From SAR86 cluster bacterium AG-422-E19 (lineage in GTDB: Bacteria; Pseudomonadota; Gammaproteobacteria; Magnimaribacterales; AG-339-G14), in contig QCMR01000001.1 of the NCBI GenBank assembly GCA_003213595.1, forward strand, positions 218,015 to 262,301: 44,287 nt of DNA. The letters run 5' to 3'. Below, piece by piece: positions 1 to 44,287 of the stretch. The first letter of the stretch is position 1, and every line of letters begins with the position of its first letter. The notes below the pieces were generated by a model, which was not told the DNA's origin, did not search any database, and saw only the letters and a list, made by a program, of their open reading frames with translations. A program made the translations under genes and the position numbers.

Positions 1-147
1 TGCAGCCAGACCAATGCCATTTACAGAGTGCATGGTTTCGAACATATCGTCCGTTAAAGTTTTCAACTCGTCATCAAAACTTTCGACAGGCTTTGCTTTA
101 ATACGCAAATCTTGATCAGGAAATTTTAAAATTTTTCTAATTGCCAC
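1..147 (-). CDS. def: Peptide deformylase, N-terminal 49 residues (3' end outside window)
   Basis: Removes the formyl group from the initiator methionine of nascent proteins in the cytoplasm. The visible 49 codons read [15 protein letters not shown]..., followed by [11 protein letters not shown] and GIGLAA. The last is motif 1 of peptide deformylases; the zinc-site motifs (EGCLS, HExDH) lie beyond the window edge. GTG at 147-145 is taken as the start because an in-frame TGA lies just upstream with only ATA, ACA and ATC between. No clear Shine-Dalgarno is seen. It is divergent from purE. Many gammaproteobacteria keep def near dprA, tsaC and aroE, so the neighbourhood supports the call; dprA is absent here. 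Confidence 0.9.
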
Positions 148-208
148 GATTGTTATTCAATTTATTTTTATCATCTGTAAAATAACATTTTAGTTAAGGA
201 GATCAAAA

Positions 209-694
209 ATGAAAGTTTCAATTGTCATGGGTTCAAAATCAGATTTAGATTTAGCAAAAGCTGCTGGAGAAATTCTTGATACGCTCGACGTTCCATACAC
301 AATAAATATTTTAAGCGCGCACAGAACACCAGAGCTATTGCATGCCCACATAGATGAGGCAATAGCAGATGGAGTCAGAGTTTTTATAGGCATTGCAGGT
401 TTGGCCGCTCACTTGGCAGGAAATGTTGCCTCCAAAACGACGCTGCCAGTCATTGGCGTTCCAGGAGATGGCGGACCCTTGAACGGATTTGATGCTCTTT
501 TATCCACTGTACAAATGCCTAAAGGAGTTCCAGTAGCAACTGTCGCCATTGGTAAGGCAGGAGCCATAAATGCAGGATATTTAGCTGCTCAAATGTTATC
601 CACAGGCAACGAGGAACTCGCTGAAAAAGTCAAAAACCTCAGAGAAGAACAAAAAGAGGCCCTGAAAAAGGAAAACGAGGAGCTTCAAAGCTAA
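209..694 (+). CDS. purE: N5-carboxyaminoimidazole ribonucleotide mutase, class I PurE
   Basis: Converts N5-CAIR to CAIR in de novo purine synthesis. The 161-aa length is normal for class I PurE. The N-terminal phosphate-binding segment MGSKSD (residues 7-12), the SAHRTP motif (36-41, with the catalytic-type His38) and the glycine-rich segment GLAAHLAG (64-71) are all present. The start is supported by AAGGAG at about 196-201, 7-8 bases before the ATG. The C-terminus is a charged helix rich in Glu and Lys. purK, the usual partner, is not adjacent; tsaC follows after 13 bases, so purE probably leads the purE-tsaC-aroE transcript. Confidence 0.96.
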
Positions 695-707
695 ATTATC
701 AAGGGAA

Positions 708-1211
708 ATGATTTACGCATACCCAACTGAGGGAGTTTGGGGTTTAGGCTGTCTGCCTAATTCAGAAGAAGATGTTAAAAAAATTTGTTTTCTTAAACAA
801 AGAACATTAGACAAGGGCTTAATTTTAGTTTCAGGACATTTTTCCCATTTTGATGCCTACCTATCACACCTGTCTGAAGATTTGATAAACAAAACGAAAA
901 GTAAGTGGCCTGGAGCTCATACTTGGTTGGTTCCAGCAAACGACAATGTTCCCTCTTGGATAAAAGGCGATAGCGACTTTGTGGCTTTGAGGCAAAGCGT
1001 TCATCCTTCGATTATTGAACTCTCTGAAAAGTTAAATAGTGTTATCACATCTACTTCAGCGAATATTTCATCAGAACCTCCAGCAAAAAATGTTGATGAA
1101 GTTAGAAACTTATTTGGAGATGAGGTATCTATATTTGAAGGAGAGCTTGGCGGGGCAGATAAACCTACCCCAATACAAAATTTAATAACTGATGAATGGA
1201 TAAGAAATTGA
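708..1211 (+). CDS. tsaC: Threonylcarbamoyl-AMP synthase (YrdC/Sua5 domain)
   Basis: Makes threonylcarbamoyl-AMP from threonine, bicarbonate and ATP, the first step of the t6A37 modification of ANN-decoding tRNAs. At 167 aa it is the short TsaC form, without the extra Sua5 domain. Typical features are the N-terminal YPTEGVWGLGC segment (residues 5-15), the basic FLKQR segment near 30 and TSANIS (about 114-119). An AGGGA Shine-Dalgarno lies just before the ATG. Its last 16 bases overlap aroE. The tsaC-aroE pairing is common in gammaproteobacteria, which supports both calls. Confidence 0.93.
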   Translation: MIYAYPTEGVWGLGCLPNSEEDVKKICFLKQRTLDKGLILVSGHFSHFDAYLSHLSEDLINKTKSKWPGAHTWLVPANDNVPSWIKGDSDFVALRQSVHPSIIELSEKLNSVITSTSANISSEPPAKNVDEVRNLFGDEVSIFEGELGGADKPTPIQNLITDEWIRN

Positions 1212-2044
1212 AACTCGCCGTCATAGGCAAGCCAATTAGTCACTCAAAGTCTCCTGAGATTCATCAAGACTTTGCCAGTCAATTTGATACGAAAATTGAA
1301 TTCAAAAAAGACGAAGTTACACCTGAAACTTTACAAACATGGCTTGCCGACTTTTTTAAGGATGGCGGTAAAGGTGTTTCCATAACGCTCCCGCTTAAAG
1401 AAGCGGCTTTAAATTATGCAGATGAAATTTCTGATCGGGCCAGGTTTGCCTCAGCATGCAATGTCATTTATCAAAAAGATGAAAGGTTATTTGGAGACTG
1501 TACCGATGGATTTGGTCTAATCAAAGATCTAGAAGAAAATTTAAAAGTTTCTTTAGAGGATAAGAAAATATTGATTTTGGGTGCGGGAGGAGCAGCGCGT
1601 GGCATTATTCCATCCATTTTTGAAAAAAATCCTTCGAAGCTGAAAATAGCCAACAGAACAGAAAGCAAAGCTCATTTATTAAAAGAAGACTTAGAAGGCA
1701 AAGTTAACTTGAAGGAAAATAACTTAATATTTGAAGCTGGTGGTCTTACAGATGACTTTTTGCTAACTGATTCTTATGATTTGGTTATCAACTCAACTTC
1801 AGTTTCAACACAAGCTGGAGAGTCCTTAGGACTGCCCAAAGCCTTATTTACAAGGACAAAGCTAGCATACGATCTCTTTTATTCTGCTGAAAATACAGTC
1901 TTTATGCAGGAAGCTTTAGCAGGTGGAGCTGAAAAATCATCGGATGGCTGGGGCATGCTGGTTGAGCAGGGCGCAGAGTCATTTAGATTATGGACTAATC
2001 TTATTCCAGATACTTCTAGATTGCTGGAAAAGCCTATTGATTAA
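1196..2044 (+). CDS. aroE: Shikimate dehydrogenase (NADP+)
   Basis: Reduces 3-dehydroshikimate to shikimate in aromatic amino acid synthesis. The 282-aa protein has the substrate-binding N-terminal motif GKPISHSKSP (residues 11-20; the two Ser contact shikimate), the TLPLK motif with catalytic-type Lys68, DCTDG (101-105, partner Asp104), the nucleotide-binding loop GAGGAARG (129-136) and the NRT motif (153-155) that reads the NADP phosphate. An alternative ATG lies 4 bases earlier but in another frame; the chosen ATG starts inside tsaC, consistent with translational coupling. Confidence 0.95.
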   Translation: MDKKLKLAVIGKPISHSKSPEIHQDFASQFDTKIEFKKDEVTPETLQTWLADFFKDGGKGVSITLPLKEAALNYADEISDRARFASACNVIYQKDERLFGDCTDGFGLIKDLEENLKVSLEDKKILILGAGGAARGIIPSIFEKNPSKLKIANRTESKAHLLKEDLEGKVNLKENNLIFEAGGLTDDFLLTDSYDLVINSTSVSTQAGESLGLPKALFTRTKLAYDLFYSAENTVFMQEALAGGAEKSSDGWGMLVEQGAESFRLWTNLIPDTSRLLEKPID

Positions 2045-2056
2045 GGCTTATTCATA

Positions 2057-2062
2057 TATAAT
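2057..2062 (+). promoter_or_regulatory. Candidate -10 element of the cox operon promoter
   Basis: A perfect TATAAT lies between aroE and coxB, but no good -35 hexamer at 16-18 bp was found. Transcription from it would start near 2069, giving a leader of about 29 bases before the ATG at 2098. It would exclude translation from the upstream in-frame TTG at 2065. Function is inferred. Confidence 0.4.
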
Positions 2063-2097
2063 TCTTGCACGTAACGCCCACAAAAAAACTTTTTGAG

Positions 2098-3231
2098 ATG
2101 TATTTGAAAAAACTTATTCTGTGCCTAACGGCATTGTTCTTAGCGCCTCTGTCTTTTTCGGCCTGGGACGACATCAATATGACCCCTGGCGTTAACGCCA
2201 TTGCTCAAGAAATCTTTGGTTTACACATGACCATTTTTTGGATTTGTGTCGTCATCGGGGCATTGGTTTTGGGCTTCATGGTTTTTCTTATTATTAAGTA
2301 TCGTAAGAAAGAGGGCGTTGAACCTGCTGATTTTGATGACAATCCAAAACTAGAACTGACCTGGACAATATTGTTTGCGGTCATATTGGTCGGTATGGCA
2401 ATTCCTGCTACTACAACCATGATCAAGGCTTACGATGACGAAGAGGGTGACATCAACATTCTGATCACCGGTCATCAGTGGAAGTGGCAGTATGAATATA
2501 TGGAAGATGAGGTGAGTTTTTTCAGTAACCTCCTGACTTCTCTCGATGCAAGAAACAACATTGCTCCAAAAACTGAAAACTATCTTTTGGAGGTCGACGA
2601 GCCTTTGGTTATTCCGGTCAACAAAAGAGTAAGATTTTTAATCACTGCTAACGACGTGATCCATTCTTGGTGGGTTCCAGATTTTGCCGTGAAGCAAGAT
2701 GCCATTCCGGGATTTATTAATACTGCTTGGACTTATATTGATGAGCCTGGCGTTTATCGTGGGCAATGCACCGAGTTGTGTGGGGTTTATCATGGATACA
2801 TGCCGATTGTAGTGAAAGCAGTATCGGATTCTGAATATAAAGATTTCATTCAAGGAAAAAGAGATTTAAAAGCGCAGCAAGCTCTTCTTACAGAAAAACT
2901 CTGGGAAACAGATGAGCTCTTTGCGATTGGCGAAGAAGTCTACTTAAAAAATTGTGTGGCTTGTCATCAAGTTAACGGTGCGGGCATTCCGCCAGTTTTC
3001 CCAGCCCTAGCTGGTAGTGAAATTGTCATGAACGATAAAGGCAGACAAGTAGAGATTTTAATGGAAGGGGTTCAAGGTGCAGCGATGCAATCTTATGCAG
3101 AACAACTTACCGAAGTAGAAATTGCAGCAGTGATTACCTATACCCGAAAGGCATGGGGTAATGATGCTGGAGGCGATGGCGAAATCGTCGTCCCTAAAGA
3201 AATTTTAGATTATAAAAACAACAAACTATAA
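2098..3231 (+). CDS. coxB: Cytochrome c oxidase subunit II with fused cytochrome c domain
   Basis: Accepts electrons from cytochrome c through the binuclear CuA centre in the periplasm and passes them to subunit I. The 377 residues are: signal peptide (about 1-22), two membrane helices (about 40-65 and 85-108), the CuA cupredoxin domain with H189, C224, C228, H232 and M235 (the CxxxCxxxHxxM pattern in CTELCGVYHGYM), and a C-terminal cytochrome c domain with heme motif CVACH (286-290) and probable axial Met330. The ATG at 2098 is preferred over an in-frame TTG at 2065 because it starts directly with a signal peptide. The fused heme domain makes this a caa3-like subunit II, as in Pseudomonas. 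It heads the cox operon. Confidence 0.96.
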   Translation: MYLKKLILCLTALFLAPLSFSAWDDINMTPGVNAIAQEIFGLHMTIFWICVVIGALVLGFMVFLIIKYRKKEGVEPADFDDNPKLELTWTILFAVILVGMAIPATTTMIKAYDDEEGDINILITGHQWKWQYEYMEDEVSFFSNLLTSLDARNNIAPKTENYLLEVDEPLVIPVNKRVRFLITANDVIHSWWVPDFAVKQDAIPGFINTAWTYIDEPGVYRGQCTELCGVYHGYMPIVVKAVSDSEYKDFIQGKRDLKAQQALLTEKLWETDELFAIGEEVYLKNCVACHQVNGAGIPPVFPALAGSEIVMNDKGRQVEILMEGVQGAAMQSYAEQLTEVEIAAVITYTRKAWGNDAGGDGEIVVPKEILDYKNNKL

Positions 3232-3247
3232 AAAGGAGCTTTAAAAA

Positions 3248-4849
3248 ATGAGCGCAGTAATAGAAGGACATCACGACGATCATCATCATGGTCCGGCCAA
3301 GGGCATAACCCGTTGGCTTTACACTACAAACCATAAGGACATTGGTTCACTATATTTATGGTTTAGTTTCATCATGCTTTTCATTGGTGGAGCAATGGCT
3401 ATGGTCATTAGGGCTGAGCTTTTTGAGCCTGGAAGTCAGATTGTTTCCCCAGAATTTTATAACCAAATGGTAACCAATCATGGATTGATCATGGTATTTG
3501 GTGTAATCATGCCTGCTTTTGTTGGTCTGGCTAATTGGTTAATCCCAATGCAAATTGGTGCACCGGACATGGCTCTACCAAGATTGAATAACTTAAGCTT
3601 TTGGATTTTACCTGCTGCTTTTGGAGTTTTACTTGCTACTTTCTTTATGGAAGGCGGAGCGCCAAACTTTGGTTGGACTTTTTATGCGCCATTATCAACT
3701 GAATATGCACCACCTACTGTAACTTACTTTATTTTCGCAGTGCACATTATGGGAGCTTCTTCCATCATGGGCTCAATCAATGTCATAACCACAATTTTGA
3801 ACATGAGAGCGCCTGGAATGACTCTTATGAAAATGCCGCTATTTGTATGGTCTTGGTTAATTACTGCTTACTTATTAATAGCCGTGATGCCCGTTCTAGC
3901 CGGGGCGGTGACCATGATGTTAATGGATATCCATTTTGGTACCAGTTTCTTTAAAGCCGGCGGCGGAGGCGATCCAGTTTTATTCCAACACATATTCTGG
4001 TTCTTCGGTCATCCTGAGGTCTACATCATGATTTTGCCAGCTTTTGGAATTGTGTCTCATATTATTGAAACCTTTTCTAGAAAGCCTATTTTTGGATACG
4101 ACTCCATGGTCTATGCGATAGCCTCAATTGCGTTACTATCTTTTGTAGTTTGGGCACACCACATGTTTACTGTTGGCATGCCAATAGCTGGAGAACTATT
4201 CTTTATGTACTCCACCATGCTAATTGCAATCCCAACTGGAGTGAAAGTTTTCAACTGGCTTTCTACTATGTTCAAAGGTTCGCTAACTTTTGAAACACCA
4301 ATGCTTTTTGCAATCGCATTTGTAGCATTGTTCACCATTGGTGGTTTGTCAGGTTTGATGTTGGCAATTGCTCCAGCAGATTTTCAATACCATGATACTT
4401 ATTTTGTTGTCGCTCACTTCCATTATGTATTAGTCCCAGGAGCCTTATTCTCAATCATTGCTGCTGTATATTATTGGCTTCCCAAATGGACCGGTTACAT
4501 GTATGACGAATTTATGGGCAAAACTCATTTCTGGCTATCCTTTGTATCAGTAAATTTAACTTTTTTCCCAATGCATTTTGTAGGACTTGCCGGTATGCCA
4601 AGAAGAATTCCAGATTATGCTATGCAGTTTGCTGACTACAACATGATTGTTAGTGTTGGAGCGTTTTTGTTTGGATTGTCACAGCTACTCTTTTTATATG
4701 TAGTTCTGAAAGCAATCTTTTACGGTAAAAAAGCTACAGGACAAGTTTGGGAAGGCGCACAAGGTCTTGAGTGGACTTTAGATTCACCGCCTGCTTACCA
4801 TACCTTTGAAACTCCTCCTAACTTAGAGGCTGGAGAAGCTAAAGGCTAA
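3248..4849 (+). CDS. coxA: Cytochrome c oxidase subunit I
   Basis: Heme-copper catalytic subunit that reduces O2 to water and pumps protons in the inner membrane. All metal ligands are present in 533 aa: H78 and H392 (heme a), H390 (heme a3), and H255, H304 and H305 (CuB). The GHPEVY motif contains E257 and the Tyr259 that is cross-linked in the family. Asp107 in the APDMALPR segment corresponds to the D-channel entrance. About twelve membrane helices are expected. The N-terminus carries a His/Asp-rich stretch (GHHDDHHHG, residues 7-15) of unknown role. A strong AAAGGAG lies 8-10 bases before the ATG. Confidence 0.98.
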   Translation: MSAVIEGHHDDHHHGPAKGITRWLYTTNHKDIGSLYLWFSFIMLFIGGAMAMVIRAELFEPGSQIVSPEFYNQMVTNHGLIMVFGVIMPAFVGLANWLIPMQIGAPDMALPRLNNLSFWILPAAFGVLLATFFMEGGAPNFGWTFYAPLSTEYAPPTVTYFIFAVHIMGASSIMGSINVITTILNMRAPGMTLMKMPLFVWSWLITAYLLIAVMPVLAGAVTMMLMDIHFGTSFFKAGGGGDPVLFQHIFWFFGHPEVYIMILPAFGIVSHIIETFSRKPIFGYDSMVYAIASIALLSFVVWAHHMFTVGMPIAGELFFMYSTMLIAIPTGVKVFNWLSTMFKGSLTFETPMLFAIAFVALFTIGGLSGLMLAIAPADFQYHDTYFVVAHFHYVLVPGALFSIIAAVYYWLPKWTGYMYDEFMGKTHFWLSFVSVNLTFFPMHFVGLAGMPRRIPDYAMQFADYNMIVSVGAFLFGLSQLLFLYVVLKAIFYGKKATGQVWEGAQGLEWTLDSPPAYHTFETPPNLEAGEAKG

Positions 4850-4850
4850 A

Positions 4851-5387
4851 ATGAGCAGCATTAAAAAAAGCGTTTCGAAACTTTTTTTAGCAACGGTCGG
4901 AATGTTTTTGTTTGGTTTTGCCTTGGTACCAATTTATGACGTGTTCTGTGAAATCACAGGACTAAATGGAAAAGTCACTGGACCTACTTTCTCCGAGTAT
5001 GAAGATATCGGAAACCGTGAAATCAAAATCACTTTTACCACGACTAACAACAATGGTATGCCATGGTTTTTTGATTCAGATAGGTCTCAAATGAAAGTAA
5101 AGACTGGCGAGCAAAATTTAATGTCTTACGTCTTTACCAACACCACTGATAAACCAATGATCGCTCAGGCAATCCCCAGCGTTTCACCAGGCAAGGGGGC
5201 ACAATACTTTCACAAAACCGAGTGTTTTTGTTTTGAGCAACAATACCTTGAACCTGGCGAAAGCATCTCGATCCCTTTGAAGTTTGTCATCGATCCTGAT
5301 TTGCCAGCAGATATTTCTTCTCTGGCTTTGGGTTATACTTTGTTTGATATCACAAAAGATCAAATGACCAAACAAGCGAGCAACTAA
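4851..5387 (+). CDS. ctaG: Cytochrome c oxidase assembly protein CtaG/Cox11
   Basis: Delivers copper to the CuB site of subunit I from the periplasmic face. It is a 178-aa single-pass protein: short cytoplasmic N-terminus, membrane helix about 8-27, then the periplasmic immunoglobulin-like domain with VPIYDVFCEITG near 26-37 and the copper-binding CFCF motif (C125, C127). It starts one base after the coxA stop, so it is almost certainly translated from the same mRNA. Confidence 0.95.
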   Translation: MSSIKKSVSKLFLATVGMFLFGFALVPIYDVFCEITGLNGKVTGPTFSEYEDIGNREIKITFTTTNNNGMPWFFDSDRSQMKVKTGEQNLMSYVFTNTTDKPMIAQAIPSVSPGKGAQYFHKTECFCFEQQYLEPGESISIPLKFVIDPDLPADISSLALGYTLFDITKDQMTKQASN

Positions 5388-5388
5388 T

Positions 5389-6291
5389 ATGAGTTCAGAC
5401 TCTTCTTATTACGTACCTGAAAGTAGCAAGCTGCCAATATTCATGGCATTCGGTTTGCTTCTCTTCGTTCTAGGCGCGGGTAGTACGATTAATGATTTGG
5501 GAAAAGAAAGTTCAAATTCTTATATCCTTCTTATGACTTCGTTTGCCGTTATTTGGGGAGTAATGTTTGTCTGGTTTAGCAATGTAATCAATGAAAACAA
5601 CAAAGGAATGTATAGCGATCAGCTCAACCAATCTTTTGTATGGGGCATGGCTTGGTTTATTTTTTCCGAAGTCATGTTTTTCTTTGCATTTTTCCTAGCA
5701 CTTGGCTATGTCAGAATGTTTTCTGTGCCATGGCTCGGTGGGGAAGGCGAGAAAGCGATAGCGAATATTTTGTGGCCAACCTTCGAAGCAACCTGGCCGG
5801 TCATGGTAACTCCTGATAATGAAACCTTTCCTGGAGCTGAAAAAAACATGAACATGCCAGGGATAACCAAACTGTATACTTGGCTACCTTTCTGGAATAC
5901 TTTATGTTTGGTGACTTCAAGTGGAACCATTGCCTTAGCTGAGGCAGCTCTTAAAAAAGGCAAACGAGCAGCTTTTAAAAGCTGGATGGTGGTAACCATT
6001 TCTCTAGGTTTTATTTTCGTCTTTTTGCAAGGCTTAGAGTATTACGAAGCCTATGCGCACATGGGTTTAACGTTAGGCGCAGGTATTTATGGTACGACGT
6101 TCTTCTTGCTTACTGGATTTCATGGTTTTCATGTTTGCTTAGGAGCAATCATCCTAACAATTATGACCATACGAGGCTTTGGCGGCGCTTTTTCTGAACA
6201 CGATCACTTTGGCTTAGCCGCAGGATCTTGGTATTGGCACTTTGTGGATGTTGTTTGGATATTTTTGGTTCTGGTAGTTTATGTGTTTTAA
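5389..6291 (+). CDS. coxC: Cytochrome c oxidase subunit III
   Basis: Structural subunit III of the aa3-type oxidase, thought to sustain proton uptake and stability. The 300-aa hydrophobic protein has the family motifs SEVMFFFAFF (about 88-97), TSSGTIALAEAA and, at the C-terminus, GFHGFHVCLGA and WYWHFVDVVWIFLVLVVY. Seven membrane helices are expected. It begins one base after ctaG ends. Its last 4 bases overlap the end of the opposite-strand DUF2909 gene. Confidence 0.97.
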   Translation: MSSDSSYYVPESSKLPIFMAFGLLLFVLGAGSTINDLGKESSNSYILLMTSFAVIWGVMFVWFSNVINENNKGMYSDQLNQSFVWGMAWFIFSEVMFFFAFFLALGYVRMFSVPWLGGEGEKAIANILWPTFEATWPVMVTPDNETFPGAEKNMNMPGITKLYTWLPFWNTLCLVTSSGTIALAEAALKKGKRAAFKSWMVVTISLGFIFVFLQGLEYYEAYAHMGLTLGAGIYGTTFFLLTGFHGFHVCLGAIILTIMTIRGFGGAFSEHDHFGLAAGSWYWHFVDVVWIFLVLVVYVF

Positions 6292-6494
6292 CCCCAAGGG
6301 GAGTTAAGACCAAGTTGACCTGTGTATAAACCGTATCCAATAGTCAATAAAAGTAGCATCGCTATAGTAACTCTTACTCGTAAAGTATAAATCGCCCTAG
6401 AGGTATTGCCTTTGTCTTTCAAAAGAAAAAACGCACTTGAAAAAAGGCTGACCAGCATTGCAAGGGCAAGGACTGCAATTATGAATTTAAGCAT
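6288..6494 (-). CDS. Twin-transmembrane DUF2909 protein
   Basis: A 68-aa protein of two hydrophobic helices (about 1-25 and 42-60) separated by a basic loop (KDKGNTSRAIYTLRVR). Length, topology and position between coxC and SURF1 match the DUF2909 gene in pseudomonad cox loci. Its role is unknown; the conserved position suggests a link to oxidase assembly. It lies antisense in the middle of an otherwise plus-strand operon, convergent with coxC by 4 bases and with its ATG a few bases from that of the SURF1 gene. Confidence 0.8.
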   Translation of the reverse strand: MLKFIIAVLALAMLVSLFSSAFFLLKDKGNTSRAIYTLRVRVTIAMLLLLTIGYGLYTGQLGLNSPWG

Positions 6495-6499
6495 TGTTT

Positions 6500-7186
6500 A
6501 TGAAAGTTTCTGAATATTTGATTTTGTTGATCTTTCTTATTGTCTTTATAGGATCATTATCTCTTGGTATTTGGCAAATAGACAGAGGCTATGACAAAAA
6601 GGCATTAGAAAATACTTTTTCCCAAAGACAATCCTTGCCAGTCGAAACAAACCCAGGCCGGCTCAATCAAAATTTATATTATAGGAATATACAAATTTCG
6701 GGGATTTTCGGTAAAACAAATTTTTTTGTGGATAATAAAACATTTAATGGCAAAGCTGGATATGTGGTTTTTTCACCATTTACTCTAGCTGACAGTAAAA
6801 AAATACTCGTTTCTAGAGGCTGGATAGAATCTGACCAAAGAGATTCTTTACCAGAGCTTTCTTTGCCTCAAACAACATTGAAACTAGATGGAATGATAAG
6901 ACCTTTTTCAAAAGACTTTGTATTAGAAGATCAGGCAAAACAAATTGAAAACAACTTTATCATTCAAGGACTAGATAAAGAATTGATGGAAGATTTAAGT
7001 GGCTATAAGCTTTTGCCTTATGTATTCGAGCTCTCTGCTTTATCGAATTTAAGCTTGGAGCCTATTTGGCGACCAACCTCATTAAAATCGACTAGGCATT
7101 TTGGATATGCTATTCAGTGGTTTGCCTTAGCCTTGGTAGTTTTGTTTGGCGGTTATTATTTATTTAGAAAAAAGCAGGTGACATGA
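6500..7186 (+). CDS. SURF1-family cytochrome oxidase biogenesis protein
   Basis: SURF1 proteins assist heme a insertion into subunit I. This 228-aa protein has the family layout: an N-terminal membrane helix (about 5-25) followed by LGIWQIDRG, a periplasmic domain with YYRNIQISG, GYVVFSPF and LVSRGWI, and a C-terminal helix beginning HFGYAIQWFALALVVLFGGYY. The ATG at 6500 is chosen over an in-frame TTG two codons upstream. It ends with an ATGA overlap onto the next gene. Confidence 0.93.
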   Translation: MKVSEYLILLIFLIVFIGSLSLGIWQIDRGYDKKALENTFSQRQSLPVETNPGRLNQNLYYRNIQISGIFGKTNFFVDNKTFNGKAGYVVFSPFTLADSKKILVSRGWIESDQRDSLPELSLPQTTLKLDGMIRPFSKDFVLEDQAKQIENNFIIQGLDKELMEDLSGYKLLPYVFELSALSNLSLEPIWRPTSLKSTRHFGYAIQWFALALVVLFGGYYLFRKKQVT

Positions 7187-7764
7187 AAAACAAAGGCTTT
7201 CTTATAGCAATGATAATCTTCGGGACACCTTTTTTGGTTATTTCTTTGTCTACCTTTTGGTACTACGCAGGGCTCGGACCCAAAGCAACTGTTAATTATG
7301 GAACTATGATAGATCCACCAGTCGACCTCGGTAGCTTGGAACTTGAATTGGATTATCAACCGCTAAATATAGATTCGATGGAAAGAAAGTGGATGATTAT
7401 CCACTTCATTGATGATCGTTGTAATGAAGCATGCTTGGAAGCTTTTTATTTTTCTAGACAAATAAATACTGCAATCGGCAGAGAAAAAGATAGGGTGAAG
7501 CGCTTTTATGTTGCCTCGCCAAAAACTAACGAAAAGATAAAAAAACTTTTTCAAGACGAAACCAACTTAACTGTTATTTCTGCAAAGAATTTAGATCTTT
7601 TAAGGCAAAAAATGGTTGAAGCTGGTATAAACCCATTCGCTCAACCTGGCTTTTTCCTAGCAGACCCCCTTGGAAATATTATTTTGTCTTATCAAGGAGA
7701 AATCGATCCAAAAAAAATCTTATCGGATATTAAAAAATTATTGAGAGCATCAAAAATTGGCTAA
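7183..7764 (+). CDS. Membrane-anchored thioredoxin-like/SCO-like protein of the cox locus
   Basis: A 193-aa protein with one N-terminal membrane helix (about 6-28) and a periplasmic domain resembling thioredoxin/SCO folds: a MIIHFIDD strand followed by CNEAC (C80, C84), spaced CxxxC as in SCO proteins, and a C-terminal QPGFFLADPLGNIILSY segment like the cis-Pro/last-strand region of that fold. Pseudomonad cox loci have a protein of this type in the same slot between SURF1 and COX15. A copper or thiol role in CuA assembly is inference. It overlaps the SURF1 gene by ATGA. Confidence 0.75.
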   Translation: MKNKGFLIAMIIFGTPFLVISLSTFWYYAGLGPKATVNYGTMIDPPVDLGSLELELDYQPLNIDSMERKWMIIHFIDDRCNEACLEAFYFSRQINTAIGREKDRVKRFYVASPKTNEKIKKLFQDETNLTVISAKNLDLLRQKMVEAGINPFAQPGFFLADPLGNIILSYQGEIDPKKILSDIKKLLRASKIG

Positions 7765-8752
7765 TTTAAAAAGAATACAACTTATTGCCTTGCTTGGCAT
7801 TTTTCTGGCTTTCACTGTAGTGGGGCTAGGAGCTTGGACAAGACTAGTTGATGCAGGTTTAGGTTGCCCAGACTGGCCTGGCTGTTATGGTTTTGCCATT
7901 TGGCCTATGTCAGAAACAGAAATTTCTTTAGCCAACGAACTTTATCCAGAAAGAAAATTTGAAATTGAAAAAGCAGTTCCAGAAGTAGTGCATAGATATT
8001 TTGCTGGTTCCTTAGGCCTTTTGATTATTGGACTTTTTCTTTATGCAGTTTTTTCCAAACCGAGAAACTCTTTCATTGTAAAAATAACTTCAACCATGAC
8101 AGCACTTGTTCTGTTTCAATCGTTGCTTGGCTATTTCACAGTAAGTTTAAAATTGTGGCCTCAGGTTGTTACTGCACATTTGCTTGGAGGTTTTGCGACC
8201 ACCACCTTACTTTTTTTAACTTATTTGAAATTAAAAGAAATAAATTTAGGTAACATTAATTATTTTTCTGTATCTAAAAGCACTCTAAGGATTTTAAATA
8301 TAGCTTTTCCAATTTTGATCGTTCAGATAATCCTGGGAGTTTGGCTCAGTTCTAATTATGCAGCTTTGGCTTGTTCAGATTTTCCTCTTTGCAAAGGACA
8401 AATCCTTCCAGATGCAGACTATGTAAAAGGTCTAAATTTTGCTCAAAGAATAGGCCCCGATTATTTAGGGGGACAGCTGGATCATCAATCAAGAGTGGCA
8501 ATTCACCTTGTTCATAGGTTTGGTGCATTAATTGTGACTTTGTATTTTTTATTTTTGGCATATTTATTCGCGAAAGAAAAAAACTATTTTGTTTCAGGTT
8601 TAATTGGCGCCTTGCTTTTTCTTCAACTTGCCTTAGGCATCTCAAACATTATTTATAGACTTCCGCTTTATGTTGCGATTGCGCATAATCTTGGAGCTCT
8701 TTTCCTATTGTTGGGATTATCGTATGCTAGATTAAGGTCTCGTGAATACTGA
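7757..8752 (+). CDS. ctaA: Heme A synthase (COX15/CtaA)
   Basis: Oxidises the C8 methyl of heme O to formyl, giving heme A. The 331-aa protein has about eight membrane helices and the conserved heme-ligand histidines in VVHRYFAG, VTAHLLGG, LVHRFGAL and AIAHNLGAL, plus the N-terminal GAWTRLVDAGLGCPDWPGC signature. The start is TTG at 7757: there is no suitable ATG, and the protein it gives begins at the expected distance from the first helix. It overlaps the preceding gene by 8 bases and cyoE by 11 bases. Confidence 0.94.
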   Translation: MANLKRIQLIALLGIFLAFTVVGLGAWTRLVDAGLGCPDWPGCYGFAIWPMSETEISLANELYPERKFEIEKAVPEVVHRYFAGSLGLLIIGLFLYAVFSKPRNSFIVKITSTMTALVLFQSLLGYFTVSLKLWPQVVTAHLLGGFATTTLLFLTYLKLKEINLGNINYFSVSKSTLRILNIAFPILIVQIILGVWLSSNYAALACSDFPLCKGQILPDADYVKGLNFAQRIGPDYLGGQLDHQSRVAIHLVHRFGALIVTLYFLFLAYLFAKEKNYFVSGLIGALLFLQLALGISNIIYRLPLYVAIAHNLGALFLLLGLSYARLRSREY

Positions 8753-9641
8753 AGCAATTTCTCAATCTCAAAAGTTTCCAATATCTGGATACTTAAAGCT
8801 TACAAAACCTTCCATAATTTATTTATTGGTTTTGACTGCAGCAACTGCAATGTTTTTAGCAGACGGTTTTGCTGGAGACTTATCAAAAGTTATCTTCGGT
8901 CTTCTTGGCATAGCCTTAATCGCCTCATCCAGTGCAGTTATCAACCAAATCTTAGACGTTGAAATTGATAGCAAGATGGCAAGAACCAAAAATAGACCTT
9001 TAGTTAAAGGAGAAATTTCAGCTATTAACGCTAAAGTATTTTCTGGAATCTTGTTAGCCTCTGGAACGCTACTTTTATTAATTTTCAACAATTTTTTGAC
9101 TCTCTTGCTGACTTTGCTTACATGGGCTTTCTATTCTTTCTTTTATACGAAAATTCTTAAGTTTGCCGGAACGCAAAATATTGTCATTGGCGGTCTTGCT
9201 GGCGCAATGCCTCCACTTCTTGGTTGGGCTGCTATTACCAATTCAATCGATGCTCTGCCTTTATTAATGGTTTTAATTATTTTTATCTGGACGCCACCTC
9301 ACTTTTGGGCTCTGTCTATTAACAGAAAAGAAGACTACGTTGCGGCTAAGATTCCAATGATGCCAGTTATCAAAGGAACCGATTACACAAAGTTACAAAT
9401 TGCACTTTACTCGGTTTTATTAGCTGTCATTTCAATATTTCCTTTCGCAACTGGTTATCTTGGTGGATTTTATTTCATAAGCGCAACAGTCCTTAATGCT
9501 GGGTTTTTAGGTTTGGCAGTTGCACTGATTTTTGATAAAAGAAATAAATTAGCCTTGCCTTTATTTCTTTACTCGATTGTTTTTTTAACAATATTGTTTA
9601 TTTGTATGGCCCTTGATAAATTAATTCCAATTCAATTATGA
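8742..9641 (+). CDS. cyoE: Protoheme IX farnesyltransferase (heme O synthase)
   Basis: Transfers farnesyl to heme B to make heme O, the substrate of CtaA. The UbiA-family signature is clear in 299 aa: N68xxxD72xxxD76 followed by MARTKNRP (79-86), then the second acidic region (SINRKEDY) after WTPPHFWALS. Eight to nine membrane helices are expected. The start is GTG at 8742, inside the end of ctaA, and the stop overlaps the SCO gene by ATGA, so the three genes look translationally coupled. COX10/ctaB is a synonym. Confidence 0.95.
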   Translation: MNTEAISQSQKFPISGYLKLTKPSIIYLLVLTAATAMFLADGFAGDLSKVIFGLLGIALIASSSAVINQILDVEIDSKMARTKNRPLVKGEISAINAKVFSGILLASGTLLLLIFNNFLTLLLTLLTWAFYSFFYTKILKFAGTQNIVIGGLAGAMPPLLGWAAITNSIDALPLLMVLIIFIWTPPHFWALSINRKEDYVAAKIPMMPVIKGTDYTKLQIALYSVLLAVISIFPFATGYLGGFYFISATVLNAGFLGLAVALIFDKRNKLALPLFLYSIVFLTILFICMALDKLIPIQL

Positions 9642-10276
9642 GCAATAATAAATCTATAAGAATTACCGTTGCTTCTTGTCTCCTTATTGTATCGATGGTT
9701 GCAGGTCTTTTCGTTTACTCAACTATTTCGCCGAAAGAACTTACTGCAGAAGAATACAAACAAATAGGATTTTATAAATTAGTTAGGACCAGACAAATCA
9801 ATAATTTTGAGCTAATTGAAGGAGAAACTGAGTTTTCAAATAATGATTTGGTTGGCTCTTGGGATGTATTATTCCTAGGTTTCGCCTCTTGTCCAGATAT
9901 GTGCCCAATGACGATGAAAAAAATGGCAATGGCCAATAAAAATCTGTCTGAAGAGGTATCTTCAAAAGTAAACTTTAGAATGATTTCAGTTGATCCAGAT
10001 CGCGATACACCAGAAAAAATACAAGACTATGCAAGGGCATTTAATCCATCCTTTACTGGCATTACGGGAAATATAGAAGTTATTTACAAGCTGGCCACTG
10101 ATTTGACCTTGCCTTTCGTCCCTGTAGTAGGCTCTGATAACTCAAACTATGACATGGACCACAGTATGAATCTCGCTGTTATTGATCCAGATGGAAATTA
10201 CTTTGGTTTTTTTAAGTCGCCTCACACTCCCGAAAAAATGGCAGAAGTTTTAGAAAGCATAGTTTCTTTTAATTAA
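9638..10276 (+). CDS. SCO1/SenC copper chaperone for the CuA site
   Basis: SCO proteins load copper into CuA of subunit II. The 212-aa protein has an N-terminal membrane anchor (about 8-28), the copper motif CPDMCP (C85, C89) in FASCPDMCPMTM and the distal ligand H175 in DMDHSMNLAVIDP. The VDPDRDTPE segment (about 118-126) is also typical. It is the last gene of the cox operon. No intrinsic terminator is obvious in the 86 bases before the next gene. Confidence 0.94.
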   Translation: MSNNKSIRITVASCLLIVSMVAGLFVYSTISPKELTAEEYKQIGFYKLVRTRQINNFELIEGETEFSNNDLVGSWDVLFLGFASCPDMCPMTMKKMAMANKNLSEEVSSKVNFRMISVDPDRDTPEKIQDYARAFNPSFTGITGNIEVIYKLATDLTLPFVPVVGSDNSNYDMDHSMNLAVIDPDGNYFGFFKSPHTPEKMAEVLESIVSFN

Positions 10277-10320
10277 GCATATTTATTCCAAAAGTTAAAA
10301 ATATTATATATAGTCTTTAT

Positions 10321-10335
10321 TGAGAATTATTCTCA
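10321..10335. promoter_or_regulatory. Fur-type iron box upstream of the small membrane protein pair
   Basis: TGAGAATTATTCTCA is a perfect 7-1-7 inverted repeat matching the Fur/DtxR-type pattern TGATAATNATTATCA with one changed base per half-site. It lies 7 bases downstream of a TATAGT -10-like hexamer (10309-10314) and 28 bases before the ATG at 10363, a position at which bound Fur-Fe would block RNA polymerase. Iron regulation is inferred from the motif alone. Confidence 0.65.
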
Positions 10336-10362
10336 TAAAAATTTCTTTGGGAGGAAAAAAAT

Positions 10363-10776
10363 ATGGATCAATTTCAAATAGGAATGCTCTATAACGGGCT
10401 ATTTACGTCAAATGCTATCTTTGCCGGCGTCTTCATATTTCTTTTATGGATGATGTTTAGAGGTGCAAACCAATCACACGAAAGAGGCGCAAACCTAATT
10501 CAAAAAATTCTAGGTTCAGTAGTCTCGCTTTGTGTAATTGCTTTTAATTTAAATATGTTTAGCCAAGTTTTTGCGAATGTAAACAATTATGCATACAGCT
10601 TATCTCAGCTAGATGAAATTAGCGAAGCTGGACAGGCATTTGTAAATGCGACCGGTGCTACAGAGGTTATTACTCCATCAATTATCCCTGGCGATCCAAT
10701 CAGTATAGTTTTCTGGGCCATAATCACTCTGACTTTGTTAGCAACGATTTGGACGGCTCCGGAGCCAAAATCTTAA
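10363..10776 (+). CDS. Unrecognised three-helix membrane protein, first of a tandem pair
   Basis: I do not recognise this 137-aa protein. It has three hydrophobic helices (about 10-32, 47-68 and 112-131), no signal peptide, and a polar loop before the third helix (about 80-108). The gene has a strong GGGAGG Shine-Dalgarno. The next gene is a paralogue: both share helix spacing, an FR-x-(A/S)-N/K segment after helix 1, a GN/AN-x-I-x-K-x-(L/V)-G segment before helix 2 and YSL(S/G)QL after it. It follows a Fur-type box and ends in an intrinsic terminator, so it may be expressed separately under iron limitation. A cofactor site is not evident: His and Cys are scarce. Confidence 0.85.
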   Translation: MDQFQIGMLYNGLFTSNAIFAGVFIFLLWMMFRGANQSHERGANLIQKILGSVVSLCVIAFNLNMFSQVFANVNNYAYSLSQLDEISEAGQAFVNATGATEVITPSIIPGDPISIVFWAIITLTLLATIWTAPEPKS

Positions 10777-10783
10777 AAAATTT

Positions 10784-10815
10784 AAAAAGGGAGATTTATC
10801 CTCCCTTTTTTTTAT
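10784..10815 (+). terminator. Intrinsic terminator between the paralogous membrane genes
   Basis: A 10-bp perfect stem, AAAAAGGGAG (10784-10793) and CTCCCTTTTT (10801-10810), encloses a 7-base loop and is followed by more T residues. It lies between the two small membrane genes, so the second gene would depend on read-through unless a promoter hides in the remaining 30 bases. Confidence 0.85.
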
Positions 10816-10843
10816 TTCATTTTAAAAATTTAAGGAGGAAAAA

Positions 10844-11260
10844 ATGGAAGAAATGCAAATATGGCAATTATTAGCTACGCAAATAATTGGGTTTTCAATA
10901 TTTTTAGCTGGAAATGCTTTTTTAATATGGGTTGCGTTTAGAGTATCTAAATCTGTAAATGAAACTGGAGGGAATATTATTTTTAAATTAGTCGGAACGG
11001 TTTTTGGTTTAGGTATAGTCTGGAATGGACTTATCGTTCAAGGCTTTGTTGGAAATGTAGTTCAAAGTGCTTCTTACTCACTTGGCCAGCTTAAGGAAAG
11101 TGGAGGCGAAGTATCGGCTTTAGCCGAAAGCTTCATGTCTGCTAACGGAACAGATTTACCTGAATTTAGCGTTGTACCAGACGTAATTGGAATTATATGG
11201 TGGATATCTGTTTTAGCAATTATATTGCTGCCAATTTGGGGGCCTAAGGCTTCTGACTGA
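10844..11260 (+). CDS. Unrecognised three-helix membrane protein, second of a tandem pair
   Basis: A 138-aa paralogue of the preceding gene with the same three-helix layout (about 12-33, 48-70 and 113-132) and shared YSLGQL segment near 78-83. Identity is low, so the duplication is old. Its Shine-Dalgarno is near-ideal (AAGGAGG, about 10832-10838). No promoter is visible between the upstream terminator and this RBS, so expression probably comes from read-through. Function is unknown; a membrane complex formed by the two paralogues is a possibility only. Confidence 0.85.
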   Translation: MEEMQIWQLLATQIIGFSIFLAGNAFLIWVAFRVSKSVNETGGNIIFKLVGTVFGLGIVWNGLIVQGFVGNVVQSASYSLGQLKESGGEVSALAESFMSANGTDLPEFSVVPDVIGIIWWISVLAIILLPIWGPKASD

Positions 11261-11271
11261 AAAACAGATAT

Positions 11272-11304
11272 AAAAAAAGAGGAGGCTTAGCCTCCTCTTT
11301 TTTT
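11272..11304. terminator. Bidirectional intrinsic terminator
   Basis: A 15-bp perfect inverted repeat, A7-GAGGAGGC (11272-11286) and GCCTCCTC-T7 (11290-11304), with a 3-base centre. The A-run and T-run on either side let it work on both strands: it ends the small-membrane-protein unit on the plus strand and the pckA-gshA-qor unit on the minus strand. Confidence 0.9.
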
Positions 11305-12274
11305 ATATTTCAATTACGACCTTTCCAGTAGCAGTTCTATCTTCTAAAGATTTTATTGCCTCGACCGCCTGATCTAAAGAATAGCTTTTGGTAATTTCTG
11401 GTTTTAATTTACCTTCAGTATGCAAAGCAAACAATTCTTCAAAATTTTTAGCATTCTCTTCAGGCTCTCTTCCAGTAAAACTTCCCCAGAAGACACCTAC
11501 AATTGAGCAGCCTTTTAAAAGGGCTAAGTTAGTTGGAACTTTAGGAATTCCTGCAGGAAATCCAATAACCAGTACTCTGCCTTTCCAGTTTACACATCTC
11601 ATGCATTGCAAAAAGATATCTCCACCAACGGCATCATAAATCACGTCCGCACCAAGGCCATCAGTTAATTCTTTTACTTTTTCTTTGAGTTCGCCATCTC
11701 CATAGTTGACTAAATCATCAGCACCTAATCTTTTAGCAATATCTAATTTTTCTTGATTACTAGCAGCAGCAATAACTCTGGCACCCATCGCTTTACCAAT
11801 TTCTATGGCTGTTGTACCAACTCCGCCTCCTGCACCTGTTACTAAAAGCGTTTCCCCCTTCTTTAATTCTCCTCTTTGTTTTAAAGCATAGTATGTCGTT
11901 CCATAGTTAAGAGGAAAAGCTGCACCATCTTTAAAATCCATTGACTCAGGTAACGGCATTAAAGTAGCTGCATAAGCAGATGTTTTTTCTGCTATCCCGC
12001 CATTACCGACCATTGCAATCACCCTATCTCCTTCTTTCCAATCAGAAACGCCTTCACCTACTTCGGAAATAACTCCAGCAATCTCACCTCCTGGAGAAAA
12101 GGGAAAGGGTGGTTGAAACTGATATTTTCCTTGCACAATTAAGACATCCGGAAAACTTACACCAGCAGCTTTAACATCAACTACAACCATTCCTGGTTCT
12201 GCTCTGGGATCTTCTATCTCTTCTACCTTGTGTGAATCTACTGGACCAAATTCTCTACAGACATATGCTTTCAT
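11303..12274 (-). CDS. NADPH:quinone oxidoreductase-like (MDR superfamily) enzyme
   Basis: A 323-aa medium-chain dehydrogenase/reductase without the zinc-ligand pattern of alcohol dehydrogenases, hence quinone-reductase-like. Features are the N-terminal GroES-like domain with AAGVSFPD and PGGEIAGVI (about 61-70), the Rossmann motif GAGGGVG (147-153) and a C-terminal ATGKVVIE. Such enzymes reduce quinones, enones or enoyl thioesters with NADPH; the substrate cannot be set from sequence. It is the last gene of the minus-strand pckA-gshA-qor cluster and ends in the bidirectional terminator. Confidence 0.85.
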   Translation of the reverse strand: MKAYVCREFGPVDSHKVEEIEDPRAEPGMVVVDVKAAGVSFPDVLIVQGKYQFQPPFPFSPGGEIAGVISEVGEGVSDWKEGDRVIAMVGNGGIAEKTSAYAATLMPLPESMDFKDGAAFPLNYGTTYYALKQRGELKKGETLLVTGAGGGVGTTAIEIGKAMGARVIAAASNQEKLDIAKRLGADDLVNYGDGELKEKVKELTDGLGADVIYDAVGGDIFLQCMRCVNWKGRVLVIGFPAGIPKVPTNLALLKGCSIVGVFWGSFTGREPEENAKNFEELFALHTEGKLKPEITKSYSLDQAVEAIKSLEDRTATGKVVIEI

Positions 12275-12319
12275 ATTACTCCTAATACCAATTTAATTAT
12301 TTTTAAATAGAAATAAACC

Positions 12320-13870
12320 TTATATATCGTTCACGAATTTATCAAGATAAACCTCAAACTCTTCTTCTTGATGTTTTTCTAATTTCTTGAATGTTTCCAA
12401 GGAACTTTTAGCTTCTTCCGAAAGATAATTTAAGTCGGTTTTTAAGCTCTTTAAAGAGTTTGCATGTTTTTTTGCTAACTCTAAATTTAATTCTTCCCAA
12501 GTTTTATTACCACTTTTTAAATGATCAACGATAAGCCCTGAAGGTGTAAGTGAAGCATCATTCAATTTTTCCTCTTGCTTGTCCAAAGATTTCATAACTT
12601 TTTCCACATAGTCACTCATCTCAGGTGGCATCTGTTCAAAAGAGTCTCTTAAAGAATCAATTACTTTCATTCCTGCATCTTTGACGGTTATCTTTTCTTT
12701 ATTTTTTAAAAGCTTAAGATCCGGGTTTCTTCCTTCTTTTACGACATTTTCCCAATTCACCAAGAGCTCTTTAATTTCATCCTGAGTAGACTTTTTATCC
12801 TCACCAAAAAAACAACCAATAAGATAGGCTTCTAAAAAATAACTAGTATCTTCGTCGATTCCGCTTGGAGAGTAGGAATTATTATCCAATGCTCGAATCT
12901 CTACATAATCTATTCCTTTGTCTCTTAAAACATTAATGGGTCTTTCACCTGCCGGAGTAACTCTCTTGGGCCGAATAGAGCTGTAATATTCATTTTCAAT
13001 TTGAATAATGGAAGTATTTATTTGTATTCTTTTGCCGTCTTTAATGACGCCAACTTCACCATATCTTTTGTGTTCTTTGGTTAAAGCATTTTTTAAATCT
13101 ATCAAATATTCATCAATGTTGTTGTAAGCAATGTAAAGATTATCCTGGGCCTTAGACATGTAGCCCAATTCACTCATTCTGAGACAAGTAGCGTATTCTA
13201 AAAACAAATCTTCTTCATTTAATTCTTGAAGAAAATTTTTTCTATTAGTGATAAAAGTTTTCGGCACCACTGGGCTTGATCCAAACAGATACAAAATCAT
13301 CCAGGCATTACGTCTAAAATTTCTTATTAAACTCAGATAAGATTTATTTTTAAAGGTCTGAAGATCTTCTTCACCTCTTAAATGTTCAAAGAAGGCATTA
13401 CTGAAGGAAAAATTATAATGAATGCCAGAGACCGTTTGCATCATCGAGCCGTATCTATAGCTCAATCCTGATCTGTACAAAGTTTTAAGAAGTCCAGAAT
13501 TTGAAGTTCCATAATCAGCCAGTCTGATGGAATCTTCGTTTTCTATCTTGCATGGGATACTACTTGGCCAAATCGTTTCAGGAGTTTCTTCAACAACATA
13601 TTTACAGATTTCATCTAAATTTTTAAGGACATCCTCTACCGAGGAATGAGTGGGTGTTATTAATTCCAATAAGGCTTCAGAAAAATCAGTCGTAATGTAT
13701 TTGTTTGTGAGAGCCGAGCCTAATGAGGAAGGGTGATCAGCAGAGGAAATGGTGTTATTTTTTGAGACTCTAAGGGATTCTTTTTCAATTCCTCGAGAAA
13801 TTGAATTTTCTAGGTTTATATCACCCTTATCGGCTAGAAGCGATAAGGTCTCTCCCAAAGACCTTGTCAT
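12320..13870 (-). CDS. gshA: Glutamate-cysteine ligase (proteobacterial type)
   Basis: Makes gamma-glutamylcysteine, the first step of glutathione synthesis. The 516-aa length is that of the Escherichia coli GshA class. The N-terminal SRGIEKESLRV segment (about 24-34), ITTDFSEALLELITP (about 59-73), the central GIHYNFSFS stretch and RPKRVTPAGERPINVLRD with YVEIRALDNN are family hallmarks. It lies 8 bases after pckA and 45 bases before the reductase gene. No gshB is in the window. The C-terminus is a long charged helical region. Confidence 0.95.
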   Translation of the reverse strand: MTRSLGETLSLLADKGDINLENSISRGIEKESLRVSKNNTISSADHPSSLGSALTNKYITTDFSEALLELITPTHSSVEDVLKNLDEICKYVVEETPETIWPSSIPCKIENEDSIRLADYGTSNSGLLKTLYRSGLSYRYGSMMQTVSGIHYNFSFSNAFFEHLRGEEDLQTFKNKSYLSLIRNFRRNAWMILYLFGSSPVVPKTFITNRKNFLQELNEEDLFLEYATCLRMSELGYMSKAQDNLYIAYNNIDEYLIDLKNALTKEHKRYGEVGVIKDGKRIQINTSIIQIENEYYSSIRPKRVTPAGERPINVLRDKGIDYVEIRALDNNSYSPSGIDEDTSYFLEAYLIGCFFGEDKKSTQDEIKELLVNWENVVKEGRNPDLKLLKNKEKITVKDAGMKVIDSLRDSFEQMPPEMSDYVEKVMKSLDKQEEKLNDASLTPSGLIVDHLKSGNKTWEELNLELAKKHANSLKSLKTDLNYLSEEAKSSLETFKKLEKHQEEEFEVYLDKFVNDI

Positions 13871-13878
13871 AAAATTTT

Positions 13879-15402
13879 TTAGATAATTGGCCCAGCCTGT
13901 CTAATTGTGTCTGAGATATCGAATTTATCTATATTTTCCTTAAATTTAGCTGCTAACTCTTTAGCGGCATTTTCATAATCATCTTTACTAGACCATGTTT
14001 CAGCTGGATTTAAAAGCTTCGTATCGACACCATTAAGTTTTGTGGGTACTTCCACGTTCATTATTTCTAGTTTTTCAGTTTCAGCATCATTTATAGAGCC
14101 GTCTTGAATGGCTTTAATAACGGCTCTAGTTACAGGAATATCAAAACGTTTGCCAACTCCATAAGGACCACCAGTCCAACCAGAATTAACGATAAAAACC
14201 TTGCTACCAAATTCTTCTATCCTTTTAATAAGTAATTCCGCGTAAACCTTAGCAGGCCTTGGAAAAAAAGGTGCGCCGTAACAGTTTGAAAAAGTGGAGT
14301 CGATGTCAGATGACGAACCTAACTCAGTCGAACCTACTTTAGCTGTGTAGCCACTAAGGAAATGATAAGCTGCAGCCTCTTTAGATAAAATCGAAACGGG
14401 CGGCATGACGCCTGTTAAATCACAGGTAAGAAAAATTATGTTTTGAGGTTCCCCACCATAATTTTTTTCTAGGTGTTGCTCAACATGACTTAAAGGGTAA
14501 ACCGCTCGAGTATTTTCAGTGAGAGTTTGATCGGTGTAGTCAATTTCCAAAGTAGAAGGATTGAAGATGACATTTTCAACCACTGAACCGTGTTTTATGG
14601 CATTCCATATGACAGGTTCATTTTTTTGGGATAAATCAACCGTCTTAGCATAGCAACCGCCTTCGATATTAAAGACAATCCCATTTCCCCAGCCATGTTC
14701 ATCATCTCCGATGAGCCATCTTTCTGGATCAGCAGAAAGAGTAGTTTTGCCTGTGCCCGATAAACCAAAAAACAAAGATACATCTCCATCTGCTCCAGCA
14801 TTGGCTGCACAATGCATAGGCAATACATCTGCATCTGGCAATATAAAATTCATAACCCCAAACATAGACTTTTTCATTTCTCCGGCATAAGCGATTCCAA
14901 GAATCAGAACTTTCTTCTCACTGAAATTGACCATGATAGCGCCATCCGAGTTAGTGCCATGAAGCTCAGGTTTACACTCAAATTTTGGAAGAGATCTCAA
15001 AGTCCATATATCTTTCTCAGCAGGATTAAATGAGCTTGGTTTTATAAATAAGCTTTGACAAAAAACATTATGCCAAGCCAATTCGTTTTCAACATGGACC
15101 GGCTGGTAGTGTTCATCGCTTGCACCAACATGCATATCGGCAGTAAAAATATTTTTATCTTTAATGTAATCTTCGGATTCTTGCCAAAGCTTAGAAAACT
15201 TTTCAGGTTTTATTGGTTGGCTGTCCGCGTTCCAATTAACCGCGTCATGGGTAATTGCGTCATCAACTATGAACTTATCTGCTGGACTTCTGCCTGTCCT
15301 TTTCCCAGTGGTAACCACTAGCGCACCATTACTTGCGATAACACCTTCTTTGTTATCAACAGCAATTTTTATGAGGTCGTCGATTGGCAGGTTAGCGTTC
15401 AA
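13879..15402 (-). CDS. pckA: Phosphoenolpyruvate carboxykinase (ATP)
   Basis: Converts oxaloacetate and ATP to phosphoenolpyruvate and CO2, the entry to gluconeogenesis. In 507 aa it has [14 protein letters not shown] (33-46), MHCAANAG, the kinase-1a loop GLSGTGKT (213-220), the kinase-2 metal motif IGDDEHGWG (231-239) and TENTRAVYP. The start is TTG at 15402: upstream in the same frame there is a stop after seven codons and no ATG. The protein is somewhat shorter at the N-terminus than E. coli PckA, as in many alphaproteobacterial and marine homologues. It heads the minus-strand operon. Confidence 0.95.
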
Positions 15403-15501
15403 GGTTTTATCCAGAAATAAAAATTATTTAAAAAAGGTAGATTATTATGCCAAACTTCTCTAATACTTCTCAAGGGAGATGGGAATTGTTCTTATTTTAT
15501 A

Positions 15502-16440
15502 ATGAATGAAACTATAGAGTTAAAAAGCGGTCAGCAAGGGTATTTAGAATACAAATCTTCTAATCCTTTTGAGTTCTATCATATTTTAAACGAGCTAGAT
15601 AAAGCTCCTCAAATAGACGCACAAGGCTGGTTAATATTTCCCGAAAAAGGTAAAGGTCCGTTTCCAGTTATATTTTGTGTGCATGGTAGCGACAACTGGG
15701 CAGGGCACCATCATGAGCACATATTAAATTTTTTAGAAGCAGGATTTGCGATTTTCAGGGTACATAGCTTTGACTCGCGAGGCGTAGCATCAACTGTAGA
15801 AGATCAGATGTCTGTTACTGCAGCCATGATGATGGTAGATACTTTCGAGGCCCTTAAAATTGTATCCAGACACCCTGATATAGACTCTTCAAGAATTGGT
15901 ATTACCGGCTGGAGTTTAGGCGGGACAGTAAGTTTTTATTCATTTTGGGAGCCCTTAGCTGAAAAATTAGCTCCCAATGGCGAAAGATTTAAATGTTGTT
16001 TGCCGTTTTATCCAGCAACATATATCAAACCTGAGGAAAACAGGTGGAACTCGGGACCAATCTTAAATCTTGTTGGTGAAAGTGATAATTACACTCCAGC
16101 TGCTTTAGTGCACCAAATGTCAGATGTTGTAAATGAGTCCGGTGGTAACAGCTCAGTAATATCTTATCCAGGGGGTGAGCATAGCTTTGATTCCATAAAT
16201 CCAGTTACGCATTGGCCTGATGCTATAGCCGTATCTGAAAAATTCTGCACTGTTGCGAAAGATGGAAATATGACTTACGAGACGGACTCTGGAGAAAAAT
16301 TAGGAATGAATCAACCAGAAGACAGGTTAAAGATTTTCGAATCTGGAGAAATTCATTTTGGCGCAAGCACTGGAGGCGACTGGTCAATAAGACGCCAATG
16401 CCAAAAAGATGCTTTGGATTTTTTTAAAAAAAACCTTTAG
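15502..16440 (+). CDS. Dienelactone hydrolase-family alpha/beta hydrolase
   Basis: A 312-aa cytoplasmic serine hydrolase. The CVHGSDNWAGHH segment (59-70) forms the oxyanion region, GWSLGG (136-141) contains the nucleophile Ser138, and Asp195 (GESDNYTP) and His227 (GGEHSFD) complete the triad. The arrangement matches dienelactone hydrolases and related carboxylesterases, although those often use a Cys nucleophile; the substrate is unknown. The ATG overlaps the stop of a 7-codon upstream reading frame (15479-15502) that follows AAGGGAG. It is divergent from pckA. Confidence 0.85.
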   Translation: MNETIELKSGQQGYLEYKSSNPFEFYHILNELDKAPQIDAQGWLIFPEKGKGPFPVIFCVHGSDNWAGHHHEHILNFLEAGFAIFRVHSFDSRGVASTVEDQMSVTAAMMMVDTFEALKIVSRHPDIDSSRIGITGWSLGGTVSFYSFWEPLAEKLAPNGERFKCCLPFYPATYIKPEENRWNSGPILNLVGESDNYTPAALVHQMSDVVNESGGNSSVISYPGGEHSFDSINPVTHWPDAIAVSEKFCTVAKDGNMTYETDSGEKLGMNQPEDRLKIFESGEIHFGASTGGDWSIRRQCQKDALDFFKKNL

Positions 16441-16445
16441 GTCTT

Positions 16446-16826
16446 TTAAAAAATAAAATCTCTTTTCGTATAACGCCAGTAAGCAATTACAAAAACAAGA
16501 AATTCATTTGCAAAAGCAATTGTGGTGCCTGTACCAAAACTATTATCTAGAAAAAAGCTCAATGTTCTTCCAATCAAAAAGCTTCCCATCAAAATGCCAA
16601 ATGTTAAATAAACCTTTTTCCTAAGCCGAACTCGATAGACACTTATTAAAGACATTAAGCCTAGAATAGTAAAAAAAGAATACCAAGCTCTAGTTTCGCT
16701 TAAAAAGAAATCCGAAGTTTCATTAATGCCAATCATATTGGAAATAATCTCTGGAAAGAAAAGTCCTAAAACCCCAAACCCAAACCATTCGATCCCAAAA
16801 ATAAAAAGAAAAACTTTATCTAACAT
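16446..16826 (-). CDS. Small four-helix membrane protein, possibly DUF4345-like
   Basis: A 126-aa integral membrane protein with about four hydrophobic helices (about 4-30, 46-64, 72-92 and 99-117). A conserved-looking Arg lies in SETRAWYSFF and another in LIGRTLSFF. Length and layout recall DUF4345 proteins, but the match is from general appearance only. It is convergent with the hydrolase gene with a 5-base gap and no strong terminator. Function unknown. Confidence 0.7.
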   Translation of the reverse strand: MLDKVFLFIFGIEWFGFGVLGLFFPEIISNMIGINETSDFFLSETRAWYSFFTILGLMSLISVYRVRLRKKVYLTFGILMGSFLIGRTLSFFLDNSFGTGTTIAFANEFLVFVIAYWRYTKRDFIF

Positions 16827-16851
16827 CGATTTTTAATTTTTTTGATAGCAT

Positions 16852-17673
16852 ATGTATTTATTTAAGCATATAAACAGTAGCATGACTAAAAGAGCCTCGT
16901 TTTACATAATTGGTTTTTTATTTGTTCTTATTCTGGGAGGCTGGTTTGCATATGAAAAATATTGGGAATACCGAGTAAAAGAAGGAGCTAAAACTCTTGG
17001 TTATGAACTTAATGATGAAGAAGTTAAATATTGGGTTAAAAGAATACGAAGTTACAACAAGATAGATGGTTTCGATGAAGACATTGAGGAATTTGTTACA
17101 CAAGATAAAATCACATTTCCCCCAACTGATGGATTTTTATTTATAGGAAGTTCTTCGATTAGACTTTGGCAATCTTTGGAAGAAGACATGAGCCCGCTCA
17201 AGATTATTAATCGAGGTTTTGGCGGCGCACACACCAAACATGTAAATCGCCACAAAGATAAGATCGTTTTTCCTTATAAACCAAAAGCAATTGTGTTTTT
17301 TTGCGGCACCAATGACATCAATGGTTGGAATGCTCCTCAGGATGTCTTTGCTGAATTTGAAAACTTCTTCAACTCTGTGAAAGAAAGACTTCCAAAAACC
17401 ATGGTTTTTGCCATAAGCATTCAACCTTCTCCAAGTAGATTTGACCAAAGACCTAGACAGCAAAAATGGAATGAAGCGGTCAGAAATTTAGCTAAAAAGG
17501 AAGCCAACTTGGTTTTCGTTGATGTCTCGCCACCAATGCTGTCTGCTGACAACAAACCGAGACCCGAACTTTATACAGAAGACTCACTTCACATGAATCA
17601 AGAGGGTTACAAAATTTGGACTAAATTGGTAAGGGAAAATTTGAAAAAATTTTTCCCAGATGATTTTTTATGA
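16852..17673 (+). CDS. Membrane-anchored SGNH/GDSL-type hydrolase
   Basis: A 273-aa esterase-like protein with an N-terminal membrane anchor (about 15-34) and a periplasmic SGNH domain: block I FIGSSSIRLW (nucleophile Ser101 in GSS), block II Gly in GFGGAHTKH (122-130), block III CGTNDI (Asn154), and block V EDSLHMNQEGY with Asp244 and His247. All four SGNH residues are present. The likely activity is ester or acyl removal from lipids or sugars. Two in-frame ATGs (16852 and 16882) are possible, neither with a clear Shine-Dalgarno; either keeps the anchor. It overlaps the next gene by ATGA. Confidence 0.88.
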   Translation: MYLFKHINSSMTKRASFYIIGFLFVLILGGWFAYEKYWEYRVKEGAKTLGYELNDEEVKYWVKRIRSYNKIDGFDEDIEEFVTQDKITFPPTDGFLFIGSSSIRLWQSLEEDMSPLKIINRGFGGAHTKHVNRHKDKIVFPYKPKAIVFFCGTNDINGWNAPQDVFAEFENFFNSVKERLPKTMVFAISIQPSPSRFDQRPRQQKWNEAVRNLAKKEANLVFVDVSPPMLSADNKPRPELYTEDSLHMNQEGYKIWTKLVRENLKKFFPDDFL

Positions 17674-18527
17674 AATTAAAGCTGTATCACGCTAAATGGT
17701 CTTTGTGCAGCCAAATGGTTCGTGTTGCCTTGGAAGAAAAAGGACTTTCTTATGAAAGCAATTTGATAAAACTTTGCGATCAATACCCAGAGGCAGAAAA
17801 CCTTTCTCCAGAATATCTTGCAATCAATCCAAAAGGCATTGTGCCTTCATTAGACTTGGATGGCGAAATAGTCACAGAAAGCACAAACATTATCAAAAAA
17901 TTAAATTCTATTTCTGGTGAAATCGACATGGATTTGTGGCCATCAGACGTAGATCAAGAGAAACTTAATACTTGGGTAGAAGATACCACTCTAACTGACG
18001 GCGTTCCTTTAGGGAAAACTTTAGGTACTGCAATACCGCCTTTCTCCATAATTCTTATAAATTTTATGGTGAAAAAATATTTATCTATTTTTCAAGCTAT
18101 TAAAGTCTTTTGGAAACATCCCTTGAGAGAAAGAGGACGTTTTTTCTTAGTCATGAAATTTTTCAATATTCAAAAGCCAGTTGCAGCCAGATGCTACAAA
18201 GTACTGGCAAAAAGCTTAATTGAAATTGAAAAAAATCTAGAAAATTCTGGTCCTTATTTTTTAGGAAAATTTTCGCATATCGACATAAACTTGATGTGTT
18301 GTTTTCATAGGTTAACGGACGTAAAGTTAGAAAAGATTTTAGAAATTGATGAGTTACCAAATATAAAAAAATATTGGGAGCTACTAAAGAGCAGAGAAAG
18401 TTACAAAAAAGGAATCTTAGATTTTTTTGGAGAAAAAGAAAATGGCGATATCGAAAGCGTCTTTGGAAAAAAAGACTCAATGCATTTAGCACCTCTCACT
18501 CAGATGATTAAAAATTATGAATCCTAA
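17670..18527 (+). CDS. Glutathione S-transferase-like protein
   Basis: A 285-aa cytosolic protein. The N-terminal thioredoxin-like domain reads KLYHAKWSLCSQMVRVALEE (2-21), then NPKGIVPSLDLDG with the cis-Pro (about 54-66) and the glutathione-binding TEST segment. The C-terminal helical domain contains GPYFLGKFSHIDI, matching the GST N-capping/hydrophobic staple region. Unusually, a hydrophobic basic segment of about 50 residues (about 115-165) sits between the domains, like the insert of ganglioside-induced (GDAP1-type) or other atypical GSTs. It overlaps the SGNH gene by ATGA and the next gene by 11 bases. Substrate unknown. Confidence 0.8.
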   Translation: MKLKLYHAKWSLCSQMVRVALEEKGLSYESNLIKLCDQYPEAENLSPEYLAINPKGIVPSLDLDGEIVTESTNIIKKLNSISGEIDMDLWPSDVDQEKLNTWVEDTTLTDGVPLGKTLGTAIPPFSIILINFMVKKYLSIFQAIKVFWKHPLRERGRFFLVMKFFNIQKPVAARCYKVLAKSLIEIEKNLENSGPYFLGKFSHIDINLMCCFHRLTDVKLEKILEIDELPNIKKYWELLKSRESYKKGILDFFGEKENGDIESVFGKKDSMHLAPLTQMIKNYES

Positions 18528-20037
18528 ATATTTAATTAGTATTTTTGTTGTAACCTTTTTCGCCTGTGGAGGCGGCGGTGGAGGTGGAAGCTATAGTCCA
18601 GCATCTTCATCTTCATCCTCATCATTATCAATTCTTTATGACCCTCCTACGTTCTGCGCACTAACAGAAACCGGAGGAGTTACAGACTTTGCCACAAGCT
18701 CAGACAACTGCGGTCAGACTCTAACAAGCTTCTATACGGAATTAATGAATCTCGGCATTAGTACAACAACTAATTTTGAGCAGAATAGTTTTAATAATAC
18801 GGAAGCTTTAAGACAAGTTTACCTAGACTCTTCTCTAGGTGAAACTGAAAACATTATGGTCGCACAAGGCCTTAGTTATGTCGCTGAATTAGTAGGAGCA
18901 TTTGATATTTATTTTTTTGGTGTTGGCGACAGTGTTTCTGCATACGAAAGCGATATCAAACCGAAATGGTGTACTGCTTTTGGTGATAGCGCCTGTGATG
19001 ATTCTTCTGGAACTCTTAAGCATGTCCGAGATCTTGTAAATAGTACCGATGCTTTAGCTAATACAGTTGGTTTTTACGCAGATCAGTCTGGTGCTCCTAA
19101 AAAAGCTTTTTCTATAGCGCAAGGTTTAAATGACAGAAGTGCACTAAACAAGATTTTGTACCATGAATATGTTCACATTTGGCAACATGCTGTAACTTTT
19201 GGCATGAGCACTCCAGAAAATGTTAGAAGAATGCCAGCGTGGTATTCCGAAGGGGTTGCTCAGTATGTCGCCCAGATTTATTGTATTGAAAGAGAAGTGT
19301 TCGGTTGCCTGTTTCGTTGGAACGATATTATGATCGGTAAGTGGACTCAAGCAAGTGATTATTACAATGCTGATGCAGCAAATCGGTTAACGGCCAGTTT
19401 GGCCAGTTTGCAAAATTCCGCCATGGCTGAATGGGCGGTTGCCTACATGGTTGAGAAGGCCGAGGCAAACGGCAAGTCCAATGGGGAACAATCAGCGATT
19501 ATTGATCTCACTTTGGAAGTTGTTGAAAAAGGCTGGGCTAAAGCATTTGAAGACAATATTGGAATGACGCAAGAACAGTTTTACACCGATTTTCATAATG
19601 CCATTGCTGAAAATGATCAGGCAGCTCGGGTTGCAGCTCTAAAAGATAAAAATTTTTCCACGCGAGTTTCATTTTCTTTTAATTTTTCAGTCTTGCAATT
19701 AACAGGAGCGTCAACTTCAAGCTCATCATATGGCGGAGGAACTCCTTCTGCGGGCAAACGAACAATTTATTTTTATGATAACGACACCAGCACCATACCT
19801 TCTTATCAAGGAAGTACTTGGCCATATGTTGTTTCTACTGGAGAGATATCCAAAGCAGCTGCGGTCACTGCAACTGTTGCTAAAAATGCAAATGGTAACT
19901 ACGTTTTGATAAATAACAAGCCAGTTTATCAGTATGCCTCCGACAACGATTCATCAAAACTTGGGGCTAAAGTTAACGATTGGAAGGCAATTAGCATTGA
20001 CGGAACAGCCATCCCTAGAGAAAGGGTAGGCCCATAG
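18517..20037 (+). CDS. Lipoprotein with HExxH (gluzincin-like) zinc protease signature
   Basis: A 506-aa exported lipoprotein: signal peptide with lipobox-like FFAC (Cys17), then a Gly/Ser linker (18-38). The middle has HEYVH (216-220) followed 25 residues later by AWYSEGVAQY (241-250), the HExxH...E arrangement of gluzincin metalloproteases, with Glu245 as probable third zinc ligand. The last ~95 residues (GKRTIYFYDNDTS..., NGNYVLINNKPVYQYASD, VNDWKAI) resemble the COG4315/PF03640 secreted lipoprotein repeat with its YTFDxD and NGKPLYxFxxD pattern. Protease activity is inferred. It overlaps the GST gene by 11 bases. Confidence 0.75.
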   Translation: MNPKYLISIFVVTFFACGGGGGGGSYSPASSSSSSSLSILYDPPTFCALTETGGVTDFATSSDNCGQTLTSFYTELMNLGISTTTNFEQNSFNNTEALRQVYLDSSLGETENIMVAQGLSYVAELVGAFDIYFFGVGDSVSAYESDIKPKWCTAFGDSACDDSSGTLKHVRDLVNSTDALANTVGFYADQSGAPKKAFSIAQGLNDRSALNKILYHEYVHIWQHAVTFGMSTPENVRRMPAWYSEGVAQYVAQIYCIEREVFGCLFRWNDIMIGKWTQASDYYNADAANRLTASLASLQNSAMAEWAVAYMVEKAEANGKSNGEQSAIIDLTLEVVEKGWAKAFEDNIGMTQEQFYTDFHNAIAENDQAARVAALKDKNFSTRVSFSFNFSVLQLTGASTSSSSYGGGTPSAGKRTIYFYDNDTSTIPSYQGSTWPYVVSTGEISKAAAVTATVAKNANGNYVLINNKPVYQYASDNDSSKLGAKVNDWKAISIDGTAIPRERVGP

Positions 20038-20047
20038 ACTTCAAACT

Positions 20048-20212
20048 TTAATAACTATTTAAAGGATGCTTGTCGTGGAATTTTCTTTTTTTGTGTCTCA
20101 ACCTAACAAGATGGGCATATAAATTATCGCTTCTTTGCGAGAGCGTTTTTTTCAAACGAGCCCTTCTTTGTCTTGCATGGATTGATCGGCCTAACCGTTC
20201 ATTTCTATCCAT
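20048..20212 (-). CDS. Possible small, very basic protein (54 aa)
   Basis: A reading frame from ATG (20212-20210) to TAA encodes 54 aa with about 19 Arg/Lys and 5-6 His, including RQRRARLKK and RLRHKKRKF. It fills the gap between the convergent lipoprotein gene and the divergent 103-aa gene. Composition suggests RNA or DNA binding. No clear Shine-Dalgarno is visible, and a candidate terminator for the opposite strand lies inside it, so it may be chance. Confidence 0.4.
   Translation of the reverse strand: MDRNERLGRSIHARQRRARLKKTLSQRSDNLYAHLVRLRHKKRKFHDKHPLNSY
20128..20152 (+). terminator. Weak candidate intrinsic terminator
   Basis: CGCTTC (20128-20133) can pair with GAGAGCG (20139-20145) with one bulged base, followed by seven T residues (20146-20152). 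It lies about 90 bases after the lipoprotein stop codon. The stem is short and imperfect. Confidence 0.35.
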
Positions 20213-20286
20213 AAAATTAAGGTTAGCTATTCTTGACTGACATGGCTACTAATTTAAAATTATTAAAAACAAATTTGTGATAATTA

Positions 20287-20598
20287 ATGTTTATTAAAAA
20301 AATCATCTTTCCAGCTGCTCTTATATTTAGTTCTTTTTTGTATGTAGCTGAAGAAAAAACTCCTAAACCAGCCAAAATTGAAACAATACAATTCAAAGAT
20401 TTAACGGAGTTCGATGCATGCTTTCTTATCTACAGGTCCCCAATCAGTTTTAATTTGAAGGATATGTTGAGAGACTATATGAAGTTTAGAGAATTCACCT
20501 GTACAAAATATGACGAAATCTTAAAGCGCGCCACAATCGTTAAAGGTTTTTTTCCAAAAAAATCTAAGGCTTACGAATTAAATAAAAAAAAGAAATAA
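20287..20598 (+). CDS. Small exported protein of unknown function
   Basis: A 103-aa protein that I do not recognise. A hydrophobic N-terminus (about 3-21, KKIIFPAALIFSSFLYVA) fits a signal peptide with cleavage after the VA at 20-21. The mature part is basic with two Cys (in DACFL and FTCTK), which could form a periplasmic disulfide, and ends in a Lys-rich tail. No Shine-Dalgarno is obvious. It lies 35 bases before the amine oxidase gene on the same strand, but that gap holds a -10-like element, so co-transcription is uncertain. Confidence 0.6.
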   Translation: MFIKKIIFPAALIFSSFLYVAEEKTPKPAKIETIQFKDLTEFDACFLIYRSPISFNLKDMLRDYMKFREFTCTKYDEILKRATIVKGFFPKKSKAYELNKKKK

Positions 20599-20620
20599 TT
20601 TTTAAGCATATTTAATCTTA

Positions 20621-20626
20621 TATACT
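20621..20626 (+). promoter_or_regulatory. Candidate -10 element placing a leaderless start at the amine oxidase gene
   Basis: TATACT lies 7 bases before the ATG at 20634, so a transcript starting at the usual distance would begin at or next to the initiation codon. No Shine-Dalgarno precedes that ATG, which agrees with a leaderless mRNA. No convincing -35 was found. Confidence 0.3.
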
Positions 20627-20633
20627 TTTACGC

Positions 20634-22535
20634 ATGAGTGAAAATAACCATCACCCTTTAAATATTCTCAGCGCTTCTGAAATAAGCGATGCAGTCTCTG
20701 TTCTTAAAAAATCTAACAAAGATCATGAAAATTCTTCTTTTAGTTATATTTCCTTAAGCGAACCAGATAAAAAGTTGATCAAAGAAAACTCTAATTTAGA
20801 AAGAATCGTAAAAATAGTTGGAGTTGACAAAAAATCCATTGGTTTTGAAGCAGAAATAAATATTTCAAAAAAAGAACTTTTAACAGAAGAAAAAATTTCC
20901 AATAAAGCAGGGCCGACTTATACCTTAGCTGAGATCTTTGGAGCCATTGAGCTAACTATGGGAGATGAAAATTATCGAAAGGCTCTAGAAAAAAGAGGTA
21001 TAAAAGATTTGAGTCTTATTCAAATAGATCCATGGCCTGGCGGAGGTTTTGTTAATAAGAATATTAAAAATGGTAATAGGGCTTTAAGAGCAATCTCTTT
21101 TCTAAAAGATAGTGATAAGGACAATGCTTACGCTAGACCCATTCAAGGCTTAATTGCTCATGTTGACCTAACAGAAAAAAAAGTCGTCGAAATTGAAGAT
21201 CATGGTGTAGTGAAAGTTCCAGAAGCTTCCGCTAGATATGATAAAGACGGTCAAGAGACACTCAGAGAAAACCCAAAAGAAATCGCCATCACTCAACCTG
21301 AAGGTGTAGGATTTTCAGTACAAGATAACTTAATTTCTTGGGAAGGCTGGAAACTAAGAGCTTCCATTGATCCTATTGAGGGCTTAGCTTTACATCAAGT
21401 CTCATTAAATGAAAGGCCAATTTTTTACCGAGCAGGTTTGTCAGACATGGTAGTGCCTTATGGTTCATCTGATCCAATGCATTGGTGGAAAGCAGTTCAC
21501 GATGGCACCGAATATGGATTTGGTACCATGACAAATTCCTTAACTTTAGGATGCGATTGTCTAGGTGAGATATATTATTTAGACGCTCACAAGCTAGCTT
21601 TTGATGGTTCTGTCGAAACCATTGAAAATGCAATTTGTATCCATGAAGAAGATTACGGAGTGCAATGGAAACATAATGATGCCACCCAAATGGGGTACAA
21701 CGAAGTAAGGCGATCGCGTCGTCTTGTAGTGAGTTCTTTTGCTACCATTGGCAACTACGATTACGGTATTTTTTGGTACTTGTATTTGGATGGCACAATT
21801 CAATTAGAGATAAAGCTTACTGGTGTAGTAGGCATAAGCGCGTATCACGAAGATATCCATAAATCAGGACAAGATTTCAAAATTTCTCCAGAATTAGCAT
21901 CACCAATTCACCAGCATCTATTTAATGTAAGAATTGATTGGGATTTGGATGATGGTGAGAATCAGTTATTTGAAACAAACGTTGAGCCCTTGCCAATAAA
22001 TAATGCGAATCCAGAAGGAACTCAATTTCAAGCTGTTTCGTCGCATCTAAAAAAAGAGAGCGAGGCGCAAAGGAACATTGCTCCAGAAAAAAGCCGTACA
22101 TGGAAAGTTGTGAACCCCAATAAGCTAAATAAAGTTGGTTCACCAACAGCTTATAAAATTCTTTATGGCAATACACCAACCCTCTTATCCAATCCTAATT
22201 CTCCACCGGGAAAAAGAGCTGCATTTGCGAAATACAATATCTGGGCAACTCCGTTCCAAAACGAAGAGAGATGCGGAGGCGGCAGACATACGGTGATGCA
22301 TTCTGGAGAGGGAGGATTAGAAGAGATTACTTCACAAGACAGAAATATAAGTGAATGCGACTTGGTGACATGGCTTACTTTTGGGGTAACCCATTTACCC
22401 AGGCCGGAAGACTGGCCGGTAATGCCTGTAGAATATTGCGGATTTCATCTAATACCAGTTGGTTTTTTTGATCAAAATCCAACGATTAATCTTCCTCCAA
22501 GCTGCTCATCTAAGTCAAAAAGCAATAAGCAATAA
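20634..22535 (+). CDS. Copper-containing primary-amine oxidase (TPQ enzyme)
   Basis: Oxidatively deaminates primary amines to aldehyde, NH3 and H2O2. The 633-aa length fits bacterial copper amine oxidases. The topaquinone precursor is Tyr375 in TIGNYDYG. Copper ligands are H426 and H428 (PIHQHLF) and H605 (GFHLIP), and the catalytic base is probably Asp290 in HDGTEYG. The family stretches GCDCLGEIYYLDAH, AICIHEEDYGVQWKH and THLPRPEDWPVMPVE are nearly textbook. No signal peptide is present, so the enzyme appears cytoplasmic, unlike periplasmic E. coli TynA. It is followed 8 bases later by the alkylsulfatase-like gene. Confidence 0.95.
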   Translation: MSENNHHPLNILSASEISDAVSVLKKSNKDHENSSFSYISLSEPDKKLIKENSNLERIVKIVGVDKKSIGFEAEINISKKELLTEEKISNKAGPTYTLAEIFGAIELTMGDENYRKALEKRGIKDLSLIQIDPWPGGGFVNKNIKNGNRALRAISFLKDSDKDNAYARPIQGLIAHVDLTEKKVVEIEDHGVVKVPEASARYDKDGQETLRENPKEIAITQPEGVGFSVQDNLISWEGWKLRASIDPIEGLALHQVSLNERPIFYRAGLSDMVVPYGSSDPMHWWKAVHDGTEYGFGTMTNSLTLGCDCLGEIYYLDAHKLAFDGSVETIENAICIHEEDYGVQWKHNDATQMGYNEVRRSRRLVVSSFATIGNYDYGIFWYLYLDGTIQLEIKLTGVVGISAYHEDIHKSGQDFKISPELASPIHQHLFNVRIDWDLDDGENQLFETNVEPLPINNANPEGTQFQAVSSHLKKESEAQRNIAPEKSRTWKVVNPNKLNKVGSPTAYKILYGNTPTLLSNPNSPPGKRAAFAKYNIWATPFQNEERCGGGRHTVMHSGEGGLEEITSQDRNISECDLVTWLTFGVTHLPRPEDWPVMPVEYCGFHLIPVGFFDQNPTINLPPSCSSKSKSNKQ

Positions 22536-22543
22536 GGGTTTTC

Positions 22544-24262
22544 ATGAGCGTAGAAGATTCTTTCAAGCCAGGAGTTACACAAACAGGCCCAAAGGGTCAA
22601 TTGGCGCATCCTACAACCCTGGAACATAGCAAACGTTTAGAAAAAAAGCTTTATAAAGTTGGCAATAATGCCTGGTCTTTAATTGGCAATGGTCTTTCCA
22701 ACCAATCTTTTGTAGAAGGACCTGAAGGTTTAATTTGTATTGACACCGGAGAAAGTAATCAGGAGATGGCTGCAGCCTTGAAGGAGGTAAGAAAAGAAAC
22801 CCAAGCTCCAGTTGTTGCATGCATTTACACACATTTTCACTATGTTGGCGGTACTCAAACACTTGTCGATGAAAATAAAGATTTATCAATTTGGGGACAT
22901 GATGGTATTCAAGCTAACTTAGACAGATTTGGTGGAGAGGTTGCACCCAGAGTAACGAGAGGGTTGGCTCACCAGTTCGCGACTTCCATGCCCCAAGAAG
23001 GACCTGACGGCATTGTTAATTTAGGGCTGGGAAATTTTTTTCGAAATCCAGAACATGCTCCTTTCACCAACGGCTATATTCCACCGAAACATACATTCAT
23101 TGAGCCAACAAAAGCAAAAATAGCTGGTTTAAAAGTAGAATTTTTTCCAGCCCCATCCGATGCGACCGATTCCATAACAATTTGGTTCCCTGATTTAAAG
23201 CTAGCCATAAACAATCTTCTGTGGCCGGTTTTATTCAACGTTTTTGCTATTAGAGGAGAAGAATATCGAGATCCTAGAATTATGATGAAAGGCTTGGATC
23301 AACTAGCTGAACTTGAAGCAGAAAATTTAATTGGCGCTCACGGTCCGCCATTTTCTGGCCAAGAAGAAATAAAAAAAATAATTATAAATTATCGAGATAC
23401 TTTGCAATTTTTGTGGGACCAAACGGTGAGATGTGCCAACAAAGGGCTTACTCTAAATGAGGCCATTAGTACAATCAAACTACCGAGCCATTTTCAAGAG
23501 CATTACACTACTCAACAGTTATATGGTGTCGTAGAGCATCATGTCAGACAAATTTATTCTGGTCTTTTTGGATGGTTTGATGAGGACGAGGCAAATCTTT
23601 TTCCAGTGCCCTCTCCAGAAAGGTCTTTACGCCTAATAGAAGGCTTTGGTGGAATTGAAAAGGTGAGGGCAATTATTGATTCCTCTCTAGAAGAAGAGGA
23701 TTTTCGTTGGGCGATAGAACTTTCCTCTTGGCTGGTGCGTTCAAATTTAAATGCTCAAGGAATTGCAGATGCAGGAGAACTCGAAGATCGAAAACGTTTA
23801 GCTGCTGCTCTAAGAGGAGTAGCTTATACAACCTCAGCTGCAAATATAAGGAACTGGTGTATTACTCGGGCTCTTGAGTTGGATGAGTCTCTAAATTTAA
23901 GTCGTTTCAGGAAACATCGTTTCAATAAAAGGGAACTGTCCAGGCGTACCCCTATTGATTCATTAAAGCTATTAAGGGTTCTATTGATTCCTGAAAACGC
24001 AGATGCTTATACGGAAACATTACAATTTAATTTTTCTGATGATGAAAAAATTTTTTATTCTATTAGAAACTCTGTAGCAGTTATTGATAAAAAATCTGAA
24101 AGAAGTCTTTCTATGACTTTATCTTCCGATACTTGGTATGATCTTTTGAGTATGAAAAAAACTCTTTCAGAAGCTGAAGAAGAAGCTTTGGTGGAAATGA
24201 ATAATTCTAAGGAGATAAGAAAATTCTTTTCTTGTTTTGACCTTGAATCTTTAAATAGCTGA
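22544..24262 (+). CDS. Metallo-beta-lactamase-fold, alkylsulfatase-like protein with altered metal site
   Basis: A 572-aa protein with the BDS1/SdsA-type layout: an MBL domain (about 35-290), an alkylsulfatase-type helical dimerisation domain (about 320-440, VVEHHVRQIYSGLFGWFDEDEANLFP and ELSSWLVRSN) and an SCP2-like C-terminal domain (about 460-570). The MBL metal motif is degenerate: residues 96-104 read THFHYVGGT instead of THxHxDHxGG, so the Asp-His pair is missing, and the GTE/AEN glutamates are replaced by PSDATD and INN. His97, His99 and His266 (GAHGPP) remain. Activity as a sulfatase is doubtful; a different hydrolase or a non-catalytic role is possible. Probably co-transcribed with the amine oxidase. 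Confidence 0.85.
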   Translation: MSVEDSFKPGVTQTGPKGQLAHPTTLEHSKRLEKKLYKVGNNAWSLIGNGLSNQSFVEGPEGLICIDTGESNQEMAAALKEVRKETQAPVVACIYTHFHYVGGTQTLVDENKDLSIWGHDGIQANLDRFGGEVAPRVTRGLAHQFATSMPQEGPDGIVNLGLGNFFRNPEHAPFTNGYIPPKHTFIEPTKAKIAGLKVEFFPAPSDATDSITIWFPDLKLAINNLLWPVLFNVFAIRGEEYRDPRIMMKGLDQLAELEAENLIGAHGPPFSGQEEIKKIIINYRDTLQFLWDQTVRCANKGLTLNEAISTIKLPSHFQEHYTTQQLYGVVEHHVRQIYSGLFGWFDEDEANLFPVPSPERSLRLIEGFGGIEKVRAIIDSSLEEEDFRWAIELSSWLVRSNLNAQGIADAGELEDRKRLAAALRGVAYTTSAANIRNWCITRALELDESLNLSRFRKHRFNKRELSRRTPIDSLKLLRVLLIPENADAYTETLQFNFSDDEKIFYSIRNSVAVIDKKSERSLSMTLSSDTWYDLLSMKKTLSEAEEEALVEMNNSKEIRKFFSCFDLESLNS

Positions 24263-24271
24263 TAGTATTTT

Positions 24272-24451
24272 GTGAAGAGAATAAATCCTGACACAGGCAA
24301 GCCTTTTGAAATTGGTGACCCTAGACCTAAGTCTGATATTCAAGATGGAAAGGTCTTTGGAGGATATTACACTTCTCTTTATAAAGAACGTCCTCAATCT
24401 GGAGAATACTTTGAAGAATTTTGGGTATTGGAAAGTTCTTTAAATTCTTAG
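24272..24451 (+). CDS. Small hypothetical protein (59 aa, GTG start)
   Basis: A frame from GTG at 24272 to TAG encodes 59 aa beginning KRINPDTGKPFEIGD and ending YFEEFWVLESSLNS. The composition looks protein-like (balanced, aromatic-rich, GGYYTSLYK). RINP-x-TG-x-PF-x-x-GD openings occur, from memory and unverified, in short environmental and phage proteins. It starts 9 bases after the MBL gene and ends with a 4-base convergent overlap with the reductase gene. No Shine-Dalgarno is seen, so coupling to the upstream gene is likely if it is translated. Confidence 0.5.
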   Translation: MKRINPDTGKPFEIGDPRPKSDIQDGKVFGGYYTSLYKERPQSGEYFEEFWVLESSLNS

Positions 24452-25491
24452 TCTTCTATCAAGCCAAATTCTTTGGCGCTCTCAGCAGCAGACTTTACAG
24501 CTTCTTTGGCTGATCTCGGATTCCAGCCTAATAAATTTCTTGCCTGTGATGAATCCATACTTCTTTCTTTGCCTAAGCCTTCAGCGATCATTTTCAAAGC
24601 AGGCAAGAAAAGAGCTAGAAACTTTATAAGCCAATTAGGCGCTATTCTTTTTGGAATCTTAGAAGCAGATTCTGGAAAAAGTTCTGAGAGATACTCATTT
24701 TGATCTTTCATAAACATGTTTTCTGCTGAGCAAACAAATCTTTTACCCGCTGCCTCTGGTTTGGTCATCGCCAATAATTCAAGTGAAGCAACATCTCTTA
24801 CATCGACAACACCCATATCCCAATTTGGAACAATTGGATATTTACCATTCATCATATCTAAAATTGCTCCTACACTAACGCCAAAATCTTCCTCTAAAAT
24901 TGGGCCAAAAACCATTGCTGGTAAAACTGTTGAGAGCTCCATTCCAGAGGTATCATGCTTCATGAAATCCCAGGCGGCTTGTTCAGCCAAAGTTTTTGAT
25001 TTTGCATATACATTAGTTGTTTTACTTTTTGGATCTGTCCAATCTTCTTCGTTAAAAGTACCTTGTTTATCGGTACCGTACATAATTGCAGCTACAGAAG
25101 AGGTAATAACGACTCTTTTTACGCCAGCTTTTGCAGCAGCTTTTAAAACTCGTAGCGTTCCTTCTACTGCAGGCTTAACCATTTCATCTTCATTCTTCGG
25201 TAATTGCATAGCAATTGGCGATGCTACGTGAAGAACATAATCGCATCCTGCCATGGCGTCATCCCAGCCTTCATCAGAAGATAAATTAGTGACTTGCCAA
25301 TCAACCGAAAGATCTGATTTACCTTCATATTTTTCCAAGGCATTTAAAAGCGTTTGATTGAGTTTATTAGTCCTGGATAAGTCTCTTACCGTTGCCTTGA
25401 CATGATAACCTGCTGCGGCAAGCTGAATAATACAATGCGAAGCAATAAATCCTGATCCACCTGTTACTAAAACTGTTTCTTTATTTTCCAT
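24448..25491 (-). CDS. NAD(P)-dependent epimerase/reductase, dihydroflavonol-4-reductase type
   Basis: A 347-aa extended short-chain dehydrogenase. The coenzyme loop TGGSGFIASH is at 10-19, basic residues at the end of the next strand (ATVRDLSR, 33-40) suggest NADP(H), and the catalytic Ser131/132, Tyr162 and Lys166 (VYAKSK) are in place. Members reduce aldehydes or ketones on varied substrates, so the reaction here is unknown. It is a single-gene unit: convergent at its 3' end with the 59-aa ORF and divergent from the DUF4212-symporter operon. Confidence 0.88.
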   Translation of the reverse strand: MENKETVLVTGGSGFIASHCIIQLAAAGYHVKATVRDLSRTNKLNQTLLNALEKYEGKSDLSVDWQVTNLSSDEGWDDAMAGCDYVLHVASPIAMQLPKNEDEMVKPAVEGTLRVLKAAAKAGVKRVVITSSVAAIMYGTDKQGTFNEEDWTDPKSKTTNVYAKSKTLAEQAAWDFMKHDTSGMELSTVLPAMVFGPILEEDFGVSVGAILDMMNGKYPIVPNWDMGVVDVRDVASLELLAMTKPEAAGKRFVCSAENMFMKDQNEYLSELFPESASKIPKRIAPNWLIKFLALFLPALKMIAEGLGKERSMDSSQARNLLGWNPRSAKEAVKSAAESAKEFGLIED

Positions 25492-25555
25492 AATTCATGT
25501 TTGGTAAAGTTTATCTAATTCATCTTATAATAATTTTTTTAAAACTAACAAAATA

Positions 25556-25813
25556 ATGTCACCACAAGATTACTGGAAGGCAAATTTAAAACTTCTCGCA
25601 GCTCTTCTCTTTATTTGGTTTGTTATCTCTTTTGGTTTCGGCATCATTCTTTCGGATTTTCTAGACCAATTTTCTCTAGGAGGCTTTAAGTTAGGATTTT
25701 GGTTTGCTCAACAAGGTAGCATTTATGGCTTTGTTATCCTCATCTTTGTTTATGTTTTTGCCATGCATCGCTTAGAAAAGAAAATGAAAAACCAAGAAGA
25801 GGACAATGAGTAG
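25556..25813 (+). CDS. DUF4212 small subunit of a sodium:solute symporter
   Basis: An 85-aa protein with two membrane helices (about 12-32 and 46-68) and an acidic/basic tail. The start YWKANLKLL, the FWFAQQGSIYGFV segment before helix 2 and YVFAMHRLEKK at its end match DUF4212. Such genes regularly precede VC_2705-type sodium:solute symporters, as here, where the two overlap by 8 bases. It is thought to be an accessory subunit. The upstream region lacks a clear Shine-Dalgarno. Confidence 0.9.
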   Translation: MSPQDYWKANLKLLAALLFIWFVISFGFGIILSDFLDQFSLGGFKLGFWFAQQGSIYGFVILIFVYVFAMHRLEKKMKNQEEDNE

Positions 25814-27554
25814 TCAACTTCTAACCTATATTTTTGTTGGTCTATCTTTTGCTTTGTATATTGGAATCGCAATTTGGTCACGAGCCAGTTCTACAAATGA
25901 ATTTTATGTAGCAGGTAAGGGAGTAAATCCGGTTGCCAATGGTATGGCAACAGCAGCAGACTGGATGTCGGCTGCATCTTTCATTTCCATGGCAGGGCTT
26001 ATTTCTTTCTTAGGAAAGGATGGGGCTGTTTATCTCATGGGCTGGACAGGCGGATACGTTCTGCTTGCGTTGCTTTTAGCTCCATATCTAAGAAAGTTTG
26101 GCCAATATACAGTGCCAGATTTTATTGGTACAAGATATTATTCAAAAACAGCACGGCTGGTCGCTGTTTTATGTCTGATTTTTATTTCATTTACTTACGT
26201 TGCAGGCCAAATGCGAGGGGTAGGCATTGTTTTTTCAAGATTTTTAGAAGTTGAAATAAACGTTGGCGTCATCATTGGGATGATAGTTGTCTTCTTTTAT
26301 GCAGTTTTGGGAGGTATGAAAGGTATTACTTACACTCAAGTTGCTCAATATTGCGTAATGATATTTGCCTATCTTGTTCCTGCAATTTTTATTTCTATAT
26401 TGATTACTGGAAATCCCGTTCCGCAATTGGGATTTGGCGATACTTTATTGAATAGCTCAACTTATCTTTTAGACAAGCTTGATCAACTTTCTGTTGATTT
26501 AGGCTTTAACGCTTATACGGAAAATACCAAATCAAATATTGATATTTTTTGCATCACTGCAGCTTTGATGTTTGGTACAGCTGGTCTACCTCATGTCATA
26601 GTAAGATTTTTCACGGTACCTAAAGTAAGTGATGCCAGAAAATCTGCTGGCTATGCCTTGGTCTTCATAGCTCTGCTTTATACAACCGCTCCTGCGGTTG
26701 CAGCTTTTTCAAGGGTAAATTTCATAGAGTCAATTCAAGAGAAAAGCTATATAGATTCTCCTGATTGGTTTAAGAATTGGGAGAATATAGGCTTAATTGC
26801 TTGGCAGGACAAAAATGAGGATGGCTTCATCAATTATTCTGCTGGCAAACCTTTCGAAGGAAGTAGGCCAATTTTCACAGATAATACTGGTTCTCAGGGA
26901 GAACGAGAAATAGCAAATACACCTATCAATGATAATTCGAATGAAGTTTATATCGATCGAGATATTATGGTTTTAGCTAATCCTGAAATAGCTAAGCTAC
27001 CAGCATGGGTAATGGCTTTGGTAGCAGCAGGTGGATTAGCTGCAGCACTTTCTACAGCAGCAGGACTTCTTTTAGTAATTTCTTCTTCTATATCTCACGA
27101 TTTGCTTAAAAAAACTTTCATGCCAAAAATAAATGAAAGACAAGAATTATTTTATGCAAGATGCTCGGCTGCGATTGCAATTCTCATTGCAGGGCTATTC
27201 GGTATCTATCCCCCGGCTTTTGTAGCTCAAGTTGTTGCTTTTGCTTTTGGCTTAGCTGCTTCAACAATATTTCCAGCTCTGCTTTTAGGAATATTTTCTA
27301 AAAGATTAAATAAGGAAGGTGCAATAGCAGGCATGTTGGCAGGATTAGTTTTTACCGCTAGCTATATTATTTATTTTAAATTTCTATTCAGTGAGCTTGA
27401 TTCAAGTTCTAACTGGTTATTTGGCATTTCTCCAGAAGGAATAGGTTTTTTAGGCATGATTATTAATTTTGTAGTTGCGATATTGGTTTCATCATTTTCA
27501 ACTAAGCCTCCAATTGAAGTAGGGCAGATGGTTGATAAAATAAGACTGCCATGA
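25806..27554 (+). CDS. Sodium:solute symporter, VC_2705 (ActP-related) subfamily
   Basis: A 582-aa SSS-family transporter with about thirteen membrane helices. Family segments include NEFYVAGKGVNPVANGMATAADW-type text at 31-53, GGMKGITYTQVAQY (169-182) and LPHVIVRFFTVP (261-272). Between helices, residues about 302-396 form a soluble insertion containing DKNEDGFINYSA (335-346), resembling an EF-hand loop but lacking the final Glu. Acetate, other carboxylates or amino acids are the usual cargo of the superfamily; the dipeptidase downstream hints at peptides or amino acids here, which is inference. The stop overlaps the dipeptidase by ATGA. Confidence 0.92.
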   Translation: MSSQLLTYIFVGLSFALYIGIAIWSRASSTNEFYVAGKGVNPVANGMATAADWMSAASFISMAGLISFLGKDGAVYLMGWTGGYVLLALLLAPYLRKFGQYTVPDFIGTRYYSKTARLVAVLCLIFISFTYVAGQMRGVGIVFSRFLEVEINVGVIIGMIVVFFYAVLGGMKGITYTQVAQYCVMIFAYLVPAIFISILITGNPVPQLGFGDTLLNSSTYLLDKLDQLSVDLGFNAYTENTKSNIDIFCITAALMFGTAGLPHVIVRFFTVPKVSDARKSAGYALVFIALLYTTAPAVAAFSRVNFIESIQEKSYIDSPDWFKNWENIGLIAWQDKNEDGFINYSAGKPFEGSRPIFTDNTGSQGEREIANTPINDNSNEVYIDRDIMVLANPEIAKLPAWVMALVAAGGLAAALSTAAGLLLVISSSISHDLLKKTFMPKINERQELFYARCSAAIAILIAGLFGIYPPAFVAQVVAFAFGLAASTIFPALLLGIFSKRLNKEGAIAGMLAGLVFTASYIIYFKFLFSELDSSSNWLFGISPEGIGFLGMIINFVVAILVSSFSTKPPIEVGQMVDKIRLP

Positions 27555-28723
27555 CAATTATAAAATTTTTAACTCTAATCTCTTTCTTACTTATTTCTCC
27601 ATTAACTTTTTCTGAAAGTCAGGAGAAAAATTATCAAGCACGTCTTCAAGATGTAATGAAAGCTAGAAAGCTAATGAACAAAAAAAGAGAAAGAGATGAG
27701 ATCAAAGATCTTGCTCAAGAACTAGCACAAGAAATCTTAATTATTGATACTCATCTTGATACCCCCATCCAACTTTATATGCAGCAGGATAAAAACGGAT
27801 CATACGAAGACATCACCAAGGCATCTTCCTTACACTTTGATTATGATCGAGCTGTCAGCGGAGGACTAAATGTACCTTTTTTTGTTATTTTTACTCCGCC
27901 ATCTGCAGAAGAAAAAGGTACAGCCTTTGAAATGGCTGAAGAAGTCATTCAGATTCTTGAAGATATTATGGAAAAAAATCCCAATAAATTTAGATTGGTG
28001 AAGTCTCCTGAAGAAATAACAAAGGATAAAGATGTTATGCAGGTTGTTTATGGTATGGAAAATGGCGCTCCAATCGAAAGTAAGCTTTCAAATATAAAAT
28101 TATTTTCCGATATGGGGATCAATTACATTACTTTGGCACATTCGAAAAGCAATCATATTTCGGATTCCTCTTATGATGAAAATAAAAATTGGGGCGGTTT
28201 AAGTCCTTTCGGAAGAGAAGTAGTCGCTGAAATGAATAAACAAGGGGTAATGATTGACATAAGTCACGTATCTGATGCAGCCTTTTACGAAGTTCTCCAA
28301 TTAACAAAGACACCTGTAATTGCCTCTCATAGCTCATTGAGGCATTTTGTACCTGGATTTGAGAGAAATGTTTCAGATGACATGTTGCGAGAATTAGCAA
28401 AAAACGAAGGAGTTATTCAAATTTGTTTTGGTTCTGAATTCATTGCCGAAAAGAAAAAATATCCAAAACTTGTTGTCACCGTTCAAGATGTTGCTGATCA
28501 CATAGATCGTGTAAAAAATTTAGTTGGCGTTGATCACGTTGGAATTGGTTCCGATTATGATGGTTGGCGAAATTTTCCTGTAGGCTTAGAGGATACTTCT
28601 ACTTACCCAAATCTAATTGAAGAGCTCTTAAAAAGGAATTATTCAAAAGAGGAAATCAAACAGATCTTTGGAGGTAACTTATTAAGAGTCTGGAGGGCAG
28701 TAGAAAAATTTTCGAAGCCTTGA
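27551..28723 (+). CDS. Exported membrane dipeptidase (peptidase family M19)
   Basis: Hydrolyses dipeptides with a dinuclear zinc site. The 390-aa protein has a signal peptide (about 1-21, ending TFSES), then a charged linker. The metal ligands follow the renal dipeptidase pattern: H68 and D70 (IDTHLDTP), Glu170 (MENGAP), His239 (DISHVSD) and His260 (ASHSSLR), with GIGSDYDG near the C-terminus. It is translationally coupled to the symporter (ATGA overlap), suggesting that products released in the periplasm are imported by the neighbour. Confidence 0.92.
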   Translation: MTIIKFLTLISFLLISPLTFSESQEKNYQARLQDVMKARKLMNKKRERDEIKDLAQELAQEILIIDTHLDTPIQLYMQQDKNGSYEDITKASSLHFDYDRAVSGGLNVPFFVIFTPPSAEEKGTAFEMAEEVIQILEDIMEKNPNKFRLVKSPEEITKDKDVMQVVYGMENGAPIESKLSNIKLFSDMGINYITLAHSKSNHISDSSYDENKNWGGLSPFGREVVAEMNKQGVMIDISHVSDAAFYEVLQLTKTPVIASHSSLRHFVPGFERNVSDDMLRELAKNEGVIQICFGSEFIAEKKKYPKLVVTVQDVADHIDRVKNLVGVDHVGIGSDYDGWRNFPVGLEDTSTYPNLIEELLKRNYSKEEIKQIFGGNLLRVWRAVEKFSKP

Positions 28724-28757
28724 TATATTATTTGTCCAATTTTTTAGGAGAAAAAAA

Positions 28758-29444
28758 ATGAAAAAAATATTATTAAGCGCTATTTTCTCGATTAGTGGTA
28801 TTGTATTCGCAGCACCCGCAATGTCTGTCTTTACAATTAATACATCTGATCCAGTTGCGTATATGGAATGGGCTAGAGGAAGTGGAAAAGCTCTTGCAGA
28901 AATTAACAACGTAGTATCTTCAGGCGTTTGCCAGCCAGGTTATGGTGCAGAAGAATTTGGAGATATGTATTATTGGTCTCTTTTTGAAAATCATGCTGAC
29001 TCTATAGGCGGAAATACAGCAGATCCTGTTTATATTAGAGAAGTTTCAAAAATAGCTAGTAAAAGAACAATAAGGGAAGTAGATCATTATTCTGTTCTAA
29101 CAGAAGCTTCAGGCTCTTTCGAAACAGGACAAACTTTTGCGAACTATAATATAAACGTAAAAACCAAAAATCCTGCTGCATATTTGAATGCAATATCTGA
29201 GTATCAAGCACTGGCACAGGCAAATGGTTATGAGGACATCACTTTGGAGGCATATCAGATTAATACAGGAGATTATACTGGACAGATGATGGTTGTTATT
29301 CAAGGACCTACACCACAAAGATTAGGAGCCTTTTTAGATAGCAGAAATGAAAGTTGGGGACAAAGTCTTACCAACCAAATTCAGAAATTAAGATACCTGA
29401 AAAGAGGATTTATCATGAATTGCGAAGTCAATTACGCAAGATAA
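28758..29444 (+). CDS. Exported two-repeat protein, dimeric alpha/beta barrel-like (unknown function)
   Basis: A 228-aa protein with a signal peptide (cut after about FAAPA) and a clean AGGAG Shine-Dalgarno. Two similar halves are visible: FTINTSDPVAYMEWARGSGK (31-50) and YNINVKTKNPAAYLNAISEY (about 131-150) align, each followed by an (A/Q)-rich helix and a strand with MYYWSLFEN or MMVVIQGP. This pattern is that of ferredoxin-like alpha/beta-barrel domains in tandem; the fold is inferred. Two other proteins in the window (33082 and 33822) share the layout. The gene is monocistronic and ends in a strong terminator. Confidence 0.75.
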   Translation: MKKILLSAIFSISGIVFAAPAMSVFTINTSDPVAYMEWARGSGKALAEINNVVSSGVCQPGYGAEEFGDMYYWSLFENHADSIGGNTADPVYIREVSKIASKRTIREVDHYSVLTEASGSFETGQTFANYNINVKTKNPAAYLNAISEYQALAQANGYEDITLEAYQINTGDYTGQMMVVIQGPTPQRLGAFLDSRNESWGQSLTNQIQKLRYLKRGFIMNCEVNYAR

Positions 29445-29459
29445 TAAATTTTTATAAAT

Positions 29460-29488
29460 AAAAAGGCGGGATTTCCCGCCTTTTTTTA
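29460..29488. terminator. Bidirectional intrinsic terminator
   Basis: AAAAAGGCGGG (29460-29470) and CCCGCCTTTTT (29475-29485) form an 11-bp stem with a 4-base loop, followed by more T. The flanking A- and T-runs allow use on both strands, so it serves both the 28758 gene and the glycosidase at the end of the amt cluster. Confidence 0.9.
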
Positions 29489-30532
29489 TTCTTTCAAAAT
29501 TTTAATTATAAATTCTATTTCTTTCTTGTCATAAGGAGAGCCATCAATTCTATAAATGTCATGAAACCATTCTGTTGGCTCTGGTAATTCATCTCCTATA
29601 TTTATAAATTCACCTTTTTTCTTTCTTTCTTGGAGCTCTAATATTGTTGACCAGCCAAAATGAGTTTGGCTCTTACCAGCTACAAAACCCCAGTTGTAAC
29701 AACCAACATTTTCTTTTTTGAAGATGGGCAGGGAGAATTCAAATGTGGTGCCAAATTCTCTTGCCATATACTCAGTACACAACAAAGGCCTTCCAAATCC
29801 TTTGAGCCTTTCAATTGTAGGTTCTAGTTTTTCTGCTTCATAAGTGTGAAAGCTTATTACATCTGAATTCTCTCCATTTAGTTTTAAGATCTCATCCCCG
29901 ATGGCCCCATCCAAACAAGCAGTTAGAGGTTGAGAAGGCCTAATTTCATGAGCCCATTCCCAGCTATGTTGTAGTAATTTAAGAGCTTTATCACCAATAC
30001 CAAATTGACCGGGTTCATTGTAAATATCCCACATTAAAATTCTTTCATCGCCTGAATAATTTTTTAGTACGCCTTGGATAAATTCTTTTAATCTACGTAA
30101 TTCTTTTGCATCGATTTTTTCTTCATCAACTTGATTGACTAATTCCATACCAGGACTTTGTTTCCAACCAGAGTTGTGAACTCCTTTAACTGGCAAGGGT
30201 TGTTTGCCTAATTTTGGATAGGGCCGGTGACAATCGTCAAAAAGAACAATAATTGGTTTGATGTTTCTTTTTTCACAAATATCTAAAAATCTATCAAAAG
30301 TTTTTTTGAACTTATCTTTCTCAGACCAAAGTAAATCATGCAAGTAAACTCTTAAAGAATTGAAGCCAAGATCTTTTGCCCAATCTAACTCTCTTTCAAT
30401 TGTTTTTTCATCAAAAGTATCCTCTTGAAACATTTCAAGTTGATTGATTGCCGAACTTGGTAAAAAATTACAACCAACCAACCACGGTTGTTCTGTGTAC
30501 CAATTAGTTGCCTTTTCTTTTGACCACTTCAT
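29486..30532 (-). CDS. GH5-like (cellulase/xylanase-type) glycoside hydrolase
   Basis: A 348-aa TIM-barrel hydrolase of clan GH-A type. The acid/base is probably Glu173 in WDIYNEPG and the nucleophile Glu254 in LLCTEYMAR; LGFNSLRVYLHDLLW (56-70) and WGFVAGKSQTHFGW are also typical of this subgroup, often annotated 1,4-beta-xylanase. There is no signal peptide, so it probably acts on imported or internal oligosaccharides or glycolipids. It is the last gene of the minus-strand amt cluster, 10 bases after the DUF3429 gene. The substrate cannot be fixed. Confidence 0.82.
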   Translation of the reverse strand: MKWSKEKATNWYTEQPWLVGCNFLPSSAINQLEMFQEDTFDEKTIERELDWAKDLGFNSLRVYLHDLLWSEKDKFKKTFDRFLDICEKRNIKPIIVLFDDCHRPYPKLGKQPLPVKGVHNSGWKQSPGMELVNQVDEEKIDAKELRRLKEFIQGVLKNYSGDERILMWDIYNEPGQFGIGDKALKLLQHSWEWAHEIRPSQPLTACLDGAIGDEILKLNGENSDVISFHTYEAEKLEPTIERLKGFGRPLLCTEYMAREFGTTFEFSLPIFKKENVGCYNWGFVAGKSQTHFGWSTILELQERKKKGEFINIGDELPEPTEWFHDIYRIDGSPYDKKEIEFIIKILKE

Positions 30533-30542
30533 AAATTTAAGT

Positions 30543-30959
30543 TTAATAAATCAGAATGACAATAGAAAACATATAACAGCCACACACTCCCGAAGTTAGA
30601 TTTTTTCTGAGTTTTAAGTAATCAGGATTGGTAAATTGAGGATTGACTTTGGACTCTAAGAGATAAAAAAGAAAAAATAAGAAAAACAACAAAGTCATCG
30701 CATAAATAAGATTTATCCAAGCAAATAGAATTGCTCCAAATCCCATAAGAGAAAAGACAATGGCTAGAACAAGATTTTTTCGATTTGTTGAATCAATACC
30801 CCAAATAATTCCTGATAAAAAAGAGATTATTATTCCTCCATATACAACTAATAATTGAAACGAAATCTTTTCGTAAGTTTCTCCAAGAATCCAAGGCAGT
30901 ATTGTGAGAGCTGCAAAGGGTAGAAAGCCTAAATAACCTAGGGTAATTTTAGTTTGCAT
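30543..30959 (-). CDS. DUF3429 integral membrane protein
   Basis: A 138-aa protein with about five hydrophobic segments. The start LGYLGFLPF, YGGIIISFLSGIIWG (about 40-54) and the closing YLKLRKNLTSGVCGCYM segment agree with DUF3429. The family has no established function; YLxLR near the C-terminus faces the cytoplasm in predictions for relatives. It directly abuts the 74-aa gene upstream (stop and ATG adjacent), so the two are probably co-translated. Confidence 0.82.
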   Translation of the reverse strand: MQTKITLGYLGFLPFAALTILPWILGETYEKISFQLLVVYGGIIISFLSGIIWGIDSTNRKNLVLAIVFSLMGFGAILFAWINLIYAMTLLFFLFFLFYLLESKVNPQFTNPDYLKLRKNLTSGVCGCYMFSIVILIY

Positions 30960-31184
30960 TTATCCATGAGCCATTTTGAGTAGAGTCATGAAAAGTATAC
31001 CTGTTCCAATAACACCAGCGATTAGTATTATTAGGTCAACAACAAATACCTGAAAAAGCTTTAACCAAGATCTTTCTTTGCCTTCTTTGATATCTTGCAA
31101 CAGATACATAAAAGCACTTATCTTAAAAAGCACAAAAGCTATTAAGAAGGTTATCCCGCCAAGAATAAAAATCCCAGAGTTCAT
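30960..31184 (-). CDS. Small two-helix membrane protein
   Basis: A 74-aa protein that I do not recognise, with two strongly hydrophobic helices (about 5-28 and 43-68) joined by a charged loop (QDIKEGKERSWLK). It sits 16 bases after the amt stop and directly before the DUF3429 gene, so it is probably in the amt transcript. A link to ammonium transport is only positional. Confidence 0.7.
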   Translation of the reverse strand: MNSGIFILGGITFLIAFVLFKISAFMYLLQDIKEGKERSWLKLFQVFVVDLIILIAGVIGTGILFMTLLKMAHG

Positions 31185-31200
31185 CTTAGATTATTTACAT

Positions 31201-32412
31201 TTAAAGTTTGTAACCTGACTGGCCGTGTTCAGCAACATCTAGACCTTCTTCCTGAGAATCATCTGATACCCTCAATCCAAATACAGACCTTGTAATAAGT
31301 AATAAAATAACTGAGCCAACCAAAGTAAATAAGCCAACACTAACCGCACCAATAACTTGTGTAGTCATTAAATCACTAAAACTCGAGCCTTCGTCGTATC
31401 CAATACCACCATAGCTTTTTGCAGTCAAAAACGGAATAAGTAAAATTCCTAATAATCCACCAATTCCGTGAACAGCAAAAACATCCAGTGAATCATCTAT
31501 ATTGAAAGTTTCTTTAACAACATTGACCATGTAATAACAAACTCCACCAGAGATCAAACCAATGATCAAGCCACCCATTGGGCCTACTGATCCACTTGCT
31601 GGAGTGATGGAGGCTAGACCTGCAATACAACCTGTAACAGCTCCAACTAGAGAGGATTTACCAAACTTAACTTTTTCGATAATTATCCAGACAATTGTTG
31701 CTGTAGCTGCTGAAATGTGAGTTACGAGAATTGCCATACCAGCATCACTATTTGCAGCTAATGCACTACCGCCATTAAAGCCAAACCAACCTACCCATAA
31801 CATACAAGCACCCATCATCGTAAGTCCAGGATTATGAGGAGGTTGAACAGAATTTGGGAAACCGTCTCTTGGGCCCAAGAAGAAAGCTATCACTAAGGCT
31901 GTTATTCCTGCAGTCAGATGAACTACTAATCCACCAGCAAAATCTCTAACTCCCATTTCATAAAGCCAGCCGCCTTCTGCCCAAATCCAATGTACGACTG
32001 GGGCATAAATCAAAATTACCCACAACAATGAAAAGACAGCAACAAAACTAAATTTAATTCTTTCTGGATAAGCGCCAACTATCAAGGCTGGAGTTATGAT
32101 TGCAAATGTCATTTGGAACATAAAAAACACGCTCTCGGGGATATCGCCAGACATGCTATCTCTTGAAAGATTCGCTAAAAAGAGATTACCTAAATCTCCA
32201 ACGTATGCGCCGGTTCCGCTGAAAGCAATACTATAGGCTATAACCAACCAGGCAATCGAACTGATGCATGCAATGGTAAAACAATGCATTAAAACTGAAA
32301 GAATGTTACTTGCTCTTACAAGGCCAGCATAAAAGAGCGCCAGTCCAGGTAAAGTCATGAATAAAACTAAAGCTGTGGAAGTTAAAATCCACGCAGTATT
32401 ACCAGTGTCCAT
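31201..32412 (-). CDS. amt: Ammonium transporter (Amt family)
   Basis: Channel-like ammonium uptake protein of the inner membrane, 403 aa with eleven expected helices. The twin pore histidines are H165 (GLVVHLTAG) and H315 (AVHGIGG), Phe103/Gln100 lie in the FQMTFAIITPALI gate region, and the first helix reads FMTLPGLALFYAGLVR. No signal peptide is apparent. glnK, the usual partner, is absent. The C-terminal tail (GLDVAEHGQSGYKL) matches the cytoplasmic region that contacts GlnK in relatives. A dyad cluster resembling NtrC sites lies 80-96 bases upstream. Confidence 0.95.
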   Translation of the reverse strand: MDTGNTAWILTSTALVLFMTLPGLALFYAGLVRASNILSVLMHCFTIACISSIAWLVIAYSIAFSGTGAYVGDLGNLFLANLSRDSMSGDIPESVFFMFQMTFAIITPALIVGAYPERIKFSFVAVFSLLWVILIYAPVVHWIWAEGGWLYEMGVRDFAGGLVVHLTAGITALVIAFFLGPRDGFPNSVQPPHNPGLTMMGACMLWVGWFGFNGGSALAANSDAGMAILVTHISAATATIVWIIIEKVKFGKSSLVGAVTGCIAGLASITPASGSVGPMGGLIIGLISGGVCYYMVNVVKETFNIDDSLDVFAVHGIGGLLGILLIPFLTAKSYGGIGYDEGSSFSDLMTTQVIGAVSVGLFTLVGSVILLLITRSVFGLRVSDDSQEEGLDVAEHGQSGYKL

Positions 32413-32480
32413 AAAATATTCCCCTTAAAAATGTATAAAAAGACTTTAACAAAAAGTGATTTCTTGAATATATCTAAATT

Positions 32481-32508
32481 AGTGCAGTTGTTGCACTAAC
32501 TGAGTGCA
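32481..32508. promoter_or_regulatory. NtrC-like dyad cluster upstream of amt
   Basis: Three half-sites AGTGCA (32481-32486), TGCACT (32492-32497) and AGTGCA (32503-32508) are spaced exactly 11 bp and form two overlapping perfect 6-5-6 dyads. TGCACTAACTGAGTGCA has the layout of the enteric NtrC site TGCAC-N7-GTGCA. It lies upstream of amt. No -24/-12 sigma-54 promoter was found between it and the gene, only a weak TATACA at 32437-32432. Confidence 0.55.
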
Positions 32509-32510
32509 AT

Positions 32511-33026
32511 TTATGTATTTCCTGGATACTTTGAAAGAATTTGTGAAACTATTTCATTCGCTAGATCTTGATCGTCTAGAGAAGTAGCATTGATTCTCAT
32601 ATTTGCATACCAGACTACCTTATCTAATTCTTCGTCAAAAAATTTTACTGAGAGGTAATTTAAAGGAGGAAAGTCATTCGCATAAAACCTATAAGAAAAA
32701 GGATCGTTTCTGTAACCATAAAAGAAATGAGAAGAATTAATTTGTTTGTATCTTTCTTTTTCTTTTACTGAAAAACTTACTTTTAAAGGAGATTCGTCAT
32801 TTTGGTCCAGTCCAAGCTGAACTAGAGATGAAGACAAGGCCCTGGCGATTCTGTTAATTCTTATAGGATTTTCTTCTTCATCAGATTCTACTCGGAAGGG
32901 ATCAGGCTTGAAAATTTTAAAATCTTTGTATTTAGCGGCAGAAAAGCCTTCGTCAGAATCAACTTTGACAACGAAGCCAGACGCACAAGATGTGAGCAAA
33001 ACTAAAATGATTAACCTAGCCAACAC
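32511..33026 (-). CDS. DUF4136 lipoprotein
   Basis: A 171-aa outer-membrane or periplasmic lipoprotein with lipobox LTSC (Cys14). The DUF4136 pattern is visible in the early YKDFKIFKPD segment, the RINRIARALSSSLVQLG helix (about 57-73) and the LSVKFFDEELDKVVWYA strand near the C-terminus. No function is known. It is divergent from the exported two-repeat gene (55 bases) and upstream of amt on the same strand with a 98-base gap holding the NtrC-like site. Confidence 0.78.
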   Translation of the reverse strand: MLARLIILVLLTSCASGFVVKVDSDEGFSAAKYKDFKIFKPDPFRVESDEEENPIRINRIARALSSSLVQLGLDQNDESPLKVSFSVKEKERYKQINSSHFFYGYRNDPFSYRFYANDFPPLNYLSVKFFDEELDKVVWYANMRINATSLDDQDLANEIVSQILSKYPGNT

Positions 33027-33081
33027 CCAGATATTATATCTTTGTTATAGTAATGAAAGAAATTTTTTTAAGGAGAGAAAA

Positions 33082-33819
33082 ATGAAAAAAATTATATATA
33101 TAGCGATGTTTTTGGCTTCCTCATTAAGCTTTACATCACCCACTTGGATTGAATATCTTATAAAAGTAGATAATCCGCAAAATGCAGCAAAAATTGTAGC
33201 TGCTACAGACAAATTCATGTCGTCTGACTTTGTAAAAAATAACTTTAAAGGTTCGTTGCACCTAAACGCTTATATTGCTGGTGGAAAGGTAGAAGAGACT
33301 CATTCCTTTGCACTTCTTCAGCCTAGCTTGGCTGAGCATGAGATTTGGCTAGCTAAAGTTAGTGATCCAAACAATGAAGAAGTAAGAAAATTTGGCTCTG
33401 TACTTAATGCAAATTCAGAAGGCGTAGGTTCAAGGATAAATGTATTTATTCAAACTTATGGAACACCTTCAAACAAAGATACTGTTTGGGCAATTTATCC
33501 CTTCCGAACAAAGGCTTCAAATGTAGAAGACATAGTTGAAGCAACTGAAGATTTGAATGAGGCAATTAAAGATTCCTTTCCAGGGCAGTTTGGTCTTTCA
33601 GAAAGAATGGCTGGCGGTGGAATGCAAACCCATTTATATACGGTTGGCTATGAATCTTTGGCTGAAATGGAGCAATGGGAAGATTCTGCTTCAAGGGATA
33701 CTGGCCTTTCTCCTTTTGATAAAGAAATGGATAAGCTAGTAGAGTGGCACGAAAGAGAAATAGTAAGAAACATAAGAGTTTATGATTCTGCCATGACCCT
33801 CCAAGACTTTGTAGAATAA
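33082..33819 (+). CDS. Exported two-repeat protein, alpha/beta barrel-like (unknown function)
   Basis: A 245-aa exported protein with signal peptide ending SLSFTS. The ATG at 33082 follows AAGGAGA by 6 bases; in-frame codons upstream would run over the divergent gene and past an extended -10 (TGTTATAGT, 33043-33051), so they are rejected. Two halves of about 110 residues each carry a strand, a helix and then a xxHxYxxG or LLQPSLAEHEIW-type strand-helix: EYLIKVDNPQNAAKIVAATDK and IYPFRTKASNVEDIVEATED align. Unknown function. It is followed after 2 bases by a related lipoprotein. Confidence 0.75.
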   Translation: MKKIIYIAMFLASSLSFTSPTWIEYLIKVDNPQNAAKIVAATDKFMSSDFVKNNFKGSLHLNAYIAGGKVEETHSFALLQPSLAEHEIWLAKVSDPNNEEVRKFGSVLNANSEGVGSRINVFIQTYGTPSNKDTVWAIYPFRTKASNVEDIVEATEDLNEAIKDSFPGQFGLSERMAGGGMQTHLYTVGYESLAEMEQWEDSASRDTGLSPFDKEMDKLVEWHEREIVRNIRVYDSAMTLQDFVE

Positions 33820-33821
33820 AA

Positions 33822-34622
33822 ATGAAAAGCTTTGCAATAACTTTATCCGCTCTTTTTTTGGTTTTTGCTTGCAGTTCAGCTGAAGACGAGATAGATCTTT
33901 CATTTTCCAATCTTGGTTCGGATGAATATCCGCAAATGTTTTATATGGAGTATGTCCCTTGTCAAGAAGGTGTTTATTACACTGCAGAAAACTTTAGAAA
34001 TGAAGTTTTGCCTGAATGGCAAGATTTATTGGTGGAGGTAAATTCACCATTGGTATCTTCTTATGGTATCCAACATGTTCAAAGGCTATCTTCAGATAAC
34101 GAAGACGGCTTTTGGCAGTTGATATGGAATACTAAAGCTGAGGCCGAAGCAGCATGGGAAACATGGAACTCGAATGAAAACGTAGCAGCCTGGACAGAAG
34201 ACACAGCTGAGATACTCTTTTGTGATGGTGAAAATAAATTTTCGTTTGATGCTTACATAGCAAGAGCAAATGATACTTTTGGAGAGTTTGAAACTTCCAG
34301 CTTTACCTCTGAATATTTTCAGTGCTTGTACAAAGAAGGTAAAGAGGGAGCCGATCTTAGAGAGGTAATTGGACAGCTCGATGAGTTTTTGACAGATGCA
34401 AACTCTCTTCCTGGACCTTTCAGTTATGTAATTTTGGGCCCTGATTATGAAACGGATGAAGTAGACTTTTTTTGGGGAAACTTTTATCAATCTGAGGAAG
34501 CAAGACAGGCTTTTGATTCAGAGTGGCAAAAGCTTGATCCAGACGTAGAAGATAATTGGAACATGATTTCAGACTGCCAAGAGCCAAGATATTATAATTC
34601 TGCTGAGGTACCTACCAGTTAA
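33822..34622 (+). CDS. Two-repeat lipoprotein, partner of the preceding gene
   Basis: A 266-aa lipoprotein: signal peptide with lipobox VFAC (Cys17). Two halves again repeat: QMFYMEYVPCQEG with WQLIWNTKAEAEAAWETW, and SEYFQCLYKEGKEG with DFFWGNFYQSEEARQAFDSEW. Each half has one Cys in its first strand, (V/Q)PCQEG and FQCLYKEG, a Trp-rich strand, and a second Cys near its end (LFCDG and SDCQEP), so disulfides are plausible. The layout is that of the two exported proteins at 28758 and 33082. It starts 2 bases after the preceding stop and is convergent with the kinase gene (3-base gap). Confidence 0.75.
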   Translation: MKSFAITLSALFLVFACSSAEDEIDLSFSNLGSDEYPQMFYMEYVPCQEGVYYTAENFRNEVLPEWQDLLVEVNSPLVSSYGIQHVQRLSSDNEDGFWQLIWNTKAEAEAAWETWNSNENVAAWTEDTAEILFCDGENKFSFDAYIARANDTFGEFETSSFTSEYFQCLYKEGKEGADLREVIGQLDEFLTDANSLPGPFSYVILGPDYETDEVDFFWGNFYQSEEARQAFDSEWQKLDPDVEDNWNMISDCQEPRYYNSAEVPTS

Positions 34623-34625
34623 GAA

Positions 34626-35522
34626 TTATTTAGTTTTCAAAAAAGCTAAACAACCATAAATACCAGGTTCGTCCTCCAGAAGGAGGTCAACCTGGATTTC
34701 TTCTATCAGCTGAGAATATTTAGGATTTATTCTTGAGGAAAAGTAATTAAGTATCTTTTCTGAAGTCAAAATTGATTTGAGGCTATTTAACATAGCTCCT
34801 CCTAAAATTACTCTTTTACACGCGAAGGACAAGACTAGATCATCAATAATTGTAATTAGGGTTTTCAAAAAATTATTTACTATAAAGAGCGCATCTTCAT
34901 TCCTTTCAAGGGCCAAAGTAATAATTTTTTCAGAGGAAAGTTTTTTTCCAAACTTCTCCTCATAAAGTATTTCTATTCCTGGTCCGCTTAAAATATTTTC
35001 AAGAGAAAGGAATTTCTCACTACTTTCTATACCAAAACTTTCCATCATGCTTTTGGTTGTACTCAGGACATTTCCAAATTCCGTAGGAATAATTTGATCA
35101 TCAATAATTAGCGTTACACCAAGACCCGTTCCAGGACCAATTAATAGAGTATTCTTATTCGAGGGAAAATTACCTTTAATTGATAAAAAAGATTTTTTTT
35201 TCATTTCACTGAGAGAAAAAGCTACCGCCTCCCAATCATTTAAAAGTAGACATTTTTTTATGTTGAGAGTGGCTTCTAGTTCGCTTGAATTAATTAGCAA
35301 ATTTCTATTCGTAAGATTTATAGAGCCTTGATTATTTGGACCTGCTGCTGCAATAACCAAATATTCAATTTTACTTTCTGCCCCGTTTAGTAATTTTGTG
35401 ATAAGAGGTATAAATTCTTTATCAGAAATTTTTTCTTTTGAAATTTTAGACAAGGCATTATTTATAAAAAACGCATGCCTGACGTTTGTTCCACCAAGAT
35501 CTATTAAAAGAGCGTTTTTCAT
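34626..35522 (-). CDS. Glucokinase-family sugar kinase (ROK-unrelated Glk type)
   Basis: A 298-aa kinase of the bacterial Glk (PF02685) type that would phosphorylate glucose or a related hexose. The phosphate-1 loop LIDLGGTNVR is at 6-15, AGPNNQGSINLTNRN (60-74) and the catalytic LNDWEAVA with Asp96 follow, then GPGTGLG (129-135). In the family, PGEGGH follows about 15 residues later; here it is PTEFGN (146-151), so the sugar-contacting loop differs and specificity is uncertain. It has an ATGA overlap with an upstream 38-aa ORF. Confidence 0.82.
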   Translation of the reverse strand: MKNALLIDLGGTNVRHAFFINNALSKISKEKISDKEFIPLITKLLNGAESKIEYLVIAAAGPNNQGSINLTNRNLLINSSELEATLNIKKCLLLNDWEAVAFSLSEMKKKSFLSIKGNFPSNKNTLLIGPGTGLGVTLIIDDQIIPTEFGNVLSTTKSMMESFGIESSEKFLSLENILSGPGIEILYEEKFGKKLSSEKIITLALERNEDALFIVNNFLKTLITIIDDLVLSFACKRVILGGAMLNSLKSILTSEKILNYFSSRINPKYSQLIEEIQVDLLLEDEPGIYGCLAFLKTK

Positions 35523-35635
35523 TTTTTATCTTTGTAATACCTTCGGAACATATGACTACCGACGGCTACAAAGATAAACCACACAAATGAGAACGTAAAG
35601 AAGAATACGTTAGCCAAAAATGTAGGATTTTCCAT
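35519..35635 (-). CDS. Possible 38-aa single-pass membrane protein upstream of the kinase
   Basis: ATG at 35635 to TGA at 35521-35519 encodes 38 aa: MENPTFLANV, a continuous hydrophobic aromatic helix (about 7-27, FFFTFSFVWFIFVAVG), then a basic end (RRYYKDKK). This is the form of a real N-out/C-in micro-membrane protein. Its stop overlaps the kinase start by ATGA, a typical coupling arrangement. No clear Shine-Dalgarno precedes it. Function unknown. Confidence 0.55.
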   Translation of the reverse strand: MENPTFLANVFFFTFSFVWFIFVAVGSHMFRRYYKDKK

Positions 35636-35716
35636 AAAAGAGAGTTATTAACTCAAATTAAATTAAGCTTATAAAGAGGGTAGTGATTTAAATTCTATTA
35701 ATATTACAATGTACAG

Positions 35717-36154
35717 ATGAAATTATACCCACCACATTATTTACTGGTCCTTTCACTATGCATGCTCGTCACTTGGTACTTCGGAAAGTCTTCTTCACAG
35801 ACCTTGCCTCTTATCTTGGTTGGACTTGGCCTCATTGGATTGGGATTTTTATTAGCTTTTAATTCAATTGCAAGATTTATAAAAGCAAAGACTGGCGTTG
35901 TTCCATTTAGTGAATCTACTACTTTGATTACAGAGGGTTTTTATAAATACACAAGAAACCCAATGTATGTTGGTATGAATTCTTTTTTATTAGGATTATT
36001 GATCATCCTAAATAATCCAATTAATTTAATCTTTTTAATTATTTTCTTTTTTATCGTAAGAAATTTGTTTGTCATTAAAGAAGAGGTGCAGATGGAAGAG
36101 ACTTTCGGAGAAGATTATTTAACTTATAAAGGAAAGGTAAGACGCTGGTTGTAA
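35717..36154 (+). CDS. Isoprenylcysteine carboxyl methyltransferase (ICMT)-family membrane protein
   Basis: A 145-aa membrane methyltransferase-like protein with about four helices. The SAM-binding part is at the C-terminal half: TEGFYKYTRNPMYVGM (about 73-88) and FGEDYLTYKGKVRRWL (130-145), the ICMT/phospholipid methyltransferase pattern. Bacteria lack prenylated CAAX proteins, so the substrate is unknown; lipids or small molecules are likely. No Shine-Dalgarno is evident at the ATG. It is convergent with the saccharopine-dehydrogenase-like gene (4-base gap). Confidence 0.85.
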   Translation: MKLYPPHYLLVLSLCMLVTWYFGKSSSQTLPLILVGLGLIGLGFLLAFNSIARFIKAKTGVVPFSESTTLITEGFYKYTRNPMYVGMNSFLLGLLIILNNPINLIFLIIFFFIVRNLFVIKEEVQMEETFGEDYLTYKGKVRRWL

Positions 36155-36158
36155 AAAT

Positions 36159-37319
36159 CTAGTTGACTGTTTCTTGAGTTATTATTGTCTTAATTTGGGC
36201 ACCATCTCCCAGAAAACCACTTAATTCATCAAAGAAGTTATCGGGATCTAGTCCGCATGCTTCAGGAGCTAATACTCCAAATTTAGTAATTTTTTTCTCA
36301 AGTAACATTTTCAATCCGCACGCCAATGGAAAGCCAGTTGCTGCACCCATAGACATATTTTCTTCAAAACCATCTAGCGTAACAGCAACAATAGTTTCAG
36401 TTTCGTTTTTCAAACCCTGGGCCAGTCCATAAACCTCAGGCAGGGAATTTAAAATATCCTTGGGCTTACTCACATTATTTCTTTCAAGTTGTTCCAATAT
36501 CTTTGCTGCTTGACTTTTTGAGAGCAGCTTTATTTCAATGAAGAATCTAATCATTTTGAAGACCAAAACATTAACTAATTCGTTACCATGCATTAAATTC
36601 AAGCTTGTTGAAATGTCTGGATAGTGATGAGGGAAAGTTATTGCTTCAGGATGACCGAAAATACTTGCTTTAAATTTACCTAACTGAGGATATTGAACAT
36701 TTACTTTTGTTAAGGGCCTTACCATTTTAAATTTTTTATTCATATAAATTTTAACTTGTCCTATCATCTGTTCAATCCCATGCTCCATTGCAGCATTGGC
36801 TCCCGTTTGAGAACTTTCTTCTTCTGGCTTTGCCCCAGAGACATCCCAGCCTGTATAAACATTTGAAACTTTATCCAACTCATTCATAGCTTTCAAAGCA
36901 AGCATATTAGTTATGCCAGGACTAGCTCCTAATCCTAAAATAGCAATCTTGTTTTTTTCCTCAGCTAATTTATTCAGGGAAAACATTTTTTCAGTTGGCT
37001 CCCAATCGTCACATATATCCAAATAATGACAATTTTGCTCTAACGCAGTCTCTAAGATTGGGTAAGCAAGCTTAAAAAATGGCCCTGTGAGATTAAGAAC
37101 TACGTCTGCGGAGGCTGTAACTTTTCTAAGTGAATCTTTGTCTAAAACATTTAGGCCTATTCCGGTAATCCTGTCATCTTTGAAGGATTTAGCATAATCA
37201 GAAGCGGCAGTTTCGTTTATATCGGCGATAGTTATAGAATCAATTCCATCTATAGAGCTGACTGCGGAGGAAGCAAATCTTCCCATTCCACCACTACCTC
37301 CTAAAACCAAAACTTTCAT
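36159..37319 (-). CDS. Saccharopine dehydrogenase-like NAD(P)-binding protein
   Basis: A 386-aa oxidoreductase-like protein. The Rossmann motif LGGSGGMGRFA occupies 6-16, followed by ITIADIN (about 34-40) and DVVLNLTGPFF (about 73-83); GLGASPGITNMLALKAM (about 130-146) is characteristic of the saccharopine dehydrogenase C-terminal domain family. In bacteria these proteins often act on carboxynorspermidine, lysine derivatives or unknown substrates, and the specific reaction here is unclear. It is a single-gene unit, divergent from the esterase gene with 101 bases between. Confidence 0.82.
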   Translation of the reverse strand: MKVLVLGGSGGMGRFASSAVSSIDGIDSITIADINETAASDYAKSFKDDRITGIGLNVLDKDSLRKVTASADVVLNLTGPFFKLAYPILETALEQNCHYLDICDDWEPTEKMFSLNKLAEEKNKIAILGLGASPGITNMLALKAMNELDKVSNVYTGWDVSGAKPEEESSQTGANAAMEHGIEQMIGQVKIYMNKKFKMVRPLTKVNVQYPQLGKFKASIFGHPEAITFPHHYPDISTSLNLMHGNELVNVLVFKMIRFFIEIKLLSKSQAAKILEQLERNNVSKPKDILNSLPEVYGLAQGLKNETETIVAVTLDGFEENMSMGAATGFPLACGLKMLLEKKITKFGVLAPEACGLDPDNFFDELSGFLGDGAQIKTIITQETVN

Positions 37320-37420
37320 AAAGAACCATTTAACATCAGCTTAGGGTATTTTAAAAGTTTTAGAAAATTGATAAGTTTATTTTCTTATCAATAAGAATTA
37401 ATAAAAGGGAAGGAAACAGA

Positions 37421-38455
37421 ATGGCTAATAAAATCACAGAAGATCCAAGAATAGATCCAAGAATCAAAGAACAATTTAAAGATATTGATTTTCCTGAACT
37501 CATGGCTGGCAGCGTCTCTAGAGAAGAGATGTTAGCTAAGGTCAATAGCGAAGAGGGACAAACGGAACTCATGATCTACGAGGCTATTTTTAATGACCCT
37601 AGGCTCGATAATGCAATTTCATCAGATGGACTTAAAAATGAAACCATAGAAATCGAGTCGAAACCAGACAGTAATAAAATAAAACTTTTAAATATACGAC
37701 CTGATAATAACGATGTACTTCCTTGCGTTTACTATATTCATGGTGGCGGTATGGAGATTGGTTCTTGTTTTTACAAGCTATACCAAGCCTTTGGTAGATT
37801 GATTGCTCATCAAAATATTTCAGTAATCATGGTAGATTTTAGAAATGCCAGAGTGCCATCATCAGCTCCAGAAGTAGCGCCTTTCCCAGCAGGACTAAAT
37901 GATTGTGTTTCAGGTTTTGATTACATCAAAACCAACGCAAAAAAACTTAATATCGATTCAGAAAGAATTGTAATTTCAGGAGAAAGTGGTGGAGGAAATT
38001 TGACTCTTGCAACGGGAATGAAATTATCTCAAGAAGGTAGGTCAAATGAAGTCAAAGGTCTTTATGCTTTATGTCCTTACATTGCAGGAATTTGGCCATT
38101 ACCTGAAAATCCTTCTTCTGCAGAAAATAACGGCATCATGCTTGATTTGCATAACGATCATGGCGCTGTGGTTTATGGTATTGAAGACTGGGAAAAGCGT
38201 AATCCTCTCGCCTGGCCAGGTTTTGCTAAAGAGGAAGATGTAAAGGATTTGCCCAAAACTTTTATAAGCGTTAACGAGTGTGATCCTTTGAGAGATGAGG
38301 GTATAAATTTTTATAGATTGCTCAGAAGGGCGAACGTTGAAGCTCAGTGTAGAGTATTATCTGGAACCATTCATGGGACAGATATCATGGTGCTCTCTTG
38401 TCCAGAAGTTAGTTTAGAAACGGCAAGAAGTATTGCTGCCTTTACTGGAGATTAA
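37421..38455 (+). CDS. Hormone-sensitive-lipase-type alpha/beta hydrolase
   Basis: A 344-aa serine esterase of family IV. HGGG (107-110) is the oxyanion motif, GESGGG (187-192) holds the nucleophile Ser189, Asp lies in NECDPLRDEG and His in GTIHGTD near the C-terminus. The N-terminus carries the direct echo DPRIDPRIKEQ (8-18). No signal peptide, so it is cytoplasmic. GGGAAGGAA lies before the ATG. It ends directly against the opposite-strand HXXEE gene (TAA|TTA) with no terminator. Confidence 0.88.
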   Translation: MANKITEDPRIDPRIKEQFKDIDFPELMAGSVSREEMLAKVNSEEGQTELMIYEAIFNDPRLDNAISSDGLKNETIEIESKPDSNKIKLLNIRPDNNDVLPCVYYIHGGGMEIGSCFYKLYQAFGRLIAHQNISVIMVDFRNARVPSSAPEVAPFPAGLNDCVSGFDYIKTNAKKLNIDSERIVISGESGGGNLTLATGMKLSQEGRSNEVKGLYALCPYIAGIWPLPENPSSAENNGIMLDLHNDHGAVVYGIEDWEKRNPLAWPGFAKEEDVKDLPKTFISVNECDPLRDEGINFYRLLRRANVEAQCRVLSGTIHGTDIMVLSCPEVSLETARSIAAFTGD

Positions 38456-39034
38456 TTAAAAAATATTAACCAGCCAGATAAGTAGATAGTGTCCTATGAA
38501 TCCATAGAGGCTGATTGCAACAATTGGTTTGTTGGAAAGGCCATGTTCTTTGTTAAATAAAATTGCATATACAAAAAGCGGAATGTAAAAGAACAAGGAG
38601 CTTACCATTCCTGGACTAAAGATATTTTGCGCTGTAGAAATACCAATATGAAAGCTTGCGTTTGCCATAGTGAGAGCATTATTAAAAAGAAAAAATATTC
38701 CAAATATTTTTTCCGATCTGGCTCTCGATATGACTAATGCAGGTAACAGAATCAGATAAGGCATTAGGTTTAGCAAAGTAACTTCCATTGGCGAAATATC
38801 CATTCCATTTCTATATGCCCAATTTAAAAAATGGTAGTAATCGCCAAATAAAAGAGGGGATAAAACGTACTCTTCAAACTGATGAGTAGAAAGCGCTAAC
38901 AAAGGTAAAAGGGCAAGAAGATACTTACTCTTAGCTCGATAAAGATAAATACAAATTCCTAAAAAAATGAGAAAAGAAATTGTAAAAAAGTTTTGCATCA
39001 GCAAAACCAGAGGCGCATTAAACGTTGGATTCAT
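38456..39034 (-). CDS. HXXEE-domain membrane protein
   Basis: A 192-aa protein with about six hydrophobic segments. HQFEEY at 51-56 is the HxxEE motif of the family (PF13787); later NASFHIG and GHYLLI supply further His residues, so a metal site within the membrane is possible. The ATG at 39034 overlaps the HupE stop as TAATG; an in-frame ATG six codons earlier lies inside HupE and is less likely. It is the last gene of the DUF3604-amidase-PPIase-HupE operon. Function not established. Confidence 0.8.
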   Translation of the reverse strand: MNPTFNAPLVLLMQNFFTISFLIFLGICIYLYRAKSKYLLALLPLLALSTHQFEEYVLSPLLFGDYYHFLNWAYRNGMDISPMEVTLLNLMPYLILLPALVISRARSEKIFGIFFLFNNALTMANASFHIGISTAQNIFSPGMVSSLFFYIPLFVYAILFNKEHGLSNKPIVAISLYGFIGHYLLIWLVNIF

Positions 39035-39981
39035 TAGGCGACAATACCCCAAATTCTAGTCATAAACCAAAAACAACCCATACCACCAATTCCATAAGTT
39101 ACAAGACTTCGAAATAGATTTTTAAGATCCACTTTATTAAGTAAGAAAATAATTATTCCTACAACAGGAATAATCATAAGCTGCCCAATCTCAATTCCTA
39201 TATTGAAGAACAATAAAGAAAGAAAAAGCTGATCATTGGCTATTCCGATCTCAGATAATGCTCCAGCAAAACCAAATCCATGTAAGAGACCAAAACCAAA
39301 AGCCATCAACCATGGTCTTTTTATTTCAGACTCTGCCTTAGTTAATTCATATGCCAAATATATGATCGTCAATGCGATCAAGGCTTCAGTGCTAGCTGAC
39401 GGAAGTTTAAAGATACCTAAGACAGAAATTGCAAGAGTAATACTGTGTGCCAAAGTAAACGCTGTTATTGTTTTAAACAATGGAATAAATCCTGAAATTA
39501 AAAAAATTAGCCCCAAAACAAATACGATGTGATCAATTCCACCAAGAAGATGTTCCACTCCCAAGTAAAAATAACCAGCAGGATAAACTTGTTTTTCTTC
39601 GGGAATGATAATCTCCGGAGCTTTAAGATTCATCAAGCCTTCAAACCTGTCTCCATCGAAATGATTTACCGTCACTAAGGCATCGTTAAGAATGCTCAAA
39701 CCACTTACTTGAATCGCTTTTCCCTTTAGCGTCTCAGTACATTTCAAATTTATTTTTTCCGAAATGTATTTCCCTTGCCTAAAGGGTAGCTCTTTCTCGA
39801 TTTCACAAATTTCAGGAAAAGTAAGTTCTGGAGAGGTGCCAAGGTTTTTTATTGGCGTCATCCAAAGGGCTTCGTATTCAAGCTCTTTGGTCTCATCTAT
39901 TAATAAATGAGCAGGATTGAATTCATGGGCAAAAAAAGCAGAAGAAAAAAAGACAAATAAAGAAACTAAAACTCTAGTCAT
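39034..39981 (-). CDS. HupE/UreJ-type membrane protein
   Basis: A 315-aa protein with signal peptide (about 1-18, AFFA|HEFNP), a periplasmic domain of about 110 residues and a C-terminal part of about seven helices. The membrane part has the HupE/UreJ_2 motifs YLGVEHLLGGIDHIVFVLGL (about 137-156), FTLAHSITLA, GLLHGFGFAGAL and FNIGIEIGQL. The conserved His/Asp/Glu residues suggest a metal-transport role (nickel or cobalt in relatives such as HupE), but no nickel enzyme is nearby. It overlaps the isomerase gene by 8 bases and the HXXEE gene by TAATG. Confidence 0.85.
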   Translation of the reverse strand: MTRVLVSLFVFFSSAFFAHEFNPAHLLIDETKELEYEALWMTPIKNLGTSPELTFPEICEIEKELPFRQGKYISEKINLKCTETLKGKAIQVSGLSILNDALVTVNHFDGDRFEGLMNLKAPEIIIPEEKQVYPAGYFYLGVEHLLGGIDHIVFVLGLIFLISGFIPLFKTITAFTLAHSITLAISVLGIFKLPSASTEALIALTIIYLAYELTKAESEIKRPWLMAFGFGLLHGFGFAGALSEIGIANDQLFLSLLFFNIGIEIGQLMIIPVVGIIIFLLNKVDLKNLFRSLVTYGIGGMGCFWFMTRIWGIVA

Positions 39982-40780
39982 TAAAGAGGTATTTTGGATT
40001 AATGATTACTTGATATTTATCTCTCAATTCGAACAAATAGGAATCTAAAGTTTTTTGTTTTTCCTCCAAATAAAAATCAACTTCTACCTTTTCTTTTACT
40101 TGATTCAAACTGGGAGTAACGCTTTCAACTTTATTGAGTAGCTTAACAGCATGGAAGCCATACGCTGATTCAACCGGACCTAGCCAGGTATCAAAAATGG
40201 GCTCTTCAAAAACTGCACTAAATTGATTACCAAAATCTCTTTGTATCTCAAATCTGGATTTTTCAACAAAATTTTTCCCAAGCATGAAAGGGTCGCTTTT
40301 AGGCAAAGTATCCTCATTCTCTTGAATAGTTTTTAAAGCTTCTTCTGATCTTTGCTTACCATTTCTCTCCGAAGAAAAGTAAAGATGAGTAAAAGTGAAT
40401 CTTTCAGGAAAAATATATGACTCTAAATTTTTCTCAAAAAATTTCTGAAGTTCATCTGATTTTGGAGGAGCAATTGAAGTTTCTTCTCTTAAAAACGATA
40501 TTTTTTGAGCAAGTCTTCTTTTAATTATGCGATCTTCTAGGTCAAGATTTAATCTCAAAGCTTCTCGATATAAAATCTCTTCTTTGATTACGTCATCAAT
40601 GATGTTTTTGATGTCAGTTCTGGTTGGCGATCTACCAACCTGTAATTCCCAAGCATATATCAAGCTTTCAATCTCTTGGTCGGAGATAAAAATATTTAGT
40701 TCATCCTCATCATAATTGAAAACTAGGTCCAATATTAAGATGACAATACCTATTCCAAAAAAAGCCAATATTTTTTTCAT
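39974..40780 (-). CDS. Membrane-anchored parvulin-like peptidyl-prolyl isomerase
   Basis: A 268-aa protein with an N-terminal anchor (about 4-22), a SurA/PrsA-like helical domain (about 30-105, with DVIKEEILYREALRLNL) and a parvulin-type domain (about 110-240, with FTHLYFS, GPVESAYGFHAVKLLNKVE). The AYGFHAVKLL segment is a typical rotamase motif end. It probably acts in the periplasm as chaperone or isomerase. Position directly before HupE with an 8-base overlap suggests it helps fold or load that protein; this is inference. Confidence 0.82.
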   Translation of the reverse strand: MKKILAFFGIGIVILILDLVFNYDEDELNIFISDQEIESLIYAWELQVGRSPTRTDIKNIIDDVIKEEILYREALRLNLDLEDRIIKRRLAQKISFLREETSIAPPKSDELQKFFEKNLESYIFPERFTFTHLYFSSERNGKQRSEEALKTIQENEDTLPKSDPFMLGKNFVEKSRFEIQRDFGNQFSAVFEEPIFDTWLGPVESAYGFHAVKLLNKVESVTPSLNQVKEKVEVDFYLEEKQKTLDSYLFELRDKYQVIINPKYLFND

Positions 40781-40795
40781 TTGATGTATCTGGAA

Positions 40796-42244
40796 TTATT
40801 GAAGATTAGGCGGTATTTTAAATCCACCTCTCAAATCTCGAACGATTTTAGCAACTTCGATACAAGTCTTATCTTCTAAATAAGGACCTGTTATTTGCAT
40901 TCCAATGGGTAGATTTTTTGAAGACATGCCTATGGGAACATTTGTGCTAGGCAACCCAGCTGAAACTGCAGGACCAGCCCATAAAGTTGCTCTGAGATAT
41001 TCATCGTCTTTGCCGTTTATAGTTAGCTTTCTTTCATGAACTGGATTGTGGTTGTGCTTAAAAGCAGGAGTAATTGAGGTGGGACATAAAATCACATCGT
41101 ATCTTTTAAAGAACTCTCTCCATTTCTGACGCATATTTTGTCTCATGGCATTTACCACTACCCAATCGGCATGTTTTAAAACTGATCCTCTGGCAACTTT
41201 GGCAAGCTCTGACATGTCGTTTGGATCTAAACCTTCATTTAACTTAGCAAGTGTTTCGAATGTTTCTTGCGGAGAGCCAGCTAGCATCAGAGGATTTAAA
41301 AGCTGACTAAAAATTTTGTCGATTTCTTTGAAACTCATGGGGAGTTCAGCTGTTTCAACTTGAGCACCAGCATGTTTTAAATCATCTGCTGTTTCTTTAA
41401 TTAAATTTGCTATTTCATCATCAACTTCAGCATAAGGTTCATCTGGCCAGACGGCAATTTTAAGTTCCTTTATTTTTTTTGTTCTGGCATTTGGCAATTT
41501 AATCTTCCAAGCCGGACTATCCTGTTCTTGGGCTGCAACCAAAACGTCTAATGCAATTTCTAAATCTTCTGGAGATCTAGCAAGAGGTCCAGCAACTGAT
41601 AAACCATTACCAGTTGATATTGAACCGGGCGGAGGAGGCATATGGCCAACCTCGGAAATGATGTTGTAACTTGGCTTGTGTCCAAAAAGGCCACAGAAGT
41701 GAGACGGAACTCTTATGGATCCACCAACATCTGAACCAAGTTCCAAAGGCGTCATGCCCGCAGCCAAAGCTGCTGCAGAGCCTCCCGAAGATCCACCAGG
41801 AGTTCTTTCCAAATCCCAAGGATTATTGGTGGTGCCATAAATTTTATTAAAGCTTTGTAAATCTGAAGACAGAAAAGGCACATTGGTTTTGCCAAAAATG
41901 ATTGCTCCTGCATCAACCAATCTTTGAACTGCCTCTGCGTTTCTTTTTGGAATGTTATCTTGCCAGGCAGGATTCCCTCCTGTCGAAACAATGCCTTCCA
42001 CTTCAAAAGCATCTTTAATGGTCATGGGTAAGCCATGTAAAGAACCCAATTTTGACTTGGAAGCAGTTTTTTTGTCTGCTTCTTTGGCTTTTTCTAAAGC
42101 TCTTTCTGCATCTAATGCGACTACTGCATTAATAGATGGATTTACTTTTTCGACTTGTTTTAAAAAAGACTCAAGAACTTCTTCTGCAGAGACTTCTTTT
42201 TGTTTTATCTTTTTAAGAATCTCATGCGCATTTTCAAAAATCAT
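40796..42244 (-). CDS. Amidase-signature family hydrolase
   Basis: A 482-aa amidase. The Ser-cisSer-Lys triad is present: Lys77 (MTIKDAFE), Ser152 (GGSSGGSAAA, cis-Ser) and nucleophile Ser176 (SDVGGSIRVP). Family members hydrolyse amides, nitrile-derived amides or fatty acid amides. No signal peptide. The usual GatA partners (gatC, gatB) are absent and its sequence lacks a GatA context, so it is more likely a catabolic amidase. It is 26 bases after the DUF3604 gene and 15 bases before the isomerase gene. Confidence 0.92.
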   Translation of the reverse strand: MIFENAHEILKKIKQKEVSAEEVLESFLKQVEKVNPSINAVVALDAERALEKAKEADKKTASKSKLGSLHGLPMTIKDAFEVEGIVSTGGNPAWQDNIPKRNAEAVQRLVDAGAIIFGKTNVPFLSSDLQSFNKIYGTTNNPWDLERTPGGSSGGSAAALAAGMTPLELGSDVGGSIRVPSHFCGLFGHKPSYNIISEVGHMPPPPGSISTGNGLSVAGPLARSPEDLEIALDVLVAAQEQDSPAWKIKLPNARTKKIKELKIAVWPDEPYAEVDDEIANLIKETADDLKHAGAQVETAELPMSFKEIDKIFSQLLNPLMLAGSPQETFETLAKLNEGLDPNDMSELAKVARGSVLKHADWVVVNAMRQNMRQKWREFFKRYDVILCPTSITPAFKHNHNPVHERKLTINGKDDEYLRATLWAGPAVSAGLPSTNVPIGMSSKNLPIGMQITGPYLEDKTCIEVAKIVRDLRGGFKIPPNLQ

Positions 42245-42270
42245 TATGCCAATTAATTCTCTATTAAATA

Positions 42271-44287
42271 TCAGTTAGAATTTAACGGTTCTTCAGTTTC
42301 TTGAACATTGTCCATTATCGATCTGATTGTAAAAACTCCTCCAGGGTTTGGTACGTTTGGAATGTACCATATAGGACTAGACCAAGCTCGTTCTTGAAAA
42401 GTCTTAGGTAAATCTTCTCTGGGTTTCAATCCTACTTTGATTGCATCCCAAGTGGTCCAAGGACAACTAGGGTTTTCTAAAACTCTTACGTAGTAAAAGG
42501 CCTTTTCATTTTTATTGAAATCAGGATCTGTCCAAACGGTTTTAAGTTCAGCCGATCCTACATCATTTGATATTTCACAAGTTTCGGTATTAACCGTAGC
42601 TCCATTATCTGGACATCTATTTGTAATTGGATTTACTTTAGCTCCATTAGAACAAACTACGTCATAGACAACTTCTTTTGGCGCGGCGTCAAATTGATTG
42701 ATCGTACCTTTTATAATTTGAACTCTTTGCAGCGGCGCTCCATTTTTTGCTCTTTGCGCCCAAACGAAAAAGTTTGGAACATTACTGCCTTTGGAAACTA
42801 AGTCTGAACCCATTGGAACTCCGTTTCGATAAGCCTCGCTGATGACGTTTTCACCATTCAGGTCTAACTCATTCATACGATAGCCACCAAAGAAACGAAC
42901 TGAAATCCTGTTACCACTGGTAGCAAAAGTCTCTTTTCTTCGTAAGGCACTGAAAATTGACTCTCGAGTGTTTTCTTCTGCCCACACTGCAGCCAAGCCA
43001 GACGCACCCCATTGTGTAAATCCGGACTCTAAATAACTTCCTTCTTGACCTTCATAGATTTCAATTGGTAAACCAGTATCTCCAAAATTACTCTGACGTC
43101 CTAAAATAGTCTGCTGATAATCGGTTACTGGTACTGAACCTCTTCCTTCAGGAGTAGCATCGATGATTCCAATTTTTGACCAAAAATTAGACTCATCATA
43201 TGAAGAAGCTCCAGTATGTGTGTCGGACGAGCCAATTAAACCAAATTTATATGGATTTCCTCGATCTTCCCATTCAAGAACCATACCTCTGAAAAATGCA
43301 TCTCGTACATAACCACCTGCAGGCAGAGAGTAAGTTCTAGGAAAGCTTCCTACTCTTGAATTCATGATCCCAAAATCTGCCCACTCATCATTTGGCGATA
43401 AAAGAGGGTGAGTATCGCTTGTGCCTTTTACCTGAGTCATTTCAACGATAGGCTCGTTCCTCATTCGCAATGCGGAATATGTTTTATCAATAGGCGAACC
43501 ATCAAATTGTTCTACTTCAAACATTTGTCCATTTGATCCATTTGAATTGTGCGGCATGGCAAGAGAATCTATACCCTTATCTCTAAGCTTATCCATCCAT
43601 GACCATAAATCTTCTGGATTAATAGAGTCGATTCTAGTCCATGGCCTTTCAGGCGCTTTAGATCCTTCAAAGATTACATTCCTATGTAAATTTCCATTTT
43701 CAACATCCGTAGAAGTTGTAAATTCATAACCAATAAAAGTTGTGAAATTTCCTGGATCATTATGCTCATTAGCAGATCTTGCTACATCTGCCCAAGATGA
43801 TTTATGCGTTTCATCATCAAAAGACTGGACAGCTAATTGAATGTGATTAGATAGAAAAGCTTGTATAAATTTTGGATGATACCAAGGATAAGGATTTGCG
43901 ATTGCTTCAATGGCTCCTCTAAAGCTACCAAGTCGATATGCAGAAGACTCTAAAGTCTGGTTTTCCGGAGCGTTTATATTGTGATAAATCTCTGCACCAG
44001 GAAGGGTGGAAGCATAGGTTGAGGTATCAGCCCAAGCTTGAATCATGCCAAGAAAAAAACCATGATCAGTTACTGCATAAAAGTCCAATGGCTCTCTTAG
44101 TGTCATATCAAAACCCAAGGCATGCTTAATAGTTTCTCCTTTTGCATATCTGTAAGCATCATCTGGAGAGGCGGTTGTGCCAAATACGTATGCATCAAAT
44201 GAATATCTAGTGTGAACGTGAAGATCACCAAAGTAGGCATTCCTTAATTCGTTATAGTCTTTGCTGGGACTAGGCGCAGGTTTATCT
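42271..44287 (-). CDS. DUF3604 protein, 5' end outside window
   Basis: 671 codons plus stop are visible; the frame runs open to the window edge, so the N-terminus is missing. The start of the family domain is there: NAYFGDLHVHTRYSFDAYVF-type text with HxH at about 44220-44212, then YAVTDHGFFLG, both DUF3604 hallmarks related to PHP metal phosphoesterases (HxH and TDH). Later GSSDTHTGA and YVRVLENPSCPWTTWDAIK are also typical. A metal-dependent hydrolase role is inferred. Internal TTG and ATG codons near 44118 are not the real start. Confidence 0.9.
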   Translation of the reverse strand, partial: DKPAPSPSKDYNELRNAYFGDLHVHTRYSFDAYVFGTTASPDDAYRYAKGETIKHALGFDMTLREPLDFYAVTDHGFFLGMIQAWADTSTYASTLPGAEIYHNINAPENQTLESSAYRLGSFRGAIEAIANPYPWYHPKFIQAFLSNHIQLAVQSFDDETHKSSWADVARSANEHNDPGNFTTFIGYEFTTSTDVENGNLHRNVIFEGSKAPERPWTRIDSINPEDLWSWMDKLRDKGIDSLAMPHNSNGSNGQMFEVEQFDGSPIDKTYSALRMRNEPIVEMTQVKGTSDTHPLLSPNDEWADFGIMNSRVGSFPRTYSLPAGGYVRDAFFRGMVLEWEDRGNPYKFGLIGSSDTHTGASSYDESNFWSKIGIIDATPEGRGSVPVTDYQQTILGRQSNFGDTGLPIEIYEGQEGSYLESGFTQWGASGLAAVWAEENTRESIFSALRRKETFATSGNRISVRFFGGYRMNELDLNGENVISEAYRNGVPMGSDLVSKGSNVPNFFVWAQRAKNGAPLQRVQIIKGTINQFDAAPKEVVYDVVCSNGAKVNPITNRCPDNGATVNTETCEISNDVGSAELKTVWTDPDFNKNEKAFYYVRVLENPSCPWTTWDAIKVGLKPREDLPKTFQERAWSSPIWYIPNVPNPGGVFTIRSIMDNVQETEEPLNSN

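Follow-up and report, generated by a model that had tools for sequence, protein, structure and literature searches.

The window, a stretch of 44,287 nucleotides from SAR86 cluster bacterium AG-422-E19 (genome size 1.1 Mb), encodes a 572-residue alkylsulfatase-like protein (22544..24262, + strand). A Pfam scan of this protein finds three domains, each above its own cut-off: the metallo-beta-lactamase (MBL) domain Lactamase_B, the dimerisation domain Alkyl_sulf_dimr (PF14863, E 2.1e-26; residues 303-447, 23450..23884, +) and the C-terminal domain Alkyl_sulf_C (PF14864, E 3.6e-06; residues 476-567, 23969..24244, +). Lactamase_B and Alkyl_sulf_C pass narrowly, at 23.3 versus 22.7 and 27.7 versus 27 bits, respectively. 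In a sequence search of the PDB the closest entries are YjcS-type proteins, Pisa1, SdsAP and SdsA1. Together with the three domains, these matches confirm the preliminary description, which had proposed an alkylsulfatase-like protein with the full three-domain architecture.

An AlphaFold2 model was built from a 39-row alignment, from which L042 (a broken copy), L063 (with undetermined residues), L071 and L072 (both partial, lacking the motif region) and L073 (a non-member) had been removed. The model has a mean pLDDT of 79 and a pTM of 0.74; pLDDT falls below 50 at residues 1-22, 132-166, 233-238 and 343-353, and residues 233-238 lie inside the anion (sulfate-binding) loop. Alkylsulfatases head the fold comparison (VIA Z 25-29), and VIA Z to MBL-fold chains is 17-29 among the matches listed. 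The rmsd to the top fold matches is 13-21 Å over the aligned length, which suggests an unreliable domain arrangement in the model.

The most unusual feature of the protein is its metal-binding motif. Residues 96-104 read THFHYVGGT (22829..22855, +): H97 and H99 are present, the Asp-His pair of HxHxDH is deleted, and Y100 is fixed. The two-residue deletion (HFH--Y) that the preliminary description had read here recurs in every one of the 40 family loci with sequence for this region (L031-L070, fetched through similarity to the window protein), giving 41/41 alignment rows with the window protein itself. Proteins with this motif are referred to below as HxHY, and their relatives with the intact motif as HxHxDH. 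A normal HxHxDH elsewhere in the fold, which the preliminary description had named as grounds for refuting it, occurs neither in the window protein nor in any of the 22 HxHY sequences checked.

The remaining ligand positions were read from a residue table of 45 HxHxDH and 22 HxHY sequences, the latter comprising the 21 representatives used in the tree and L129, which was too short for it. H97, H99, R237, R242 and H266, the position of the site-2 His (23339..23341, +), are identical in 22/22 HxHY and 45/45 HxHxDH sequences, and Y100 is found in all 22 HxHY. Position 206 (23159..23161, +), which aligns with the third site-1 ligand of Pisa1, YjcS and SdsAP, is Asp in 22/22 HxHY, versus Glu in 44 and Asp in one of the 45 HxHxDH. 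Position 224 (23213..23215, +), where the dinuclear site has its bridging Glu/Asp, is Asn in 21/22 HxHY, versus Asp in 29 and Glu in 16 HxHxDH; its alignment is in some doubt, given that the sole HxHY exception (Ser in L133) aligns with Asn in a further alignment with 16 HxHY rows, and that the acid of L074, L108 and L117, which the table has at this position, falls in a gap column there. In a 12-row alignment spanning 27-80% identity to the window protein, H97, H99, Y100, H119, D206, D209, N224, W227, P228, N232, R237, R242 and H266 are all invariant. H97, H99, Y100, H119, D206, N224, R237, R242 and H266 are also retained in 16/16 HxHY rows that include Vibrio sequences and L133; among these rows, Asn replaces D209 in L139 and L140, and L133 has Pro at 232. 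Two residues considered as replacement ligands were rejected, H119 as it is also His in 30/45 HxHxDH relatives, and D209 for its replacement by Asn.

The seven ligand positions comprise three that are identical, one with a conservative change (Glu to Asp) and three that are lost. By this pattern, site 1, the 'histidine' site, is kept with a Glu to Asp change, and site 2 has lost its Asp, its His and the shared bridging acid while keeping H266. The preliminary description had stated that the protein lacks most of the metal-binding residues, a slight overstatement given that four positions are identical or still acidic. It was right that the two site-1 His and His266 remain (22/22 HxHY), and the conservation that it had proposed to look for among homologues with the motif is found at H97, H99, Y100, D206 and H266 (22/22). 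Its view that both Glu ligands are changed holds in that Asp206 and Asn224 stand in their places, but the change to Asp206 is conservative and fixed. A His-His-Glu metal site has been described in SdsAP (PMC5426288). An excerpt of the same paper says that Pisa1 has an Asp in the histidine site; this sentence was not counted in support of D206 because the alignment to solved alkylsulfatases disagrees, placing Glu at the histidine-site position of Pisa1 and Asp at the bridging position.

The second conserved element is the sulfate-binding loop, whose core aligns with residues 232-242 (NVFAIRGEEYR; 23237..23269, +). In SdsA1 the loop Ala298-Arg317 binds sulfate, and N, R, G and R are its most conserved letters, at 98-99% (PMC5066984). 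By alignment, N232, R237, G238 and R242 are the equivalents of SdsA1 N307, R312, G313 and R317. The reduced core N-x4-RG-x3-R is present in 20/21 HxHY and 44/45 HxHxDH representatives. The full published S3 loop pattern is matched by 0/21 HxHY, the window protein included, versus 35/45 HxHxDH.

HxHY is the minority form in the sampled genomes of the phylum, of two classes and of Vibrio. Within the SAR86 genus, 14 of the 16 genomes examined carry the gene, one copy being broken; G001 and G005 have no HxHY gene. In an even sample of the phylum, 11/398 genomes matched at E <=1e-80, four of which carry HxHY (G000, G698, G622 and G876, the last with two adjacent copies), and the reported loci of the others are HxHxDH. 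In a sample of 369 genomes from the host's class, 19 matched at E 1e-30; 20 loci were read besides the window's own, 19 being HxHxDH and one not covering the motif region. A sample of 289 genomes from a second class gave seven matching genomes, three with HxHY (L106, L129, L133), and the 21 HxHY representatives come from two proteobacterial classes. Matches were found in 28/99 Vibrio genomes; the 34 matches represent at least 12 loci, and 11 readable motifs comprise four HxHY and seven HxHxDH. Among plasmids, 166 records matched and three were inspected, one with HxHY and two with HxHxDH; the HxHY record, from Vibrio fortis, is very likely the same as G622. Simple gene calling overlooked the family gene in L064, L118 and L122. 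Two divergent cases stand out. L119 carries two adjacent, diverged HxHY genes (8225-11712, -) that are 37% identical, as if they formed a heteromer or a subfunctionalised pair. The Vibrio loci L139 and L140 encode strongly diverged HxHY proteins with a YSHEHY motif and WGWFPN in the loop, which retain the equivalents of H97, H99, Y100, D206 and H266.

The HxHY proteins also form a single group by descent. A maximum-likelihood tree was computed from 66 representatives (21 HxHY, 45 HxHxDH), which remained from 103 ORFs of at least 400 residues after removal at 80% identity. A branch supported at 100/100, and recovered in 100% of 200 bootstrap trees, separates all 21 HxHY from the HxHxDH representatives. 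The tree does not place the root and some branches are long, L133 being the longest, so the direction of change is inferred: it is taken as loss of the Asp-His pair because HxHxDH is called a hallmark of the superfamily (excerpts of PMC7785958 and PMC5066984). The ligand loss appears to have happened once, and its result to have been kept clade-wide with fixed substitutes. Comparison of the window gene with relatives of equal length gave dN/dS of 0.037-0.076 in 9/11 pairs, the other two being saturated; in five of the nine, dS is above 1 and the ratio is rough. In line with the preliminary description, these low ratios, the single clade and the fixed residues speak for a gene that is not decaying. 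One copy, in a metagenome-assembled genome of the SAR86 genus (L042/G003), is broken; its frame ends near residue 490, with a TGA in the remainder.

The genes around HxHY differ between lineages. In the window, a gene for a copper-containing primary-amine oxidase (20634..22535, +; Pfam) ends 8 bases upstream and includes TIGNYD, which we take to be the TxxNY[DE] cofactor motif of copper amine oxidases. At 13/13 SAR86-genus loci the HxHY gene is immediately preceded by an amine oxidase gene, TxxNY[DE] being present in each, and the enzyme is encoded in 14/14 genomes of the genus with an HxHY gene and 0/2 without. In other genera of the same family, 9/12 genomes have an amine oxidase; a search of them with the HxHY alignment at E 1e-80 found nothing, weaker matches aside. 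Nine bases downstream of the HxHY gene is a small conserved ORF (59 aa, GTG start; 24272..24451, +), which ORF comparison found at 12 of the 42 loci searched, at 75-98% identity and always within the SAR86 genus. Elsewhere in the window are a 506-residue protein (18517-20037, +) whose family matches are all below cut-off, and a DUF3604 protein (42271-44118, -; PF12228, E 1.2e-190) beside an amidase gene. Among the 13 SAR86-genus loci, L038 alone has a like-sized ORF (503 aa) in place of the 506-residue protein, judged by position and size only.

Of the 29 loci outside the SAR86 genus, 27 have a visible downstream gene (L064 was placed by position). Directly 3' of the HxHY gene, 16/27 have a formylglycine-type sulfatase gene at gaps of -50 to 15 bases; the CSPTR motif is present in 16/16, and the one sulfatase scanned matched PF00884 at E 2e-61. 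An isocitrate-lyase cluster occupies this position at 6/27 loci, and neither is found at 5/27. At L044, L046, L047 and L048 the HxHY gene and the sulfatase gene that follows it come directly after a nitrile hydratase pair, identified by cluster membership, one representative each having been scanned for the isocitrate lyase and nitrile hydratase clusters (L044 for the latter). Genes near the L119 pair resemble sulfopyruvate/phosphonopyruvate decarboxylase subunits and GMC oxidoreductases, below curated cut-offs. The host's own genome has two S1 sulfatases at other sites. There is no constant partner gene, as the amine oxidase adjoins HxHY only in the SAR86 genus. The neighbourhood names no single pathway; the partner varies between a sulfatase, isocitrate lyase, neither of these and, in SAR86, the amine oxidase.

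The reading favoured here, with somewhat less than even confidence, is that HxHY is a one-metal offshoot of the type III alkylsulfatases, which would use the former 'histidine' site on an anionic, most likely sulfate-ester, substrate. One metal ion would best fit the ligands kept (H266 and, in site 1, H97, H99 and D206) and those lost, in agreement with the mono-metal enzyme that the preliminary description had thought possible. The ion would be held by H97, H99 and D206 with H266 nearby, the second metal being gone, and N232, R237 and R242 would hold the anionic group; the compound hydrolysed would probably be an organic sulfate that is small or hydrophobic. Cleavage may proceed by metal-bound water or by water activated by H266 or Y100, two residues that may serve as a further ligand or in acid-base catalysis. 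The enzyme is proposed to be cytosolic and catabolic; inspection by eye revealed no signal peptide. The earlier suggestion of a new reaction gains little from these results, because the retained loop core and the sulfatase genes nearby hint at a substrate that may, as before, be a sulfate ester. Water activation, at the least, must work differently in a one-metal version, given that Pisa1 relies on a binuclear zinc cluster for this step, with protonation of the sulfate leaving group by a histidine (PMC3920027). Several observations weigh against the one-metal reading. According to an excerpt of PMC5426288, the His-His-Glu zinc, the very one proposed here as kept, is the more easily lost in SdsA-type enzymes. 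Confidence in the AlphaFold2 model is low for residues 132-166 and 233-238, none of the 21 representatives has the full S3 loop pattern, and the neighbours vary.

It is unlikely, but conceivable, that the site is still dinuclear, with Y100, H119 or other residues replacing the Asp-His pair and the bridging acid to form a second metal site with H266. H266 is fixed despite the loss of its metal partners, as are Y100 and H119, which would fit such a site. However, Asn makes a poor bridging ligand, H119 is probably no new ligand given its presence in most HxHxDH relatives, and D209 is not retained in L139 and L140. The loss of three of the seven ligand positions could instead point to a metal-free pseudoenzyme, or a binding or regulatory protein that has kept its fold and dimer, and other MBL-fold proteins have lost their metal, for instance a Synechocystis flavodiiron protein (PMC7785958). 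This possibility is also given a low probability: a metal-free scaffold would have no need to preserve the remaining His and Asp ligand positions, yet they stay the same in proteins as distant as about 27% identity. Hardly worth entertaining is a decaying gene, or an ordinary alkylsulfatase misread through errors in sequencing or assembly. Among the 14 copies known from the genus, one is indeed broken, but the same in-frame deletion in 40/40 loci from separate genome records, the low dN/dS and the single clade rule this explanation out.

The choice of metal raises a further alternative, in which H97, H99 and D206 form a 2-His-1-carboxylate site whose mononuclear non-heme iron activates O2 for oxidative cleavage of sulfur compounds, whether organic sulfates or others. 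HxHY proteins have an invariant His-His-Asp set, and this alternative is worth testing because persulfide dioxygenases, also of the MBL fold, hold one Fe at site 1 (PMC7785958). It is nonetheless a doubtful one, since Fe cannot be told from Zn by the ligands alone, the full set of MBL motif residues is retained in persulfide dioxygenases but not in HxHY, and apart from the HxHY family itself no gene cluster recurs across all loci. In its most far-reaching form, to which a similarly small chance is assigned, the proposal is that HxHY is a mononuclear (2-His-1-Asp, site 1) class derived from dinuclear alkylsulfatases, possibly iron/O2-dependent, which would open organic sulfates in a manner unlike S1-S4 and serve streamlined ocean bacteria beside an amine oxidase or a formylglycine-type sulfatase.

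HxHY is a natural case in which part of the ligands of a hallmark two-metal centre is gone and the variant is retained across a clade. It allows tests of how a dinuclear hydrolase turns mononuclear, and of whether sulfate-ester chemistry needs no more than site 1 and the sulfate-binding loop. It also makes the label 'alkyl sulfatase' unsafe for HxHY proteins when given from domains alone. In the open-licence literature, no account was found of alkylsulfatases without the Asp-His pair, and nothing on alkyl sulfatase with SAR86 or on alkylsulfatase with copper amine oxidase; the sole match for SAR86 and amine oxidase concerns a Chloroflexi nitrite reductase.

Among known systems, the closest are the type III (S3) enzymes SdsA1, Pisa1, SdsAP and YjcS, with which the window protein shares the three-domain layout, H97, H99, H266 and the N/R/G/R loop core. 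It differs from them in having HxHY without Asp-His, Asn for the bridging acid and Asp for the site-1 Glu; it is 20-27% identical to S3 alkylsulfatases in structural alignments and does not match their full loop pattern. Of the S3 criteria in an excerpt of PMC5066984, the catalytic MBL, dimerisation and C-terminal domains are present (Pfam, fold matches). The protein was not filed as an S3 alkylsulfatase because three others speak against it: the HxHxDH signature is missing, the loop pattern is missing, and identity to SdsA1 is below the required minimum of 30% over about 600 residues, judging from fold-based alignments (20% to entries 2cfu, 2cg2 and 2cfz). At the level of the MBL superfamily the fold is present (Lactamase_B over its cut-off, VIA Z 17-29), and the motif HxHxDH, named as the hallmark in an excerpt of PMC7785958, is absent. 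By similarity, HxHY belongs to the alkylsulfatase branch, where it is classed as a distinct subfamily.

HxHxDH relatives from the same order as the host (L015-L030) are of similar length and about 28-32% identical to the window protein, with which they have in common the histidine at position 266 and the loop's RG-x3-R; unlike HxHY, they keep HNHGDH, Glu at 206 and Asp at 224. The persulfide dioxygenases (ETHE1-like) share the MBL fold with HxHY and have neither the dimerisation nor the C-terminal domain of alkylsulfatases. They are absent from the 14 PDB sequence matches of the window protein and from the 50 fold matches listed, which are all other MBL chains; their single metal at site 1 is only proposed for HxHY. 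A mono-zinc form of the MBL fold is also found in the subclass B2 metallo-beta-lactamases (CphA, Sfh-I), which reach a VIA Z of about 18 to the AlphaFold2 model and whose motif is NxHxDR (PMC7785958). The two groups differ in the site affected: subclass B2 alters site 1, whereas HxHY loses site 2.
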